Shown in pieces: positions 1 through 64,000 of a stretch of DNA of 64,000 nt. Position 1 is the first letter of the stretch, and every line of letters starts with the position of its first letter. Both the position numbers and the translations under genes were made by a program. The notes under the pieces are model-generated. The model had not been told where the DNA came from. It saw only the letters and a list, made by a program, of their open reading frames with translations, and did not search any database. The DNA is from Geodermatophilus amargosae (lineage in GTDB: Bacteria; Actinomycetota; Actinomycetes; Mycobacteriales; Geodermatophilaceae): assembly GCF_900116515.1 (NCBI RefSeq), contig NZ_FPBA01000020.1, positions 1 to 64,000 on the forward strand. The letters run 5' to 3'.

Positions 1-132
1 GGCCGGCGTGGTCGGAAAGCCGGCGTCGGCCAGCGGCCGGCCGACCTCGTCGATCACCGCGGCGTGGTGCACGTCGCTGTGGGTGTCCACGCCGACGGTG
101 ACAACCCGCCGGGTGCTCGTCATGCTCGTCAT
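1..132 (-). mobile_element. IS110-family transposase, first 44 codons
   Basis: Reading leftwards from the ATG at 132, an open frame runs off the window edge. Residues 12-17 read VGVDTH, followed by DVHHAAVID. This is the first acidic motif of the RuvC-like DEDD domain that opens IS110-family transposases. Only the N-terminus is inside the window, so the rest may be intact or not. A second in-frame ATG at 123 is possible. It lies next to the outermost integrase scrap, in a zone of integrated elements. Confidence 0.72.
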
Positions 133-363
133 GTCGTCTCCCGCTCGCACCGGTGATGGCGACGCGCGTCCGGGCGGGCCGGTCGGACAAGACAGTGATG
201 GGCGCCTCTCGCACAGGCTCCTATGAGGTCACGGCCACCCGTCCGGACGTGCGCACGGACGCCACCGGGCACGGCCGACAGATCTCAGCCAAGACAGCCA
301 GGCGTCGGTCAGCACTCAGGGTCAGACCGCGCCCGATGGCGCCGGGGACATCCTCACTGTCAG

Positions 364-490
364 ATGCGCACGACGATGGACATCTACAGCCACGTCGTGC
401 CTGCCCTGGCCCGCGAGGCGGCCGACCGCATGGGAAGCCTGCTGCTGCCAGACGGAACGGGGCGAACTGCAACCACAACTGCAACCAGAG
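364..490 (+). pseudogene. tyrosine integrase remnant 1 (extreme C-terminus)
   Basis: An open stretch encodes TTMDIYSHVVPALAREAADR. This matches the last catalytic block of phage-type tyrosine recombinases, with the nucleophile Tyr in the IYSHV context. Nothing upstream resembles the Arg or His-x-x-Arg boxes, so only about 40 residues of the family survive. The scrap is followed at once by a terminator hairpin and a copy of the tRNA-Ala 3' end, the same order as at the two other integrase ends in this window. It marks the right end of an older element lying to the left. Confidence 0.75.
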
Positions 491-497
491 ACGACTC

Positions 498-525
498 AGG
501 CCGTTCCCCCGAGGGGGAACGGCCT
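498..525 (+). terminator. hairpin after integrase remnant 1
   Basis: The inverted repeat AGGCCGTTCCCCC / GGGGGAACGGCCT has a two-base loop. Nearly the same hairpin follows the intact integrase at 18819-18846. There is no T-tract. Confidence 0.7.
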
Positions 526-533
526 GGTCATCG

Positions 534-574
534 GGGTGGAGCTGAGGGGACTCGAACCCCTGACCCCCACACTG
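534..574. repeat. att site copy 1 (tRNA-Ala 3' end)
   Basis: A 41-bp block is identical to the 3' half of the tRNA-Ala(GGC) gene, from GGGTGGAGCT to CCCCACACTG. It diverges after CACACTG. It is one of three copies that bound two tandem elements (574-8507 and 8507-18901). Here only the 3' half of the tRNA remains, as expected of an attachment core and not a functional tRNA. Confidence 0.85.
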
Positions 575-1281
575 ATAGCTTCCGGCAGCTCCTCGCCATG
601 AGGCGAGGTCACGGCGTCGGAGCTGCTGAAAAGGCGTCCTGAGCAGCGCTTTCAGCGCGCTGGTTGACGATGGGGGCTGTCAGCTCGGGAGGGCCGTTCC
701 GTGTCCTTGTGCGGACTGCGTGCGGACTACTTCGCGGGACCGCGGAGCCGTCAGGATGCCGAGGAGCGGCGGCTTCCACATCCCTGACAGGCGCTTCGAG
801 CGAGAGGCTCTCCCCTGGTTCGCCGTGTCGACTCCACGGTCCCGGTACTCACCAACCGTTCGCCAAGCGGTTGACTCGGGACCTCGAGCCAGCAGCGGCC
901 CGCGGATCAGGTGCCTCCCGCGGGCCCTCCGGCTGACTCGGGCCGACTGCAGTTGGGCACAGGCGCAGCTCCGGACCCTGACCTCGGGGCCGTCCTGCGC
1001 CCTGACCGGCTGCCCGACCGGGCACGATCGCCAGTTCTTCTCCAGTGCCCCAGCGGAGGGTCTGTCGGACCGCCGGATGAGGGCTTGAAGCCGCCGGCGC
1101 CGGACCCCACCGCATCGGCCCCGAACCCGGTTCCGTGGGCAGTCGCACGCTCACGACCATCGAGGTCGCGGTCCACGCCTCGGACGACAGCGGGGTCTGC
1201 AGGAGCGGTCCGTGGAGGCTCTGGCGTGCGTTCGGCGAGGTCAGCCGATAGTTTGCACGCCCCCAGCGTGCGGAGGCGTGG
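575..1281. other. no gene recognised
   Basis: About 700 bp at the left end of the first element. Open frames exist on both strands, but none shows a ribosome-binding site, a family motif or convincing codon bias. The last 20 bp carry GGAGG upstream of the glycosyltransferase ATG. Probably decayed DNA plus the promoter of the following gene. Confidence 0.5.
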
Positions 1282-2424
1282 ATGGCCGAACCTCGTTCGA
1301 TCTGCTTCTACACGCCCTCGACAGACCCGTCGGGCATGGGGGCGCACGTGCTGGACCTGATCGCCGCATTCGCCGGCACGGTGGACGTGTCCTTGATGGC
1401 GCGCGCGCTCCCCCAGACGCAGTGGCTGCTGGATCGAGCCAGGGACCTAGGCGCAGAAACGGTGCCTCTGCCGTCCCCGCGCGACCCGCGATTCGCGCCC
1501 CTGGTCACCGCGTTCCTCGCGGCACGTCCGGCCGACGTCTTCCACTGCCACGTCGGGACCGGCAGCGAGAACTGGGACGGGGTCCGGCTGGCCCGGACCG
1601 CCGGGTGCCCGGTGGTGGTGCAGACCCAGCACCTGCCCTACGCCCTCTCCTCCCCGCGCAGGCGGCAGGCGTACTTCCGCGCGATCGCGCCGGTGGACCG
1701 GCTCATCGCGGTCTCCGCCGGACTGCGCCGGACCTACGAGCGGATCGGGGTACCGACCGAGTCGTTCACCACGGTGGCGAACGGAATCGCACCGCTGGTG
1801 CACCCGGTGCCGCGGGCGGAGGCGCGGCGTGTCCTGGGGCTGGACGCGCACCAGCCGGTGGTGGTGACCGTCGGCAGGCTCACGCACATGAAGGCCCAGT
1901 GGCAGCTGCTCGACGCGGCGCCGGACCTGGTGGCTCGCTTCCCGGGCCTGGCGGTCGTTCTGCTCGGTGACGGTCCGTTGCGGGAGGCCCTGGTCGAGCG
2001 GGCAGCCTCCCTCGGTGTGGCCCATGCCGTGCGGTTCCCCGGGCACCGTCCCGACGCCCGGCTGCTGCTCGCCGCCGCCGACGTGTTCGTCCTGCCGTCG
2101 AAGTGCGAGGGGATGCCGCTGGCCGCGCTGGAGGCGATGGAGGCCGGGCTGCCGGTGGTTGCCACCCGTGTGGTCGGCAGCGAGGAGGTGGTCGTGGACG
2201 GCGTGACCGGAGCACTGGTGCCGTTCGGCCGCCCGGCCGAGCTCGGTGCCGCGCTCGCGGAGCTGCTTGCCGACCCGGCGCTGCGGCGGCGGCAGGGCGC
2301 CGCCGCGCGGCGCCGGTACCTGGCCGGGTTCACCCGGGACCGGATGGCGCAGGAGACGGCGGCGGTCTATGCGGAGCTGCTGCAGACGGCGGCCCAGCCG
2401 GCACTGACCGGGAGCGCGAGATGA
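1282..2424 (+). CDS. GT4-like glycosyltransferase
   Basis: A 380-residue GT-B protein. The N-terminal domain opens with a glycine-containing loop (SGMGAHVLDLIAAF, residues 17-30), typical of the acceptor side of GT4 enzymes. The C-terminal domain carries the donor-binding E(x7)E block EGMPLAALEAMEAG near residues 276-289, used to hold a nucleotide sugar. No signal peptide or membrane segment, so cytosolic or peripheral at the membrane. The ATG at 1282 has GGAGG about 7 nt upstream. The stop overlaps the next start (ATGA), so it is translationally coupled to the Gfo/Idh oxidoreductase, which suggests both act on one sugar pathway. Donor and acceptor cannot be told. Confidence 0.88.
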   Translation: MAEPRSICFYTPSTDPSGMGAHVLDLIAAFAGTVDVSLMARALPQTQWLLDRARDLGAETVPLPSPRDPRFAPLVTAFLAARPADVFHCHVGTGSENWDGVRLARTAGCPVVVQTQHLPYALSSPRRRQAYFRAIAPVDRLIAVSAGLRRTYERIGVPTESFTTVANGIAPLVHPVPRAEARRVLGLDAHQPVVVTVGRLTHMKAQWQLLDAAPDLVARFPGLAVVLLGDGPLREALVERAASLGVAHAVRFPGHRPDARLLLAAADVFVLPSKCEGMPLAALEAMEAGLPVVATRVVGSEEVVVDGVTGALVPFGRPAELGAALAELLADPALRRRQGAAARRRYLAGFTRDRMAQETAAVYAELLQTAAQPALTGSAR

Positions 2425-3407
2425 CACGGCTGCGGGTGGCCTGCGTGGGCACCGGCTTCATCGCCGGCCAGCACCTGCGCGCGCTCTCCGAGATGGCCGA
2501 CGTGCAGATCGTGGCGGTCGCCGACACGCAGCCGGAGCGCGCGGAGGAGGTCGCCACCCGGTACGAGGCCCGCTCCTACGCCGACGGAGCGACCCTGCTG
2601 GCGACCGAGGAGCTGGATGCGGTCTGGCTGTGCGTACCGCCGTTCGCGCACGGCGCCCTGGAGGCCGCCGCCATCGCCCGCGGGCTGCCCTTCTTCGTGG
2701 AGAAGCCACTGGCGCTCGACCTGCCCACCGCCCAGGGCATCGCCGACCAGCTGGCCGGCACCGGGCTGACCACCGCCGTCGGGTACCACTGGCGGCACCT
2801 GGACGTCGTCGAGCGGGCCGTGGAGCTGCTCGCCGGGACGCCCGCCCAGCTCGTGACGGGCTACTGGTGGGACAAGACGCCGCGCGTGCCGTGGTGGCCC
2901 CGGCGGGCGTACTCCGGTGGTCAGGTCATCGAGCAGACCACCCACATCTTCGACCTGGCACGCCACCTCGCCGGCGAGATCGACACCGTGACCGCGGCCG
3001 AGCGAGCCGCTCCCGATGGCGGGGAGGACGTCCCCACGGCGGCCTCGTCGCTGCTGCGGTTCGCCTCCGGCGCGGTCGGCTCCATCTCCTCGGCGCGTGT
3101 GCTGGCCGGACGGCACCGGGTAGCGCTGCACGTCGTCGCGGACGGACTCGTGCTCGAGGTGTCCGAACGCGGCCTGACCGACCACGAGCTGCGGGTGGGC
3201 ACGGAGCACGGTGCGGAGGTGCTGCGGTCCGAGCAGGACCCGATCACCGCCGAGGACCTTGAGTTCGTCGACGTCCTGCTCGGCCGGGCGGCGCGCACCC
3301 GCGTGCCCTACGAGGAGGCGCTGCGCAGCCACGCCCTGGCCTGCGCCGCGGACCGCTCCGCCCGCGAGTGGACACCGGTGCACCGGGGGGAGGGGGGATG
3401 GCAGTGA
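2421..3407 (+). CDS. Gfo/Idh/MocA-family oxidoreductase
   Basis: 328 residues. The Rossmann start VACVGTGFIAGQHL (residues 6-19) binds NAD(P), and the family's EKP signature lies at residues 94-96 with the catalytic-site lysine. GYHWRHLD follows at the start of the C-terminal alpha/beta domain. Members oxidise or epimerise sugars and inositols, often nucleotide-linked. It shares ATGA with the glycosyltransferase, and its end overlaps the start of the broken dehydrogenase at 3398, so the three once formed one sugar-modifying operon. Full length for the family and apparently intact. Confidence 0.88.
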   Translation: MTRLRVACVGTGFIAGQHLRALSEMADVQIVAVADTQPERAEEVATRYEARSYADGATLLATEELDAVWLCVPPFAHGALEAAAIARGLPFFVEKPLALDLPTAQGIADQLAGTGLTTAVGYHWRHLDVVERAVELLAGTPAQLVTGYWWDKTPRVPWWPRRAYSGGQVIEQTTHIFDLARHLAGEIDTVTAAERAAPDGGEDVPTAASSLLRFASGAVGSISSARVLAGRHRVALHVVADGLVLEVSERGLTDHELRVGTEHGAEVLRSEQDPITAEDLEFVDVLLGRAARTRVPYEEALRSHALACAADRSAREWTPVHRGEGGWQ

Positions 3408-4005
3408 CCGGTCGCACCGTGCGGTCGATCGCCGTCCTCGGCCCCGGCCGCACGGCGATCATCGACGACATCGAGCCCGAGCCGGGGCCCGGGCAGGCGT
3501 GGGTGAGCACCGAGTGGTCGGGGATCAGCGCCGGGACCTCGCCCAGATGGGCCCGATTCGCGTCAACGGACTGCTGCACGCCGCGGCGGCGCTCGAGGGG
3601 CCGCGAGCCACGCTCGACGCCGGCGTCCGGGACCGGCACGTGCTGGTCGTGGGCGCGGGCGTCATCGGCCTGCTGAGCGCACTACTGGCGGTCCGCCACG
3701 GCGCGGCGTCGGTGTCGGTGGCCGAGCCCTCGGCACAGCGGCGCGCGGTCGCCGGGCCCTCGGCCTCGACGCCGTGGACGATGCTGACGGCAGCGCCTGG
3801 CTGACGATCAAGCACCGCTGGTGGCACGGCCCAGGGGACGCCGGCGCCGACGTCGTCCCTGCAGTGCCGCGGCCACGACGCCGCGCCGGCCACGGGGCTC
3901 CGCTCACTGCGGCCGCAGGGCGTCGTGGTCGACCTGGGCTCCTACCAGGACGGAGCCGGGGCCGTGTGGAGCTTCGTGACCCCGCGCCGCGTGTCGGCCT
4001 CCCGC
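3398..4005 (+). pseudogene. degraded zinc-type MDR dehydrogenase
   Basis: From ATG 3398 the frame gives a dehydrogenase N-terminus (TVRSIAVLGPGRTAIIDDIE to WSGISAGT). The homology then jumps frame to the Rossmann part (LVVGAGVIGLLSALLAVRHG near 3646-3705). It jumps again to QCRGHDAA...LRPQGVVVDLGSYQDG near 3860-3955. The zinc-ligand GHE segment between the first two parts is missing, so there is a deletion as well as at least two frameshifts. The order of blocks is that of medium-chain dehydrogenase/reductases of the sorbitol dehydrogenase type. It overlaps the end of the Gfo/Idh gene. No function is expected. Confidence 0.75.
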
Positions 4006-4025
4006 CGCCGTCCTCTCGGCCTCCC

Positions 4026-4205
4026 GTGATCGACCTGACTGAGCTGGACCCCCCGCCGGCTGACTTCCCCGGCTGCACGGCGTGCCCGTACCTCGGGACC
4101 CGGCACTCCGGCCGTCTGCTTCGCCTGCGCCCACGGTGGGCCGACCCACCGGTGCCCGTGCGGCCTGCCCGGTGTGCGGCCAGGTGCAGGGTCCCGGCCA
4201 CCCCC
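4026..4205 (+). pseudogene. ruin of a second phosphoribosyltransferase N-terminus
   Basis: Pieces in shifting frames read IDLTELDPPPADFPGCTACP, then PAVCFACA, then CPVCGQV. These match, in order, the cysteine-rich start of the intact phosphoribosyltransferase at 5036-5776 (PIDLEPLGPAPAGFDACAAC, PAICFACA, CIVCGQV). The copy lies on the opposite strand, contains frameshifts and stops after the zinc-finger part. It abuts the end of the histidine phosphatase gene. Best read as a decayed paralogue. Confidence 0.65.
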
Positions 4206-4208
4206 TGC

Positions 4209-4919
4209 TCACGCGTCCGTAGCGGAGTCCCCTCCGGGGAGCGGCACAGCATCACGCGGCGGGGCGGCCGGCAGGTCGCTACTGGTCAGGTGGTCGGCGT
4301 CGTTGAAGGAGACCAGCTTCCACTCGGGCTCGCCGGCGGAGGAGGGCCGGTGCCGCCAGTGCGTGAGGCTGGTGTTTGACGGCGCGCAGTCCACCCGGTT
4401 CCCGCTGGCGCCCAGGCCGAAGGCCAGCGCGAACGACGCCTCCACGACCCCGGCGTGGCACACGGCGACCACCGTTTCGTCCCGGTGTCGGGCGACGAGA
4501 CGGGACAGGGCGCCGCACGCACGGGCCAGAAAGGTCGCCCAGCTCTCGCCGCTCGGGGAGAACTCTCGGTAGGGGTCCCACGTCCCCGGCGTCTCGTCGC
4601 CGCCGCGGTACCGGGCCCGCCACTGCTCCACGGTGAGCCCGTCGGCCTCTCCGGGTCGCAGCTCCTGCAGACCGTCGTCCCGCAGCACCGGCAGGCCCAG
4701 CGCCCGCGCGACGTACTCGGCGGTCTCCAGCGCCCGCGGGAGGCTGCTGGAGACGAGCCGGTCGGCGGGCACCGGTCGGTACCGCAGCCGGTGCTCCAGT
4801 AGCCGGGCCTGCTTCCGCCCCCGGGCAGTCAGGCCGGCGTCGCCGTGCATCCCGCCGATCACCGGCTCGACGTTCGCCACGGCCTCGCCGTGTCGCACCA
4901 GGTACAGCTCCGTCGCCAC
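4209..4919 (-). CDS. histidine phosphatase (phosphoglycerate mutase-like)
   Basis: 236 residues from a GTG start preceded by GGAGGAGG. The RHG motif with the phosphorylated histidine lies at residues 9-11 (LVRHGEAVAN). The second catalytic histidine sits in CHAG (C154, H155). Arg and Glu of the fold are in SSLPRALETAEYVA and GLQELRPGEADGL. Branch-1 histidine phosphatases remove phosphate from small metabolites, sugars or proteins. It lies about 115 bp downstream of the ComF-like phosphoribosyltransferase on the same strand, probably one transcript, so a nucleotide or sugar phosphate is a plausible substrate. The last 25 residues are low in conservation. Confidence 0.85.
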   Translation of the reverse strand: MATELYLVRHGEAVANVEPVIGGMHGDAGLTARGRKQARLLEHRLRYRPVPADRLVSSSLPRALETAEYVARALGLPVLRDDGLQELRPGEADGLTVEQWRARYRGGDETPGTWDPYREFSPSGESWATFLARACGALSRLVARHRDETVVAVCHAGVVEASFALAFGLGASGNRVDCAPSNTSLTHWRHRPSSAGEPEWKLVSFNDADHLTSSDLPAAPPRDAVPLPGGDSATDA

Positions 4920-5035
4920 CAGGCCTCCTCCGGGAGCCCCGTGGCTCCGTTGCGACAGCGTGTCCCACCGGGCGCTGCCCTGCCGCGGGAGGCGGGCGGA
5001 TCCTGGTCCCCGCTGCACGGGGCCGCCGACCGACC

Positions 5036-5776
5036 TCAGCCGCCCTTGCGACGAGCGAGGACCAGACCGGCCACCTCCGCCGCGCCGGCCTCGAGCAGCA
5101 CCCGCGCCATCTCCCGGAGCGAGAAACCCTCCGAGTACACGTCGTCGAAGACCAAGAGCCGCCGTCCGGCGACCCGCGCGGGCTCGGGCACCGACAGCGC
5201 AGCGCGCAACTCGCCCTCGGCGATCCTCCGGCGCTCCTCCGGGCTGATGCCGAGAAACCGTCCAGTGGGTCCCGACTTGGCGATGAGGCCCGGCGCGAAC
5301 GGCCACGCGGGTCCGTCGCACCGGGCCGCCTCGACGATCACCCGCAGGTAGTCCCACAGCCGGTGCGCCCGGGGACCGACGTAGATGGCGCCGGTGGTGA
5401 TCAGGTCGTAGCCGGCCAGCTCCTCGCGGTTGTCCTCCAGGAAGCCGACGAGGATGCGCCCCAGGACCTTGGCCAGGTCGCGCTCCTCCCCGTACTTGAA
5501 CCGGTAGATGGCGCTCCACATCTCATCCGCCCGGCCCGACACGGTGTACAGGCGGGAGAAGTAGCGGTCGTCGAGACCGCACACCGTGTTGGAGCACGAG
5601 CCGCGCTCATCGACGACCTGACCGCAGACGATGCAGGTCGGCCCGTCGGGTGCCGCGCCGCCGACGATGGCGCACGCGAAGCAGATCGCCGGCGTCCCCG
5701 TCGTCCGATAGGCGCACGCGGCGCAGGCGTCGAACCCCGCCGGTGCCGGGCCGAGCGGCTCCAAGTCGATGGGCAT
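5036..5776 (-). CDS. ComF-like phosphoribosyltransferase with zinc-finger N-terminus
   Basis: 246 residues. The first 70 carry cysteines in pairs (C18/C21, C32/C35, C48/C51, C61/C66), which look like two zinc ribbons. The C-terminal half has the PRPP-binding loop of type I phosphoribosyltransferases: LLVFDDVYSEGFSLREMA near residues 205-222, two acidic residues then a Ser/Gly-rich turn. Such enzymes move phosphoribosyl groups from PRPP to or from bases; ComF-like members also occur in DNA uptake and in conflict-type clusters. ATG 5776 is preferred over the GTG at 5782 because GGGAGAGG then sits 5 nt upstream. A ruined second copy of the N-terminus lies at 4026-4205. Confidence 0.8.
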   Translation of the reverse strand: MPIDLEPLGPAPAGFDACAACAYRTTGTPAICFACAIVGGAAPDGPTCIVCGQVVDERGSCSNTVCGLDDRYFSRLYTVSGRADEMWSAIYRFKYGEERDLAKVLGRILVGFLEDNREELAGYDLITTGAIYVGPRAHRLWDYLRVIVEAARCDGPAWPFAPGLIAKSGPTGRFLGISPEERRRIAEGELRAALSVPEPARVAGRRLLVFDDVYSEGFSLREMARVLLEAGAAEVAGLVLARRKGG

Positions 5777-5954
5777 CGTCACCTCTCCCGGACCTCCGGC
5801 ACCGCTCGATGGAGCAGGCGGACTCTAGGGGAGGTCCTGGGCCACGCACAGCTCCGAGCGACGACGGGCACGCGGAACACCGAGCACGGACAGGTGGACA
5901 CGACCGACTGCCGGCGAGTAGACCGAACGCCTCACTCGAGTGAAGGAGCGGGAC

Positions 5955-6194
5955 ATGACCAGTGGTAGCGGCCAGGAGGCTGGACAGGTCACCGGCACCC
6001 AGGACAAGGACTACAACCTGATCTGGTTCACCGAGCAGTGCCTGAGCAATGCGCTCCGGTTGGAGACCTACGTCCAGGACGCCGACCGCGACGGCGACAG
6101 TGAACTCGCCGACCTCTTCCGGAAGGCGCAGGCAGAGAGCCGTAAGGGTGCTGAGCAGGGCAAGCAGTTGCTCAAGTCCCGGCTCAACGGTTGA
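5955..6194 (+). CDS. small acidic protein, function unknown
   Basis: 79 residues from ATG 5955 with AAGGAG 6 nt upstream. After a Gly/Gln-rich start the chain is helical and charged (DYNLIWFTEQCLSNALRLET, then DGDSELADLFRKAQAESRKG). It has one Cys and no membrane segment. Codon use has strong third-position GC, and the strong binding site makes it a real gene. It stands alone between two genes on the other strand. I do not recognise a family; the amphipathic helices suggest a helical-bundle protein. Confidence 0.65.
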   Translation: MTSGSGQEAGQVTGTQDKDYNLIWFTEQCLSNALRLETYVQDADRDGDSELADLFRKAQAESRKGAEQGKQLLKSRLNG

Positions 6195-6474
6195 GCCAAC
6201 CAGACGAACAGTCACAGGTAGGCGCTCCGACGGCCTCTCAGGGGCCGCCTGGTGCCACGAGTCGGCACGCCGGTCACCACGAGGGCAGGACTCGAGGCAG
6301 AGTCGACGCTGACACAGTGCCATGCAGCTCGTCCGTCGAAGGCCGCCTCACGGGCGGTGGTACGGGAGAGGCCCGCCGCTCGACAGCGCCGCATCAGCCT
6401 GCGGACCAGGCCCCACCGTCGAACCGAGCGCCGCGCTGACCTCCAGACCGGACACCCTCGGCGGCCCGGTCCGA

Positions 6475-7359
6475 TCACACCTGCCACCGGACCTCGTGAC
6501 TCCAAGGGCGAGAGCTGAGACAGCGACCGTGCGCCGATGTCTGTTCACGGATCCCGAGGGTGGTGACCGGTAGCCCACCGGCGGCTCTCTCAACGCCCCG
6601 GATCCCGCTGAGGACCGCAGAGGTGCGGAGCCGCGCGAACCCGATCGGGTCGTCGGTACAGATCATGTCGACGCCCAGCCGGGTCATCAGCCGAGCCTCG
6701 TCAGGGTCGTTCACGACCCCGACAGAGACCAGCAGACCGAGCCCGCGCACCCGGTGCACGACGTCACGGTCCCGACGGACGTGGACCGGGTTGAGGTGGA
6801 CGTCGGTCAGCCCGCGGTCCCTGGCACGCCGGGCGGCGACATCGGGATCCACGTGGGGCGCGACGATGAGTGCTCCGGACACCGAGCCGCAGCCGGCCAG
6901 TGAGGCGGCGGCGTGCAGGTCGAACGACGTGGTGGTGACCCGGTCGACGCCGGGGCGGTGCACCCGGCGGGCGTGGAGCAGGCCGGCAAGGAGCCCAGCC
7001 GCGCGGGCGGCGGCGGCTCCTCCTGCCTCGGGCTTGACCTCGGTGACGATGAAGGCATGCCAGCGGGCGGCGACGTCGAGTGCCTCGGTGAGGGTGGGGA
7101 TGCACTCACCGTTCGGGAGCCGGAGTTCGCGGAGTGCGGCGAACGGGGTCTGTCCTACGACCGGGCCGGTTCCCGGGCCCAGACCGAGGACCCGGCTCAG
7201 GTCCGGGTCGTGCGCCAGCACGAGTACGCCGTCGCTGGTGGCCTGGACGTCGACCTCCACCCCGTCGGCGCCTGCCTCGAGTGCGACGCGGATGGACGGC
7301 AGGGTGTTCTCAGCGCGCTGCGGACAGCTCGGGGTGCCGCGGTGACCGACGATGCGCAT
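6475..7359 (-). CDS. glycerophosphodiester phosphodiesterase (GDPD)
   Basis: 294 residues in a TIM barrel. HRG lies at residues 6-8, then ENTLPSI and the metal-binding EVDVQ with HDPDL near residues 36-53, the standard GDPD signature. VTEVKP and CTDDP complete the barrel. It cleaves glycerophosphodiesters to glycerol-3-phosphate and an alcohol. No signal peptide, so cytosolic. The barrel is complete by CTDDPIGFARL; the 45 residues after that look unlike the family and may come from a lost native stop. No partner gene is close by. Confidence 0.85.
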   Translation of the reverse strand: MRIVGHRGTPSCPQRAENTLPSIRVALEAGADGVEVDVQATSDGVLVLAHDPDLSRVLGLGPGTGPVVGQTPFAALRELRLPNGECIPTLTEALDVAARWHAFIVTEVKPEAGGAAAARAAGLLAGLLHARRVHRPGVDRVTTTSFDLHAAASLAGCGSVSGALIVAPHVDPDVAARRARDRGLTDVHLNPVHVRRDRDVVHRVRGLGLLVSVGVVNDPDEARLMTRLGVDMICTDDPIGFARLRTSAVLSGIRGVERAAGGLPVTTLGIREQTSAHGRCLSSRPWSHEVRWQV

Positions 7360-7943
7360 GCCCGAGACACTGGTCAGCGATCACGGCCGTCCCGTGACGC
7401 TGACACGTGATGTCGATGGCGCGCTCGTGAACCAACCGGTGACGCCAGAGCCGATCGTCACCGCCATGCAGGGCTCCGCGCACTGGAGGTGGCTCCCCAC
7501 GGGCGGCGGGCGCACTGCAGAACTGCGGGGCCAGGAGGCACACGACTCTTGCACTCCCGGTCAGGGAACTCGTTGTGACGGGTTTCAGGACGTCGCCTTC
7601 GACGGTAGGGCCGACCGGTCACCCAGTCGTCGGTGTACGGCCACCGGCAGCGTCACCACCGGGCCGGCGGACGGGGTCACCGAGACATCCGCCTGGACCG
7701 ACGCATCGACTCGAGCGCTGCGCGGGAGAGCCAGCGGCAGCAGGACCACCAGCGGTGGCGCAGCAACGTCAGCCGTTACGACGACCTCGCTCGGATCTCT
7801 TTCGCGGCCAGCTCTCACAGGTGCGAAGTCACCCGGCCTCGTGGGCGGCGGCGGCGGCGAGCGTCGGAGGAGGGCAGACGACTTGCCTGGTTGCTCGGTG
7901 GCCTTGCCGAGCCTGATCCGCTCAGCCGCCAGTCATCCGTCGG
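7360..7943. other. no confident gene
   Basis: Open frames occur on both strands. A minus-strand stretch at 7585-7818 (DPSEVVVTADVAAPPLVVL...) has an alternating beta-strand look and could be a remnant of a secreted or pilus-type protein, but it has no ribosome-binding site and I cannot place it. Otherwise featureless decayed DNA. Confidence 0.4.
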
Positions 7944-8082
7944 TCACGGACGCGCCGGGCAGTGCAGCCAGGCGATCAGCTCGCCGTGCAGGGCTGCGTT
8001 CGAGTACAGGCCGCCACCACGATCGCGCGCATGTCCACCGGTTGGGTCCGTGAAGCACCCGCCCGCCTCCTGGACGAGCAGA
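7944..8082 (-). pseudogene. C-terminal fragment of a HisN/inositol-monophosphatase protein
   Basis: On the minus strand the frame ending in TGA at 7944 reads LLVQEAGGCFTDPTGG, then GLYSNAALHGELIAWL. This matches the end of inositol-monophosphatase-type histidinol phosphatases, where EAGG is followed by the final ATN-like turn and helix. Only about 45 codons remain. The homology stops near 8082, where integrase remnant 2 begins on the other strand, so the junction is a recombination or deletion scar. Confidence 0.6.
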
Positions 8083-8084
8083 GT

Positions 8085-8450
8085 CCACGGCGACTCGTCG
8101 AGGCCCGCGCCGGCAAGAGCTCCGACGATCTCGTCTTCACCGCACCCCGAGGCGGCGTGATCATGCTGCGCAACTGGCGACGTCGCCTGTTCGACCCCGC
8201 GCTCCGACGAGCCGGCCTGGGTGACGTCACGCCGCACGAGCTCCGGCACACGGCAGCCAGCCTCGCCGTGGCCGCCGGAGCCAACGTCAAGGTCGTCCAG
8301 CGGATGCTCGGGCACGCCAACGCGACCATGACCCTCGACGTGTACTCAGGTCTGTTCAACGGCGACCTGGACGCCGTTGCCGACCGGTTGGACGCCGCCA
8401 GCACTGACCGCGCGCCAAGATCATGCGGACTGATTTCGGACCAGACCTGA
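8085..8450 (+). pseudogene. tyrosine integrase remnant 2 (C-terminal third)
   Basis: About 120 codons align with the end of the intact integrase at 17722-18834, from the DLVFTAPRGG block on. Kept are the catalytic HELRHT (H-x-x-R), GHANATMT and DVYSGLF with the nucleophile Tyr. The SAM-like core-binding domain and the first catalytic Arg are absent. An in-frame ATG at 8028 exists, but its product would run through foreign sequence. A long hairpin and an att copy follow directly. This integrase inserted the first element at the same tRNA. Confidence 0.82.
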
Positions 8451-8465
8451 CCACGGCTGACGAAC

Positions 8466-8506
8466 GACGAGGGCCTGACCTGCGAACCGCAGGTCAGGCC
8501 CTCGTC
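8466..8506 (+). terminator. long hairpin after integrase remnant 2
   Basis: An 18-bp perfect stem, GACGAGGGCCTGACCTGC with its reverse complement, has a 5-base loop. It ends at the att copy and carries no T-tract. Confidence 0.75.
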
Positions 8507-8556
8507 AACGGGTGGAGCTGAGGGGACTCGAACCCCTGACCCCCACACTGCCAGTG
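8507..8556. repeat. att site copy 2 (junction of the two elements)
   Basis: A 50-bp block is identical to 18852-18901, from AACGGGTGGAG to CACACTGCCAGTG. The longer identity with the tRNA copy than with copy 1 (41 bp) shows that this site and the tRNA site are the two ends of the second element. Confidence 0.88.
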
Positions 8557-8805
8557 CCTTTTGAGGGGACGCGTTGACCTGCACGGTTGCTCGTTTACCG
8601 GGGCTAAGCAGCACTTATGGCTCTCAGTGTTCCCCACTAGTAATCGTCCCTAACCGACGTTCTGTGCCCCGGATGTGCCCCGTGCTGAGGTCACGTGCCG
8701 ATGGGGCTTGTGCTGTAAGGGACGGTAGAGGACCGTTTCGGTTCGCGGCGGTGTTTCCCCCGAGCGCCGCCGGAGCCTTCCTCCTTCGTCATGTGGAGAA
8801 GCCCC

Positions 8806-9045
8806 ATGGCCGAGGCCAGCAGCCCGGACATGCTCGTGCTGTGCGGCGGTGAGGTGTGGTTGCTATTCCGCGACCTGCCCGACCTGGCGGTGTGCATGGT
8901 CCTGCCCGACCCGGGCGACGGGGTGCTGCGGATCGTCGTCGACCCGTCCAAGCCCGACGCGATGGCACACGTCCTGCTCATGCTGGCCGAGAACTGCGAC
9001 GAGCCGATCACCATCGGCCAGCTGCCCCGGCCCCACCTGAACTGA
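8806..9045 (+). CDS. small element protein, leader-paired copy A
   Basis: 79 residues from the ATG at 8806 (MAEASSPDMLVLCGGEVWLL). The start is chosen because GGAGAAG lies 6 nt upstream. A 21-bp leader ending in this ATG recurs with one mismatch before the gene at 9625. The sequence alternates hydrophobic and acidic residues, with VLPDPGDGVLRIVVDPSKPD in the middle; no known domain or membrane segment. It is the first gene inside the left end of the prophage-like element, converging on the WhiB gene. Function unknown; possibly an accessory cargo gene expressed from the lysogen. Confidence 0.62.
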   Translation: MAEASSPDMLVLCGGEVWLLFRDLPDLAVCMVLPDPGDGVLRIVVDPSKPDAMAHVLLMLAENCDEPITIGQLPRPHLN

Positions 9046-9047
9046 GT

Positions 9048-9350
9048 TCAGGCGGCGTCGGGCCGGGCCAGCTGCAACCGCTCACGCGGCAATAGCCCGC
9101 CCCAGATGCCGCGTCGTTCGCCGGCGGCCACCGCGTAGGCCAGGCACGCGACCCGGGCCGGGCACATCCGGCAACCGGCCACAGCGTCCGCATACTCATC
9201 GCGGCTCTCACCACGGATGGGCCACCACTGCTCCGGATCGCCGATCGCACACGGCGCCGGCCCGGTCGCGGCGAGCACGTCGGCGAGCTCCGACCAGGCT
9301 GCCTGCGCCTGCGGAGGAATTGCAGTGTGCGAGGGACTTACATCGGCCAC
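9048..9350 (-). CDS. WhiB-family iron-sulfur regulator (element-encoded)
   Basis: 100 residues from the GTG at 9350, though an upstream TTG at 9506 in the same frame cannot be excluded. The family's four cysteines are present: C in APCAIGD, then CRMC, then CLAYA. The C-terminal turn GIWGG follows, then a short basic tail. The cysteines ligate a 4Fe-4S cluster, and the turn contacts the domain-4 region of sigma A. Actinophages carry WhiB proteins that compete with host WhiB2 and can hinder septation and superinfection. It sits at the far end of the element from the repressor. Confidence 0.85.
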   Translation of the reverse strand: MADVSPSHTAIPPQAQAAWSELADVLAATGPAPCAIGDPEQWWPIRGESRDEYADAVAGCRMCPARVACLAYAVAAGERRGIWGGLLPRERLQLARPDAA

Positions 9351-9624
9351 GGTGACCAGTCGACCATCGCAGGCGGAAAGGTGCCACTCCGCGAGGGCAA
9401 CGAGACTGTGCGTAATGGCCCGTGGGGTGCCGGGCTGCGACGTCCTAACCGCGATGAAGCCGCCCGCGTCGCCGCTCCCGGCCTTCCGACACCCCGATCG
9501 GGGCAACGAGGTTACCTGGTAGGACTTGCGATCAACGGAACCCGAGCGGACCGTTTGAACTGGCCCCGGCCGCCGCCCCCATCGCCGGCCGAGGCCATCC
9601 CGTTACGTCACGTGGAGAAGCCCC

Positions 9625-9846
9625 ATGACCGACGACGGCGTCGGCGAGGTTCGGAAGGTCACCGACCAACTCCTCATCCGGTCCGTGGCGGCCGGCCTGT
9701 TCGAGATGACGGGCGTGGATTCCACTGGCGTCCAGAGCTGGATCGTCGACGTGGCCGACCTCCAACGGCTCGTCGACCGGCTCGTCGAGAGCCTGCGCAG
9801 CGGGGACGCGCTCGATGGCCGGCTCGGCCTGGAAGACCAGCTGTAG
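9625..9846 (+). CDS. small element protein, leader-paired copy B
   Basis: 73 residues from the ATG at 9625, with GGAGAAG 6 nt upstream inside the leader shared with the gene at 8806. The chain (VTDQLLIRSVAAGLFEMT, then WIVDVADLQRLVDRLVESLR) is mostly amphipathic helix. It ends with TAG. Its sequence is not clearly like that of 8806-9045 beyond the leader, so what was copied appears to be the expression signal. No family recognised. Confidence 0.62.
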   Translation: MTDDGVGEVRKVTDQLLIRSVAAGLFEMTGVDSTGVQSWIVDVADLQRLVDRLVESLRSGDALDGRLGLEDQL

Positions 9847-9906
9847 CCCAAACGCTGCCCGACGTTGAGCCCCGCCGTCGTGGTGACCGGCGGGGCCTAA
9901 GTCGTG

Positions 9907-10497
9907 TCATGCCTTTGTGTAGTCGGTCAGATCCTCAATAGAGTGGAACTCAGCCTCGCTAATGAAGTGGCACCACGGAAGCTGGGTGTTGGGGAACCGG
10001 AGACGCTTAGCGCCAGCCCATGTGGCCAGCTCGATGTGTCCAAGTCGGCCGTTGTAGACCGTCTCGATAGCGGGCATCAGGTCGGTGTCAGAGGAGACGA
10101 CGATTGCGGCGTCGTACTCCTTACGCATAGCCATGGCGACTACGTCGACAGCCAGGGCGACATCGATGCCCTTCTCCTGGGCACGACTGATTGGCCAGTC
10201 GAACGGATACCGCAAGGGGCGTCGCACAACCGTCACCAAGCCACTGCGTTCCCAATCCGACGTCTGTCGATCGTTCGCCGCAGCGGCGCCGGGCTGATGG
10301 GCAGGCGCGGGGCGTCCGCGATAGATCCGTACACCCTCAAGCTGGGAGGGGTGCTTTCGGCGCCGAACGAGCAGTTGCGCTAACCGAAGCGGGTCAACAT
10401 GCCCCTGGGCGGGGTGGGCGTTGGGTGGGAAGAACTGGCGAAGCGCCCAACCATGGACGTTCTGGTAGTCGATGAAGACGATGACACGGTTCAGCAC
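9907..10497 (-). CDS. NYN-domain (LabA/DUF88-like) ribonuclease-type protein
   Basis: 196 residues. The first strand with its acidic residue is VIVFIDYQNVHG (residues 5-16). EKGIDVALAVDVVAMAM follows in the middle, then VVSSDTDLMPAIE. These are the PIN-like acidic blocks of NYN domains, which bind metal and in characterised members cut or process RNA. The protein is a single domain. A strong promoter and an intrinsic terminator lie upstream at 10525-10600, so expression may depend on read-through. In a prophage-like element it could be a defence or anti-phage nuclease; that is inference from location. Confidence 0.85.
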   Translation of the reverse strand: MLNRVIVFIDYQNVHGWALRQFFPPNAHPAQGHVDPLRLAQLLVRRRKHPSQLEGVRIYRGRPAPAHQPGAAAANDRQTSDWERSGLVTVVRRPLRYPFDWPISRAQEKGIDVALAVDVVAMAMRKEYDAAIVVSSDTDLMPAIETVYNGRLGHIELATWAGAKRLRFPNTQLPWCHFISEAEFHSIEDLTDYTKA

Positions 10498-10524
10498 CCG
10501 AGCCCCCCGACCGGCTCGCTAGCA

Positions 10525-10559
10525 AGAAAAATCCCCGCCAGTCCCGGAGGACGACGGGG
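10525..10559 (-). terminator. intrinsic terminator in the NYN leader
   Basis: On the minus strand CCCCG...GTCC/GGAC...CGGGG forms a hairpin (10533-10559) followed by ATTTTTCTT. It lies between the promoter at 10572-10600 and the NYN start at 10497, so it could act as an attenuator. Confidence 0.72.
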
Positions 10560-10571
10560 AGGAATGACCTC

Positions 10572-10600
10572 AATATAGCTACGGGGTTGACACGGGTCAA
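10572..10600 (-). promoter_or_regulatory. sigma-70-type promoter for the NYN gene
   Basis: Minus strand: TTGACC (10600-10595), 17 bp, TATATT (10577-10572). An AT-rich box in such GC-rich DNA stands out. Predicted start is near 10565, about 70 nt before the ATG. Confidence 0.7.
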
Positions 10601-10739
10601 GCCATGTCGGCGACGTCGCCCCCAGGGGGTGGCCCAGGCAGGGGGCCCGCCCACGGCGAGGGAGCGGGGGCCCTGTCGTTCGGCGCTGGTCGGGTCTCTG
10701 GCGGCCTGGAGGACGCTTATCCGGGCCCTGACGTTGTGG

Positions 10740-10962
10740 CAGCGCCCCCGGACCAACGGCGGGAAGGGACGGGGGCGCTGCGGTAGTGGTGGCGCGCTGG
10801 ACGGCTACAAACGGGGCCAAAGGTGACCCCTCGCACGACCCATGCTTTCCCGTACTCCGCCGCTGATCACACGCTTAGGACGGCGGCGGGTGAGTTTGAC
10901 GCACGCACCACGATGGTGCAGCGCCCTCCCGGCCGGGGCCTAGTTCGGCCAGGGGGGCGCTG
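10740..10962. terminator. two GC hairpins downstream of the capsid operon
   Basis: 10920-10962 pairs AGCGCCC with GGGCGCT around an inner CCCTGGCCG/CGGCCGGG stem, just past the stop at 10966. 10740-10780 pairs CAGCGCCCCC with GGGGGCGCTG. Neither has a T-tract. I see no gene between 10601 and 10965. Confidence 0.5.
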
Positions 10963-10965
10963 GTC

Positions 10966-11160
10966 TCAGAGGTGCCCGGCGTCGCCGATCCCGCCGTCGG
11001 CGGACGGGACTGCGGTCACGACCTCGCCGACCCGGCGGTCACCCTCGGTGGCCTCCGCGACGGCGCACTCGGCGGCGGCCTTGGACGACGCGGTGACGCG
11101 GTGGACGGTCTGGTGACCGTCCTCGCGCTGCGTCAAGACCTCGAACAGCTCGTCAGGCAT
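10966..11160 (-). CDS. small protein downstream of the capsid gene
   Basis: 64 residues from the ATG at 11160, with GAGAGGA 7 nt upstream, 36 bp after the capsid stop on the same strand. The sequence (LFEVLTQREDGHQTVHRVTA, then a helix rich in Ala and Glu) is acidic and soluble. The position suggests a head-related or decoration-type protein translated with the capsid, but no family can be named. Confidence 0.6.
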   Translation of the reverse strand: MPDELFEVLTQREDGHQTVHRVTASSKAAAECAVAEATEGDRRVGEVVTAVPSADGGIGDAGHL

Positions 11161-11196
11161 GGGGGAATCCTCTCAGCTCAGGGGGTCGGAATGCCG

Positions 11197-12603
11197 TCAC
11201 GCGGTGAGCACGCGGACGGCATCGGGGATGACGAGATCCCCGCCAGTGCGGAAGAACAAGATCATGCCGGACTGTCCGGTCGGACGACGCCCGGCCGGCC
11301 CGAACAGGTGCGGAACGATGCTGACCACCGACCCGAGACGATCCGCCACCACATAGGCGGCCTTCACGTCGCCGTACACCGCGATCCGGTTGGCCTGCCC
11401 GGCGGTGACGGTGCCGTCGATCTCAGACGTCTCGGTGAACGGCCGACCGGCCAGCGTGGCGCCGTCGAGCACGTCACCGTCACCGCCCTGGGCCTGCCGG
11501 ATGACGTCCAACAGGTCCTCGGAGAGCAGCCAGCGCGCGTTGGGGCGGAAGCGCACCGGAAGGGCGGCCTTGGTGCGGTAGAGGTCGCCGAGCGCGAACG
11601 TGTCGGCCCCGGCCGTGTTGACCGTCTTCCCGGCGGCGACGGCGGCCGTCACCAGCCCGCGAGGCTGCCCGACACCGGTGCCGTTGACGAACGCCTGCGC
11701 CTGCAACCGCTCGGCGGCGTCGGCCAGGAGCTTGCTCATCTCGCCGACGAAGTTGACCGCGTCGGCCGCGATCTCCCACGAGTAGGGGATGAACGAGTCG
11801 CCCCGGTGGGCGACCACCGACACATCGGCCAGCACGGGGCTGTCATCGTCGACCTCGCCGGCCTCGGGCCGCCAGTGCGCGGTGGTGCCTTCCGAGGTGA
11901 CCCCGGTCCAGCGGTCGGTCACGATCTGCTTGACGTTGAGCACCGACCGGAGGCCCCGGTTGGACGTCGAGTCCCCGACCATGATTACCGCCGGGTCGAG
12001 CTCCAGCGGCACCATGACATGCCCGGTGGCGTCGGCACCGATGGCCATAGCGCGCTGGAGGGACTGCACGGCGCCGAACGCCTGCCGCTCCGCATCCGTC
12101 CACTCATGGGACCCGAGCTGCGGGTTACGCGCGATCTTGCGGAACGCGCTGGAGTAGGCGGGGTCACCGGCGGTGCGGACGTACCTCGCGGCGGCGTCGC
12201 CGTCGTCACCGGAGATCAGGCCGGCGACGGCGTCCAGCATCCGGCGGTCCATGTGCTCGGCGCTGCGTTCGAGCTGGTCGAGCACGTCCAGGGCGCGGCC
12301 CCGGCCCTCGCCGACGACACCGTCGAGGCGGGCACGCCGACCGACGGCAGGGACGGCGTCGCGGGGCGAGCCGCCCTCCATGCGGAACTCGCCACCGCCA
12401 CCAGCCAGGGCACGGGACACCGACAGTGCCGTCCGGTCCTCGGCGTGCTCCAAGGCCAGACGCTCACCGTCCAGCCGGTCGAACTCCTCCCCCAGGGCCT
12501 CCAGCTCGGCGGCCTGCGGGGCAGTGAGGGACGGGTACTTGGCGAGCGCGGACGTGCGGCTGACGATTTCCTGCATGCGGGCGAGGATTTGCCTGCGATT
12601 CAT
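11197..12603 (-). CDS. HK97-fold major capsid protein
   Basis: 468 residues from ATG 12603, with GGAG 6 nt upstream. Residues 1-60 are a charged helical segment (MNRRQILARMQEIVSRTSAL...) like the delta/scaffold domain removed during head maturation. The rest has the HK97 order: RAMAIGADATGHVMVPLELD, then VAHRGDSFIPYSWEIAADAV at the long helix, then FVNGTGVGQPRGLV and a terminal IAVYGDVKAAYVVADR strand region. No separate protease gene is visible, though the capsid usually needs one for its delta domain. Operon order: small terminase, two small genes, capsid, small gene. With no portal or tail, particles would have to borrow these from a helper phage. Confidence 0.9.
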   Translation of the reverse strand: MNRRQILARMQEIVSRTSALAKYPSLTAPQAAELEALGEEFDRLDGERLALEHAEDRTALSVSRALAGGGGEFRMEGGSPRDAVPAVGRRARLDGVVGEGRGRALDVLDQLERSAEHMDRRMLDAVAGLISGDDGDAAARYVRTAGDPAYSSAFRKIARNPQLGSHEWTDAERQAFGAVQSLQRAMAIGADATGHVMVPLELDPAVIMVGDSTSNRGLRSVLNVKQIVTDRWTGVTSEGTTAHWRPEAGEVDDDSPVLADVSVVAHRGDSFIPYSWEIAADAVNFVGEMSKLLADAAERLQAQAFVNGTGVGQPRGLVTAAVAAGKTVNTAGADTFALGDLYRTKAALPVRFRPNARWLLSEDLLDVIRQAQGGDGDVLDGATLAGRPFTETSEIDGTVTAGQANRIAVYGDVKAAYVVADRLGSVVSIVPHLFGPAGRRPTGQSGMILFFRTGGDLVIPDAVRVLTA

Positions 12604-12741
12604 GGTCACTCCAGGGCATGGCAAGGGGGTCAAGGTGATGACCTCCGCTTGGCCGATCCCTGGATCGGCGGGCCCTGGCCCACGCTGCGGCGGTGAGGCG
12701 CGCATAGTGCCCGACGGGGCGGCTCTGCGTCGCAATCCACA

Positions 12742-13050
12742 TCATAGCGGCGGCGGTGACAGTTCCCGGAGATCGCTCTCCAGCCACGCCGCCGCGGCGA
12801 CCGCGGACCCGTGCTGCCGGATGGCGCCCTCCGCGGCCAACCGCAGCAACTCGCCGACCATCGCGGCCACCGGGTCGAAGCGTTTCTGGTCGGCAGCCCA
12901 CCCCAACGGATCGGTGTCGAAGCTCCGCGCCGTCGGAAGCACCCCGGCCAGCATCGCCTCCATGGCCGCGTGGTCGCCGCGGAGCCCCGCCACGAGCAAC
13001 GCGACGGCCCGCCGACGGTCATCGGTCAGGCCACCACCCGCGGCGCTCAC
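12742..13050 (-). CDS. small phage-type protein
   Basis: 102 residues from a GTG at 13050 that overlaps the previous stop (GTGA), so the two are coupled. The chain is helical: LTDDRRRAVALLVAGLRGDH, then AAMVGELLRLAAEGAIRQHG, ending in a basic-poor tail. No Cys motif or membrane segment. It lies between the small terminase pair and the capsid, where phiRv-type elements keep short genes of unknown role. Confidence 0.6.
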   Translation of the reverse strand: MSAAGGGLTDDRRRAVALLVAGLRGDHAAMEAMLAGVLPTARSFDTDPLGWAADQKRFDPVAAMVGELLRLAAEGAIRQHGSAVAAAAWLESDLRELSPPPL

Positions 13051-13328
13051 GACCGGCCCCCGCCGTCGTCGTCGGACTCCGGGAAGAGCGCCCGCCAAAC
13101 AGTCTCCGTATCGACCTGCGGGCGGGCGTTCAGCCACCGCCGGACCGAACGCGCCCACCGACACCACCCGTACACAAAGGCGCGCTCCGCCGGGGTCCAC
13201 TCCGCGGCGCTGTCCGGCGCCGGCTCCCGCGCCTGCGGATCATCGGCCCACTGCCGCACCCGGAACACGCGGAGCGACACGGGCAGCGCCGCCAACGGGT
13301 CCTCGCCGGGGACGGTCACGCCGGCCAC
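13047..13328 (-). CDS. small phage-type protein
   Basis: 93 residues from a GTG at 13328. The start lies 13 bp inside the end of the small-terminase gene, and the stop forms GTGA with the next start, so translation is coupled on both sides. A Trp-rich central stretch (AERAFVYGWCRWARSVRRWL) precedes DTETVWRALFPESDDDGG. The acidic C-terminus may mimic DNA or bind a basic partner. No family recognised. Confidence 0.6.
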   Translation of the reverse strand: MAGVTVPGEDPLAALPVSLRVFRVRQWADDPQAREPAPDSAAEWTPAERAFVYGWCRWARSVRRWLNARPQVDTETVWRALFPESDDDGGGRS

Positions 13329-13678
13329 CCCCCGCGGGGCCGGTCACCGTGGATCGCGCGCAGCTGCGCCAGCTTCCCGCCCTGCGCGGGCGGCGGCACG
13401 GGTGCGTCCAGCGGCGCGAGCTGGTCGAGCAGGCGCGCCAACAGGGTCCGTTGCCGGGCGGCCTCCGCGTGGCACAAGCGACGCTCAGAAGTGGACACCT
13501 CGGGATCGTCGGCCACCGACGCCAACCAGTCGGCGGCGTCGGCCGTGTGGCTCGCCTCGGTCAAGAGGGGGAGCTGGTGCCGCTCCAGGGTCCGCTCCGC
13601 GAGCACGTCTCGCCACAGGCGACGTCCAGCGGTCCCCAGACCGGACGGAGGGGGCGGTTTTCGGGTCTTACCAGGCAT
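13316..13678 (-). CDS. P27-like small terminase subunit
   Basis: 120 residues from ATG 13678, with GGAG 8 nt upstream. The start PSGLGTAGRRLWRDVLAE followed by HQLPLLTEASHTADAADWLA matches the P27 family of small terminases: a helix with GxxGRxLW, then a long helix with LLxEA..TAD. These proteins recognise the packaging site and activate the large ATPase. No large terminase is present in the window, so packaging would need one from elsewhere. A perfect 29-bp palindrome lies 145 bp upstream. Confidence 0.72.
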   Translation of the reverse strand: MPGKTRKPPPPSGLGTAGRRLWRDVLAERTLERHQLPLLTEASHTADAADWLASVADDPEVSTSERRLCHAEAARQRTLLARLLDQLAPLDAPVPPPAQGGKLAQLRAIHGDRPRGGWPA

Positions 13679-13821
13679 TTCTCACACTCCGTAACGTGAT
13701 CGTTCTCAGCGGGCTTGCTCAGGGGCAACGGGGGGATCTCCGGGAACCGGCGGCCCGGTGATCCTGGCGGCGGTCACGCGCCCCCCCCGCCCCGTGATTC
13801 CGCAGGTCAGGGGGCCGGGCG

Positions 13822-13850
13822 GAAAGAGGAAGGTGACACCTTCCTCTTTC
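13822..13850. repeat. perfect 29-bp palindrome
   Basis: Fourteen bases GAAAGAGGAAGGTG, one central A, then the exact reverse complement. It ends on the stop codon of the zinc-ribbon frame and lies 145-170 bp before the small-terminase gene. It has no T-tract. The purine/pyrimidine skew of its arms contrasts with the surrounding GC. Candidate terminator or protein-binding site. Confidence 0.8.
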
Positions 13851-14271
13851 AGACGTAGGTCCACTTGCCGCCGCTGCCTGGCTGGTCGTGACTCCCCTGC
13901 CGGCTGCGTCGTGCCTCCCTGGCCTCTGCCTGGGCTCGCTTGCGCACCTGCCGGGTGGTGAGGGTGGCCTTGCATCGGTCGCACCGTGCGTCGGCCTTCG
14001 GGCGGCGGCGCGGGATGCCGGCATGGCAGTCCGGGCAGTGAAACCGGCTCGGTGGGTCGGTGTGCGGCGGGTGTTCGGGCTCGGTCCAGGGCTCGGGATT
14101 GGCCCAGGGTTCGGGCTCGGGTGGCGGTGGTGGTGCGGCGGGTGTTCGGGCCAGTGCGGTACGCCGGTCCCGTCGTGCCCGTGCGTCCGTGGTGGTGACT
14201 GTGGGTGTGGTGGGTTCGTCGGTGGTGTCGCGTCGGTTGGGCAGCGCGGGTCGCGGTGGCGAGTCGTGTCG
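13849..14271 (-). pseudogene. zinc-ribbon extension without its own start
   Basis: Directly after the TGA that ends the gene at 14272-15033, the same frame stays open for 140 codons. After a Pro/Glu-rich linker it encodes FHCPDC, 14 residues, CDRCK, a CX2CX14CX2C zinc ribbon, then a basic helix (TTRQVRKRAQAEAREARRSR). No ATG, GTG or TTG lies before the ribbon. Either the TGA is read through, or a nonsense change split one gene, or the ribbon is lost. A GTG at 14275 opens a different frame and gives no recognisable protein. Confidence 0.55.
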
Positions 14272-15033
14272 TCACGCGTTCGTCCTCGTGCGTGTCGTCG
14301 TGGTCGTGAGTGCGTTGGCTGCTGCGCCGATGGCTGCGGCGACGAGCAGTGCGCGTCGCTCGTCGTCGTCGTGGTCCGCCGTGGTCGGCATGAGCAGGCG
14401 CAACGGCAGCAACGCGAGGACGGTCACGGACAGGGCGTCGGTGACCGGGCGGTCTATCCATCCGCGGGTGTGTAGCTGGTGGACCGCGTCGGCTACCTGA
14501 TCCGCGGTCGACTGCGTGTGCTCACAGAGTGTTGCGTGCAACGGAATGCGCGGGACGTGCGCACCGGCAGGCGCGTCGGTGCTGGTGGTGGAGAGGGCGG
14601 CGAGGGCCCGGCCGGTGCGGGTCACGTGGGCTGGTAGCCCGGCGGCGGTGAGGGCGGCGAACCAGCGGGCGGCGGTCGGGGCTGGGGTGTCGGGGGTCAT
14701 GGGGGGTTGGTGCTCCTCGGGTGGGGTGGTGGTGTCGGGCTGAGTGGGGGTGCCTGCCTGCTGTGCGGGGGTGGGGTGCCTGCCTGTTGGTGGGGGGTAG
14801 GGGCTCCTGTCGGGAGGGCGGTGGGGGGCGCGCGAGGCGGGGGCAAGATCACCAGCCCGCCGGTGCGTCGCGTATCCCCCCGCTGCCGCCATGTCACGTG
14901 GCACGTGTCCCGCTACGGGGCGGGGGTCCATACGCGAGGGGGAGGGGGTGTCCTCGCGGCGAGGGGGGTGGGGCGTGCACCAGGTGCAGCCGGTGCCGTG
15001 GCAGGCGGAGCAGGTGTCCCAGGGGTGGGCCAT
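14272..15033 (-). CDS. element protein with CxxC motif and Pro-rich linker
   Basis: 253 residues from the ATG at 15033, with AGGAG 7 nt upstream and 15 bp after the ATPase stop. The N-terminus has CSACHGTGCTWC, like a DnaJ-type zinc knuckle. Residues 25-110 are a Pro/Thr-rich linker. The C-terminal part (AARWFAALTAAGLPAHVTRT, then DQVADAVHQLHTRGWIDRPV and a hydrophobic VTVLALLPLRLL) looks like a small helical domain. Translation may restart at the internal ATG at 14700. The TGA stop is followed in frame by a zinc ribbon. Role unknown; the place after the helicase genes suggests DNA handling. Confidence 0.55.
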   Translation of the reverse strand: MAHPWDTCSACHGTGCTWCTPHPPRREDTPSPSRMDPRPVAGHVPRDMAAAGGYATHRRAGDLAPASRAPHRPPDRSPYPPPTGRHPTPAQQAGTPTQPDTTTPPEEHQPPMTPDTPAPTAARWFAALTAAGLPAHVTRTGRALAALSTTSTDAPAGAHVPRIPLHATLCEHTQSTADQVADAVHQLHTRGWIDRPVTDALSVTVLALLPLRLLMPTTADHDDDERRALLVAAAIGAAANALTTTTTRTRTNA

Positions 15034-15048
15034 CAGGTCTCCTCGAAG

Positions 15049-16371
15049 TCAGAGGCGGGCGGGGGCGGCGTGCTTGGCGGCGATGCACAGGGCGCACTTG
15101 CCGGTTGTCGTCATCACCGACGCCGGGTGGCCGCAGTCGGGCGAGGTGTCCTCGACGAGGCGGAGCTGCCCGCGGGCGTGACCGTCTTGGTCCGCAGTCG
15201 GCTCAGTCGGGCCACTCCCTGAGGGTTGGCCCAACTGAGCCGACTGTGCAGGCGGGTCGGGATAAATGCCCGGGTCAACCCCAGTTGGGCCACGCCCTCC
15301 AGTTGGGCCACCCTGTACGTATTGGGTCGAGGGTGGCCCGACTGGCAGGCTCCAGGTGGCGACGGCCGGATAGCCGTATCGCTCGGAGACGACTCCGGCC
15401 CGGGCAGCGGCGCGCTTGAGGGTGCGCTCGCTGAACCGCTCGGCGGCGGCGGCCTTCATCACGTCCTTGCGCGGCGCCTGCCCCCCGTTGGCCTTGAGGT
15501 AGCCGGTGAGCCAGTCGACGGCCTCGTCGCGTTCGGTGCGGGTTTCGTCGTCGGCGGCGTCCCGCAACAGGGTGGCCGCGGTGTGGTCGACCGGCCCGTC
15601 CTCCCACTGGACGCGAGCGCAGCCGTTGGTCGGGTCGTCGACGAGGCGGTACGCCAGGGACGGCGGCTCGGCAGTGAGATTGGACTTCGTAACCGCGAAG
15701 ATGCGGCGATCCGCGTCCTCGGGGTCGCGGGCGACGAGGTAGGCGGCGCGGGCAGCACCGACGATGCCGATGCTGCCGCCGCCGCGGTACAGAGCGTTGC
15801 TGCCGCTGGCCTTGTTGAGGTGGCGGACCAAGACGACGGTGGCGCCGGTGCGCTCGGCCATAGCGGCCAGCTGGTGCAGGACGCCGCGCACGTCCTGGTC
15901 CCGATGGGAGTCAACCTTGCCGCTGAGGTAGGCCATGAGGACGTCGACCACAACCAGCTTGATGTTCTTCTCGGTGACAACCCTCTCGATGACTGCGAGG
16001 TCCCGGGGCAGCGATGGGGGCACCTGCCGGGGAGCGCCGTCCTCATCGAAGACGACCACCTCCGTGAGGGCATGAACACGGGCGAGATCGGCGCCGGCCG
16101 CGGTCAGCCTGGGCACGATCGTGTCGGCCAGGCCGTCCTCGGCGGAGAGCAGGAGGACGCCTGCGGGGTCACCGCCGGGGGCTCCGTCGGGCCAGTCCTT
16201 GCCGGCGGAAACCCGAGCGCCCAGGTCGAGGGTGAGGGTCGACTTGCCCGTGGCCGGGTCGCCATCGAAGACGACGACCTTGCCCCGGGGGAGCCGGTTC
16301 AGCCACAGCCAAGCGACGCGCTCGGCGGTGACCTCGGCGAGGGTCGTGACGGTGCTGTCAGGCGCGCTCAC
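15049..16371 (-). CDS. RecA-fold ATPase (RepA/AAA_25-like helicase)
   Basis: 440 residues. Walker A is FDGDPATGKSTLTLDL (about residues 34-49). Walker B is KLVVVDVLMAYLSG, with a further motif VVLVRHLNKASG. This is the core of RepA-like hexameric helicases. The C-terminus has a winged-helix-like stretch, a Pro/Gly linker and a final Cys set (CGH, then CALC). The GTG start at 16371 overlaps the stop of the DnaB-N-like gene (GTGA), so the two subunits are made together. Likely the element's replication helicase. It stands where phiRv-type elements carry a primase/helicase gene. Confidence 0.85.
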   Translation of the reverse strand: MSAPDSTVTTLAEVTAERVAWLWLNRLPRGKVVVFDGDPATGKSTLTLDLGARVSAGKDWPDGAPGGDPAGVLLLSAEDGLADTIVPRLTAAGADLARVHALTEVVVFDEDGAPRQVPPSLPRDLAVIERVVTEKNIKLVVVDVLMAYLSGKVDSHRDQDVRGVLHQLAAMAERTGATVVLVRHLNKASGSNALYRGGGSIGIVGAARAAYLVARDPEDADRRIFAVTKSNLTAEPPSLAYRLVDDPTNGCARVQWEDGPVDHTAATLLRDAADDETRTERDEAVDWLTGYLKANGGQAPRKDVMKAAAAERFSERTLKRAAARAGVVSERYGYPAVATWSLPVGPPSTQYVQGGPTGGRGPTGVDPGIYPDPPAQSAQLGQPSGSGPTEPTADQDGHARGQLRLVEDTSPDCGHPASVMTTTGKCALCIAAKHAAPARL

Positions 16372-16880
16372 GGGACAGCCCGGAGTGAGGTCGGTGCTTG
16401 GGTGAGTCGGTCGAGGAGCAGGCGCAGGCTGATGTGCTCCCGGTCTACGAGCTCACGCAGGCTTTCCAAGCTCTCGCCGTCGGCCGCCTGGTGGAAGCGG
16501 TCGGCGGCCTCGTGGAAGCGGCAGCGGAGAACGTACTCGCGCAGCTCGTGGGCCCAGAATCCCCACGCGGCGGGGATTGGAGACCGCAGGTAGAGGTCGG
16601 CGACTCGCTCCTGGAGGTCGTGGACCTCGGCGGCTCCGGTGACGACGCCGGTGGAGCGGGCGCGCCCGAACACGGCGACCGGGTGAGGGGCCACTCCGTC
16701 GGCCACCAGGGTTCGCGCGACCTGCACAATCTGACGGAGGCGGTGGTCGGTGAGATCGGCGTCGTCGACGAGCGCGAGGGCCTGTTGGGCATCGCCCAGG
16801 TCGCTGGTCAGGACGGCGGCGACGAACAGTGTCTCGGGGCTGTCCAAGCCGGTAGAGTTGGGACTGGGTGCTGGTGACAC
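16368..16880 (-). CDS. DnaB N-terminal-domain-like protein
   Basis: 170 residues from a GTG at 16880 with GGGAG 5 nt upstream. PETLFVAAVLTSDLGDAQQA and DLTDHRLRQIVQVARTLVADG match the N-terminal helical domain of DnaB, which forms the collar of the helicase ring and binds primase. The ATPase half is missing here and is supplied by the next gene, coupled by GTGA. This is a two-gene version of a normally fused helicase. Confidence 0.72.
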   Translation of the reverse strand: MSPAPSPNSTGLDSPETLFVAAVLTSDLGDAQQALALVDDADLTDHRLRQIVQVARTLVADGVAPHPVAVFGRARSTGVVTGAAEVHDLQERVADLYLRSPIPAAWGFWAHELREYVLRCRFHEAADRFHQAADGESLESLRELVDREHISLRLLLDRLTQAPTSLRAVP

Positions 16881-16944
16881 CTGATCTCCCAGAAGTAGTA
16901 GTTGCGGCGTTCGTTCCGGATGGGGTCCGGGCCGGGCGCCGCTG

Positions 16945-17127
16945 CTATGCCGCCCCGTCACTGAGGTGCTTCGCTTCCCACGCCTCTACGTCGCTGAGGC
17001 GATACCTGACGTGCTTGCCGATCTTGAGACGCCGCGGCGCGGTGTTCTGGCTCTGCCAGCGATAGACAGTGGCCAGCGGGACGCCCACCCTCCGCGCGAA
17101 CTCTTCCGGGCTGAGGCGCTGCTCCAC
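16945..17127 (-). CDS. excisionase-like helix-turn-helix protein
   Basis: 60 residues from a GTG at 17127 with GGGAG upstream. LSPEEFARRVGVPLATVYRW is a winged-helix recognition unit, and PRRLKIGKHVRYRLSDVEAW is the wing and following helix of the AlpA/Xis-type family. It bends DNA at attachment sites, directs the integrase to excise, and may also regulate early genes. It is the first gene leftwards from the divergent control region, facing the repressor. Confidence 0.85.
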   Translation of the reverse strand: MEQRLSPEEFARRVGVPLATVYRWQSQNTAPRRLKIGKHVRYRLSDVEAWEAKHLSDGAA

Positions 17128-17138
17128 CTTGGCTCTCC

Positions 17139-17171
17139 CTAGTTTGGCGAGATGACGTACTAGTTTGGCGA
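17139..17171. promoter_or_regulatory. paired direct repeats between xis and repressor genes
   Basis: CTAGTTTGGCGA occurs at 17139-17150 and again at 17160-17171, 21 bp apart (two helix turns, same face). The repeats lie just upstream of the excisionase start. Partly similar TTGGC/GCCAA bits lie near the repressor start. They are likely operators for the XRE repressor. Confidence 0.65.
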
Positions 17172-17233
17172 TACTGCACCTCAGACTGCACCGCTGCTCG
17201 ACCTTTGTCAAACAAGGCGCTACGGTTGCCAAT

Positions 17234-17719
17234 ATGGAGAAGAGGACGGCGGGTCGGCGGAAGGTCGAGCCGGGGCCTACGGCGGGCCGCGTCGCGGCGA
17301 ACCTGCGCCGGCTGCGGGGAAGCCTCACCCTGGCGCAGCTGTCTGAGCGCCTGGCCGAGGTCGGGCGGCCGATCCTCCCCTCAGGGCTGAGCAAGATCGA
17401 GCAGGGGGCCCGGAGCGTCGACGTCGACGACCTGGTGGCACTTGCAGTGGTGCTGGGGGCGACCCCGAATGCGCTACTGCTACCGCCCTACGGCCAAGAG
17501 GACAGCAAGGTCGAGCTGACGGACTCCGTCGTGGTGAGCTGGCACCGGGCATGGGTGTGGGCCACCGGGGACGGGCCTCTCGACGGCCCCGCCCGGCTGT
17601 CGCAGCGGGTGCAGTGGTTCGAGATCAACAAGCCGCACAGGGTCGATGAACTGAGGCTGGACGACTTGATCGACGGCTCACACGAGACGTACCGGCAGGA
17701 ACACCCCGACCAGAGCTGA
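17234..17719 (+). CDS. XRE-family repressor
   Basis: 161 residues from the ATG at 17234; an earlier in-frame ATG at 17165 would run through the operator region. The HTH is AANLRRLRGSLTLAQLSERL with LPSGLSKIEQGARSVDVDDL (about residues 20-70), the Cro/CI-type fold. The C-terminal half (VVVSWHRAWVWATGDGPLDG...) has no self-cleavage Ser/Lys dyad that I can see. It faces the excisionase gene and is followed after 2 bp by the integrase, so repressor and integrase are made from one lysogenic transcript. Confidence 0.85.
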   Translation: MEKRTAGRRKVEPGPTAGRVAANLRRLRGSLTLAQLSERLAEVGRPILPSGLSKIEQGARSVDVDDLVALAVVLGATPNALLLPPYGQEDSKVELTDSVVVSWHRAWVWATGDGPLDGPARLSQRVQWFEINKPHRVDELRLDDLIDGSHETYRQEHPDQS

Positions 17720-17721
17720 CC

Positions 17722-18834
17722 GTGGGGTCGATCGAGCGCCACGTCCGCGGCGGGAAGGTCAGCTATCAGATTCGCTGGCGTGACCCGGCCGGGAAGCAGC
17801 GCAAGGCGTCGTTCCAGCGGAAGGTCGACGCCGAACGGCGCCTGACCGAGATCGAGTCCAGCAAGCACGCGGGCAGCTACGTTGACCCGCGCGCCGGGAG
17901 GACGTCCGTCGGCGAGTACGCGGCCACGTGGCTGGAGCGGCAGGTGCAGCTACGGCCGTCCACCCGGGACCGCTATCAGACGATCCTGCGGGTGCACGTC
18001 GTCCCCGCGTTCGGCGCGTTGCCGCTGTCCCGGGTGGAGCGGTCGGCGGTGGCCTCCTGGGTGGCGGAGATGGCCGCGTCGGGGCTGGCTGCGGCGACGG
18101 TGCGGCACGTGCACCGCGTGCTGGTGATGGTGCTGAACTCGGCGGTGGCTGACGGCCGGCTGACCCGCAACCCGGCGGCGGGTGTGCCGTTGCCGCGCGC
18201 CGCGGGGCGGGAGAAGCGGTTCTTGAGCCACCCGCAGGTGGCGGCGCTGGCCGCGGCCGCCGGTGAGGACGCCACGGTCGTGCGGGTGCTGGCGTACTGC
18301 GGCCTCCGGTTCGGGGAGCTGGCAGCGTTGCGGGTGCGGAACGTGGACCTGCGCCGGCGGCGGCTGACCGTGGCCGAGTCCGCGACCGAGGTGGCGGGCC
18401 GGATGGTGTTCGGCGCGCCGAAGTCAGGGGCGGCCCGGTCGGTGCCCTTCCCGCCGTCCCTGGCCGGTGAGCTGGAGGCGGCCTGCGCCGGCAAAGCACC
18501 GGAGGCCCTGGTGTTCACCGCGCGCGAGGGCGGGGTGCTGTGGCTCCGCAACTGGCGACGACGGGTGTTCGAGCCGGCCGCGGCGGCGGCGGGTCTGGAC
18601 GGGCTGACGCCCCACGGCCTGCGGCACACCGCCGCGTCGCTGGCGGTGGCCGCCGGAGCCAACGTCAAGCACGTGCAGCGGATGCTGGGGCACGCCAGCG
18701 CGGCGATGACCTTGGACGTGTACTCGGGCCTGTTCGACGACGACCTGGACGCGGTCGCCGACCGGCTGGGGGAGGCCGCGGAAGCGGCTGTGCCCCGTTC
18801 GTGCCCCGGAGACGACTCAGGCCGTTCCCCGTGA
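17722..18834 (+). CDS. tyrosine integrase of the prophage-like element
   Basis: 370 residues from a GTG 2 bp after the repressor stop. The order is: an arm-binding N-terminus (GKVSYQIRWRDPAGKQRKAS), a SAM-like core-binding domain (about residues 60-150), and a catalytic domain. The catalytic set is Arg in GLRFGELAALR, Lys in KSGAARSVP, HGLRHT (H-x-x-R), GHASAAMT and the nucleophile Tyr in DVYSGLF. The stop lies in the loop of a hairpin, and the att site starts 18 bp later, so the enzyme sits at its own attachment site. Two shorter relatives of its end lie at 364-490 and 8085-8450. Confidence 0.95.
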   Translation: MGSIERHVRGGKVSYQIRWRDPAGKQRKASFQRKVDAERRLTEIESSKHAGSYVDPRAGRTSVGEYAATWLERQVQLRPSTRDRYQTILRVHVVPAFGALPLSRVERSAVASWVAEMAASGLAAATVRHVHRVLVMVLNSAVADGRLTRNPAAGVPLPRAAGREKRFLSHPQVAALAAAAGEDATVVRVLAYCGLRFGELAALRVRNVDLRRRRLTVAESATEVAGRMVFGAPKSGAARSVPFPPSLAGELEAACAGKAPEALVFTAREGGVLWLRNWRRRVFEPAAAAAGLDGLTPHGLRHTAASLAVAAGANVKHVQRMLGHASAAMTLDVYSGLFDDDLDAVADRLGEAAEAAVPRSCPGDDSGRSP

Positions 18835-18846
18835 GGGAAACGGCCT
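18819..18846 (+). terminator. hairpin over the integrase stop
   Basis: AGGCCGTTCCCC, loop GTGA, then GGGAAACGGCCT. The integrase TGA is in the loop region. It is the counterpart of the hairpin at 498-525. Confidence 0.72.
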
Positions 18847-18851
18847 GGTCG

Positions 18852-18901
18852 AACGGGTGGAGCTGAGGGGACTCGAACCCCTGACCCCCACACTGCCAGT
18901 G
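18852..18901. repeat. att site copy 3 (intact tRNA side)
   Basis: Identical over 50 bp to 8507-8556. It covers the tRNA 3' end through the anticodon stem, the usual crossover zone for tRNA-directed integrases. The tRNA remains complete at this end. Confidence 0.88.
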
Positions 18902-18930
18902 TGGTGCGCTACCAGCTGCGCCACAGCCCC
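18858..18930 (-). tRNA. tRNA-Ala (GGC)
   Basis: Minus strand, 73 nt. The acceptor GGGGCTG pairs with CAGCTCC (one G-U). The D-arm is GCGC..GCGC. The anticodon stem CCACA/TGTGG encloses loop CTGGCAG with anticodon GGC. The T-arm is AGGGG TTCGAGT CCCCT, and the discriminator is A. CCA is not encoded (ACCC follows). Its 3' half is the attachment site for the integrative elements. Confidence 0.95.
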
Positions 18931-19024
18931 GTTCCCGGCCCGCCCGGATTCGCTCGGGCCGGGGAGAACCATACCCGTTCCTCCGTCCGGCCCCGTGGCG
19001 GGGGGTCGGTGCGCGCGTCGGGCC

Positions 19025-20014
19025 TCAGACCTCGACGCCGCGCGCGGCCAGCCACGGCACCGGGTCGACCTTCCGGCCCGACATGCCGCCCTGGTGGACC
19101 TCGAAGTGCAGGTGCGGCCCGGTCGACTGACCGCGGTTGCCCAGCAGCGCGATCGTCTCGCCGGCCTCCACGAACTGCCCGACCTCGACCAGGATCTCCT
19201 GCATGTGGCCGTAGACGGTGACGTCGCCGTTGTCGTGGAGGACGTAGACCGCCAGGCCGAAGCCGCTGGCGGCGCCGGCCCGCAGCACCACGCCGTCGGC
19301 CGCCGCGTACTCCGGCGTCCCGAGCGGGGCGGCCAGGTCGATGCCGTAGTGGAAGGTGCCCCAGCGCGAGCCGAAGCCGCTGGTGAAGCGCGCCCCGCTG
19401 ACCGGCAGCACGGCCTTGGGCCGGGCCGCCTCGGCCGCTGCCTCCGCCGCGGCGGCCTCGGCCGCCGCGCGCTCGGCGCGGCTGGCGGCCACCTCCTGCA
19501 GGCGGGCCTGCGCCTCGGCCTCGGTGATCGAGGCCATCGGCAGGAGCTCCTCGGATACGTCCTCGGTGGCCAGCTCCATCTGCACGCCCAGCTCGGAGGA
19601 CGGCTCGGCCCCCGCCTGCGTCGAGCCGGGGACGCCGAGGACGCCGGCGCCGATGGCCCCGGCCACGAGGGCGGCGAGGAGGAGGTGCGGGCGGCGGTCC
19701 CGCAGGCTGCGGCGGCGGACGGGGGCAGCCTCGACGACGGGCGCCGGGGCCTCGACGACGGGCGCCGGGGCCTCGACGACGGGTGCCGGGGCCTCGACCG
19801 GCGCGAGCTCGGGCAGGACCGTGGTGGCCAGGGACGCGACGACGTCGTCGCCGGCCGCGCGCGGGACGGGCAGGACCGGCGGGAAGCCGCGCAGCGCCGA
19901 CACGGGCCGGCCGGCGGGGCGCCGGTGCGCGCCGGTGCGGGGACCGGGCACCACCCCGCCGGGGTCGCTGGCGGGACGGGTCAGGAGACCCGCGGTCGTC
20001 CGGGAACTGGCCAA
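19025..20014 (-). CDS. M23-family peptidoglycan endopeptidase
   Basis: 329 residues from a TTG at 20014, the first plausible start in frame. After a basic, Pro-rich cytosolic part with three APAPVVE repeats there is one membrane anchor (LLLAALVAGAIGAGVLGVPG, about residues 108-127). An Ala/Glu-rich coiled coil follows (AEAQARLQEVAASRAERAAA), then the LytM domain: HYGIDLAAP (H-x3-D), YGHM, and HLHFEVH. Zinc ligands are complete, so it should cut peptide cross-links outside the membrane. It is divergent from the polyol operon, with 440 bp between. A pair of GGTCAC repeats upstream may bind MtrA. Confidence 0.88.
   Translation of the reverse strand: MASSRTTAGLLTRPASDPGGVVPGPRTGAHRRPAGRPVSALRGFPPVLPVPRAAGDDVVASLATTVLPELAPVEAPAPVVEAPAPVVEAPAPVVEAAPVRRRSLRDRRPHLLLAALVAGAIGAGVLGVPGSTQAGAEPSSELGVQMELATEDVSEELLPMASITEAEAQARLQEVAASRAERAAAEAAAAEAAAEAARPKAVLPVSGARFTSGFGSRWGTFHYGIDLAAPLGTPEYAAADGVVLRAGAASGFGLAVYVLHDNGDVTVYGHMQEILVEVGQFVEAGETIALLGNRGQSTGPHLHFEVHQGGMSGRKVDPVPWLAARGVEV
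19730..19792. repeat. 21-bp tandem repeat, 3 copies
   Basis: CTCGACGACGGGCGCCGGGGC three times, one base different in the third copy. It lies within the M23 gene and encodes the APAPVVE repeats of its cytosolic part; a copy-number-variable linker. Confidence 0.9.
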
Positions 20015-20457
20015 AGCACGTACCCCGCTCGTGGGAAGCGGCCCTGGCGGGCCCGATCAGGTTGTAACGATCCAAACACACCGTGACCCAGTCGTGACCG
20101 CGCGTGCGGCGTGTCCCCATCGGACACGCCGTGTGCTCCGTGTCACCAGGGGCGGATGGGTTTACCGACCCTCTCCGCGGACACATCAAGTGGTCCGGCG
20201 TGGAAGAGCTCGCGCCGTCCCGCACCGCCTCCGGGACCGACGCTCACCCGTCGACCCGGTGCCCACGTGAACGCACACGTCGGCAGCCGACATGCAGCAC
20301 ACGGGACCACGCCGACCCGTCGGGCCGCCCTCCGGGAGTCCCCGCAGGACCGGCGTGATCCCATGATCCTTCCCCGCGCGACCCGCGGCGCCCGCCCCCG
20401 GCGGTGCGACCGGCCGTGCGGTGGCACCGACCCTGGACAGGAAGGACCGATGCCTCG
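20015..20457. promoter_or_regulatory. divergent control region; GGTCAC direct repeat
   Basis: 440 bp between the M23 gene and the polyol operon. On the minus strand GGTCAC, 5 bp, GGTCAC (20083-20099) is a direct repeat with an 11-bp period, like the sites of the MtrA response regulator that controls cell-wall hydrolases in actinobacteria. GTTACA lies next to it. No open frame with a binding site and no recognised riboswitch. Confidence 0.4.
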
Positions 20458-21903
20458 ATGGCACAGCTCGAGCGTTTCGCGCGGCGACTCCGGCGGACCG
20501 TCGTGCCCGCACAGCCGGCGGCCGAGCCCGTCGCGCGTGTCCGGCCGCTGACCAGCGCGACGCTCGAGCAGCACGGGACCCGGCTGACCGTCCCCACCTA
20601 CGACCGCGCGGCCCTGACCCCCGCCGTCGTCCACCTGAGCGTCGGCGGCTTCTCCCGCGCCCACCAGCTCATCTACTTCGACGAGGTCGCGCAGCGGCGG
20701 ATCTCCAGCGGGTGGGGCGTGGTCGGCGTCGGCCTGCGGGCCCGGACGCTGCAGGAGGCCCTCGCACCGCAGGACAACCTCTACACCGTCGTCGAGCGCA
20801 GCCCCGACGGCGAGCGCGCCCGCGTCGTGGGCGTCCTGACCGACTACCTGTTCGCCCCTGACGCCCCCGGCGCCGTCCTCGACCGGCTCGCCCACCCCGC
20901 TGCCGCGCGCACCGTCTTCGGGTTCCTGGTCGAGGCGCTCGACCGCCGCCGGCGGGCCGGAACGGCCCCGTTCACCGTCGTGTCCTGCGACAACCTGCAC
21001 CGCAACGGCGACGCCACCCGCGCCGCCGTCGTCGGGTTCGCGGCCCTGCGCGACGAGGTCCTCGCCCGGTGGATCGCCGACCGGGTCGCCTTCCCGAGCA
21101 GCATGGTCGACCGGATCACCCCGCAGACGACGCCCGAGGAGCGGGCCGCGGTCGCCCGGCGGCACCGCGTCGACGACCGCTGGCCGGTGATCACCGAGCC
21201 GTTCTCGCAGTGGGTCATCGAGGACACCTTCTGCAACGGCCGCCCCCCGCTGGACCAGGTCGGCGTCCGCTTCGTCCGGGACGTCACCGCCCACGAGCTG
21301 ATGAAGACCCGGCTGCTCAACGCCAGCCACTCGGCGCTGGGCTACCTGGGCACGCTCGCCGGCCACGAGCGCATCGACGTCCTCATGGGCGACCCGCTGT
21401 TCGCCGCCTACGTCACGCGGCTGATGGACGACGAGGTGACCCCGCTCATCCCCGTCCCGGAGGGCATCGACCTCGCCGAGTACAAGGCCACGCTCCTGCA
21501 GCGCTTCGCCAACCCGGCCATCGCCGACCGGCTGTCCCGGCTGTGCCGCCGCGGGTCGACCAAGCTGCCGCACCACCTGCTCCCCTCGCTGCGCCAGGCG
21601 CTGGCCGAGGGGCGCCCGCACGCGCTGCTGACGCTCGCGCTGGCCGGCTGGGTGCGGTACCTGCAGCGGGTCGACGACGACGGCCGGCCGCTGCCGGTCG
21701 AGGACGACCGCGGCCCGCACCTGCAGGCCCTGGCCCTCGCCGGCGGCACCGACCCGCGGCCGCTGCTGGCCGAGGAGTCGGTGTTCGGCGACCTCGGGTC
21801 GGTCCCCGGCTTCGCCGACGAGCTCGCCGGCGTCCTGCGCCGCCTGGAGCGCGACGGCGTGCGCGCGACCGTCGCCGCCGCGACCCGTGCGAGCGCCCGG
21901 TGA
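20458..21903 (+). CDS. mannitol dehydrogenase-family (polyol) dehydrogenase
   Basis: 481 residues from ATG 20458; AGGAAGGA lies about 10 nt upstream. This is the long-chain polyol dehydrogenase family: VHLSVGGFSRAHQLIYFDEV at the NAD site, VVSCDNL, SSMVDRITP, EPFSQWVIED, and the catalytic lysine block MKTRLLNASHSALGYLG. These enzymes interconvert a ketose (or its phosphate) and a polyol. The stop overlaps the next start (GTGA). In an operon with a nucleotidyltransferase and a TagF-like polymerase, its polyol product (mannitol- or arabitol-phosphate) is probably destined for a cell-wall polymer rather than catabolism. Confidence 0.88.
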   Translation: MAQLERFARRLRRTVVPAQPAAEPVARVRPLTSATLEQHGTRLTVPTYDRAALTPAVVHLSVGGFSRAHQLIYFDEVAQRRISSGWGVVGVGLRARTLQEALAPQDNLYTVVERSPDGERARVVGVLTDYLFAPDAPGAVLDRLAHPAAARTVFGFLVEALDRRRRAGTAPFTVVSCDNLHRNGDATRAAVVGFAALRDEVLARWIADRVAFPSSMVDRITPQTTPEERAAVARRHRVDDRWPVITEPFSQWVIEDTFCNGRPPLDQVGVRFVRDVTAHELMKTRLLNASHSALGYLGTLAGHERIDVLMGDPLFAAYVTRLMDDEVTPLIPVPEGIDLAEYKATLLQRFANPAIADRLSRLCRRGSTKLPHHLLPSLRQALAEGRPHALLTLALAGWVRYLQRVDDDGRPLPVEDDRGPHLQALALAGGTDPRPLLAEESVFGDLGSVPGFADELAGVLRRLERDGVRATVAAATRASAR

Positions 21904-22679
21904 CCGCCTCCCCCACCAGCGGCACGGCCGCCACCCTGCCGCGCGACGTCGTCGCCGGCCTCACGCACCTGCTCTGCGACGCCGACGGCAACCTCTTCCC
22001 CTCCGAGGAGCCGGCCTTCGTCGCGTCGGCCGAGGTGACCAACCGCTTCCTCGCCGAGCTCGGCGACCCCCGCCGGTACACCCCGGAGGAGCTGCGCCTG
22101 GCCACCACCGGCATGAACTTCCGGACGACGTCGACGCGGCTGGCCGCCGAGGCCGGCCGGCCCGAGGTCGACGTCGAGCCGTGGGTGGCCGAGGAGAAGC
22201 GCGCGGTGACCGCGTACCTCGGCGCGCACCTGCGCCCGCACGAGCCGACGACCGCCGCCCTGACCGCGCTCGCCACGCCGCTGCGGCTGGCCGCGGTCAG
22301 CTCCAGCGCGCTGGCGCGGCTGGCGGCCTGCTTCACCGCCACCGGCCTCGACGGGCTGATCCCCGCGGACCAGCGGTTCAGCGCCGAGGACTCCCTGCCG
22401 GTGCCCACCAGCAAGCCCGACCCGGCGGTCTACCTGTACGCCTGCGAGCAGCTGGGCATCGCCCCGGCGGCGGGCCTGGCCGTGGAGGACTCCGTCCCCG
22501 GAGCGCTCTCCGCGGTCCGCGCCGGGTGTCCCACCGTGGGCAACCTGCTGTTCGTCCAGCCGGCCGAGCGCACCGACCGGGAGGCCGCGCTGCGCGAGGC
22601 CGGGGTAGTCACAGTCGTCTCGTCCTGGCAGGAGCTCGCCGACCTGCTCCTGCCCGTCCTGACCGGAGGTGACCGATGA
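21900..22679 (+). CDS. HAD-family phosphatase
   Basis: 259 residues from a GTG overlapping the previous stop. Motif I is LLCDADGNLFP (nucleophile Asp and the acid Asp), motif II is VSSSAL, motif III is the Lys in SKPDP, and motif IV is VEDSVPGA. A helical cap (residues 45-110) makes it a C1-capped, beta-phosphoglucomutase-like enzyme. It probably removes phosphate from a sugar or polyol phosphate in the same pathway. The stop overlaps the next start by four bases (ATGA). Confidence 0.85.
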   Translation: MTASPTSGTAATLPRDVVAGLTHLLCDADGNLFPSEEPAFVASAEVTNRFLAELGDPRRYTPEELRLATTGMNFRTTSTRLAAEAGRPEVDVEPWVAEEKRAVTAYLGAHLRPHEPTTAALTALATPLRLAAVSSSALARLAACFTATGLDGLIPADQRFSAEDSLPVPTSKPDPAVYLYACEQLGIAPAAGLAVEDSVPGALSAVRAGCPTVGNLLFVQPAERTDREAALREAGVVTVVSSWQELADLLLPVLTGGDR

Positions 22680-23803
22680 GGATCGTCTACACCAGCTTCC
22701 GCGGCCTGTTCTCCGACAGCCCGCGTGCCGTCTACGAGGCGCTCGCCGCACGCGGCGACGACGTCACGCACACCTGGCTGACCGCGCCGGTCGCCGAGGA
22801 CGCCTTCCCGGCGGAGGTCGAGACGATCCCGTTCGGCGGCTCGGAGAGCATCGCCGCGCTCGAGGCCGCCGACGTCGTCGTCTCCAACGACCACGTGCCG
22901 TTGGACTGGGAGAAGCGCCCCGGCGCCTTCTACCTGCAGACCTGGCACGGCACCCCGCTCAAGCGCATCCACAACGACGTCCTGTGGGCCCCGGAGGGCC
23001 GGCTGGCCTACCTCGAGCACGACATCGCCCGCTGGGACGCGATGCTCTCGCCCAACCCGTACAGCACCGCCCGGTTCCGCCAGGCGTTCGGCTACCGCGG
23101 CCCGGTCCACGAGACCGGCTACCCCCGCAACGACCTGCTCTCCAGCCCGGAGCGCGACACGGTGCGGGCGCGGGTCCGCGCGGGGCTCGGCATCGACGAG
23201 GGCACCCGGGTGGTCCTGTACACGCCGACCTGGCGCGACGACCTGGTGTTCGAGGGCACCGGGGAGCGGGACTTCGACTTCCCCGTGGACCTCGCGGACT
23301 TCACCGACCGGCTCGGCAAGGACCACGTGCTGCTCCTGCGGCTGCACAACATGGTCTCCGACCGGCTCGAGTGGGTCGAGGGGATGCCGGTGCGCGACGT
23401 CTCGTCGTACCCGGACATCCGCGACCTCTACCTGGCCGCCGACCTGCTGGTCACCGACTACTCCTCAACGATGTTCGACTTCGCGATCACCGGGAAGCCG
23501 ATCCTCCTGTTCACCTACGACCTCGACGAGTACCGCGACCGGCTGCGCGGCTTCTACGTCGACATCGGGGAGCTCGCGCCCGGCCCGCTGCTGTCGACCA
23601 GCCGCGAGCTCGTCGACGCGGTGGCCGACCTCGACACCGTCGCCGCCGCGCACGCCGACCGGTACCGGGCGTTCCAGGAGACCTACACCGCGCTCGAGGA
23701 CGGGCACGCCACCGACCGCGTCCTCGACCTGTTCTTCCCGCCCGGCGGCCCCGCCGGCGCGGACCCGACGACCCGAGAGGGGGACGACAGTGCGCATCGT
23801 TGA
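22676..23803 (+). CDS. CDP-glycerol glycerophosphotransferase-like (TagB/TagF) enzyme
   Basis: 375 residues, a GT-B fold member of the teichoic-acid polymerase family. QTWHGTPLKRI near residues 90-100 holds the catalytic His-Gly-Thr motif. VLYTPTWRDD and LLVTDYSSTMFDF are the conserved donor-site blocks. Such enzymes transfer polyol-phosphate from a CDP-polyol to a growing wall polymer at the inner membrane face. It is shorter than Bacillus TagF and lacks the long N-terminal membrane domain, so it may be a primase-type or soluble polymerase. It overlaps both neighbours, hence tight stoichiometry. Confidence 0.88.
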   Translation: MRIVYTSFRGLFSDSPRAVYEALAARGDDVTHTWLTAPVAEDAFPAEVETIPFGGSESIAALEAADVVVSNDHVPLDWEKRPGAFYLQTWHGTPLKRIHNDVLWAPEGRLAYLEHDIARWDAMLSPNPYSTARFRQAFGYRGPVHETGYPRNDLLSSPERDTVRARVRAGLGIDEGTRVVLYTPTWRDDLVFEGTGERDFDFPVDLADFTDRLGKDHVLLLRLHNMVSDRLEWVEGMPVRDVSSYPDIRDLYLAADLLVTDYSSTMFDFAITGKPILLFTYDLDEYRDRLRGFYVDIGELAPGPLLSTSRELVDAVADLDTVAAAHADRYRAFQETYTALEDGHATDRVLDLFFPPGGPAGADPTTREGDDSAHR

Positions 23804-24611
23804 GCTCGCGCAGACCACGGGGGTTGCCGCCCTGGAGGCGCTGACCGCCCGGACCGGCACCCGCACCGAGACGCACCCCGTGCAGGTGGTCATCCTGGCC
23901 GCCGGGATGGGGACCCGGCTCGGGCGCCCGCTGCCCAAGCCCCTGACCCCGCTGGTGGACGGCCGCAGCATCCTGCACCGCCAGCTCGACACGCTCACGC
24001 AGGTGCTCGGCCCCGCCGTCGACGTCACCGCCGTCGTCGGGTTCCAGTGTGAGCTGCTCATGCAGGCCGCGCCCGACCTGCGGTTCGCCTACAACCCGCA
24101 CTTCGCGCGGACCAACACCTCCAAGAGCCTGCTGCGCGGCCTGCGGACGACCCGCTCCGGCGGCGTGCTGTGGCTCAACGGGGACGTGGTGTTCGACGCC
24201 GCCGTCCTCGAGGCGGCGCTGCCGGCGATCCAGGCCGACCAGAGCTTCGTCTGCGTGGACACCTCCGTCGTCGGCGACGAGGAGGTCAAGTACACCCTCG
24301 ACGAGGACGGCTACATCGCGGAGCTGTCCAAGACGGTGACCGGCGGCCTGGGCGAGGCCGTGGGGATCAACTACGTCTCCGCCGCCGACAAGGCCGCGCT
24401 GGCCGAGCACCTCGAGGCCTGCGGGGACCAGGACTACTTCGAGCGCGGCATGGAGACGGCGGTCATCGAGGCCGGCCTGCGGTTCCGCCCGCTGGACATC
24501 TCCCGGTGGACCGCCGTGGAGGTCGACTTCGAGGCCGACCTGGAGCGGGCCAACGCGATGCTGTCCAGCAACCGGGCGCGCCTGCACCCGGTGCCCGGCG
24601 GCACGCGCTGA
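23790..24611 (+). CDS. nucleotidyltransferase (CTP:polyol-phosphate type)
   Basis: 273 residues from a GTG at 23790 inside the end of the previous gene, with GAGAGGGGG upstream. After a 30-residue lead, VVILAAGMGTRLGRPLPKPL is the nucleotide-binding signature loop with its Lys. LWLNGDVVFD holds the metal Asp, and VDTSVVGDEEVKY and AVGINYVS follow as in LicC-like cytidylyltransferases. It would activate a polyol phosphate to CDP-polyol for the TagF-like enzyme. The specific polyol cannot be read. It ends the operon; a terminator follows. Confidence 0.85.
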   Translation: MRIVELAQTTGVAALEALTARTGTRTETHPVQVVILAAGMGTRLGRPLPKPLTPLVDGRSILHRQLDTLTQVLGPAVDVTAVVGFQCELLMQAAPDLRFAYNPHFARTNTSKSLLRGLRTTRSGGVLWLNGDVVFDAAVLEAALPAIQADQSFVCVDTSVVGDEEVKYTLDEDGYIAELSKTVTGGLGEAVGINYVSAADKAALAEHLEACGDQDYFERGMETAVIEAGLRFRPLDISRWTAVEVDFEADLERANAMLSSNRARLHPVPGGTR

Positions 24612-24616
24612 ACCCC

Positions 24617-24649
24617 CGGGTGCCGGGCCGCCCAGCGGCCCGGCACCCG
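24617..24649. terminator. bidirectional hairpin between convergent genes
   Basis: CGGGTGCCGGGCCG, loop CCCAG, then the exact reverse complement. It lies between the ends of two converging operons. Confidence 0.8.
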
Positions 24650-24653
24650 TCGT

Positions 24654-25730
24654 TCAGCCGACCGGCTGGGGCTCCGGCTCGGGCCTCGACCGGTCGGGGT
24701 CGCGGAAGCGCCGCGCGGCGGCCAGCCCGCCGACCACGAGTCCGGCCCCGCCGGCCACGAGCACGGCGACGGCGACCCGGGCCAGGAGCCCGGGCCCGCC
24801 GGTGGCCACGTTCGCACTCCAGAGCACGTCGACGTCGGGCAGCCCCTGCACCAGCAGCAGCCAGCCCAGCACCACCGCGCACAGCCCGGCCACGACCCCG
24901 CGCCCGCGGTGGGCCGCGGCCAGCCCGAGCGCCGCCACCAGCGCCGCGGTGACGGCCGGCAGCAGCGCCGACACCACCGCCGCCGCGTGCGAGGACACCG
25001 TCACCGGCGGCTCCGGCGTGCCCACGGCGTGCCACAGCGCGGCGGCCCCGCCCAGCGCCATCGCTCCGCCCAGCAGTCGCGGCGAGCGGGCGAGCAGCCC
25101 CGCGGCCGCGACGACGGCGGCCAGTGCCAGGTGCAGGCCCCAGGTGAGCGTCGTCGACGGCGGCGGGCTCCAGGTGAGCTCGCCGCGGACGGTGACCGCC
25201 GTGTCCCCGTGCCGCATCGGGACGGTCCAGTCGAACACCGTGTGCGCGCGCGTCGGGTCGGCGGCCACCGCGGGCGGCAGCTGCTGCTCGCTCATCCAGT
25301 GCGTGCGGTGGTCGTGCCACGTGTACTGCGGCTCGGTGGACACCTGCACCCACTCCGGCTCGGCCCGCGGGTCAGCGTCCTCGGGCAGGCTGACGCGGCC
25401 GTAGCGGTCGAGGTTGATGGTGGTGGCCGGGCTGTGCGCGTTGCGCCAGACACCGTCCGGGCCGATCCGCAGGTACGGCTCGTCGGAGTAGCCGGGCACC
25501 GTCAGCTCGGTGCCCGTGGTGTTGACCACCTCGAGCGCGTCACCGAACTGCAGCACCCGCACGCTGACGCCCGGCACCGCCGGCTGCACCGAGGTCACCC
25601 GGCCGTCGAAGTCGCTGCCGGCGACCTCGCCGCCCACGTGCGCACGCGCTGGTCCGGCGAGGGCCAGGGTGGCCAGCACGCCGAGCAGCACGACCAGCAG
25701 CCGCGCGCCGGCGGCCGCGGCGCCGCTCAC
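24654..25730 (-). CDS. membrane protein of the copper operon
   Basis: 358 residues from a GTG that overlaps the SCO1 stop (GTGA). A signal peptide (LLVVLLGVLATLALAGPARA) leads to an exported domain of about 170 residues rich in His and Trp (TEPQYTWHDHRTHWMSEQQL). Four to five membrane helices follow, from about residue 195, and a Pro/Glu tail. It is the last gene of the anti-sigma, CopC-CopD, YcnI, SCO1 operon. The His-rich exported part fits metal handling, but the family has no assigned reaction that I can name. Confidence 0.78.
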   Translation of the reverse strand: MSGAAAAGARLLVVLLGVLATLALAGPARAHVGGEVAGSDFDGRVTSVQPAVPGVSVRVLQFGDALEVVNTTGTELTVPGYSDEPYLRIGPDGVWRNAHSPATTINLDRYGRVSLPEDADPRAEPEWVQVSTEPQYTWHDHRTHWMSEQQLPPAVAADPTRAHTVFDWTVPMRHGDTAVTVRGELTWSPPPSTTLTWGLHLALAAVVAAAGLLARSPRLLGGAMALGGAAALWHAVGTPEPPVTVSSHAAAVVSALLPAVTAALVAALGLAAAHRGRGVVAGLCAVVLGWLLLVQGLPDVDVLWSANVATGGPGLLARVAVAVLVAGGAGLVVGGLAAARRFRDPDRSRPEPEPQPVG

Positions 25731-26395
25731 CCCGCGTCGGCGACCGCGGCCAGGTCGCCGGCGATGTCCCGGGCGGTGTTGCCGGCGTCGAAGGCCACGT
25801 GCGCCTCGTCGTCGGCTCCGTACAGCAGCAGCAGCGAGCTGTGCAGCCGGCCGGCGTCCTCCGCCAGCGGCACGCCGGCGGACAGCTGCGCCTGGTCGAT
25901 CGCCTCCTGCTCGCCGGTGAGCCCGATGAACTGCGTGGGCAGGTCGGCGTCGAAGCGGTCGAGGTACTCGCCGAGCACCGGCGGGCTGTCGGCGGCGGGG
26001 TCGGTCGTCACGAAGACGACCTGAACCTGCTGCGCCAGTTCCGGGTCGGTGTCGCGCAGCGCGAGGGCGACGTCGGCCATCGTCGACGGGCAGACGTCCG
26101 GGCAGTTCGTGTACCCGAAGAACAGCAGCGTCGGGCGACCCGCCGTGGCGGTGGCGAAGTCGTAGGCCGCGCCGGACTGGTCGGTCAGGGTGAAGGTCGG
26201 CCGCTGGAACGGGTCGCGCAGGTCGATCCCGGCGTACTCGTCGCCGGGACCCTCCAGCGAGGCGACCGGGCCGTCCGAGTGGTCGTGCCCCTCGGCGGCC
26301 GCCGCCTGGTCACCGCCGTCGGAGCCGCAGGCGGACAGGGCCAGGCCGGCAGCGAGGAGCAGCGCGGTGGTCCGGCCGCGCGCGGGAGCGGTCAC
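25727..26395 (-). CDS. SCO1/SenC copper chaperone lipoprotein
   Basis: 222 residues from a GTG overlapping the YcnI stop. The lipobox LSAC (residues 18-21) predicts a lipid-anchored exported protein. The thioredoxin fold has the copper-binding YTNCPDVCPSTM (C-x3-C). The third ligand His lies in AGRLHSSLLLLYG. An extra His-rich stretch (AEGHDHSDG) follows the anchor. SCO1 delivers copper to the CuA site of cytochrome oxidase. Coupled on both sides by GTGA overlaps. Confidence 0.9.
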   Translation of the reverse strand: MTAPARGRTTALLLAAGLALSACGSDGGDQAAAAEGHDHSDGPVASLEGPGDEYAGIDLRDPFQRPTFTLTDQSGAAYDFATATAGRPTLLFFGYTNCPDVCPSTMADVALALRDTDPELAQQVQVVFVTTDPAADSPPVLGEYLDRFDADLPTQFIGLTGEQEAIDQAQLSAGVPLAEDAGRLHSSLLLLYGADDEAHVAFDAGNTARDIAGDLAAVADAG

Positions 26396-27123
26396 GAGGA
26401 CACGGTACGTCGGCCCGCCCGGTACCCGAGGACGACGCCCGCGAGCCCGACGGCCAGCGCCAGGATGGCGAGGAAGAGCGCCAGGCCGGCCGGCTCGTTG
26501 CTGACCGGGCCGCCGTGCCCGTGCTCGTCGGAGGACGCCGCGGTGACGGTCTCGGTGGCGGTCGCGTCCGACGCCAGCGAGAGGGTGGGCGCCGGCTTCT
26601 CCGGCTCCTCCTGGCCGTCGACGGTCGGCTCGATCCAGGCCGACTCGGTGCCGTCGCTGTAGGTCTGCACCGCGGGGAAGGACAGCGTCTCGGCATCGGG
26701 GAACGGCCCGCCGGACAGCGCGAACTCCTGGAACTGGCCCGGGGCGATCCCGCCGCCGGCGTCGGCGCGGAACTCCACCACGGAGACGTAGCTGGTGATC
26801 TGCTGCCCGTGGGAGTCCATCGGCTGGTCGAGCTGGGCGGAGGTGGTGCTGATCGTCCAGCCCGGCACCGGCTGCGCCTGCAGCGAGGCCATCGCCTCCT
26901 CCTCCGGGATCGAGATGCGCAGCGAGACGGTGCTCGCGGTGTCGCTCTCGTTGGGCACCCGGAAGGTCAGCTTCCCGTAGCCGCCGGCAGTGGCGTCGGC
27001 CGACGAGACCGTCACGTGCGCCGACGCGCCGGTGGCGACCACGACGGACGCGACCAGGGCGGTCAGGACGGCGGCCAGGACGACAGCGGCACGGGCCAGC
27101 GGTCGCAGGGTGGTCGGGGACAC
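26392..27123 (-). CDS. YcnI-family (DUF1775) copper-binding protein
   Basis: 243 residues from a GTG with GAGGAG 5 nt upstream. A signal peptide ends near ASAHVTVSS. The new N-terminal His after cleavage, with nearby Glu and Trp, is the copper site known for YcnI. The beta-sandwich runs to about residue 170, then a Ser/Thr/Glu linker with a DEHGHGG patch and one C-terminal membrane helix (LALFLAILALAVGLAGVVLG). It works at the outer face of the membrane beside CopC-CopD, 29 bp downstream of it. Confidence 0.9.
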   Translation of the reverse strand: MSPTTLRPLARAAVVLAAVLTALVASVVVATGASAHVTVSSADATAGGYGKLTFRVPNESDTASTVSLRISIPEEEAMASLQAQPVPGWTISTTSAQLDQPMDSHGQQITSYVSVVEFRADAGGGIAPGQFQEFALSGGPFPDAETLSFPAVQTYSDGTESAWIEPTVDGQEEPEKPAPTLSLASDATATETVTAASSDEHGHGGPVSNEPAGLALFLAILALAVGLAGVVLGYRAGRRTVSS

Positions 27124-27152
27124 TCTTCTCCTCGTTTCGTCGGACACGGGTC

Positions 27153-28967
27153 TCAGCGCACCGGGAAGTCGGTGCTGGCAGTGGTGGCGGTGAACTCGTC
27201 GAGCCGGACGGTGACCGCTGCGGTCCAGGTGCCGGCACCGGGGATGGACATCCCGTCGGCCACCCAGTGGCCGGGGCCGGCGGGCTCCAGGTCGACGTCG
27301 AGCGGGCCGATCTCCTGCTCGGGCTCGGTGAGCGTCACGCGCAGGTCGGCCGGCTGGGCGAGCTGCCCGTCGTCGTCGAAGAGGTAGAGGTGCAGCGTGT
27401 TGGCGCCCGCCCGGGCCGGGTCGATCGACAGCTGCACGCTGCCGGACTCCCCCGCCGCCGACTCCAGCGGCAGCGTGACGTCGACCGGCTCGGCGATCGT
27501 GGCGCGGGCCGGCGGGGTGCCCACGAGCACCGCCGAGAGGACCAGGACGACGGCGGCGACGGCGGCCTCGACGAGGACCGAGCGGCGCAGCGGGGCGACG
27601 TCCTCGACCGCACCGCGGGCCTGCACCGCCGCGCGGGCCCGCGCGGCCTCCACGACCGGGCCCTCCTCGGCCCCGGACGGGCCGGCGGCGGCGGCGGCGA
27701 AGGCGTGCGCCGTCACCCGCCGGCGGCCGCCGGGCCGCGCCCGGGTCACGCCCAGGTGCTGCTGCACCCAGACCCGCGAGACCCCCGCGGCGGCCAGGAG
27801 GAGGAGCACCAGCGCCAGCTTGGCCAGCAGGACCCAGCCGTAGGTGGTGGACACCAGCGCGGCCGGCGAGCCGACCTCGCGCACCGACTGGACGACGCCG
27901 GTGACCACGAGCGCGGCCACCGCGCCGGAGGCGACCCGCGACCACCGCGGCAGCGCCGCGGCCAGCTCACCGGCCTCGACGCCCGGCCGCACCAGCCCGG
28001 CCAGCAGCGCGGCCAGCCCGCCCAGCCACAGCACCATGGCCGCCACGTGCACGGCGGTGACGGCCGTGGCGAACACCGGGAGGCTCCCGGCCACCGGGTG
28101 CCCGACCGCCGCGGTGGTGAGGACGACACCGCCGCCGAGCACGGCGAGGCCGGCGGCTTCCTGGGACTGCGGCGGGGCGGCCCGGCGCCACAGCGGCACG
28201 AGCAGCGCGGCGAGGACGAGGGCGAGCGCGCCGCGGCCGAGCGTGGTGAGCCCGAAGGACGACGACCCGGTGGCGCCCACCAGCGTCGGGTCGAGCAGCG
28301 AGCCGAGCCCCGCACCGGCCGCGTAGGGGCCCTGCAGCAGGAAGGTCAGCACCGCGGCTCCCGCGACGGTGAGGAGTCCCGCGGTGGTCAGCAGCCGCAT
28401 CCGCCGCGACGCCCACCCGGCCGGCCAGCACAGCAGCAGGAACGCCGGCACGCCCAGGCCCACGGCCTCGCCGGCGAAGCCGAGGCTGCGCGCGGCGGGC
28501 AGCGCGGCGGCCACGAACGGGTCGGCGTCGGGATCGGTCGCGACCGCCCCGGCGTCGGCGAGCTCGCCGTCACCGACGACGAAGGCGAACGCCCCGCTGA
28601 TCGGGTGGGAGTCGGCGGAGACGACCCGGTAGGTGACGACGTAGCTGGCGTCGGGCAGGTCGCCGCGCAGCGGGACGGTCACCGTGTCGCCCTCGACCGT
28701 GGCCGCGCCGGTGTCCACCCGGGCGCCGTCGTCGCCGAGGACGCGGGCGTAGCCGGCGCCGAGCGAGACGCCCTCGGTGAAGCGCAGGGTCACCTGCGCG
28801 GGCACCTCGTCGAGGCGGGCGCTCTCCCCCGGGTCGGTGGAGACCAGCTCCGCGTGCGCGGAGGCCGGCCCGGCGGTGGCCACGCCCAGGCCCAGCCAGC
28901 CGGCGACCAGGACGAGCAGCAGCAGGCCCGGCCGCGGCGAGCGGCGGGCCGCGACGGTCGTGCTCAC
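27153..28967 (-). CDS. CopC-CopD fusion copper protein
   Basis: 604 residues from a GTG overlapping the anti-sigma stop. A signal peptide ends at ASAHAEL; the mature N-terminal His and a later DSHPISGAF motif are the CopC copper ligands. From about residue 150 eight or so helices form the CopD domain (FLLLCWPAGWASRRMRLL..., HVAAMVLWLGGLAALLAG). A C-terminal exported beta domain (VDVTLPLESAAGESGSVQLS...) resembles a second CopC-like or YtkA domain. It binds and probably imports copper. The three-part fusion is usual in actinobacteria. Confidence 0.9.
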   Translation of the reverse strand: MSTTVAARRSPRPGLLLLVLVAGWLGLGVATAGPASAHAELVSTDPGESARLDEVPAQVTLRFTEGVSLGAGYARVLGDDGARVDTGAATVEGDTVTVPLRGDLPDASYVVTYRVVSADSHPISGAFAFVVGDGELADAGAVATDPDADPFVAAALPAARSLGFAGEAVGLGVPAFLLLCWPAGWASRRMRLLTTAGLLTVAGAAVLTFLLQGPYAAGAGLGSLLDPTLVGATGSSSFGLTTLGRGALALVLAALLVPLWRRAAPPQSQEAAGLAVLGGGVVLTTAAVGHPVAGSLPVFATAVTAVHVAAMVLWLGGLAALLAGLVRPGVEAGELAAALPRWSRVASGAVAALVVTGVVQSVREVGSPAALVSTTYGWVLLAKLALVLLLLAAAGVSRVWVQQHLGVTRARPGGRRRVTAHAFAAAAAGPSGAEEGPVVEAARARAAVQARGAVEDVAPLRRSVLVEAAVAAVVLVLSAVLVGTPPARATIAEPVDVTLPLESAAGESGSVQLSIDPARAGANTLHLYLFDDDGQLAQPADLRVTLTEPEQEIGPLDVDLEPAGPGHWVADGMSIPGAGTWTAAVTVRLDEFTATTASTDFPVR

Positions 28968-29608
28968 GCGACCACCCGACGGGCGCGCGCCGGAGCCGCG
29001 GCCCGGCGCGGCCGCTGCCGCCAGGCGAGGACGGTGATGAAGACCACGCCCGCGAGCAGCAGGAGGTGGGCCGCGGCGCGGTCGGCGTGCACGTGGCCGG
29101 CCTGCAGGTCGCGCACGGTGGTCACGGTGAGCAGCACGGTGAAGGTGGCGAGGAACGGCAGCGCACCGGCGGCCAGTCGCGGCGCCGCGGCGACGGCGAG
29201 GAAGGCGGCGGCGACGGCGAGGTTCCAGGCGCCGGTCTCGTGCGCCACGTGCACCGGCGCGCTCATCGACGCCGATCCGCCCGCCAGCGCGGGCCAGGCC
29301 AGCCCGGCCTGCGCCACGCCGACCGCGAGCAGGGCCAGGCGCAGCGCAGCCTGCACCAGCCGGGCGCGCGCGGCCGCGGCAGTGCCCGGCAGCTGCTGCG
29401 GCAGCGCGCCGAGGACGGCGGCGGTGAGGTCGGGCACCGGCGAGGCCGGGGCGAGCCGGGCCCGGCGGGTCACCCCCTCGACGGCGCCGGCCCACCCGTC
29501 ACACGCGGGGCACGCGGCGAGGTGGCGGTCGAGGTCGGCGGCGGGCATGCCGAGCGGCTCGCCGTCGAGTCGCGCGGAGACCGCCTCGCGGAACGGGGCA
29601 CACTGCAT
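28964..29608 (-). CDS. zinc-finger anti-sigma factor
   Basis: 214 residues from ATG 29608. The start MQCAPFREAVSARLDGEPLG with HLAACPACDGWAGAV (H-x3-C-x2-C) is the zinc anti-sigma domain that clamps an ECF sigma factor. Then come five membrane helices (residues about 80-200), so it is membrane bound. It has no ribosome-binding site and lies just after an ECF-type promoter, so its message is probably leaderless. It is the first gene of the copper operon and divergent from its likely partner sigma gene. Confidence 0.85.
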   Translation of the reverse strand: MQCAPFREAVSARLDGEPLGMPAADLDRHLAACPACDGWAGAVEGVTRRARLAPASPVPDLTAAVLGALPQQLPGTAAAARARLVQAALRLALLAVGVAQAGLAWPALAGGSASMSAPVHVAHETGAWNLAVAAAFLAVAAAPRLAAGALPFLATFTVLLTVTTVRDLQAGHVHADRAAAHLLLLAGVVFITVLAWRQRPRRAAAPARARRVVA

Positions 29609-29617
29609 GTCGTAGTA

Positions 29618-29645
29618 GTCGTCGCGGAGGGCCCGTCCGGTTCCC
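29618..29645 (-). promoter_or_regulatory. candidate ECF promoter of the copper operon
   Basis: Minus strand: GGGAACC (29645-29639), about 17 bp, CGAC. The GGAAC -35 is typical of ECF sigma factors. The predicted start lies within a few bases of the anti-sigma ATG, fitting its lack of a ribosome-binding site. Suggests autoregulation by the divergent sigma. Confidence 0.55.
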
Positions 29646-29677
29646 GGTTCGACGGGGAATCCGCACGGAGGTGGGAC

Positions 29678-30244
29678 GTGGACGAGCTCGAGCGGGTCGC
29701 GGCTGCCGCCGTCGACGGTGACCCCCTCGCTGCCGCGACCCTCGTGCGGGCCACCCAGTCCGACGTCTGGCGGCTGTGCGCGGCGCTCGGCGACCGTGAG
29801 TCCGCCGACGACCTGACGCAGGAGACCTACGCCCGCGCGTTCGCGTCCCTGCACCGCTTCGAGGGCCGCTCCTCGCTGCGGACGTGGCTGCTGGCCATCG
29901 CCCGCCGGGTCTGCGCCGACGCCGTCCGCTCCCGGCGCCGCCGGCGGCTCACCCTCGTCCGCGACGACGCCGACCTCGAGGCCCTCGGCCGCACCGACGG
30001 CGCCGACCGCGTGGGCGAGGGCGCCGCCGTCACCGACCTGCTGGGCCGGCTGGACCCCGACCGCCGCGAGGCCTTCGCGCTGACCCAGCTGCTGGGGCTG
30101 TCCTACGCCGAGGCCGCCGAGGTGGCCGGCTGCCCGGTCGGGACCATCCGCTCGCGGGTCGCCCGGGCGCGGGCGGACCTGGTCGAGGCGCTCGGGGACG
30201 CCCGGGAGGGGGACGGACGCGGCTCGCGGGTGACCGTGAGCTGA
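29678..30244 (+). CDS. ECF sigma factor
   Basis: 188 residues from a GTG with GGAGG 7 nt upstream. Region 2 reads ADDLTQETYARAFASLHRFE with RTWLLAIARRVCADAVR. Region 4 reads LDPDRREAFALTQLLGLSYA and VGTIRSRVARARADLVEAL, the promoter -35 reader. There is no C-terminal extension. It faces the anti-sigma/copper operon across 69 bp, so it probably turns on copper acquisition and its own anti-sigma, comparable in setting to SigC-type factors. The inducing signal cannot be read from the sequence. Confidence 0.9.
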   Translation: MDELERVAAAAVDGDPLAAATLVRATQSDVWRLCAALGDRESADDLTQETYARAFASLHRFEGRSSLRTWLLAIARRVCADAVRSRRRRRLTLVRDDADLEALGRTDGADRVGEGAAVTDLLGRLDPDRREAFALTQLLGLSYAEAAEVAGCPVGTIRSRVARARADLVEALGDAREGDGRGSRVTVS

Positions 30245-30336
30245 ACCACGGCCGAACGGGTACCTATGCTGCCCGACGGCCGTACGACCGCAGGACGCGG
30301 CGGGCGACCTCCCACCCGCCGATCCGGAGCCCCGCC

Positions 30337-30954
30337 GTGCCCTTCCGCCTGACCCCCAGGGACTCGAGCTTCTACGAGCTGTTCACCGCCTCGGCGCAGA
30401 ACCTGGTGGAGGCCACCGACGTGCTGAGCGTGTTCATCCACGACCACGCCCGCCGGGGCGAGCTCGCCGAGCGGCTGCGCGACCTCGAGCACGCCGGGGA
30501 CCAGTCGACCCACGCGATCTTCCGGCAGCTGAACTCCAGCTTCGTCACGCCGTTCGACCGCGAGGACATCTACAGCCTGGCCAGCCACCTCGACGACGTC
30601 ATGGACTTCGTCGAGGCCGCCGCCGACCTCGTCGTCCTCACCGGGCTGGGCACCCTGCCGGCGGAGATGAGCCAGCAGACCGCGCTGCTGCAGCGCGCCG
30701 CCGAGACCACCGCCGCGGCGATGCCGCGGCTGCGCACGATGAAGGGCCTCCCCGACTACTGGATCGAGGTCAACCGCATCGAGAACGAGGCCGACAAGCT
30801 CTACCGGCGGCTGCTCTCCCGGCTCTACAGCGGCGAGTTCGAGGCCCTCGAGGTGCTGCGTCTCAAGGAGGTGGCCGACCAGCTCGAGGAGGCCGCCGAC
30901 GCCTTCGAGAAGGTGGCCAACGTCGTGGAGTCCATCGCGGTCAAGGAGTCCTGA
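30337..30954 (+). CDS. DUF47 (PhoU-like) Pit accessory protein
   Basis: 205 residues from a GTG with GGAG upstream. An all-helical PhoU-like bundle: FYELFTASAQNLVEATDVLS, then RDLEHAGDQSTHAIFRQLNS, FVTPFDREDIYSLASHLDDV and the terminal EEAADAFEKVANVVESIAVK. The FDREDI and NRIENEADKLYR blocks hold the acidic metal-binding residues of the family. It pairs with the Pit transporter 47 bp downstream and is thought to regulate its phosphate flux. Confidence 0.9.
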   Translation: MPFRLTPRDSSFYELFTASAQNLVEATDVLSVFIHDHARRGELAERLRDLEHAGDQSTHAIFRQLNSSFVTPFDREDIYSLASHLDDVMDFVEAAADLVVLTGLGTLPAEMSQQTALLQRAAETTAAAMPRLRTMKGLPDYWIEVNRIENEADKLYRRLLSRLYSGEFEALEVLRLKEVADQLEEAADAFEKVANVVESIAVKES

Positions 30955-30959
30955 GCTCC

Positions 30960-31002
30960 GTGGACCTCCGCTGATGGACCCCCGCTGATGGACCTCCGCT
31001 GA
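30960..31002 (+). repeat. 14-bp tandem repeat forming three mini-ORFs before pit
   Basis: TGGACCTCCGCTGA in three copies (30961-30974, 30975-30988, 30989-31002; one base differs in the second). With the base before each copy they read start-Asp-Leu/Pro-Arg-stop, each stop sharing its A with the next ATG (TGATG). The last overlap is the Pit start itself. Confidence 0.85.
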
Positions 31003-32003
31003 TGGACGCGGTCCTCGTCGCGCTGGTCGTCATCGTCGTCGTCGCCCTGGCCTTCGACTACACCAACGGGTTCCACGACGCCGCCAACGCCATCGCCGTC
31101 GCCGTCTCCACCAAGGCGCTAACCCCCCGGGTGGCGCTGGCGCTCGCGGCGGTGATGAACCTCGTCGGCGCACTGCTGTCCACCGAGGTCGCCAAGACCG
31201 TCGGAGAGGGGATCATCGACCCGCCGGTGGGCGGCGAGGGGCTGGAGATCGTCTTCGCCGCGCTGGTCGGGGCGATCACCTGGAACATGATCACCTGGTA
31301 CTTCGGGCTGCCCTCGTCGTCCTCGCACGCCCTCATCGGCGGGCTGGTCGGCGCGGCGCTGGCCGCGGCGCACTCGGTGCAGTGGATGGGGATCCTCGAC
31401 AAGGTCGTCATCCCGATGGTGCTCTCGCCGCTGGTCGGCTTCGGCCTGGGCTACCTGTTCATGCTGGCCATCCTGTGGACCTTCCGGCGGGCCAACGTCT
31501 CCCGCGCGAACCGGGGCTTCCGCTACGCGCAGATCGTCAGCTCGGCCACCATGGCGCTGGGGCACGGCCTGCAGGACGCCCAGAAGACGATGGGCATCAT
31601 CACGCTGGCGCTGTTCACCGCCGGGGAGATCGACGACTTCGAGGTGCCCCTGTGGGTCGTGCTGGCCGCCGCCGGCGCGATCAGCGCGGGCACCTACGCC
31701 GGCGGCTTCCGGATCATGCGCACCCTCGGCCGCCGGATCATCCAGCTCACCCCCGCGGGCGGCTTCGCGGCGCAGACGGTCGCCTCCAGCGTCATGGTCA
31801 CCACGGCGACGGTCTTCGCCGTCCCGGTGTCGACCACGCACATCACGACGACGTCGATCATGGGCGTCGGGTCGACCCGGCGGCTGTCGGCGGTGCGGTG
31901 GGGCGTGGCCGGCAACATCGTCGTCGCGTGGGTGGTCACCCTGCCCGCCGCCGGCGCGGTGGCGGCGCTGGCCTACTTCGTGACCGACCTCGCCGTCGGC
32001 TGA
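31002..32003 (+). CDS. PiT-family inorganic phosphate transporter
   Basis: 333 residues, with ten or so membrane helices. Both signature repeats are present: FDYTNGFHDAANAIAVAVST near residues 16-35, and GHGLQDAQKTMGIITLALFT near 187-206. These form the ion and phosphate site. Transport is driven by protons or sodium at low affinity. The ATG at 31002 overlaps the last mini-ORF stop, and its own ribosome-binding site is weak, so initiation probably relies on termination-reinitiation from the upstream repeats and the DUF47 gene. Confidence 0.92.
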   Translation: MDAVLVALVVIVVVALAFDYTNGFHDAANAIAVAVSTKALTPRVALALAAVMNLVGALLSTEVAKTVGEGIIDPPVGGEGLEIVFAALVGAITWNMITWYFGLPSSSSHALIGGLVGAALAAAHSVQWMGILDKVVIPMVLSPLVGFGLGYLFMLAILWTFRRANVSRANRGFRYAQIVSSATMALGHGLQDAQKTMGIITLALFTAGEIDDFEVPLWVVLAAAGAISAGTYAGGFRIMRTLGRRIIQLTPAGGFAAQTVASSVMVTTATVFAVPVSTTHITTTSIMGVGSTRRLSAVRWGVAGNIVVAWVVTLPAAGAVAALAYFVTDLAVG

Positions 32004-32112
32004 GCCCTCCGCCCGCGGGCTCCCGGCCGGCCTGGGCGGGAGCCGTCGCGGCGTGCCCGCGGAGTGACGGGCGCCACCCGGACCTGCCGGTGGCATATCC
32101 CGATCGATCTGG

Positions 32113-32118
32113 TAGACA
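32113..32118 (+). promoter_or_regulatory. -10 box of the leader peptide
   Basis: TAGACA ends 8 nt before the GTG of the leader peptide, so the transcript would start at or next to the start codon. The region upstream (GGTGGCATATCCC) is locally AT-richer than its surroundings. Confidence 0.5.
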
Positions 32119-32126
32119 TTGACCCC

Positions 32127-32210
32127 GTGGCGGCGACGGCGGTGCTCCTGGTGGGGCGGATCCACGTCGACCTGCTGCGCGTGTGCACGGCCACCTGTCC
32201 GGGCCGCTGA
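32127..32210 (+). CDS. Cys-containing leader peptide
   Basis: 27 residues, GTG to TGA: a hydrophobic start, then RIHVDLLRVCTATCPGR. The core VDLLRVC with a second Cys near the end matches the actinobacterial leader peptides of sulfur genes (the Cys-rich leader studied in mycobacteria and the many peptides with H-V/I-D-L-L-R). Ribosome stalling at Cys codons under low cysteine would change expression of the gene behind it. The next gene, 104 bp on, is a TauE/SafE exporter, commonly tied to sulfur compounds. No ribosome-binding site; probably leaderless. Confidence 0.8.
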   Translation: MAATAVLLVGRIHVDLLRVCTATCPGR

Positions 32211-32314
32211 GCTCCGCGCCCCGTCGGCGCACCCTCCCCGCACGTCCCGCGACGAGTCGCGCACTGCTGCGCGCCCGCGGTCCCCGCCACGCCTGAGACC
32301 AGGAGCCCCACCCC

Positions 32315-33319
32315 GTGAAGACCCTCATCGTGCTCGCGCTCGCCGGGCTGGGCGCCCAGCTCGTCGACGGGAGCCTGGGCATGGCCTACGGCGTCACGTC
32401 GACGACGCTGCTGCTCGCCCTCGGCACCAACCCCGCGGCCGCCTCGGCGACCATCCACCTCGCCGAGATCGGCACGACGCTCGCCTCGGGTCTCTCGCAC
32501 TGGAAGTTCGGCAACGTCGACTGGAAGGTCGTCGCCAAGGTCGGCGTCCCCGGCGCCGTCGGCGCCTTCGCCGGCGCGACCGTGCTGTCCACCCTCTCCA
32601 CCGAGGTGGCCGCGCCGGTCATGTCGCTGATCCTGCTGGCGCTCGGCGCCTACCTGCTGGTGCGCTTCACCTTCCGCGGGATCGACCGCCGCAACCTCGG
32701 CAAGCCGGTCCGCAAGCGCTTCCTCGGCCCGCTCGGCCTCGTGGCCGGCTTCGTCGACGCCACCGGCGGCGGCGGCTGGGGCCCGGTCGGCACCCCGGCG
32801 CTGCTGGCCAGCGGCCGCATGGAGCCGCGCAAGGTGATCGGCTCGATCGACACCTCCGAGTTCCTCGTCGCGCTGGCCGCCAGCCTCGGCTTCCTCTTCG
32901 CGCTGGGCTCGCAGGGCGTCGACTTCGCCTGGGTCGCGGCCCTGCTGCTCGGCGGCCTGGTCGCCGCGCCGCTGGCCGCGTGGCTGGTGCGGCACGTGCC
33001 GCCGCGGCTGCTCGGCTCGCTGGTCGGCGGGATCATCGTCCTGACCAACAGCCGCACGTTGCTGCGCAGCGACTGGATCGACGCCTCCGACCCGGTGCGG
33101 TACTCGCTCTACGCCGTGATCTACGCGGTCTGGGCCGCGGCCGTCGCCCACTCCTTCCGCCAGTACCGCAAGGACCGGGCGCAGGAGTCCGCCGACGCCC
33201 TCGCCGCCGAGGCCGCCCGCCTGGCCGAGCAGCCGGAGCTGCACACGCCCGACGCCGCGGACGCCGCGGACCTCGAGCGCAGCCTCCGTGCCGGCCGCCC
33301 GGCGGACCCGCGCGACTAG
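32315..33319 (+). CDS. TauE/SafE (TSUP) anion exporter
   Basis: 334 residues from a GTG with AGGAG about 8 nt upstream. Eight membrane helices; the N-terminal repeat GAQLVDGSLGMAYGVTSTTL and the second half LVAGFVDATGGGGWGPVGTP are the paired signature loops of TSUP transporters, which carry sulfite, sulfonates or related anions. A hydrophilic Ala/Glu-rich tail of about 55 residues extends into the cytosol. Control by the Cys leader peptide upstream supports a role in sulfite or thiosulfate export or uptake. The stop is TAG. Confidence 0.9.
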   Translation: MKTLIVLALAGLGAQLVDGSLGMAYGVTSTTLLLALGTNPAAASATIHLAEIGTTLASGLSHWKFGNVDWKVVAKVGVPGAVGAFAGATVLSTLSTEVAAPVMSLILLALGAYLLVRFTFRGIDRRNLGKPVRKRFLGPLGLVAGFVDATGGGGWGPVGTPALLASGRMEPRKVIGSIDTSEFLVALAASLGFLFALGSQGVDFAWVAALLLGGLVAAPLAAWLVRHVPPRLLGSLVGGIIVLTNSRTLLRSDWIDASDPVRYSLYAVIYAVWAAAVAHSFRQYRKDRAQESADALAAEAARLAEQPELHTPDAADAADLERSLRAGRPADPRD

Positions 33320-33338
33320 CGGCTCCACGGCTCCGCGA

Positions 33339-33370
33339 GAGGCCCCGTCTGGTCCGCCGGGCGGGGCCTC
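33339..33370. terminator. hairpin between convergent genes
   Basis: GAGGCCCC...GGGGCCTC with a 16-base partly paired loop, between the TauE and epimerase ends. Confidence 0.7.
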
Positions 33371-33378
33371 CCGCCGTC

Positions 33379-34356
33379 TCAGCGGGCGGCGAGCAGCGCC
33401 GACTCGAGCTCCTCGGGCAGGCCCGGCTCGGGCAGGCCATGCGGCGTGGGCTGCCGCTCCGGCGTCCCCTGCAGCCAGGCCCAGGTGTCGGCCACGGTCT
33501 CCTGCACCGGCCGGCTCGGCAGGCCCAGCGCCCGGGCGCGGGTGGTGTCGACGTCCCAGGCCGTGCGGGCCGCCTCCCGGGGCAGCCACAGCGGCAGGTG
33601 CAGCCACGGCTCCACACCGGCGGCCAGCGGGTCCTCCTCGGGCACCGCGGCGAACTCCGCGTCGCTGCCGGTGGCCGTCCGGCACTCGGCGAGCAGCCCT
33701 CCGAGCGTGGTCATCCCGGCCGGGCCGGTGGTGTTCACCGGACCGCTCTCCCCGCGCTCGGCCATCTCCACCAGCCACCCGGCCAGGTCCCGGACGTCGA
33801 CCAGCGCGATCGGCTGGTCCAGCGCGTCGGGGACGACGACTCGGCCGCCGCGGGCGATGCGCTCCAGCCACCACGGCAGCCGGCGCACGTTGTCGTGTGG
33901 CCCGACGATCAGGCCGGCGCGGGCGGTGAGGAACCGGCCCGGCAGCGCCGCACCCAGCACCCGCTCGGCGTGCGCCTTGACCGGGCCGTAGTCGTCCTCG
34001 TCGCTCTCCCACACCGGTTCGTCCTCACCCCGGATCGGGCCCGGCGGCCACGTCGAGTAGGCGTTGAGGCTGCTGGTGAACGCGTAGCCGCGCACGCTCC
34101 CGAGCGCGGCCGCGGCGTTGTCGGCGGCCGGCCGGGACTGGCAGGAGGTGTCGACGACGAGGTCCGGCGCCCAGCCGTCCAGGGCGCGCGGCAGGGCCTC
34201 CGGGTCGTCCCGGTCGCCGTGCAGCGCGCGGACGCCGTCCGGGGGCCGGCCGGTCAGCCCGCGGGTGAAGGTGGCCACGTCGTGACCGCGGTCGAGGGCC
34301 GCCGTCACCACGTGCCGGCCGAGGAAGACGGTGCCGCCGAGGACGAGGAGTCGCAT
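33379..34356 (-). CDS. NAD-dependent epimerase/reductase (extended SDR)
   Basis: 325 residues. The Rossmann start is MRLLVLGGTVFLGRHVVTAA (GxxGxxxG). The catalytic region SSLNAYSTWPPG replaces the usual YxxxK with a variant; a Tyr is present at YGPVKAHAE with a Lys four residues on (YGPVK). DVRDLAGWLVEMAE and a C-terminal LPREAARTAWDVDTTRARAL close the fold. Family members reduce or epimerise nucleotide sugars or isoflavone-like compounds; the substrate is open. It stands alone and converges on the TauE gene. Confidence 0.82.
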   Translation of the reverse strand: MRLLVLGGTVFLGRHVVTAALDRGHDVATFTRGLTGRPPDGVRALHGDRDDPEALPRALDGWAPDLVVDTSCQSRPAADNAAAALGSVRGYAFTSSLNAYSTWPPGPIRGEDEPVWESDEDDYGPVKAHAERVLGAALPGRFLTARAGLIVGPHDNVRRLPWWLERIARGGRVVVPDALDQPIALVDVRDLAGWLVEMAERGESGPVNTTGPAGMTTLGGLLAECRTATGSDAEFAAVPEEDPLAAGVEPWLHLPLWLPREAARTAWDVDTTRARALGLPSRPVQETVADTWAWLQGTPERQPTPHGLPEPGLPEELESALLAAR

Positions 34357-34431
34357 GGCCGCAGCCCAGCGCAGCCGCTCCCCCGCCGTCCAGCCGGTTC
34401 ACGGACGGCGTAGGGCTCGGCGGACGGCCCG

Positions 34432-34932
34432 CTACACGGCGCGGGTGACCACCGGGAGGTCGGGCACCTGGGGCAGCGGCTGGGAGCGCGCGGCGGCCAG
34501 CACCATCTCCGGCGAGCGCGGCAGGCCGCGGCGGGTGCACAGCCGCAGCGCCCGCACGCCGGTGATGACGTCGGTCTCCGGCGGCACGACCAGCAGGTGC
34601 GCGACGCGGTTGCCGCCACCCCAGGTCAGGCAGACGACCCCGGCGTCCATGCTGCGGAAACCGCCGGTGCGCACCACGCGGCCGTCGACCACGAGCTTGC
34701 GTGGCGCCGGCAGCCACGGCTCCAGCGGGTAGGTGAAGCGCTCGACCCGCACGCCGCGCCGGTCGAGTGCGGCGACCAGCTCCGGCACCTCGACGGCGAG
34801 GTCGCGCGTGCGGGGGTACCAGGCGCCGTCGAAGGTGTTCTCCCCCGACCCCGCGTCGGCCCGCAGGCTCACCCGGACGTCGATGCCGCCGCGGAAGCCC
34901 TCCGCCCCCCACACTCCCTGGGTCGTCGTCAT
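34432..34932 (-). CDS. DUF5994-family protein
   Basis: 166 residues from ATG 34932. The stretch NTFDGAWYPRTRDLAVEVPE, then WLPAPRKLVVDGRVVRTGGF and a late LLVVPPETD, is the actinobacterial DUF5994 pattern: a WxPxSRDL-like box, a beta sheet and the VVPP strand. No membrane segment, no catalytic motif known. About 75 bp of spacer separates it from the epimerase on the same strand, so a shared transcript is possible. Function unknown. Confidence 0.75.
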   Translation of the reverse strand: MTTTQGVWGAEGFRGGIDVRVSLRADAGSGENTFDGAWYPRTRDLAVEVPELVAALDRRGVRVERFTYPLEPWLPAPRKLVVDGRVVRTGGFRSMDAGVVCLTWGGGNRVAHLLVVPPETDVITGVRALRLCTRRGLPRSPEMVLAAARSQPLPQVPDLPVVTRAV

Positions 34933-35155
34933 CGCTGTCCCCGCCTCCCGCTCAGGTGCACGGGCCCGCGTCCGGGTCCGCACGACGACCGTAGGTCGGC
35001 GCGTCGCCGGGTCCCCGTGCGGCGGAGTCGGGCCTGTCGGACCCCACCGGCTCGCCGTCACCGCAGGTCACGGACTGATCACGAGGCTGCGGGCCCCGAC
35101 AGCACGGAACCCCCGACCGGCGGACCGGACGGGGGCTCCTGTGGGGTGTCGGCGC

Positions 35156-37048
<1,893 letters not shown>

Positions 37049-37159
37049 GCGGAAGGGCACCTCAGGAGGTCGGGGGATCCCGCGGCGGCTGCGCTCGCGG
37101 TACCACGGGTAACGGCCGCCGGCCCGGCGACCTTCCCACTCTAGGCGCTCGGACCGCCG

Positions 37160-37253
37160 GCACCTCCGGCTGCGGCCGGTCGGCCACCCTGTGGACCACC
37201 CCTGCGGCGGCGATCGTGACCAGACTCACGGCCTCGGACGGACTCCGCGCCAT
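37160..37253 (-). pseudogene. partial duplicate of the end of the small membrane gene
   Basis: Minus strand reads SLVTIAAAGVVHRVADRPQP, against GLVTLAAAGVSYAVADRPQP at the end of 37270-37620. DNA identity is clear, including CCGGCTGCGGCCGGTCGGCCACC. It lacks the rest of the gene. A local tandem duplication that has begun to decay. Confidence 0.7.
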
Positions 37254-37269
37254 CCCGCGCCGGGGGCGG

Positions 37270-37620
37270 TCAGCCGGCGAGCCGTCCCGGCTGCGGCCGG
37301 TCGGCCACCGCGTAGCTGACCCCGGCGGCCGCGAGCGTCACCAGACCGACCGCCAGCCACGACGCCATCCCGACGCCGAGTGCCAGGACGTGCGCGAGGA
37401 CGAAGGCCCCGACGTACGAGGCGGCGAGCCCCAGCGCGACCGCCCAACCGCGACGCTGCACCCACAGATGGGCGGCACCCAGCCCGCCGGCGAGGAACAC
37501 CGCACCGCCGAGGGCGCGGATGCCGGTGCCCTGCGCGACGCCGAACCCGGCCGCCAGCCCGACGGCGACGAGGACGGCGGAGGACAGCCGGGTGCGGGCG
37601 CGGGTGAGCGACGTCGTCAT
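37270..37620 (-). CDS. small four-helix membrane protein
   Basis: 116 residues from ATG 37620. Four membrane helices: AVLVAVGLAAGFGVAQGTG, ALGGAVFLAGGLGAAHLWV, ALGLAASYVGAFVLAHVLAL and WLAVGLVTLAAAGVSYAV. The start MTTSLTRARTRLSS is basic and cytosolic, giving an in-in topology. Common as a hypothetical protein in actinobacteria. The last 25 codons are duplicated just downstream. Confidence 0.75.
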   Translation of the reverse strand: MTTSLTRARTRLSSAVLVAVGLAAGFGVAQGTGIRALGGAVFLAGGLGAAHLWVQRRGWAVALGLAASYVGAFVLAHVLALGVGMASWLAVGLVTLAAAGVSYAVADRPQPGRLAG

Positions 37621-37676
37621 GCCGCCAGTGTCCCCTCGGGACGGGAGTGCGGATGACCAGGTGGGCTGATCGTGCT

Positions 37677-37768
37677 GCGTCCTGGCTCACGGTCGACGGT
37701 GAGCCGGGACGCGCCACGGTGAGCCAGGACGCGCGAGGGCCCCGGACGCACGTGGCGTCCGGGGCCCT
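37677..37768. repeat. nested inverted and direct repeats
   Basis: GCGTCCTGGCTCAC (37677-37690) is followed by two inverted copies (37699-37712 with one change, 37719-37732), so two hairpins compete for one arm. Next, GAGGGCCCCGGACGC and its complement form a hairpin at 37736-37768. Together with the dispersed repeat at 37771 this fills the gap between two genes. Confidence 0.75.
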
Positions 37769-37770
37769 CC

Positions 37771-37825
37771 GGCCCCGTCCCGGGGCCCGCCGCGAGCGGA
37801 GCGAGGGGTGGGGAGGACGGGGTCC
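37771..37825 (+). repeat. dispersed palindromic repeat, copy 1
   Basis: 55 bp, GGCCCCGTCC at one end and GGACGGGGTCC at the other. It abuts the yceI stop codon exactly. About 80% identical to copies at 50660-50713 (inverted) and 54108-54161. May serve as the yceI terminator. Confidence 0.85.
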
Positions 37826-38383
37826 TTACCGGAGCACGGCCTCGATCTCGAGCTCGACGTCGATCTTGTCGCCGACGACGACGCCGCCGCCGTCCATCGG
37901 CATGTCGATGTCGACGCCGTAGGCCTTGCGGGAGATGGAGGTCTTGGCGCTGAAGCCGGCGCGGTAGCCGCCGTAGGCGTCGGGGCCGAAGCCGTTGAGC
38001 TCGAGGGCCAGCGTGACCGGCTTGGTGATGCCCTTGATGGTCAGGTCGCCCTGGACGCTCCAGTCCTCGCCGTCGGCGACGACGCCGGTCGAGCGGAAGG
38101 TCATCACGGTGTGGTTGCCGACGTCGAAGAAGTCCGCGGAGCGGATGTGCGCGTCGCGCTGCTCCTGGCGGGTGTCGATCGAGTCCATGTCGATGGTGGC
38201 GGTCACCGAGGAGGCGGCCGGGTCCTCGGCGGTGACGAGCTCACCGGAGAACTTCGTGAAGTAGCCGCGGACCTTGCTCACCATCATGTGGCGCACGGAG
38301 AAGCCGACGGTGGAGTGGGCGGCGTCGATGTCCCAGGTGCCGGCGACGTACCCGGGGATCTGGACGGCGGTGGTGCTGGTCAT
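37826..38383 (-). CDS. YceI-family lipocalin-like protein
   Basis: 185 residues. The YceI barrel is complete: TWDIDAAHSTVGFSVRHMMV near the start, VTATIDMDSIDTRQEQRDAH with HIRSADFFDV, DLTIKGITKPVTL and FSAKTSISRKAYGV. No signal peptide, so cytosolic, as in most actinobacterial members. The fold binds isoprenoids or amides; in some organisms it is acid- or quinone-stress induced. It is divergent from a MarR gene with two matching operator-like sites between them. Confidence 0.92.
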   Translation of the reverse strand: MTSTTAVQIPGYVAGTWDIDAAHSTVGFSVRHMMVSKVRGYFTKFSGELVTAEDPAASSVTATIDMDSIDTRQEQRDAHIRSADFFDVGNHTVMTFRSTGVVADGEDWSVQGDLTIKGITKPVTLALELNGFGPDAYGGYRAGFSAKTSISRKAYGVDIDMPMDGGGVVVGDKIDVELEIEAVLR

Positions 38384-38400
38384 GACTGGACCTCTCGATG

Positions 38401-38447
38401 GTTGAACGCTTGACTTTCGCGGTCCGTAGCGTAGTTGAGCGCTTGAC
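38401..38447. promoter_or_regulatory. two MarR-type operator copies
   Basis: GTTGAACGCTTGACT (38401-38415) and GTTGAGCGCTTGACT (38433-38447), 32 bp apart (three turns). Each is an imperfect dyad. They lie between the divergent yceI and marR starts. Confidence 0.72.
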
Positions 38448-38470
38448 TATTCCGCCAGTACCCTGGAGGC

Positions 38471-38977
38471 ATGACGACGCAGGTGTCACCCGGTGCGGGG
38501 CCGGCGCCCGAGCCGCCCGTCGGGGAGCCGCGCTGGCTCGACGCCGAGGAGCAACGGGCCTGGCGGGCCTGGCTCTACAGCACCCAGCTGCTCAACGACC
38601 GGCTCGACCGCGAGCTGATGCGGGCCACCGGCATCCCGCACACCTACTACGAGATCCTCGTCCAGCTGTCGGAGACCCCGGACCGGCAGATGCGGATGAG
38701 CGAGCTCGCCGACCGCTGCCTGTCCTCCCGCAGCCGGCTGTCCCACGCGGTGTCCCGGCTGGAGGAGCGCGGCTGGGTGCGCCGGCAGGAGTGCGCCGAG
38801 GACGGCCGCGGACTGCTGGCCGTCCTCACCGACGAGGGCTTCGCCGCCCTGGAGGCCGCGGCGCCGATCCACGTCGAGGGGGTGCGCACCCACCTGTTCG
38901 ACCAGCTCACCCTCGAGCAGGTCGCGGCGATGCGCGACCTCGGCGAGACGCTGCTGCGCCACCTCGACCCCTCCTGA
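38471..38977 (+). CDS. MarR-family regulator
   Basis: 168 residues. Winged helix: HTYYEILVQLSETPDRQMRM, recognition helix SSRSRLSHAVSRLEERGWVR, wing RQECAEDGRGLLAVLTDEG. The helix-1 region (LNDRLDRELMRATG) forms the dimer. It probably represses itself and yceI through the two sites upstream and lets go on binding a phenolic or oxidised ligand. TACCCT ends 6 nt before the ATG, so the message may be leaderless although GGAGG is also there. Confidence 0.9.
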   Translation: MTTQVSPGAGPAPEPPVGEPRWLDAEEQRAWRAWLYSTQLLNDRLDRELMRATGIPHTYYEILVQLSETPDRQMRMSELADRCLSSRSRLSHAVSRLEERGWVRRQECAEDGRGLLAVLTDEGFAALEAAAPIHVEGVRTHLFDQLTLEQVAAMRDLGETLLRHLDPS

Positions 38978-39057
38978 GGGCCTCCTCCCGCGGCACGACG
39001 GGCGGGTCCTCCCCCGGGTGGACGACGGACGGCGCGGCGCTGCCTAGGGTCGTCCCG

Positions 39058-40233
39058 ATGGACGAGCGCCCTCTCCTCGAGACCCTCGCGGCGAGGCTGC
39101 GCGAGCGGCCCTTCGAGGTCGACGCCGCGATCGCCGCCGCGGTGGGGCTGGTCACCGTCGTCGCGCCGGCGCAGACCTACCACGGGGCCGAGTTCCCCGC
39201 CTTCGTCCTCGGCGTGCTGCTGGTCGCGCCGCTGGCCTGGCGGCGGCGGGCACCGGTCCCCGCGGCCGCCGTCGTCACCGTCGCGGGCCTGCTCGAGCTG
39301 GTGGCGGGCACGGACTTCCTCGCCGCGAACGTCGCCGCGCTGATGATGGTCTACGCGCTGGCCGCCTACGCGCCGCCGTGGGCCGCGCGGGCGGGCCTGC
39401 TCCTCGGCCTGGCCGGCGCCGTCCTCGCCTCGCTGCGCTGGTACTCCGCCGACTCCAGCGACGCGCTGCTGGTCACCGTCGGCGCCATCGCCGTCTCCGT
39501 CGTCGCGGCGTGGGCGCTGGGCCGGCTCCGCCGCTCCCGCCTCGGCGAGGTCGTCGGCCTGGCCGAGCGGGCACGGCTGCTGGAGGTCGAGCGCGACCAG
39601 GAGATGCGGCTGGCGGCCACCGCCGAGCGGGCCCGCATCGCCCGCGAGATGCACGACGTCGTCGCCCACTCCCTGTCGGTGGTGATCGCCCAGGCCAACG
39701 GCGGGCGCTACGCCGGGCGCACCGACCCCGAGGCGGCCACCGGTGCGCTGGAGGCGATCGCCGGCACCGGGCGCCAGGCGCTCACCGACATGCGCGCCCT
39801 GCTCGGCGTGCTGCGCGAGGACCGCCGCGAGGAGTACGCCCCGCAGCCCGACGTCGCCGCGATCCCGGTCCTGGTCGACGACGTCCGGGCCAGCGGGCTC
39901 GACGTCGACCTGCTGGTGGAGGGCGAGCCGCGGCCGATGGCGGCCGGCCCGCAGCTGGCCGCCTACCGGATCGTGCAGGAGTCGCTGACCAACGTCCTCA
40001 AGCACGCCGGCCCCGCCTGCCGGGCGTGGGTGCGGCTGCACTGGCGGCCCGACGTGCTGGAGCTGTCGGTCCTCGACGACGGCCGCGGGGCCGGGGCGGT
40101 CACCGGCGACGGCCGCGGGCAGGGGCTGCGCGGGATGGCCGAGCGCGCCCAGCTGCACCGCGGGCGCCTGGAGGCGGGGCCCGCGGCGGCGGCGGGTTCG
40201 GCGTGCACGCGGTGCTGCCGCTCGGGGGGCACG
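39058..40233 (+). CDS. sensor histidine kinase (NarL-type), fused in frame to its regulator
   Basis: Four or five membrane helices (residues about 25-160), then a HisKA_3 helix with the phospho-His in IAREMHDVVAHSLSVVIAQA, and a HATPase domain ending GAGAVTGDGRGQGLRGMAER. The frame then runs into the response regulator without a stop. The normal kinase ending (GFGVHAVLPLGG) is present but in another frame, between a GCG repeat and a G6 run. So this is either a true fusion by frameshifts or a sequence error. No ribosome-binding site; TAGGGT ends 7 nt before the ATG. I place the end at the regulator start. Confidence 0.8.
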
Positions 40234-40917
40234 GTGATCCGGGTGGTCCTGGTCGACGACCAGCAGATGGTGCGCGCGGGCTTCCGCATGGTCATCGACT
40301 CCCAGCCCGACCTCACCGTCGTCGGCGAGGCCGGCGACGGTGAGGCGGCCGTGGCGCTGCTGCGGTCCACCCCCGCCGACGTCGTCCTCATGGACGTGCG
40401 CATGCCCGGCACCGACGGCATCGAGGCGACCCGCCAGGTGACCGCGCTGCCCGACCCGCCGCGGGTGGTCGTGCTGACCACCTTCGACCTCGACGAGTAC
40501 GTCGTGGCCGCGATCGGCGCAGGGGCCAGCGGCTTCCTGCTCAAGGACGCCCCGCCGGAGGAGATGCTGGACGCCGTCCGCACGGTGCACGCCGGCGACT
40601 CGGTGATCGCGGCCAGCTCCACCCGCCGGCTGCTGCAGCACGTGGCGCCGATGCTGCGCGGCGCGGCGCCCACGACGGTCGGCGGCGGCACGGAGCTGAC
40701 CGAGCTGACCCCGCGCGAGCGCGAGGTGCTGGTGCAGATGGCGCTCGGAGCCACCAACACCGAGATCGCCCAGCGGTTGTTCGTCAGCGAGGCGACGGTG
40801 AAGACGCACGTCGGACGGGTGCTGGCCAAGACCGCCTCGCGCGACCGCGTGCAGGCCGTCGTCCTGGCCTACCGCACCGGCCTCGTCTCCCCCGCCGACC
40901 TCCTCCGGGACGCCTGA
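40234..40917 (+). CDS. NarL/LuxR-type response regulator
   Basis: 227 residues if begun at the GTG at 40234, with GGGGGG upstream. The receiver has RVVLVDDQQMVRAGF (acidic pair), the phospho-Asp in DVVLMDVRMPGTDGIE, Thr in LTTFD and Lys in FLLKDAPP. The C-terminal HTH is LTPREREVLVQMALGATNTEIA with SEATVKTHVGRVLAKTASRDR. It is in the same open frame as the kinase, so a 619-residue hybrid is possible. The downstream ABC exporter 190 bp away is the likely target, as is usual for this arrangement. Confidence 0.88.
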   Translation: MIRVVLVDDQQMVRAGFRMVIDSQPDLTVVGEAGDGEAAVALLRSTPADVVLMDVRMPGTDGIEATRQVTALPDPPRVVVLTTFDLDEYVVAAIGAGASGFLLKDAPPEEMLDAVRTVHAGDSVIAASSTRRLLQHVAPMLRGAAPTTVGGGTELTELTPREREVLVQMALGATNTEIAQRLFVSEATVKTHVGRVLAKTASRDRVQAVVLAYRTGLVSPADLLRDA

Positions 40918-41109
40918 GCGGTCCCCGAACGGCAGAGAGGGCCATTTCTGCCGCCCGGGCCCACGGACGTACGACCGGGGGATGACGGCGGGCTCCGACC
41001 GCGGGGGCAGGGCCGCCGGCCGGCGGTTCACCGCTGACGACGACGCGGGAGGACGCCGCCGCCCGCGAGGGTTCCTCCCGTCCCGAGAAGCGATCCGCGG
41101 AGGTCCGAA

Positions 41110-41883
41110 GTGTCCGTCCCCGTCATGACCGTCCCCGGCGAGCCGCCGGCGTCGGTGTCGTCCGCCGCCGTCCGCGCCACCGGCCTCACCAAGGTCTACG
41201 GCTCCGGCGAGACCGCCGTCCACGCGCTGGCCGGCGTGGACGTCGCCTTCGCCCGGGGTGAGTTCACCGCGATCATGGGCCCGTCCGGATCGGGCAAGTC
41301 GACGCTCATGCACTGCCTGGCTGGGCTCGACACCGCCACCTCCGGGCAGGTCTTCCTCGGCGACACCGAGCTGACCCGGCTGCGCGACGACGAGCTCACC
41401 CGGCTGCGCCGCGACCGGATCGGCTTCGTCTTCCAGGCCTTCAACCTGCTGCCGGTGCTCGACGCCCGCGAGAACGTCGTGCTGCCGATGCAGCTGGCCG
41501 GCCGCCGCCCCGACCCGGCCTGGTTCGACGCCGTCATCGCCCGCCTCGGCCTGCGCGAGCGGCTGCGCCACCGCCCCTCGGAGCTCTCCGGCGGCCAGCA
41601 GCAGCGGGTCGCCATCGCCCGCGCGCTGCTCCCCCGCCCCGACGTCGTCTTCGCCGACGAGCCCACCGGCAACCTCGACTCGCGCAGCGGCGCGGAGGTG
41701 CTCGACCTGCTCCGCAGCAGCGTCCGCGAGACCGGCCAGACCGTCGTCATGGTCACGCACGACCCGACGGCGGCCTCCTACGCCGACCGCGTCGTGCTCC
41801 TGGCCGACGGCCGCCCCGCCGGCGAGGTCGACCGGCCCACCGCCGCGTCGGTGCTCGAGGCGCTGCGCGGGCTCGGGGACTGA
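41110..41883 (+). CDS. ABC exporter ATP-binding protein (LolD/MacB-like)
   Basis: 257 residues from a GTG with GGAGG 7 nt upstream. Walker [11 protein letters not shown]-loop [13 protein letters not shown], signature [15 protein letters not shown], Walker [14 protein letters not shown]-loop VTHDP. The order and the AFNLLP motif place it with MacB/LolD ATPases that drive FtsX-type permeases from the cytosol. It is separated from the permease by only a few bases. A two-component system lies upstream, typical of peptide-antibiotic response modules. Confidence 0.95.
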
Positions 41884-41886
41884 CCG

Positions 41887-44355
41887 GTGCTGTCCACCAC
41901 CCTGGCCGACCTGCGCGCGCACCTGCCGCGGCTGGTCGCCGCCACGCTGGCCGTCGTCATCGCGGTCGCCTTCGTCGTCGCGACGCTGGTGCTCAACGAG
42001 ACCTCCCGCGCGACGCTGCTGCGCGCCGCCGGCGCCGAGTACGTCGGCACCGACGTCGTCGTCACCACCACCGACGGCTCCTCGCTGGCCGGCGCGGCCG
42101 ACGCCGTCGCGGCCGTCCCCGGCGTGCGGGCCGTCGACCCCACCGCCTCCGCCGACGTCCAGGCCCGCTTCCCCGGCCGGTCCGAGGCCTACCTGCGGGT
42201 GCAGAGCGTCGCCGCCGACCCGGAGCTGCGCTGGCAGACCGTCACCGCCGGCGCCCTCCCCGACCGGCCCGGCGAGATCGCGGTCGCCACGACGACCGAG
42301 GCCGCCGTGGGCGACGTCGTGGCCGTCACCGTCCACGACCCCGCCACCGGCGAGGTCACCTCCACCACCGACGCCACCGTGACCGGCCTGGTCGACCTCG
42401 GCGGCGACCCCAGCGCCGGCCTGTTCGCGCGCGGCTTCGCCGTGCCGGACCAGGTGACCTCCTGGGGCGCGTCCGAGCCCACCGAGCTCCGGGTCGCCGG
42501 CTGGCCGCGCACCGAGCCGGAACTCCTGGCGGCGGCCGTGGCCCCGGCGCTGGGCTTCGCGGCGGTCGAGGTGCGCACCGGCGAGCAGGCCGCCGAGGAC
42601 GCCGTCGCCGGCGTCACCGGCAACCGCCTCGCCCTGGCCGCGGTCCTGCTGGTGTTCGCCACCGTCGCGGTCCTGGTGGCCGGGCTGGTCATCGCCAACA
42701 CGCTGGCCGTGCTCGTCGCCCAGCGCACCCGCGACCTGGCGCTGCTGCGCTGCGTGGGCGCCACCTCCCGGCAGGTGCGGCGCAGCGTGCTCGTCGAGGC
42801 CGCGGCCACCGGGCTGGCCGCCTCGGCGCTGGGCGTGGGCGCCGGCGTCGGGCTGGCCGCGCTCGTCTCGGCGCTGGTCGGCACCGACTCGCCGCTGCCG
42901 CTCGAGGGGGTCAGCGTGCCGCTGTACGCCGTCGGCGCGGGACTGGCCGTCGGCACGCTGACCACGCTGCTCGCGGCCCTCGGCCCGGCCCGCGCGGCCA
43001 CCCGGGTGGCGCCGCTGGCCGCGCTGCGGCCCGTGGACGCCGCCCCGTTGCGCAGCCGCAGCGGCCTGCTGCGGTTCGCCGCCGGGCTGCTGCTCGTGCT
43101 CGGCGGCGCCGCGCTGATGGCGCTCGGCGTCCTGACGGCGGACGTCCACCCGTCGCTGGCCGGCGGCGCGGCGAGCTTCCTCGGCGTGGTGCTGCTCGCC
43201 CAGCGGGCGGTGCCGCCGGTGGTGGCCGCGGCCGGGCGGGCGCTGGGCCGCGTCGGCGGGGTGCCCGGCCGGATGGCGGCCGGCAACGCCTCGCGCAACC
43301 CGCGCCGGACCGCGGCGACGGCGACCGCGCTGCTCATCGGCGTCACGCTGACCACCGCGATGGTGGTGGGCGCCGCCTCCACCCGGGCCACCGCCCAGGC
43401 GGGCCTGGACGCCGCCTACCCCGCCGACGTCGAGATCGGCGCGTACGGCGAGCTGCCGGCGTCGCTGCTGCCGCGGCTGGAGGACGTCGACGGCGTGGCC
43501 GGCGGGACGGCGCTGCTGGGCGTGGACGTGACCGGGCCCGACGGGCAGCCGCTGTGGGTGCAGGGCGTGGACGCCGCCGCGGCGACGCCGGTGCTGCGCA
43601 GCACCGCCGACCTGCCCCTCCCCGCGTTCGGCGAGGCGCTGCTGCCGCAGTGGGCCGCCGACGGCTACGGCCTGCGCACCGGCGACACGCTGGACCTGCG
43701 GATGGGTGAGCGCAGCCGGGCGCTGACCGTCGTGGTCGAGGACACCGACTTCGGGACACCACTGCTGAGCGCGGCCGACCTGCGGAGCCTGGCGCCCGAC
43801 GCGACGCCGGCGACGCTGTGGCTGCGACTCGACGACGGCACCGGCCAGCGCGACGCCATCGACGAGGTCACCGAGCTCACCGGCGCGGCGGCTCCCGATG
43901 CCTACGTCACCGGCCTGGCCGGCGAGCGCGCCGCCATCGACTCCGTCCTCGACGCACTGCTGCTCGTGGTCACCGGCCTGCTCGGCGTCGCGGTGCTCAT
44001 CGCGCTGATCGGCGTGGGCAACACGCTGGCGCTGTCGGTGGTCGAGCGGCGCCAGGAGAACGGCCTGCTGCGAGCGATGGGCCTCACGCGGGGACAGCTG
44101 CGCGGGCTGCTGGCGTGGGAGGCGGTGCTCGTCGCCGGCGTCGCCGCGGTGCTCGGCGTGCTGCTCGGCGGCGCGTACGGCCTGATCGGGACCGCGTCGG
44201 TGCTCGGTGGCCAGGACGCGGTGCTGCTCGATGTCCCGTGGCTGCAGGTCGGCGGCATCGTCGTGGTGGCGACCGTCGCCGGGCTGCTGGCCAGCGTGCT
44301 GCCGGCCCGCCGGGCCGCCCGCACGGCCCCGGTCGCCGCGATCGCGGCGGGCTGA
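41887..44355 (+). CDS. FtsX-like ABC permease (two-domain)
   Basis: 822 residues from a GTG 3 bp after the ATPase stop. An N-terminal helix (LVAATLAVVIAVAFVVATLV), a large exported domain, a first FtsX core with three helices (residues about 245-370), and further helices near 400-450. Then come a second exported domain and a second FtsX core (LLLVVTGLLGVAVLIALIGV to the end, with ERRQENGLLRAMGLTRGQLR). The duplicated plan is typical of actinobacterial export permeases for lipids, peptides or drugs. A strong terminator follows. Confidence 0.93.
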   Translation: MLSTTLADLRAHLPRLVAATLAVVIAVAFVVATLVLNETSRATLLRAAGAEYVGTDVVVTTTDGSSLAGAADAVAAVPGVRAVDPTASADVQARFPGRSEAYLRVQSVAADPELRWQTVTAGALPDRPGEIAVATTTEAAVGDVVAVTVHDPATGEVTSTTDATVTGLVDLGGDPSAGLFARGFAVPDQVTSWGASEPTELRVAGWPRTEPELLAAAVAPALGFAAVEVRTGEQAAEDAVAGVTGNRLALAAVLLVFATVAVLVAGLVIANTLAVLVAQRTRDLALLRCVGATSRQVRRSVLVEAAATGLAASALGVGAGVGLAALVSALVGTDSPLPLEGVSVPLYAVGAGLAVGTLTTLLAALGPARAATRVAPLAALRPVDAAPLRSRSGLLRFAAGLLLVLGGAALMALGVLTADVHPSLAGGAASFLGVVLLAQRAVPPVVAAAGRALGRVGGVPGRMAAGNASRNPRRTAATATALLIGVTLTTAMVVGAASTRATAQAGLDAAYPADVEIGAYGELPASLLPRLEDVDGVAGGTALLGVDVTGPDGQPLWVQGVDAAAATPVLRSTADLPLPAFGEALLPQWAADGYGLRTGDTLDLRMGERSRALTVVVEDTDFGTPLLSAADLRSLAPDATPATLWLRLDDGTGQRDAIDEVTELTGAAAPDAYVTGLAGERAAIDSVLDALLLVVTGLLGVAVLIALIGVGNTLALSVVERRQENGLLRAMGLTRGQLRGLLAWEAVLVAGVAAVLGVLLGGAYGLIGTASVLGGQDAVLLDVPWLQVGGIVVVATVAGLLASVLPARRAARTAPVAAIAAG

Positions 44356-44360
44356 GCCCG

Positions 44361-44397
44361 CCCCGCCGTGCACCCCGGAACGGGGTGCACGGCGGGG
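44361..44397. terminator. strong hairpin between convergent genes
   Basis: A 17-bp perfect stem CCCCGCCGTGCACCCCG / CGGGGTGCACGGCGGGG with loop GAA, between the permease and hydratase ends. Confidence 0.9.
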
Positions 44398-44399
44398 AC

Positions 44400-45284
44400 T
44401 CAGGGCAGGACGTCGTCCGGGGGCCGCGGCCAGCGCGGCACCCCGGCCACCGCGCCCTCGCCGAGCGGCGCGCCGAACTCCGCGGGCCGCTTGGCGAGGA
44501 AGGCGGCCACGCCCTCGGCGGCGTCGGGCCCGCTCCCGAGCTCGGCCAGCGCCCGGGACTCGACCCGGTGGGCGTCCCAGGGCGAGGGCGCGCCGAGCAT
44601 CGACCAGAGCATCTGCCGGGCCGCGGCGACCGCGATCCCCGAGGTGTTGTCGGCGATCTCGTGGGCCAGCTCCAGGGCGGTGGACAGCAGGTCGGCGTCG
44701 GGGACGACCCGGCTGACCAGCCGCCCGCGCAGCGCCTCGGCGGCGTCGAAGACCCGGCCGGTCGCCACCCACTCCATCGCCTGGCTGATGCCGACCACCC
44801 GGGGCAGGAACCACGACGACGCCGCCTCCGGCGTGATGCCGCGGCGGGCGAAGACGAACCCGAAGCGCGCCGACTCCGCCGCGATCCGCACGTCCATCGG
44901 CAGGACCATCGTCGCGCCGATCCCCACCGCCGGGCCGTTGACCGCGGCGATCACCGGCTTGCGCAGCACGGCGAAGGGCAGCGAGGCGACGCCGCCCCAG
45001 TCCCGCGCGACGCCGTCGACGGTCCCCTGCACCGGCGGCCCCTCCGCCCGGCCGCGGTCGGCGAACGTCCCCGACCCCGCGCCGAGGTCGGCGCCGGCGC
45101 AGAACGCCCGCCCGGCCCCGGTGACGACGACGACCCGCACCGCCTCGTCGGCGTCGGCGGCCGCGGCGGCCTGCCCCAGCTCGCCGGCCATGACCGGCGT
45201 GAAGGCGTTGAGCCGGTCGGGCCGGTCCAGGGTGATCGTGGCGACGCGGTCGGCGACCTCGTACCGCAGCTGGGTGGGGTTCAC
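44400..45284 (-). CDS. enoyl-CoA hydratase/isomerase family protein
   Basis: 294 residues from a GTG overlapping the acyl-CoA dehydrogenase stop (GTGA). Crotonase fold: ATITLDRPDRLNAFTPVMAG, the oxyanion-hole AFCAGADLG, and KPVIAAVNGPAVGIGATMVL. The later catalytic Glu is in ITPEAASSWFLPRVVG (one of the two Glu positions, so isomerase or hydratase is open). Acts on an enoyl-CoA made by the dehydrogenase pair upstream in the same operon. Confidence 0.9.
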   Translation of the reverse strand: MNPTQLRYEVADRVATITLDRPDRLNAFTPVMAGELGQAAAAADADEAVRVVVVTGAGRAFCAGADLGAGSGTFADRGRAEGPPVQGTVDGVARDWGGVASLPFAVLRKPVIAAVNGPAVGIGATMVLPMDVRIAAESARFGFVFARRGITPEAASSWFLPRVVGISQAMEWVATGRVFDAAEALRGRLVSRVVPDADLLSTALELAHEIADNTSGIAVAAARQMLWSMLGAPSPWDAHRVESRALAELGSGPDAAEGVAAFLAKRPAEFGAPLGEGAVAGVPRWPRPPDDVLP

Positions 45285-46273
45285 CCCAGGGCGCCGGCGA
45301 CGGCGAGCCGGGCGACGGCGTCGAGGTGCTCGGCGGCGTCCCCGAGCAGCAGCCGGTCGACCTTGGCCCGGCGCCAGTACAGGTGCGCGTCGTGCTCCCA
45401 GGTGAACCCGATCCCGCCGTGCACCTGCACGACCGTCTCGGTGGCCCGCTCGGCGACCTCGGCGCCGTAGGCCTTGGCGGCCGCGGCGGCCAGCGGCAGC
45501 TCCGCGGGCGAGTCGTCGGCCGCCCACGCCGCCCACCACACCAGAGAGCGCAGCTGGTCCACGCCCACCCACGCGTCGACGAGCATGTGCTTGACCGCCT
45601 GGTAGGAGCCGATGACCCGCCCGAACGCCTGCCGCTGCTGGGCGTAGTCGACACCCATCAGCACCGCGCGGTCGGCCGCGCCGAGGTCCTCCGCGGCCAT
45701 GACCACCGCGCCCACCTGGCGGGCCCGCGCCCACAGCTCGCCGGCGTCCTCGGTCAGCACCCGGCGCGAGGTCATCCGCACCGAGGCCAGCCCGCGCGTG
45801 GCGTCCATCGGCCGGCCCGGGGTCACCTCGCCCTCGCCGACGACGAGCGCGCCGCCGTCGAGGCCGAGGAAGAGGGTGGCGTCGGCCGCGTCCAGCGAGG
45901 GCGCCGAGCCGGTGACCGGCCCGTCGAGCACGGCGATCGCGGCCGACCCGTCGGCGAGCTGCGCGGCGAGGTCCGGCGCGCCCTCGAGCAGCACCGCCGC
46001 CCGCGCCGCGGTGACCAGCGAGGGGCCGGCCAGCACCGCGCCGGCCTGCTCCGCGACGACGGCGAGGTCGAGCACGCTGCCGCCCGCGCCACCGGCGGAC
46101 TCGGGCACCGTGATGCCGAGGAAGCCGATGTCGGCCAGCGCCTTGCGGCCGGGCGCGGGGACGCCGTCACCCTCGAGGGCGGCCCGCGCGGCCGACAGCG
46201 GGACCGACCCGGTGAAGAACTCGCGGGCGCCGGCGGCGGCGTCGCGCTGGTCGTCGGAGAGGTCGAAGTTCAC
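45281..46273 (-). CDS. acyl-CoA dehydrogenase, short subunit
   Basis: 330 residues from a GTG overlapping the previous stop. An acyl-CoA dehydrogenase fold at the short end: MNFDLSDDQRDAAAGAREFF, MGVDYAQQRQAFGRVIGSYQ, and the end GGIGFTWEHDAHLYWRRAKV. The middle beta domain is reduced and the usual FAD-contact WITN-like motif is missing. With the full-length partner next door this fits the two-gene heterotetramers of actinobacteria (as in steroid side-chain FadE pairs), in which only one kind of subunit carries the base. Confidence 0.9.
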   Translation of the reverse strand: MNFDLSDDQRDAAAGAREFFTGSVPLSAARAALEGDGVPAPGRKALADIGFLGITVPESAGGAGGSVLDLAVVAEQAGAVLAGPSLVTAARAAVLLEGAPDLAAQLADGSAAIAVLDGPVTGSAPSLDAADATLFLGLDGGALVVGEGEVTPGRPMDATRGLASVRMTSRRVLTEDAGELWARARQVGAVVMAAEDLGAADRAVLMGVDYAQQRQAFGRVIGSYQAVKHMLVDAWVGVDQLRSLVWWAAWAADDSPAELPLAAAAAKAYGAEVAERATETVVQVHGGIGFTWEHDAHLYWRRAKVDRLLLGDAAEHLDAVARLAVAGALG

Positions 46274-47490
46274 CGTCGTCCTCCGGAGGAGAAGGGAGCG
46301 CTCTTGTCGGTCCGGGGCTCCGGCGGCAGGCCCAGCACCCGCTCGCCGAGGATGTTGCGCAGCACCTGGTCGGTGCCGCCGGCGATGGCGATGCCGGGCA
46401 CGTAGGCCTGGGCGCGCTGCCAGCTGTCGTCGCCGTCGGCGGTGGCGCCGAGCACCGCCTCGTCGCCGAGCAGCCGCACCCCGGCGTCGGCGACGAGCCG
46501 GGCCGCGGCGGTGCCGCCGAGCTTGCCGGCGCTGGCCTCGGGGCCGGGCAGCCCGCCCTGCGACAGCGTGGTGAACCGCCGGTAGCCGGTGTACCGGGCG
46601 GCCAGCGAGGCGACCAGCGCCCGGCCGACCGCCTGCCGGGCCAGCACCTGCTGCTCCGGGGCGAGGGCGGGCAGCCGGTCGCGGGCGTGCGCGGTCAGCG
46701 ACTCCGGCGACGGGCCGATGTCGCTGCCGGCGCCGCCGATGGCCACCCGCTCGTTCATCAGCGTGGTCAGCGCGACCCGCCAGCCCTCACCGGGCTCGCC
46801 GAGGCGCTCGGAGTCGGGGATGCGCACGTCGTCGAAGAAGACCTCGTTGAAGTCGGCCCCGCCGCTCATCTGGCGCAACGGCCGCACGGTCACGCCGGGG
46901 GCGTGCATGTCGACGACGAACATCGTCAGCCCGGCGTGCTTGGGCCGCTCCGGATCGGTGCGGGTGAGCAGGATGCCGTAGTCGGCGACGTGCGCCAGCG
47001 TCGTCCAGACCTTCTGGCCGTTGACCACCCAGTCCTCGCCGTCGCGGACGGCGGACGTGCGCAGCGCGGCGAGGTCGGACCCCGAGCCGGGCTCGCTGAA
47101 CAGCTGGCACCAGACGTCGTCGGCGCGCAGCAGCCGGGCGAGGTAGCGCGAGCGCTGGTCGTCGCTGCCGTGGGCGATGACGGTGGGCCCGCACATGCCG
47201 ATGCCGATGTGGTTGATCAGGGTGGGCACCCGGGCACGGCCGAGCTCCTGACCGACGATCGCCTGCTGCACCAGCGTGCCGCCCTGGCCGCCGTACTCGC
47301 GCGGCCACGGGACGCCGACCAGCCCGGCCTCGGCCAGCACCCGCTGGGTGTCCCGGAGCTCGGCCTCGCGCGAGCGGGCGTCGACCGGCTCCCCCGGGGC
47401 GACGTGCAGCAGCTCGCTCGCGTGCTCCTGCAGCACGCTGCGGACGTGCGCCCGGAAGGACGCCTCCTCCGGGGTGTCGTCGAAGTCCAC
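46270..47490 (-). CDS. acyl-CoA dehydrogenase, long subunit
   Basis: 406 residues from a GTG. Complete fold: GVPWPREYGGQGGTLVQQAI, CQLFSEPGSGSDLAALRTSA, WVVNGQKVWTTLAHVADYGI (FAD and substrate contacts), and a C-terminus with GIAIAGGTDQVLRNILGERV. The stop overlaps the next start (GTGA), so both subunits are produced together. The gene heads the three-gene operon and is divergent from a TetR regulator, with one dyad of the type repeated before the acyl-CoA ligase. Confidence 0.92.
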   Translation of the reverse strand: MDFDDTPEEASFRAHVRSVLQEHASELLHVAPGEPVDARSREAELRDTQRVLAEAGLVGVPWPREYGGQGGTLVQQAIVGQELGRARVPTLINHIGIGMCGPTVIAHGSDDQRSRYLARLLRADDVWCQLFSEPGSGSDLAALRTSAVRDGEDWVVNGQKVWTTLAHVADYGILLTRTDPERPKHAGLTMFVVDMHAPGVTVRPLRQMSGGADFNEVFFDDVRIPDSERLGEPGEGWRVALTTLMNERVAIGGAGSDIGPSPESLTAHARDRLPALAPEQQVLARQAVGRALVASLAARYTGYRRFTTLSQGGLPGPEASAGKLGGTAAARLVADAGVRLLGDEAVLGATADGDDSWQRAQAYVPGIAIAGGTDQVLRNILGERVLGLPPEPRTDKSAPFSSGGRR

Positions 47491-47549
47491 GCGGGGCCCC
47501 CTCGTCGTCGGGCGGTACGCGCCGCAGCGTGACAGCGGTCCCCCTCGAC

Positions 47550-47562
47550 GGTCAACGGTGAC
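47550..47562. promoter_or_regulatory. candidate TetR operator 1
   Basis: GGTCAACGGTGAC, between the divergent dehydrogenase and TetR genes. On the other strand it reads GTCACCGTTGACC, one base different from the block at 49015-49027 before the first acyl-CoA ligase. Confidence 0.6.
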
Positions 47563-47598
47563 TGTTCAGCGCCGCCGCGAGGGCCTAGCCTGCCGCAG

Positions 47599-48243
47599 GT
47601 GAGCGCCGACGCCGTGTCGTACGACGGTCCGCGCAGCCGGTCGACCCGCACCGCCGACAGCCGGGCGCTCATCCTCGACGCCGCCGTCGCCTGCCTCGTC
47701 GAGTCCGGGTACGCCGGCGCCTCGACCCTCGCCGTCCAGGCCCGCGCCGGGGTGTCGCGCGGCCGGCTGCTGCACCACTTCCCCTCCCGCGCCGAGCTGC
47801 TGGTGGCCGCCGCCGGGCACCTGTCGAGCACGTCGCTGGCGGAGGTGCAGGAGCGCGCCGCGGCGGTGATGGCCGACGAGCCGGCCGGACCCGAGCGGAT
47901 CGACCGGGCCATCGACCTGATGTGGGCGACGTTCCAGGAGCCGCCGTTCTGGGCGGCGATGGAGCTGTGGACGGCGGCGCGCACCGATCCGCAGCTGCGG
48001 GCGGCGCTGCGGGTCGAGGAGCGCCGGCTGCGCGCGGCGATCCGCCGGGTGGCCGACGGGATCTGGGGCCCGGAGATCGCCTCCGCACCGCACTACGCCG
48101 AGGTGTGCGAGCTGCTGTTCACCAGCATGCGCGGGGTGGCCTGCGTGTACGCCTTCGCCGACCGGCCGGCCGCCACCGATCCGCACCTGGCGCTGTGGAA
48201 GGGGCTCGCCGCGCGGATGCTGTCCACGCGCCCGGAGGACTGA
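47599..48243 (+). CDS. TetR-family regulator
   Basis: 214 residues from a GTG at 47599. HTH: RALILDAAVACLVESGYAGA with VQARAGVSRGRLLHHFPSRA. The C-terminal helices (residues about 80-210) form the ligand pocket and dimer face, with aromatic and Arg-rich lining as in acyl-CoA-sensing members. TAGCCT ends 7 nt before the GTG and no ribosome-binding site is seen, so the message is probably leaderless. It is divergent from the acyl-CoA dehydrogenase operon, its likely target. Confidence 0.9.
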   Translation: MSADAVSYDGPRSRSTRTADSRALILDAAVACLVESGYAGASTLAVQARAGVSRGRLLHHFPSRAELLVAAAGHLSSTSLAEVQERAAAVMADEPAGPERIDRAIDLMWATFQEPPFWAAMELWTAARTDPQLRAALRVEERRLRAAIRRVADGIWGPEIASAPHYAEVCELLFTSMRGVACVYAFADRPAATDPHLALWKGLAARMLSTRPED

Positions 48244-48277
48244 CGTCGGCGTCCGCCGCGGGCAACGATGTCCGGGC

Positions 48278-49012
48278 ATGGACGACGTCCGGAGCACCGT
48301 CGCCGGCACCGGCTACGTGCTGGGCAACGACGACCCCGCGCTGTCCCGCGTCGACGCGCTGTCCCGCGTCCACGCGCCGGCCACCGCGGCCTGGCTGCAC
48401 CACGCGGGCCTGGCTCCCGGGACGTCGGTGGCCGACCTGGGCTGCGGCACCGGCGCGGTGGCCCTGGCCGCGGCGCGGCGGGTCGGCCCCGCCGGTCGCG
48501 TCGTCGGCGTCGACACCGCCCCGCAGCCGCTGGCGGTGGCCCGGCGCCGGGCGGCGGCGGCCGGGCACCGCGGCGTCGTCCTCGAGCAGGCCGACGTCAC
48601 CACGTGGGAGCCGCCCGGGCCGGTGGACGCCGTCCTCGGGCGCCTGGTCCTGCTGCACCTCCCCGACCCGGTGGCGCTGGTCGGCGCGGATGGCCCGGCT
48701 GGTGCGCTCGTCCGGCTGGGCGTCCCCGCGGACCTCGGCCTGCGGCTCGATGCGGTCTTCCGGGACGCCGGCCTGCCCGACCCCGTGCTGGTCACCGGCC
48801 AGCCGCTGGAGCGGGGCGGGAGCGCGACCGGGTGGTCGATCGTGGGCGGGGACGTCACCGCGCTCGCGGACGCCTTCGAGCGCACCGGGACCGCGACGGC
48901 TGCGGAGGTCGGTCCGGCCGACTTGGAGCAGCGGCTGCGCGCCCAGGCCGCCGACGCGGGTGCCGTGCTGGTCGACCCGCTGGTGGTCGGGGCGGTGGCC
49001 CGGGTGCCCTGA
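48278..49012 (+). CDS. SAM-dependent methyltransferase, internally shortened
   Basis: 244 residues. Class I fold: VADLGCGTGAVALAAARRVG (SAM loop), VVGVDTAPQPLAVARRRAAA, then AVLGRLVLLHLPDPVALV. After that the usual helix and strand (ARMVRPGG-like) are not in frame; RMARLVRSSG-like residues occur in another frame, so a deletion with frameshift has removed part of the core. ALSRVD/ALSRVH near the start comes from an 18-bp tandem duplication. Likely inactive or altered; the rest is free of stops. Confidence 0.65.
   Translation: MDDVRSTVAGTGYVLGNDDPALSRVDALSRVHAPATAAWLHHAGLAPGTSVADLGCGTGAVALAAARRVGPAGRVVGVDTAPQPLAVARRRAAAAGHRGVVLEQADVTTWEPPGPVDAVLGRLVLLHLPDPVALVGADGPAGALVRLGVPADLGLRLDAVFRDAGLPDPVLVTGQPLERGGSATGWSIVGGDVTALADAFERTGTATAAEVGPADLEQRLRAQAADAGAVLVDPLVVGAVARVP
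48338..48373. repeat. 18-bp tandem duplication
   Basis: GCGCTGTCCCGCGTCGAC followed by GCGCTGTCCCGCGTCCAC. Adds six residues to the methyltransferase N-terminus. Confidence 0.9.
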
Positions 49013-49014
49013 CG

Positions 49015-49027
49015 GTCACGGTTGACC
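49015..49027. promoter_or_regulatory. candidate TetR operator 2
   Basis: GTCACGGTTGACC, 57 bp before the acyl-CoA ligase start. It is 12/13 identical to the reverse complement of the site at 47550-47562, linking the ligase to the same regulator. Confidence 0.55.
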
Positions 49028-49083
49028 GCCGAGTCCCGCCGCCAGCAGCATGACGCAGGTCACACCCGGACCCAGGAGGACCC

Positions 49084-50655
<1,572 letters not shown>

Positions 50656-50659
50656 CGGA

Positions 50660-50713
50660 GGACCCCGTCCTCTCCACGCCTCGCACGCTCGGCGCGAGCC
50701 CCTGGACGGGGCC
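50660..50713 (-). repeat. dispersed palindromic repeat, copy 2 (inverted)
   Basis: 54 bp. Read on the minus strand, it starts GGCCCCGTCC and ends GGACGGGGTCC, like the copies at 37771 and 54108. It begins a few bases after the ligase stop, again a 3'-end position. Confidence 0.82.
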
Positions 50714-50819
50714 GGCGACTGTGCGGTGCGCACACCTGGCGCTGTGCTGACCGCTGCTCGACAGCGGATGTGAGCTGTACCACCCTGGCGGGCGCACCGA
50801 CCCGGACGGAAGGACACGC

Positions 50820-52592
50820 ATGACCGCCACGCACCCAGCGAGCACGGCCGCGCAGGAGCCCGCTCCTCCGCAGGAGCGCGCCGCCGGCTGGCCGCCCGGC
50901 CTGCCGCGGTCGCTGGAGTACCCGCTGGTGCCGGTGGGCTCGATCCTGCGCGCCGCCGTGCGGCGCTGGGGCACGCGTGCGGCGTTCGTCGACCACGACG
51001 TCGAGCTCACCTTCGAGGAGCTGGGCCGGCGGGCCGCCGCGGTCGCCAACTGGCTGGCCGACGCCGGCGTCGGGCGCGGCGACGTCGTCGCGGTGCACCT
51101 GCCGAACTGCCGCCAGTACCCGGCGGTGTACTACGGCGTGATGATGGCCGGCGCCGTCTTCTCCCCCACCAACCCGCTGCTGCTCGCGGCCGACCTCGCC
51201 GCCCAGCTCACCGACGCCGGCGCCACGGTCCTGGTCACCTGGGACCAGGTGCTGCCCTTCGTGCGCACCGCGCTGGAGGCCACGCCGGTGCGGACCGTCG
51301 TCGTCACCGGCGAGGCGCACACCCTCGACTTCGCCGCCCGGCTGGACGGCCTCGAGGACGGCGACGTCGACCTGGCCGACCTGTTGGCCGCCGACCCCAC
51401 CGACCGGCACCTCGACGCCGGGCTCGACCCCGCCGCCGACCTCGCCCACCTGGCCTACACCGGCGGCACGACCGGCGTGAGCAAGGGCGTGGAGCTGCCG
51501 CACCGCAACGTGGTCACCAACGTGCTGCAGTCGGCGTGCTGGACGTCGGGGTCGCTGCCCGAGCTCGACGAGGCCGGCGACGTCACCCTGCGCCAGGTCG
51601 TCGGCGAGGACGAGTACCCGACGCGGCTGGGCCGGGCCGTGCTGATCAACCTGACGCCGTGGTTCCACGCCATGGGCGCGATCGGCTACCTCAACGGCAT
51701 GGTCATGGGCGGCACCACGACCGTCATCCACATGCGCTTCGACCCGGTCAAGTACGTCGAGGACGCCCAGCGGTACCAGGTGACCTCGATCGGCGGCGCC
51801 CCGCCGGTGTTCGTGGCGCTGCTGCAGGTGCCCGGCTTCACCGAGCACGACTGGTCGCACGTCCGCGGCGTCTCCAGCGGTGCCGCGCCGCTGCCGGTGC
51901 CGCTGATCGAGCGGCTGCAGGCCGTGCTGCCCAACGCCGTCATCGGTGAGGGCTACGGGCTGACCGAGGTGACCATGCAGGCCACCGGCAACCCGTCGTT
52001 CCGCTCGGGCACCCGCAAGCCCGGCACCGTCGGCCTGCCGGTGTTCGACACCGAGATCACCGTCCGCCCGCTCGGCGGCGGCGACCCGCTGCCCGCCGGG
52101 GAGCGCGGCGAGGTGTGCATCCGCGGCCCGCAGGTCATGCGCGGCTACGCCCACCGGCCGGAGGCGACGGCGGAGTCCATCGACGCCGACGGCTGGTTCC
52201 ACACCGGCGACGTCGGGGTCCTCGACGAGGACGGCTACCTGTCGATCGTCGACCGCACCAAGGACATGCTGCTCTACAAGGGCTACAACGTGTTCCCGCG
52301 CGAGCTCGAGGAGATCCTCTTCGGCGTCCCCGGGGTGGCCGGCGCCGCCGTCGTCGGCCGGCCCGACGAGACCGCCGGTGAACTGCCCGTGGCCTACGTC
52401 GTCCGCAGGGCCGACGACGCCGGGGCGGCGCTGACCGCCGAGTCGGTGATGGCCGCGGTCAACGACCGCGTCACCCCCTACAAGCGGCTGCGCGACGTGG
52501 TCTTCATCGACGCCATCCCCGTCTCGGCGGCGGGCAAGGTGCTCAAGCGAGAACTGGCCGCCCGGGAGCGGGAGTCCGTCGCGGGCGGGTGA
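50820..52592 (+). CDS. long-chain acyl-CoA synthetase (AMP-forming)
   Basis: 590 residues, ATG 50820 with GGAAGGA upstream. Motifs: AYTGGTTGVSKGVELPHRNV, GEGYGLTEVTMQATGN, GWFHTGDVGVLDEDGYLSIV, AAGKVLKREL. Compared with the neighbour it has a longer N-terminus (a 35-residue Pro/Ala lead) and LNGMVMGGTTTVIHMRFDP at the acyl pocket, so a different, probably longer or aromatic acid. Not part of one operon with the previous gene (165 bp gap). Confidence 0.92.
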   Translation: MTATHPASTAAQEPAPPQERAAGWPPGLPRSLEYPLVPVGSILRAAVRRWGTRAAFVDHDVELTFEELGRRAAAVANWLADAGVGRGDVVAVHLPNCRQYPAVYYGVMMAGAVFSPTNPLLLAADLAAQLTDAGATVLVTWDQVLPFVRTALEATPVRTVVVTGEAHTLDFAARLDGLEDGDVDLADLLAADPTDRHLDAGLDPAADLAHLAYTGGTTGVSKGVELPHRNVVTNVLQSACWTSGSLPELDEAGDVTLRQVVGEDEYPTRLGRAVLINLTPWFHAMGAIGYLNGMVMGGTTTVIHMRFDPVKYVEDAQRYQVTSIGGAPPVFVALLQVPGFTEHDWSHVRGVSSGAAPLPVPLIERLQAVLPNAVIGEGYGLTEVTMQATGNPSFRSGTRKPGTVGLPVFDTEITVRPLGGGDPLPAGERGEVCIRGPQVMRGYAHRPEATAESIDADGWFHTGDVGVLDEDGYLSIVDRTKDMLLYKGYNVFPRELEEILFGVPGVAGAAVVGRPDETAGELPVAYVVRRADDAGAALTAESVMAAVNDRVTPYKRLRDVVFIDAIPVSAAGKVLKRELAARERESVAGG

Positions 52593-52668
52593 GTCCCGTG
52601 TGACGCGAGCGGGTGGCGTCGGCGTCCGTTGCGGCGACCGGCGTCACCCGCTCGCTATCGTCCGCGCT

Positions 52669-53721
52669 GTGATCGGCGGACACGGGTCGGAGGACCCCCA
52701 CACCGGGGTGCAGATCGCCCACGAGGAGCCGTCGCCGGTACGCCAGGTGTGGCGCCGCGTGGTGCTGGCCGCGTTCTTCCTCGGCCTGACCGTCCTCATC
52801 GTCTGGATCGACCGGGAGTCCTACCGGGACGGCGACGAGGTCGGCATCACGCTGCTCGACGCCGTCTACTACTCCACGGTCACGCTCTCCACCACCGGCT
52901 ACGGCGACATCACGCCCATCACCGAGGGCGCGCGGCTGGTGAACATCCTGTTCATCACGCCGCTGCGCGTCATGTTCCTGATCGTGCTCATCGGGACGAC
53001 CCTCGAGGCGCTCACCACGCGCTCGCGCGAGGAGTTCCGCATCCGACGCTGGAGGTCCCGCGTGCGTCAGCACGTCATCGTGTGCGGCTACGGCACCAAG
53101 GGGCGCAGCGCCGTCCGCTCGCTGCGGGCCACCGGCACGCCGCTGGAGAGCATCGTGGTCGTCGACCCCGACTCGCGGGCGATCGACGAGGCGAACTCGA
53201 CCGGCCTGACCGGCGTCGTCGGCGACGCCGGCCGCACCGACGTGCTGCGCCGGGCGCACGTGGAGCGGGCGCGGGCGGTGATCGTGGCGGCCAACCGCGA
53301 CGACGCCGCCGTCCTCATCACCCTCACCGTGCGCCAGCTCAACCCGAGCGTGCCGATCACCACGAGCGTGCGGGAGGAGGAGAACGCCCAGCTCCTGCGC
53401 CAGTCCGGGGCGGACACGGTGATCACCACCTCGGCCACGGCCGGCCGGCTGCTGGGCCTGTCCACCGACAGCCCCCGTGTGGTCTCGGTGGTCGAGGACC
53501 TCGTCACCGGCGGGCAGGGGCTGGACCTCTCGCAGCGCACGGTGAGCTCCGGCGAGGTCGGGCTCGGGCCGCGCGACCTGCGCGACGTGGTGCTGTCGGT
53601 GACCCGCGGCGGGCGCACGCTGCGCTTCGACGACCCGCTGATCGGCACGCTGCAGAGCGAGGACGTCCTGGTGGTCGTCCGCTCGCACGGCCCCGACGGC
53701 CAGGTCTACGCGCGCACGTAG
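52669..53721 (+). CDS. two-helix potassium channel with TrkA-N/TrkA-C domains
   Basis: 350 residues from a GTG at 52669. A first helix (VVLAAFFLGLTVLIVWI), a pore loop with the selectivity filter STTGYGDITP, and a second helix (LRVMFLIVLIGTTLEALT) give a KcsA/MthK-like pore. Then a RCK/TrkA-N Rossmann domain (VIVCGYGTKGRSAVRSLRAT, VVDPDSRAIDEAN) and a TrkA-C domain near the end. The RCK ring gates the pore with nucleotide or ion. TATCGT ends 7 nt before the start, so probably leaderless. The stop is TAG. Confidence 0.93.
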   Translation: MIGGHGSEDPHTGVQIAHEEPSPVRQVWRRVVLAAFFLGLTVLIVWIDRESYRDGDEVGITLLDAVYYSTVTLSTTGYGDITPITEGARLVNILFITPLRVMFLIVLIGTTLEALTTRSREEFRIRRWRSRVRQHVIVCGYGTKGRSAVRSLRATGTPLESIVVVDPDSRAIDEANSTGLTGVVGDAGRTDVLRRAHVERARAVIVAANRDDAAVLITLTVRQLNPSVPITTSVREEENAQLLRQSGADTVITTSATAGRLLGLSTDSPRVVSVVEDLVTGGQGLDLSQRTVSSGEVGLGPRDLRDVVLSVTRGGRTLRFDDPLIGTLQSEDVLVVVRSHGPDGQVYART

Positions 53722-53738
53722 GTCCGGCCGGGACACGG

Positions 53739-53915
53739 TCAGACCGGGAGCGCGGCGAGGTCCTCGGCCAGCCGGGCGTCGGACAGCACGAGGTCGCTGG
53801 CGGTGGTGAGCCAGCCGGCCACCAGCAGCAGCGGCCACGACTGCTCGTCGTCGGCCGAGGCGGTGACCGCGACCAGACCGGCCTGCGCCACGGCGCGGCA
53901 CGCGAGTGGGTTCAT
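53739..53915 (-). CDS. small hypothetical protein
   Basis: 58 residues from ATG 53915, with GGGGG 4 nt upstream. The sequence (MNPLACRAVAQAGLVAVTAS, then LLLVAGWLTTASDLVLSD) has one mildly hydrophobic helix and an acidic end. It converges on the channel gene. I do not recognise it. Confidence 0.5.
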   Translation of the reverse strand: MNPLACRAVAQAGLVAVTASADDEQSWPLLLVAGWLTTASDLVLSDARLAEDLAALPV

Positions 53916-54011
53916 GTCCCCCGGGATCGGCACCGGCGCCGGTCCACTCCAGTCGGGCGGCGCACCTCACCCCGAGGGATGAGATCGACGGGTCCGCGGG
54001 GTCTGACCCGC

Positions 54012-54382
54012 ATGGACGAGAACGAGTACGTCGTGCGCGGGCTGCTGGAGACGTGGGCGCGGGCCGTGCGGAAGGCCGACGTCGACGCGGTCACGGCCGT
54101 GGTTCCCGGCCCCGTCCCGGGGCCCGCCCTGAGCCTGCGAAGGGTGGGGAGGACGGGGTCCTTCCCCAGTGGCGGCTGTTCTGGGACGCCCAGGGCGAGG
54201 GCGTCCTCGAAGTCTCGGACCTGACCGTGGTGGCCGGGGACGACGTCGCCCACGCCCACGGGCTGCTGCGCGTCGGCGCGGCCGGCACCGAGGGCTTCCG
54301 GGTGCGGCTCACCGTGGGGCTGCGCCGGGTCGAGGGGCGCTGGCTGATCACGCACGAGCACCACTCGGTGCCGGCGGGCTGA
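54012..54382 (+). pseudogene. SnoaL-like gene broken by a dispersed repeat
   Basis: The start MDENEYVVRGLLETWARAVR with KADVDAVTA is the first helix of SnoaL/DUF4440 proteins. The second half, WRLFWDAQGEGVLEVSDLTV to VEGRWLITHEHHSVP, is the typical end of the same fold. Between them, repeat copy 3 (54108-54161) replaces the region that should hold the catalytic-site strand (the DVxMFD-like part), and the two halves are in different frames. No functional product is expected. Confidence 0.78.
54108..54161 (+). repeat. dispersed palindromic repeat, copy 3
   Basis: 54 bp with the same ends (GGCCCCGTCC and GGACGGGGTCC) as copies 1 and 2, inside the coding span of a SnoaL-like gene. The only copy in a gene body. 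Confidence 0.85.
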
Positions 54383-54420
54383 GGACCGTCGGCCGCGGCG
54401 GGCCGCGACCGACGGTCCTC
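54381..54420. terminator. hairpin between convergent genes
   Basis: GAGGACCGTCGG and its reverse complement around a GC-rich inner stem (CCGCGG...CCGCGA). Confidence 0.75.
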
Positions 54421-54426
54421 CGAGGC

Positions 54427-55284
54427 TCAGCCCCGGGCGGCGCGGACGGCGTCGGCCAGCGGGGTCACCGGCCGGCCGAGGAGGGCGGCGAGGTCGGCGT
54501 CGCCGGTGTCGAGCTCGCCGCGGGCGATCGAGGCGTCGATGCCGGCGACGAAGCCGGCGGTGCCGGCGTCCAGACCGACGCCCTGCAGGGTCGCGACGAG
54601 CTCCTCGGCCGGGAGGTCGCGGTAGCGGACCGTCGTCCCGGTGACCTCGGTGACGGCGGCGGCGAGGTCGGCCAGGGTGACGCCGGGGCCGCCGAGCTCG
54701 CGTACGACGGTGCCCTCGTCGTCGGCCAGCAGCGCGGCCGCCGCGGCGACGGCGTAGTCGGCACGCGGGGCGACCGAGACCCGGCCGTCGGCCGCCGCGC
54801 CGACGATCTCGCCGGTGGCCAGGTACTCGTCGAGCCGCGAGGTGTAGTTCTCGAGGTACCAGCTGTTGCGCAGGACCGTCGCCGGGACACCGGAACCGCG
54901 AAGTGCGTCCTCGGTCCCGCGGTGCTCGGGGGCCAGCGGGTTGGTGGACGCGTCGGCCCGGGCGATCGAGGTGTAGACGATCCGCTGCACCCCGGCCGCG
55001 GCCGCCGCCTCGATCACCGCGGTGTGCTGGGCGACCCGCTGCCCCGGCTCGCTGCCGGAGACCAGCAGCAGCCGGTCCACGCCGGCCAGCGCGGCGGCCA
55101 GTGTGTCGGGCTGCGCGTAGTCGCCCTGCCGCACCTGCACGCCGCGCCCGGCCAGGTCGGCGGCAGCCTCCGGACGGCGGGCGACGGCGACGACGTCGGA
55201 CGCGGGGACGCCGCGGTCGAGCAGCTCCTCGACGGCGCGGCGGCCGAGGTGGCCGGTGGCTCCGGTGACGGCGTAGGTGGTCAT
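54427..55284 (-). CDS. NmrA-like NAD(P)H-binding oxidoreductase
   Basis: 285 residues. TYAVTGATGHLGRRAVEELL is the NmrA/atypical-SDR nucleotide loop (GxxGxxG). VYTSIARADAST, then TVLRNSWYLENYTSRLDEYL, is typical of the QOR2-type quinone reductases of this family. No YxxxK. Such enzymes reduce quinones or sense redox. It is divergent from an HxlR regulator, the classic partner, which suggests induction by quinones, disulfide or electrophile stress. Confidence 0.9.
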   Translation of the reverse strand: MTTYAVTGATGHLGRRAVEELLDRGVPASDVVAVARRPEAAADLAGRGVQVRQGDYAQPDTLAAALAGVDRLLLVSGSEPGQRVAQHTAVIEAAAAAGVQRIVYTSIARADASTNPLAPEHRGTEDALRGSGVPATVLRNSWYLENYTSRLDEYLATGEIVGAAADGRVSVAPRADYAVAAAAALLADDEGTVVRELGGPGVTLADLAAAVTEVTGTTVRYRDLPAEELVATLQGVGLDAGTAGFVAGIDASIARGELDTGDADLAALLGRPVTPLADAVRAARG

Positions 55285-55372
55285 GCGGGACTCCCTCGAT
55301 ACGTGACTCGGTCGGGGGCGCTAACCGTGAGGAAGTGCCTGCCATTCCGCCACCGGCCGTAGGCTCCCCCGT

Positions 55373-55747
55373 GTGACCGACCCGTCGCCCGCGCTCGTCA
55401 GCGACGTGTTCGCGCGCGACTGCACCTCGCGCTCGGCCTTCGAGGACGTGACCGCGAAGTGGGCCTCACTGGTGCTGCTGGCCCTGCACGAGGGCGGCTA
55501 CCGGTTCAACGCGCTGCGCCGCCGTGTGGACGGGGTGAGCGAGAAGATGCTGTCGCAGACGCTGCAGTCCCTGGAGCGCGACGGCATGGTCACCCGCGAC
55601 GTCGTCACCGCGATCCCGCCGCGGGTCGAGTACGCACTCACCGCGCTCGGGCAGCGGGTCGCCGGCCGGCTGCGCGACCTCGCCGACGTGCTCGAGGACG
55701 CCGTCCCCGAGGTCGAGCAGGCCCGCGCGGGGCACCGCCCGCGCTGA
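55373..55747 (+). CDS. HxlR-family redox-type regulator
   Basis: 124 residues from a GTG. The conserved N-terminal Cys is in FARDCTSRSAFEDV (residue 16), the redox switch of the QorR/HypR/YodB group. The winged helix is KWASLVLLALHEGGYRFNAL with GVSEKMLSQTLQSLERDGMV. TAGGCT ends 7 nt before the start codon and there is no ribosome-binding site, so the message is probably leaderless. It likely represses the divergent NmrA-like gene until the Cys is oxidised. Confidence 0.92.
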   Translation: MTDPSPALVSDVFARDCTSRSAFEDVTAKWASLVLLALHEGGYRFNALRRRVDGVSEKMLSQTLQSLERDGMVTRDVVTAIPPRVEYALTALGQRVAGRLRDLADVLEDAVPEVEQARAGHRPR

Positions 55748-55768
55748 GGCGCAGCCTGCGCCTCCGGC

Positions 55769-56836
55769 TCAGACCCGCGTCGCCAGGAGCTCGGAGAGGT
55801 TGCGGTCGACCTCGTCGAGGTAGGTCTCCTCGAAGCCGAAGAGCCCGAAGTGACCGGCGATGCTCGACAGCACCCGCAGCTCGCTGCCCGGGATCAGGGC
55901 CTGCTCGGCCGCGCAGTCCCGAACGGGGAAGAACATGTCCTCGTCGATCGGCATGACGAAGGTCTTCGCGGTGATCCGGCCCAGCGCCGTGGCGAGGTCC
56001 GTGCCGGTGGCGCGGGCGACGTCGCCCCGCTGCCACTTCCAGCCCATGGTCAGCAGGGCGTTGGGGTCCATGGCCGCGAAGGTGGCCTGGACGAACCGCT
56101 CCTGGAACTCCTCGAAGGTCGACCAGGTGACGTCGGGCAGCTCGACGGTCCGCCAGTACTCGGTCTTCCAGAACTCCGTCGACAGGCCCACCACTGCCCA
56201 GATGTCGGCGTGCCGGCGCAGCCCCTCGGCGACCTCAGTGTGCGAGCGGTACTCCCCGCCGTTCCAGCCGGGGTCGGAGGTGATGGCGTCCATGAGCGTC
56301 CGGGTGAACAGGACGCCGTGCGGGGTGTTCTGCGCCGTCCCGGCGATGGGCGCCGCGCGCAGCACCTGCCCGGGGAAGCGGACGGCCCACTCATAGGTCT
56401 GCTGCGCGCCCATGGACCCGCCCACGACCAGAGCCCACCGCTCGATGCCGAACAGCTCGGCGGCGAGCTGCTGCTGCGCGCGGACGTCGTCCTCGATGCG
56501 CACGTCCGGGAAGCCCGACATCGCGATGTCGCCCTCGGCGTTGTGCGGCGAGGTGCACAGCCCGTTGCCGATCTGGTTGACCACCACGATGAACCAGTGC
56601 GACGGGTCCAGCGCCCGGCCGGCGCCGATGTAGACCTGCTCCCACGTGGCGTGCGTGCCGCTGAACCACGTGGGGATCAGGATCGCGTTGTCCTTGGCGG
56701 CGTTGAGCTCGCCGTAGGTGGCGTAGGCCAGCTGCAGGTCGGGGATCCGCCCGCCGTCCGCGAGGTCGAAGCCGCCCAGCGAGTGCAGCCGGTAGGCGCC
56801 CTGCACCTCGGGTGTGTAGAAGGCGTTCTGGATCAC
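55769..56836 (-). CDS. MetX-like alpha/beta hydrolase (homoserine acetyltransferase family)
   Basis: 355 residues. The nucleophile elbow is VVGGSMGAQQTYEWAVRFPG. The N-terminal ILIPTWFSGTHATWEQV and VNQIGNGLCTSPHNAEGDIA are MetX-like; Asp is in MPIDEDMFFPV and His in IAGHFGLFGFEE. The acyl-homoserine NG.GST signature of true MetX is not kept, so this is one of the many side-branch family members, perhaps an acyltransferase or hydrolase of another substrate. It faces away from the thioredoxin/UGSC gene pair. Confidence 0.85.
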   Translation of the reverse strand: MIQNAFYTPEVQGAYRLHSLGGFDLADGGRIPDLQLAYATYGELNAAKDNAILIPTWFSGTHATWEQVYIGAGRALDPSHWFIVVVNQIGNGLCTSPHNAEGDIAMSGFPDVRIEDDVRAQQQLAAELFGIERWALVVGGSMGAQQTYEWAVRFPGQVLRAAPIAGTAQNTPHGVLFTRTLMDAITSDPGWNGGEYRSHTEVAEGLRRHADIWAVVGLSTEFWKTEYWRTVELPDVTWSTFEEFQERFVQATFAAMDPNALLTMGWKWQRGDVARATGTDLATALGRITAKTFVMPIDEDMFFPVRDCAAEQALIPGSELRVLSSIAGHFGLFGFEETYLDEVDRNLSELLATRV

Positions 56837-56934
56837 GGCGGACTCCCTCGTCTCGCGTGGGGGTGACGCCGGTCACTCTCGCTCACCGGACGCCGGCACG
56901 CGATCCCAGCGGGGCACCGGTTGACACGCCTGCC

Positions 56935-58377
56935 ATGGTCGGGGCGATGACGACGGTCCCGGACGGGCTGGTCGCGGTCGTGAAGCGCGACTGCCCCACG
57001 TGCACGCTGGTGGAGCCGGTGCTGCGGCAACTGGCCGATGCCGGCGCGCTCACCGTCGTCTGCCAGGACGACCCCGCCTTCCCCCGCGACCTGCCGGTGG
57101 TCGACGACCGCGAGCTCGAGCTGAGCTGGCGGCTGCGGATCGAGACCGTGCCCACCCTGCTGCGGATGGCCGACGGCGCCGAGTCCGGCCGGGTCGAAGG
57201 CTGGCTGCGCGGCGCGTGGGAGGCCTTCACCGGGGTGCCCGGCCTCGGCGACGGACTGCCCGAGCACCGGCCCGGGTGCGGGTCGCGCAGCGTCGAGTGG
57301 GGCGTCGAGGACGAGCTGGCCCGGCGGTACGGCGGCCGGGTGCTCACCGCGCGGCGGGTCGAGCTGGCCGACCTCGAGGACGACGTCGAGGCGCTGTTCG
57401 ACCGCGGCTGGACCGACGGCCTGCCCTGCGTCCCGCCCACCGAGGAGCGCGTGCTGCGGATGCTGGGCGGCACCCGGCGGGCCCCGGACGAGGTGGTCGC
57501 CGTCGTCCCGCCCGACCTGGTCAAGTGCACCGTCGAGAAGGTCGCCGTGAACGCGGTCCTCGCCGGCTGCCTGCCCGAGCACCTGCCGGTGGTGCTCGCC
57601 GCCGTCGAGGCGGCCTGCCGCGACGAGTTCGCGCTGCACGGCGTCCTGGCCACCACCTGGTCGGCCGGCCCGGTGCTCGTCGTGAACGGTCCGGTCACCG
57701 GGCGGCTGCGGATGAACTCCGGCATCAACGTGCTCGGCCAGGGCAACCGCGCGAACGCCACGATCGGCCGCGCGCTGCAGCTGGTGGTCCGCAACGTCGG
57801 CGGCGGACGCCCGGGCGAGGTCGACCGCGCGACCCTCGGCAACCCGGGGAAGGTCGGCTGGTGCTTCGCCGAGGCCGAGGACGGGCTGCGCCCCTTCCCC
57901 CCGCTGGCCGAGTCGCGCGGCGTCCCCGGCTCGGCGCTCACCGTCTTCGCGGGTGCGGGGCTCGTCCCGTTCCTCGACCAGGCCAGCCGGACGCCGGAGT
58001 CGCTGTCCCGCACGCTGGCCCTCGTCCTGCGCACGGTCGGCCACCCCAAGGCCGCGCTCGGCATGGACGCCCTCGTCGTCCTCGGCCCCGAGCACGGGCG
58101 GGTGTTCCGCGAGGCGGGTTGGGGCCGGGAGCGGTTGCTCGAGGAGCTCGAGCCGCTGCTCCTCATGGAGCCCGACCAGCTGCGGCGCGGCGCGCTCGGC
58201 ATCGCCGAGGGCATGCCCGACGCGCTGCTGGACCGGCCGCTGCCCAAGTTCCGCCCCGGCGGGCTGCTGTTCGCCTACGCCGGCGGCCCGGCCGGGATGT
58301 TCTCGGCGGTCATCGGCGGCTGGGCCAGCGGTGCGGCCGGCAGCTCGCCGGTCACCGTCCCGATCGAGGAGGTCTGA
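56935..58377 (+). CDS. thioredoxin-fold protein with large unknown domain (UGSC partner)
   Basis: 480 residues from ATG 56935; an ATG at 56947 is an equal candidate. The first 90 residues are a thioredoxin-like domain: VAVVKRDCPTCTLVEPVLRQ with a C-P-T-C pair, and VETVPTLLRM like the cis-Pro loop. The rest is a conserved domain I cannot name, with WTDGLPCVPPTEERVLRML, DLVKCTVEKVAVNAVLAGCL, MNSGINVLGQGNRANATIGR and a C-terminal GGPAGMFSAVIGGW; Cys in LPC, VKC and AGC are candidates for redox. Its stop overlaps the ATG of the UGSC gene (TGATG), so the two are translated together and probably exchange electrons. Confidence 0.75.
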   Translation: MVGAMTTVPDGLVAVVKRDCPTCTLVEPVLRQLADAGALTVVCQDDPAFPRDLPVVDDRELELSWRLRIETVPTLLRMADGAESGRVEGWLRGAWEAFTGVPGLGDGLPEHRPGCGSRSVEWGVEDELARRYGGRVLTARRVELADLEDDVEALFDRGWTDGLPCVPPTEERVLRMLGGTRRAPDEVVAVVPPDLVKCTVEKVAVNAVLAGCLPEHLPVVLAAVEAACRDEFALHGVLATTWSAGPVLVVNGPVTGRLRMNSGINVLGQGNRANATIGRALQLVVRNVGGGRPGEVDRATLGNPGKVGWCFAEAEDGLRPFPPLAESRGVPGSALTVFAGAGLVPFLDQASRTPESLSRTLALVLRTVGHPKAALGMDALVVLGPEHGRVFREAGWGRERLLEELEPLLLMEPDQLRRGALGIAEGMPDALLDRPLPKFRPGGLLFAYAGGPAGMFSAVIGGWASGAAGSSPVTVPIEEV

Positions 58378-58895
58378 TGGCACGGGTACTGCTCGACCCG
58401 ACGTCGGAACGGCGGCCGGCAGAACGGGCGCTGACCGCGCGGCCGCCGTCGCTGGAGGGCGTCACGGTCGGCCTGCTCGACATCTCCAAGAGCCGCGGCG
58501 ACGTCGTCGTCGACGAGCTCCAGGCGCTGCTGCACGCCGACGGCGTCGCCACGCTGCGCTACCGCAAGCCCACGTTCGCCCGGCCTGCCCCGGTGGACCT
58601 GCGGCACGAGATCGCCACCCACTGCGAGGTGGTCATCGAGGCGCTGGCCGACTAGGGCTCCTGCACGTCGTGCAGTGTGCACGACATCGCCGACCTCGAG
58701 GCCCGGGGCGTGGTGGGCGTCTTCCTCGCCTCCACGGAGTTCGCCGACGCCGCCACCGCCCAGTCGCGGGCGCTGGGCCTCGCGGTGCCGCACGTGCTGG
58801 TCCCGCACCCGATCCAGGACCGCACCGACGACGAGCTGCGCCGGCTCGCCCGCGAGGCCTACGCCGCCGTGCTGGCCGCGGTCACGGCCGGCTGA
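58377..58895 (+). CDS. UGSC-family selenoprotein with selenocysteine encoded by TAG
   Basis: 172 residues when the in-frame TAG at 58653-58655 is read as amino acid 93. Before it: ARVLLDPTS, VTVGLLDISKSRGDVVVDEL, YRKPTFARPAP and EIATHCEVVIEALAD. After it: GSCTSCSVHDIADLEARGVV, LGLAVPHVLVPHPI and a complete C-terminal helix, ending in TGA at 58895. The TAG stands exactly at the U of the family's U-G-S-C motif, where relatives have Sec or Cys. Coding is intact on both sides, with no frameshift. A GTC-looped hairpin follows the TAG. UAG-directed Sec insertion is reported for Geodermatophilus and Blastococcus. Start ATG 58377 has GAGGAGG upstream and overlaps the previous stop. A plain 92-residue product is the alternative. 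Confidence 0.85.
58653..58682 (+). promoter_or_regulatory. recoding signal: TAG with downstream SECIS-like hairpin
   Basis: TAG (58653-58655), 5 nt, then CTGCAC, loop GTC, GTGCAG (58661-58675). Bacterial SECIS elements are short hairpins close behind the Sec codon with a GU in the apical loop, which this one has. An overlapping alternative fold GTGCA/TGCAC (58670-58682) exists. Confidence 0.6.
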
Positions 58896-59318
58896 CCGCA
58901 CGGGCGGCCGCGCGCTGCTCCATCCTCGGCGGGGTCGCCGACGCGACCGCACGTCGTGCACACGAGTCCGTGCGCGACGGCGTCCCCGCCCACGGTGTGG
59001 TGATGGAGGACGGGGGGTCGTCCGGCGCGGCCCAGCGGTCACCCCGGGAGGTCTTCGCAGCAGCCACCGACGTCCGCGCCTGGTGGTTCGAGGCTCCCGC
59101 CGACCGGCGATCCGGTGCGGGCGCCCGGACCCCCACCGCCCGGACCCCCGCCGCCGGGATGCCCACGACGGCGCACGGGCTCCTCGACGGGCCGGAGGAC
59201 CCGCCGCTACGGTCCGGGGCCACCAGGGGTGCCCCGCGTGCCGTCCACCCGGCCGGCCCCACCCGTGCCGCTCGGCGACCCGGCACCCGCACCGCGGTGC
59301 CAGTCTGGACCGTGGACC
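58896..59318. other. no confident gene
   Basis: 420 bp. A plus-strand stretch (ILGGVADATARRAHESVRDG, then REVFAAATDVRAWWFEAP) looks protein-like but has no start codon or binding site, and I cannot name it; it may be a remnant. Otherwise Pro/Arg-rich open frames typical of high GC. Confidence 0.4.
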
Positions 59319-61022
59319 GTGTCCGACAGCCCCTCCGCAGGATCCCCGACAGCCGGTCGAACGCTGCGCGACCGCCGGCTCCCCGTCCGCATCCACCGGT
59401 CCGCGCGCCGTCGCCGTCCGCTGCGTGCCGCAGGTCCGGCGACGGTGGTCGCGGCCGTGGCAGCGCTGACCACCGCGTGCGCCACGGCCGGCGGGAGCGT
59501 CGCCGCGCCGGCAACCAGCAGCGGGCTCCCCACGGCCCCGCCGCCGCCGGCACCACAGCTGACCGCCGAGCAGGTCGAGCACGCCGTGGCCTCGCTCGAC
59601 GGGCTCGTCACGGATGCGATGGACCGGACCGGGGTACCCGGCGTGGCGGTCGCCGTGGTCTACCGGGACCGGGTCGTCTACTCGCAGGGCTTCGGGATCC
59701 GGGAGGTCGGCAGGCCCGAGACCGTCGACGCCGACACGGTCTTCCAGCTGGCCTCCCTGTCCAAGCCGCTCGCGTCCACCGTCGTCGCGGACGTGGTCGG
59801 GAGCGGGGTGATCGAGTGGGACGACCCGGTCGTCGCCTCGAACCCGGACTTCGCCCTGAAGGACCCCTACGTCACCGCGAACGCCACCTTCGAGGACCTG
59901 CTGTCTCACCGCAGCGGACTCTCCACCGGCGCCGGCGACCTGCTCGAGGACCTCGGCTTCGACCGCGAGTACGTCCTCGGCCACCTCGACCAGCAACCCC
60001 TCGAACCGTTCCGGTCGAGCTACCACTACAGCAACTTCGGCTTCACCGCCGGCGCCGAGGCAGCGGCGGACGCCGCCTCGACGCCGTGGGAGGACCTCGC
60101 CGAGCAGACGCTGTTCGAGCCGCTGGGCATGACCGAGACCAGCTACCGCCACGAGGACTACGAGAACGCGGCGAACCGGGCGGCGATCCACGTGCCCACC
60201 GGTGACCGGACCTGGGCGGCCCTCTACGAGCGGGACGCCGACGCCGAGGCACCCGCCGGTGGCGCCAGTTCCTCGGTGCGCGACCTGGCCCAGTGGATGC
60301 GCCTGCAGCTCGGCAACGGCGTGTACGACGGCACCCAGGTGATCGACCCGGACGCGCTGGACGTCACCCGCACCCCGCACTCCGTCTCGAACCCGCCGGG
60401 GAGCCCGGTCTCCCGCACCGGCTTCTACGGCCTGGGGTGGAACGTGTCCTACGACGACCAGGGGCGGCTGCAGATCGGTCACTCCGGCGCGTTCGACCTG
60501 GGCGCCGCCACGTCGGTGCAGATGCTCCCCGTCGAGGAGCTGGGCATCGTCACGCTGACCAACGGCAGGCCCCAGGGCATCCCCGAGGCCGTCAGCGCCG
60601 GCTTCTTCGACGTCGCGCAGCACGGCGCGCCCACCGTGGACTGGCTCACCTTCGCCGCGGGGATCTTCGAGCAGCTCGAGGAGGAGAACGCGCCGGAGAC
60701 CGACTGGTCGCAGCCCCCGGCCGAGGTCGAGCCCGCCTCCGCTCCCGACGCCTACGCCGGGACCTACGACAACCCCTACTACGGACCGCTCACGGTGACC
60801 GCGGACGGCGATGCCCTGACCATGTCGATGGGACCGCAGGACCGGCCCACGCTGTTCCCGTTGACGCACTACAGCGGGGACGTCTTCACCTTCGAGAGCA
60901 TCGGGGAGAACGCCAACGGCCTCGCCGGGGCGATCTTCACCCTCGGCCCGGACGGGACGGCCTCGAGTGTCCGGCTCGACTTCTACGACCGGACCGGACT
61001 GGGCACCTTCACCCGCGACTGA
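59319..61022 (+). CDS. serine beta-lactamase-fold hydrolase (family S12)
   Basis: 567 residues if begun at the GTG 59319; the start is uncertain. A basic N-terminus and a hydrophobic stretch (PATVVAAVAALTTACATAGG) predict export, perhaps as a lipoprotein. The catalytic set is SLSK (Ser and Lys of SxxK) in FQLASLSKPLAS, YSN in YHYSNFGFTAG, and HSG in GHSGAF. A C-terminal beta domain (residues about 460-567, AGTYDNPYYGPLTVTADGDA) matches DUF3471. Such enzymes are D-aminopeptidases, esterases or carboxypeptidases; a beta-lactamase role is not implied. Confidence 0.87.
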   Translation: MSDSPSAGSPTAGRTLRDRRLPVRIHRSARRRRPLRAAGPATVVAAVAALTTACATAGGSVAAPATSSGLPTAPPPPAPQLTAEQVEHAVASLDGLVTDAMDRTGVPGVAVAVVYRDRVVYSQGFGIREVGRPETVDADTVFQLASLSKPLASTVVADVVGSGVIEWDDPVVASNPDFALKDPYVTANATFEDLLSHRSGLSTGAGDLLEDLGFDREYVLGHLDQQPLEPFRSSYHYSNFGFTAGAEAAADAASTPWEDLAEQTLFEPLGMTETSYRHEDYENAANRAAIHVPTGDRTWAALYERDADAEAPAGGASSSVRDLAQWMRLQLGNGVYDGTQVIDPDALDVTRTPHSVSNPPGSPVSRTGFYGLGWNVSYDDQGRLQIGHSGAFDLGAATSVQMLPVEELGIVTLTNGRPQGIPEAVSAGFFDVAQHGAPTVDWLTFAAGIFEQLEEENAPETDWSQPPAEVEPASAPDAYAGTYDNPYYGPLTVTADGDALTMSMGPQDRPTLFPLTHYSGDVFTFESIGENANGLAGAIFTLGPDGTASSVRLDFYDRTGLGTFTRD

Positions 61023-61292
61023 CCGCACGCGTGCACCTGGCTCGCCGCCCCTCGGCGTCTGGGCCAGGGGCGGCCGCCGGGCACCGGTGCCGGCGCCTCG
61101 CGTTCGGCCGGCACCCCGATCACCGGGGTCACCTCATCCCGGTCACACCGTGTGTGCAGCCGGGACGCCAGGCCGCGCCCGAAGTCAGCGGAGATCGGAG
61201 ACGAGAAAGGTCGCGAAGGGACGGAGGACGTCCTTGACCGTTTCGTGACACAGGCACCAGGCTCGCCGCCAGCCGTCCCGATGGAGGCCACC

Positions 61293-62516
61293 ATGGTCGC
61301 AAGGGCACCTTCCACGGCACGTTCCACGCAGGGCCCGCGGTGGCGGCGGTCGATCGCCACCGTGTTCGCCTCGACCGTCCTGGTGCTCGCGCCCGTGGCC
61401 GGCCCCGCCTGGGCGCATCCGACTTCGCCACCCGGCGATGCCCCTGCCTGGTGCCGGGACAGCGGGACGACGGCCCAGCTGGACGAGGTGATCTCCACGA
61501 CGCTGCGTGAGACAGGGGTCCCGGGAGCGGTCGTCGGGGTGTGGGGGCCGCACTGCAGGTACGAGAAGGCGTTCGGCGTCGCCGACGAGGCCACCGGGGC
61601 GCCCATGCGCACGGACTTCTACCACCGCATCGGCAGCGAGACGAAGACCTTCACGGTCACCGGGGTCCTTCAGCTCGTCGACGAGGGCCTGGTGGGGTTG
61701 GACGACCCCATCGGCGACTACGTCCCGGGGGTGCCGGAAGGCGACCGGATCACGCTGCGCCAGCTGGCCCGGATGCAGAGCGGGCTGTTCAACTACAGCG
61801 AGGACGAGCAGTTCCAGCTCGACCTGGTGACCGATCCGTACCGGCCCTTCACCCCGCAGGAGCTGCTGGGTTACGCCTTCGCCCATCCGCTGGACTTCCC
61901 ACCCGGCGAGGGCTTCCACTACAGCAACACCAACACGATCCTGCTCGCACTCGTCATCGAGAGGGTCAGCGGCCTGCCCCTGCACCAGTACATCGAGGAG
62001 CGCGTGCTCCAGCCGCTCGGACTCGAGGACACGTCCTTCCCCACCGACAACACCTTCCCGGAGCCGCACGCCCAGGGCTACACGCGGACGACCCTGGACG
62101 GCAGCCAGACCGTCGCCACCGACTGGAACCCGTCGTGGGGCTGGGCGGCGGGGGCGATGATCTCGACCCTGGACGACATGCGGACCTGGGCTCGGGCCGT
62201 GGCCACCGGCACCCTGCTCGAGCCGGAGACCCAGGCGCAGCGCCTGGAGACGGTCACACCTCCGGGGTTCAACCCCGGCGCCGGCTACGGGCTGGGCATC
62301 TTCGACGCCGAGGGGTGGATCGGGCACAACGGGTCGTTGCCCGGCTACCAGACCCTCGCGGTGTACCTGCCGGAGCGGCACCTCACCCTGGTGGTGCTGC
62401 TCAACACCGACGAGCCCGTCCCCGGCAGCAACGGGGAAGCGCCGTCATCCGCGTTCGGCACCGCGATCACCCAGGTCATCAGCCCCGACCACGTCTTCGA
62501 CCTGAGCCCCGCGTAG
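61293..62516 (+). CDS. serine beta-lactamase-fold hydrolase, secreted
   Basis: 407 residues from ATG 61293, with GGAGG 5 nt upstream (an ATG at 61281 lies 5' of that). A signal peptide ends at GPAWAHP (about residue 41). Catalytic residues: SETK in HRIGSETKTFTVTG, YSN in FHYSNTNTILLAL, and HNG in IGHNGSLPGYQ as the third motif. No C-terminal extra domain, so it is a compact D-Ala-D-Ala carboxypeptidase/esterase-type enzyme at the cell surface. It follows the longer paralogue on the same strand after 270 bp. The stop is TAG. Confidence 0.9.
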   Translation: MVARAPSTARSTQGPRWRRSIATVFASTVLVLAPVAGPAWAHPTSPPGDAPAWCRDSGTTAQLDEVISTTLRETGVPGAVVGVWGPHCRYEKAFGVADEATGAPMRTDFYHRIGSETKTFTVTGVLQLVDEGLVGLDDPIGDYVPGVPEGDRITLRQLARMQSGLFNYSEDEQFQLDLVTDPYRPFTPQELLGYAFAHPLDFPPGEGFHYSNTNTILLALVIERVSGLPLHQYIEERVLQPLGLEDTSFPTDNTFPEPHAQGYTRTTLDGSQTVATDWNPSWGWAAGAMISTLDDMRTWARAVATGTLLEPETQAQRLETVTPPGFNPGAGYGLGIFDAEGWIGHNGSLPGYQTLAVYLPERHLTLVVLLNTDEPVPGSNGEAPSSAFGTAITQVISPDHVFDLSPA

Positions 62517-62694
62517 GCGGGTGCCCGTCGGTTCGACCCCCGGCCGAGGGACCGGGGGGCCAGGCCGGGTGGTCGCGCGAGGCGCGACAGCGCTCCTCCC
62601 GGGTCGAGGTGCCGCACGCCGGCCGCCCGTGGTCGGGAAGCGCTTCCCGGACCTCAGAGGTCCGCGACACCGTCGTCAGCAGAGGGGTGAGGAC

Positions 62695-63705
62695 ATGGAC
62701 GTCTCGGTCGCCTTCCCGACCGCGTTGGACTCGCACGAGGACATCACGCTCGCGGAGGAGCTCGGCTATGCGCGGGCATGGCTCTACGACACCCCGCAGA
62801 ACAGTCCGGACGTGTGGATGTGCCTGGCTCTCGCCGCGGAGCGCACCACCCGGATCGGTCTCGGGCCCGGCGTCCTGGTCCCCTCGCTGCGGCATCCCAT
62901 GGTCAACGCCGCCGCGACGGCGATGCTGGCGGCGCTGGCGCCCGGCCGGGTGGAGGTGGCCTTCGGGACGGGGTTCTCCGGGCGTAGGGCCATGGGCTAC
63001 GGGGCCATCACGTGGTCGTTCATGGCGGAGTACATCCGGGCGTACCGGGGGCTGTTGCGCGGCGAGGTCGTCGAGTGGGAGGGCGCCGAGATGCAGATGC
63101 TCCACCCGGCCGGTCACGCCCCTCGCCGACCGGTCGACGTACCCATCCTGATCAGCGCCCTGGGGCCGAAGGGCGCCGAGGTCGCGCGGGAGCTGGGCGA
63201 CGGCCTGTACGCGACCCTGCAGCTCCCCGACTTCGCCCGGGAGTTCCCGAGGGTCTCGTACCTGGCCTGGGGCACCGTCCTGGACGAAGGCGAGGACCCG
63301 ACCTCCGAACGGGTCCGCCTCGCGGGCGGTCCCGGCACCGCACTCGCGTGGCATGGCGCGTACGAGTTCGGCGGGCAGGCAGCCGTGGCCGGGCTGGCAG
63401 GCGGTGGGGCCTGGAACGAGGTGGTGAACCGGACTCCGGAGGAGCGCAGGCACATCGCCGTACACACGGGTCACTGCGTCGAGCTCAACGAGGCCGACCG
63501 GGCGGCGTGGGATGCAGGGGGCTCCTCGCTGCTCGGACCGACCACGCTCAGCGGGACGCGGGAGGAGGTCCGCGACAAGCTCGGCGAACTCGCCGACAGC
63601 GGTGTCACCGAGATCGTCTTCCAGCCGTGCGGACCGGACGTCCGCCGTGAGCTCGAGACGTTCCTCGAGGTGGCCAGCCGCTCGACGACTGCTGTCCGCA
63701 GCTGA
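62695..63705 (+). CDS. LLM-class F420-dependent oxidoreductase
   Basis: 336 residues. A luciferase-like TIM barrel: VAFPTALDSHEDITLAEELG, ERTTRIGLGPGVLVPSLRHP, GRVEVAFGTGFSGRRAMGYG, MAEYIRAYRGLLRGEVVEWE, and VPILISALGPKGAEVARELG. These make the flavin/F420 pocket at the barrel mouth. Such enzymes use the deazaflavin F420, abundant in actinobacteria, to reduce or oxidise many substrates. The binding site AGAGGGGTGAGG is upstream. It is followed 17 bp later by a PPOX-type start, another F420-type family. Confidence 0.9.
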   Translation: MDVSVAFPTALDSHEDITLAEELGYARAWLYDTPQNSPDVWMCLALAAERTTRIGLGPGVLVPSLRHPMVNAAATAMLAALAPGRVEVAFGTGFSGRRAMGYGAITWSFMAEYIRAYRGLLRGEVVEWEGAEMQMLHPAGHAPRRPVDVPILISALGPKGAEVARELGDGLYATLQLPDFAREFPRVSYLAWGTVLDEGEDPTSERVRLAGGPGTALAWHGAYEFGGQAAVAGLAGGGAWNEVVNRTPEERRHIAVHTGHCVELNEADRAAWDAGGSSLLGPTTLSGTREEVRDKLGELADSGVTEIVFQPCGPDVRRELETFLEVASRSTTAVRS

Positions 63706-63722
63706 CCGACCGGTGCGTCCCG

Positions 63723-64000
63723 GTGCGGACAGCGGAGCTGCGCGAGCGTTCCGCCTCCGCCACCGTTGCTCGCCTGGCGACCGTCCGCCCGGACGGTGCT
63801 CCTCACCTCGTCCCGGTCGTGTTCGCGGCATCCGCCGACACCGCCTGGCCGGCCGTCGACGCCGGACCCGAGCGGACGACGCAGCTGCAGCGGTCGACCG
63901 ACCTGCGGCGTGAGCGCCGGTGCGCCCTGCTGGTCGACCACGACGAGCAGTACCGGAGCCGCTGTGGTCCGAGTAAACGATCAGGAGCGAGAGCACGAGA
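63723..64000 (+). pseudogene. PPOX-class F420-dependent enzyme, damaged and cut by the edge
   Basis: From a GTG at 63723: SASATVARLATVRPDGAPHL, VPVVFAASADTAW, VDAGPERTTQLQRSTDLRRE, and CALLVDHDEQYRSR, matching in order the TIGR03668-type PPOX barrel. The family then reads WSRLWWVRADG; here one frame gives SRCGPSKRS and another gives LWSE-stop, so a small deletion with frameshift lies near 63965. No stop is met before the window end. The strand after VFA is also short. Probably non-functional. Confidence 0.65.

Follow-up and report, generated by a model that had tools for sequence, protein, structure and literature searches.

A UGSC-family gene of Geodermatophilus amargosae in which UAG very probably specifies selenocysteine

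Results

An in-frame TAG at the U of a U-G-S-C motif

Geodermatophilus is a soil bacterium, and the stretch of DNA from G. amargosae analysed here, 64,000 nucleotides long, is called the window below. It carries a gene of the UGSC family (Table 1), the frame of which opens with an ATG at 58377 and continues to a TGA at 58893-58895 with one TAG as its only interruption, giving a read-through product of 172 residues plus the stop. The TAG is followed directly by Gly-Ser-Cys. In a G+C-rich genome, an open frame carries little weight by itself. Two family profiles match the read-through protein across the TAG: PF24696 (E 2.2e-40; 139 bits, cut-off 25) aligns with residues 5-170 over positions 2-171 of 172, i.e., nearly the whole profile, and NF041046 (141.2 bits, cut-off 125) over positions 2-146 of 147. 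Frame and profiles together confirm what a reading made from the sequence only had proposed, namely a single TAG exactly at the U of U-G-S-C in an otherwise open UGSC frame, with family-conserved residues on both sides. PF07116, tried as a selenocysteine-related family, turned out to be DUF1372 and is irrelevant.

The U-site codon of UGSC homologues is TAG, TGA or Cys, TAG being the one found in the window, and this agrees with the earlier statement that proteins of this family use selenocysteine (Sec) or cysteine at that position. Among the best 80 of 430 named copies, the nearest relatives belong to Geodermatophilus nigrescens (94% identity), G. obscurus DSM 43161 and G. aquaeductus. Selection was compared on either side of the TAG in 16 genus orthologues (120 pairs each), where dN/dS is 0.40 before it and 0.38 after it: purifying selection is equal on both sides, and the decay after the TAG that the sequence-only reading had named as counter-evidence is absent from these genus orthologues. 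A rougher comparison of 27 copies over short stretches, each against the window only, is less even (dN 0.087 and dS 0.285 before the TAG; dN 0.187 and dS 0.317 after). Because the profile match extends to both sides of the TAG, because all 34 close homologues in the genus that bear a stop have TAG at this very codon and because purifying selection is equal, a chance frame is excluded.

Table 1. Features of the UGSC locus in the window
Feature	Position	Strand	Evidence or remark
Partner gene just upstream of the UGSC gene	56947..58377	+	Upstream in 63/65 loci with room; start position putative
UGSC-family selenoprotein gene, TAG very probably read as selenocysteine	58377..58895	+	Frame, profile matches and homologues
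In-frame TAG, codon 93, U of U-G-S-C	58653..58655	+	Same codon in 34/34 stop-bearing genus copies
SECIS-type hairpin with an 8-bp stem and, at its tip, the loop GUG (58675-58677)	58667..58685	+	Comparative
Serine codon AGT, last two bases forming the GU of the hairpin loop	58674..58676	+	AGT in 16/16 orthologues

The partner gene ends in a TGA that overlaps the ATG of the UGSC gene. The N-terminal part of its product is weakly thioredoxin-like and has an invariant CxxC; the protein reached no Pfam cut-off, and its larger part, without a Pfam match, gave nothing convincing when compared by sequence with solved structures (best E 0.028, a designed protein). One copy of the partner gene (L321) has a TGA at the conserved C111, on a contig containing Ns, which could reflect an error or else a further Sec site. 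The UGSC protein was modelled (pLDDT 93.0) as alternating strands and helices, with flavodoxin and other Rossmann-like folds as best matches, and comparison of its alignment by sequence with solved structures gave nothing convincing (best E 0.31). The product is probably a redox enzyme that uses its Sec-Gly-Ser-Cys site, lying where a strand passes into a helix in a Rossmann-like fold, and we infer that it probably works with the CxxC protein encoded just upstream. The accessible text of PMC2398784 gives the fold of UGSC proteins as likely thioredoxin-like, whereas the best matches of our model are Rossmann or flavodoxin-like; that a fold is missing from such a match list does not speak against it.

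Comparative support for a SECIS-type hairpin after the TAG

The hairpin starts 11 bases after the TAG. We surveyed 76 UGSC copies, 53 with TAG or TGA and 23 with Cys; L088-L091, L121 and L122, in which no motif site was found, were dropped (none has a stop; two of them were seen as Cys in one comparison and L088 in another), and L090 is missing from alignment A2. The inner six pairs and a loop starting with GU are kept in 53 of 53 stop-bearing copies; among the Cys copies, the six pairs are kept in 1 of 23 and the GU in 4 of 23. In the best 80 of 430 named copies, all eight pairs are present in 77 and the GU in 80. Over 29 distinct stop-bearing rows, compensatory changes that affect both members of a pair are seen in 19 cells, against a mean of 4.2 after shuffling (none of 500 shuffles reached 19). 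When the pair partners are slid out of register, pairing drops from 94% to 54% or less. Changes of this kind fall in three pairs, a number no higher than shuffling gives (reached in 250 of 500), and they come from few lineages. Taken by itself, the window's stretch downstream of the TAG folds no better than its shuffles (z -0.55); the hairpin is supported by comparison and not by folding energy.

The loop coincides with a serine codon that stands out in these genes, since 16 of the 17 AGT codons in the 16 orthologues are the loop-site codon and AGT is rare elsewhere in them. One Cys-encoding UGSC copy (L009:1501-2010) has a stem at the SECIS position, without the GU loop, and is perhaps a former Sec gene.

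Selenocysteine machinery in the genome

In the genome of G. amargosae (G000), selD, tRNA-Sec, selA and selB are clustered within about 5 kb (G000:C22). The tRNA-Sec (L001:1497-1592) scores 66.6 bits against the tRNA-Sec model (cut-off 47) and has the anticodon CUA, and SelA, SelB and SelD all exceed their NCBIfam cut-offs. The full set that the sequence-only reading had suggested looking for is therefore present, and the lack of a tRNA-Sec(CUA) or of SelB, which it had held to count against a native UAG-Sec gene, did not occur. The best SelB profile stretch stops at position 339 of 581, with the RNA-binding end outside that match; SelB shares 52% identity with an annotated plasmid-borne SelB in an alignment that covers residues 1-589 of the latter. 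Six further matches to the tRNA-Sec model in this genome are all below the cut-off, and the one that was scanned (L002) is a tRNA-Ser. ARAGORN names the tRNA-Sec(CUA) tRNA-Pyl in every CUA copy scanned. Two tRNA-Sec(CUA) copies (L169 and L175) occur in a fragmentary genome, G062 (88% complete), possibly an assembly duplicate.

The gene for release factor 1 (RF1), prfA, is present in G000, and TAG serves as the stop of two ordinary genes nearby, which encode a LuxR-type regulator and an enoyl-CoA hydratase; therefore, UAG is not reassigned in general.

Stop codon and anticodon vary together

Within the genus, tRNA-Sec(CUA) is present in all 26 genomes. UGSC matches number 43 in 22 of these genomes, the U codon being TAG in 34 and TGC in 9; in the remaining four, the CUA tRNA is present without any UGSC match, and all four hold a TAG-bearing formate dehydrogenase-like match. 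At the level of the family, tRNA-Sec was checked in 106 of 112 genomes (the 26 of the genus plus 80 under stricter filters, leaving out G059, G060, G061, G068, G101 and G102). It was found in 102, with CUA in 96 and UCA in 6, and one genome (G019) has both; no tRNA-Sec was found in G067, G071, G097 and G098, which are 72 to 82% complete. The UCA form is kept in three family genera, g5, g6 and g7 (L145-L149, L152).

Stops inside UGSC genes divide along the same line, being TAG in 72 of 72 cases within the family and TGA in 15 of 15 outside it. The family has 95 UGSC matches in 54 of 112 genomes, comprising the 72 with one TAG and 23 without a stop, with no TGA; a survey of the order over 397 genomes, in which at most 8 candidates were scored per genome, gave outside the family the 15 with one TGA and 19 without a stop, with no TAG. 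Ten of the 11 order genomes with TGA copies have a tRNA-Sec over the cut-off, always UCA, and G268, which is 57% complete, has none over it. Among the best 80 of 430 named relatives, 20 have TAG, all of them Geodermatophilus or Blastococcus, and 60 have TGA, all from other groups; this named set and the genus set with its 34 TAG copies overlap.

A second TAG gene

A formate dehydrogenase-like gene in G000 also has one in-frame TAG, in the context ...NQARI-TAG-HSATV..., and three genomes outside Geodermatophilaceae show ...NQARI-TGA-HSATV... at the matching site, which we take to be the Sec site of formate dehydrogenase. The pieces of the G000 gene fall below the TIGR01591 cut-off, and Pfam finds molybdopterin oxidoreductase domains in them. 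Formate dehydrogenase-like matches (E 1e-30) are TAG-bearing in 17 of 17 CUA genomes queried and TGA-bearing in none of them; in UCA genomes, they are TGA-bearing in 13 of 16 and TAG-bearing in none. Such genes with TGA occur in 4 of the 6 in-family UCA genomes, and many other formate dehydrogenase-like matches lack any stop. The position of the stop was checked in nine loci and lies in the expected context in six; in L229, the site was found with an empty printed context, and L223 and L245 yielded no site.

Proposed history of the switch and cases of tRNA-Sec(UCA)

The SelA tree comprises 49 of 67 loci (17 gave no SelA stretch and L042 was too short), with a midpoint root, four flagged long branches and three of the six in-family UCA genomes. 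In it, the 43 CUA rows form one clade (support 100/99), the in-family UCA rows G070, G072 and G074 are sister to this clade, and three UCA rows of other families branch outside these. Between the CUA tRNA of G000 and the UCA tRNA of G072 there are 7 differences in 95 positions, and two of these fall in the anticodon. Since the CUA rows form one clade in the SelA tree and the two tRNAs differ so little, these sequences suit a single switch in which the resident tRNA mutated, with no foreign replacement.

Geodermatophilus sp. LHW52908 (G019) has an intact tRNA-Sec(UCA) beside the CUA one (G019:C17:1173-1263, minus strand; L039 / L081; 81.8 bits), located near a contig end with several transposase genes. 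Only one selB match above the cut-off is found in this genome, and its UGSC and formate dehydrogenase-like genes carry TAG. Phage records gave no match to the region of this tRNA, and a tblastn search with eleven proteins (E 1e-3) gave no selA, selB or selD remains near it on the 69 kb contig. Plasmids of Tsukamurella tyrosinosolvens and Arthrobacter sp. YA7-1 (L345, L346) hold selB, selA, tRNA-Sec(UCA), selD and formate dehydrogenase genes together, possibly as a movable selenocysteine cassette; the Arthrobacter plasmid is typed as conjugative.

Discussion

Selenocysteine coding by UAG has already been published for Geodermatophilaceae, also for their UGSC proteins. The sequence-only reading had attributed such a report to Mukai and colleagues (2016), and the accessible text of PMC5330540 bears this out for Geodermatophilaceae: it gives UAG-Sec formate dehydrogenases and UGSC-motif selenoproteins as reported by these authors, lists tRNA-Sec with CUA for three Geodermatophilaceae genomes of its set and adds an AhpC with Sec-TAG. 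As far as that text goes, the present system agrees with the published one in bacterial family, in its tRNA-Sec(CUA) and in having TAG at the Sec position of both UGSC proteins and formate dehydrogenases. The genome and the gene copy differ, and the counts over 106 family genomes, the in-family UCA genera and the SelA tree are added to what that text gives. A literature search covering titles and abstract starts, with most subscription papers outside it, found no report of UCA genera within Geodermatophilaceae. The known UGA-encoded UGSC selenoproteins (PMC2398784, in its accessible part; PF24696; NF041046) share the family and the motif, and UGA homologues share the hairpin position and the GU loop; the stop codon is UGA there but UAG here.

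From the genomic comparisons, we are close to certain that the gene is native and encodes a selenoprotein, with UAG as its selenocysteine codon, as was first suggested from the sequence. That it is no pseudogene is supported by the tRNA-Sec(CUA), the sel genes, the kept codon and the lack of decay. By analogy with what is generally known of bacterial selenocysteine insertion, from which charging, SelB docking, insertion and its efficiency are all extrapolated, the tRNA-Sec(CUA) would be charged with serine, and SelA would turn the seryl-tRNA into selenocysteinyl-tRNA, using selenophosphate from SelD. SelB would then bring the selenocysteinyl-tRNA to the ribosome and dock on the hairpin just after the UAG, which would be read as selenocysteine instead of serving termination by RF1, while UAG elsewhere would remain a stop.

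Compatible with selenocysteine insertion, though rather improbable, is that UAG mostly terminates here, a 92-residue short form being the main or a regulated second product and selenocysteine being inserted only under some conditions. RF1 is present, so competition is expected, but the equal selection after the TAG says that the full product matters. Far less probable is that the UAG is read as another residue, e.g., pyrrolysine, or by a general amber suppressor. ARAGORN's name for the CUA tRNA would favour this and, to judge from the accessible part of PMC10778597, pyrrolysine coding by UAG has in common with the present case a special tRNA with anticodon CUA, but only the anticodon agrees: the RNA fits the tRNA-Sec model and adjoins selA, selB and selD, a SECIS-type hairpin follows the codon, homologues carry TGA or Cys at the site, and TAG also terminates ordinary genes, with no general reassignment. 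A pseudogene or a sequencing error, as a single in-frame stop in an otherwise ordinary gene might suggest, can practically be dismissed, with TAG at the same codon in 34 genus copies and in 20 named Geodermatophilus and Blastococcus records (overlapping sets), dN/dS the same before and after it and a matching tRNA in the genome.

Returning to UAG as a selenocysteine codon, a fuller history can be drawn, which we regard as doubtful when taken as a whole. The entire selenocysteine code would have switched once in Geodermatophilaceae when the resident tRNA-Sec mutated from UCA to CUA, and the selenoprotein genes would have followed. Later, at least one present-day member, Geodermatophilus sp. LHW52908, would have acquired its intact tRNA-Sec(UCA), so that both UAG and UGA may stand for selenocysteine there.

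In practice, ARAGORN gives this tRNA-Sec(CUA) the label tRNA-Pyl, and the selenoproteins of these bacteria are likely to be shortened by gene finders that allow for UGA only. More broadly, this is a natural example of an altered genetic code. The states before and after the change both survive within a single bacterial family, which makes it possible to study in what order the steps of a codon switch took place.
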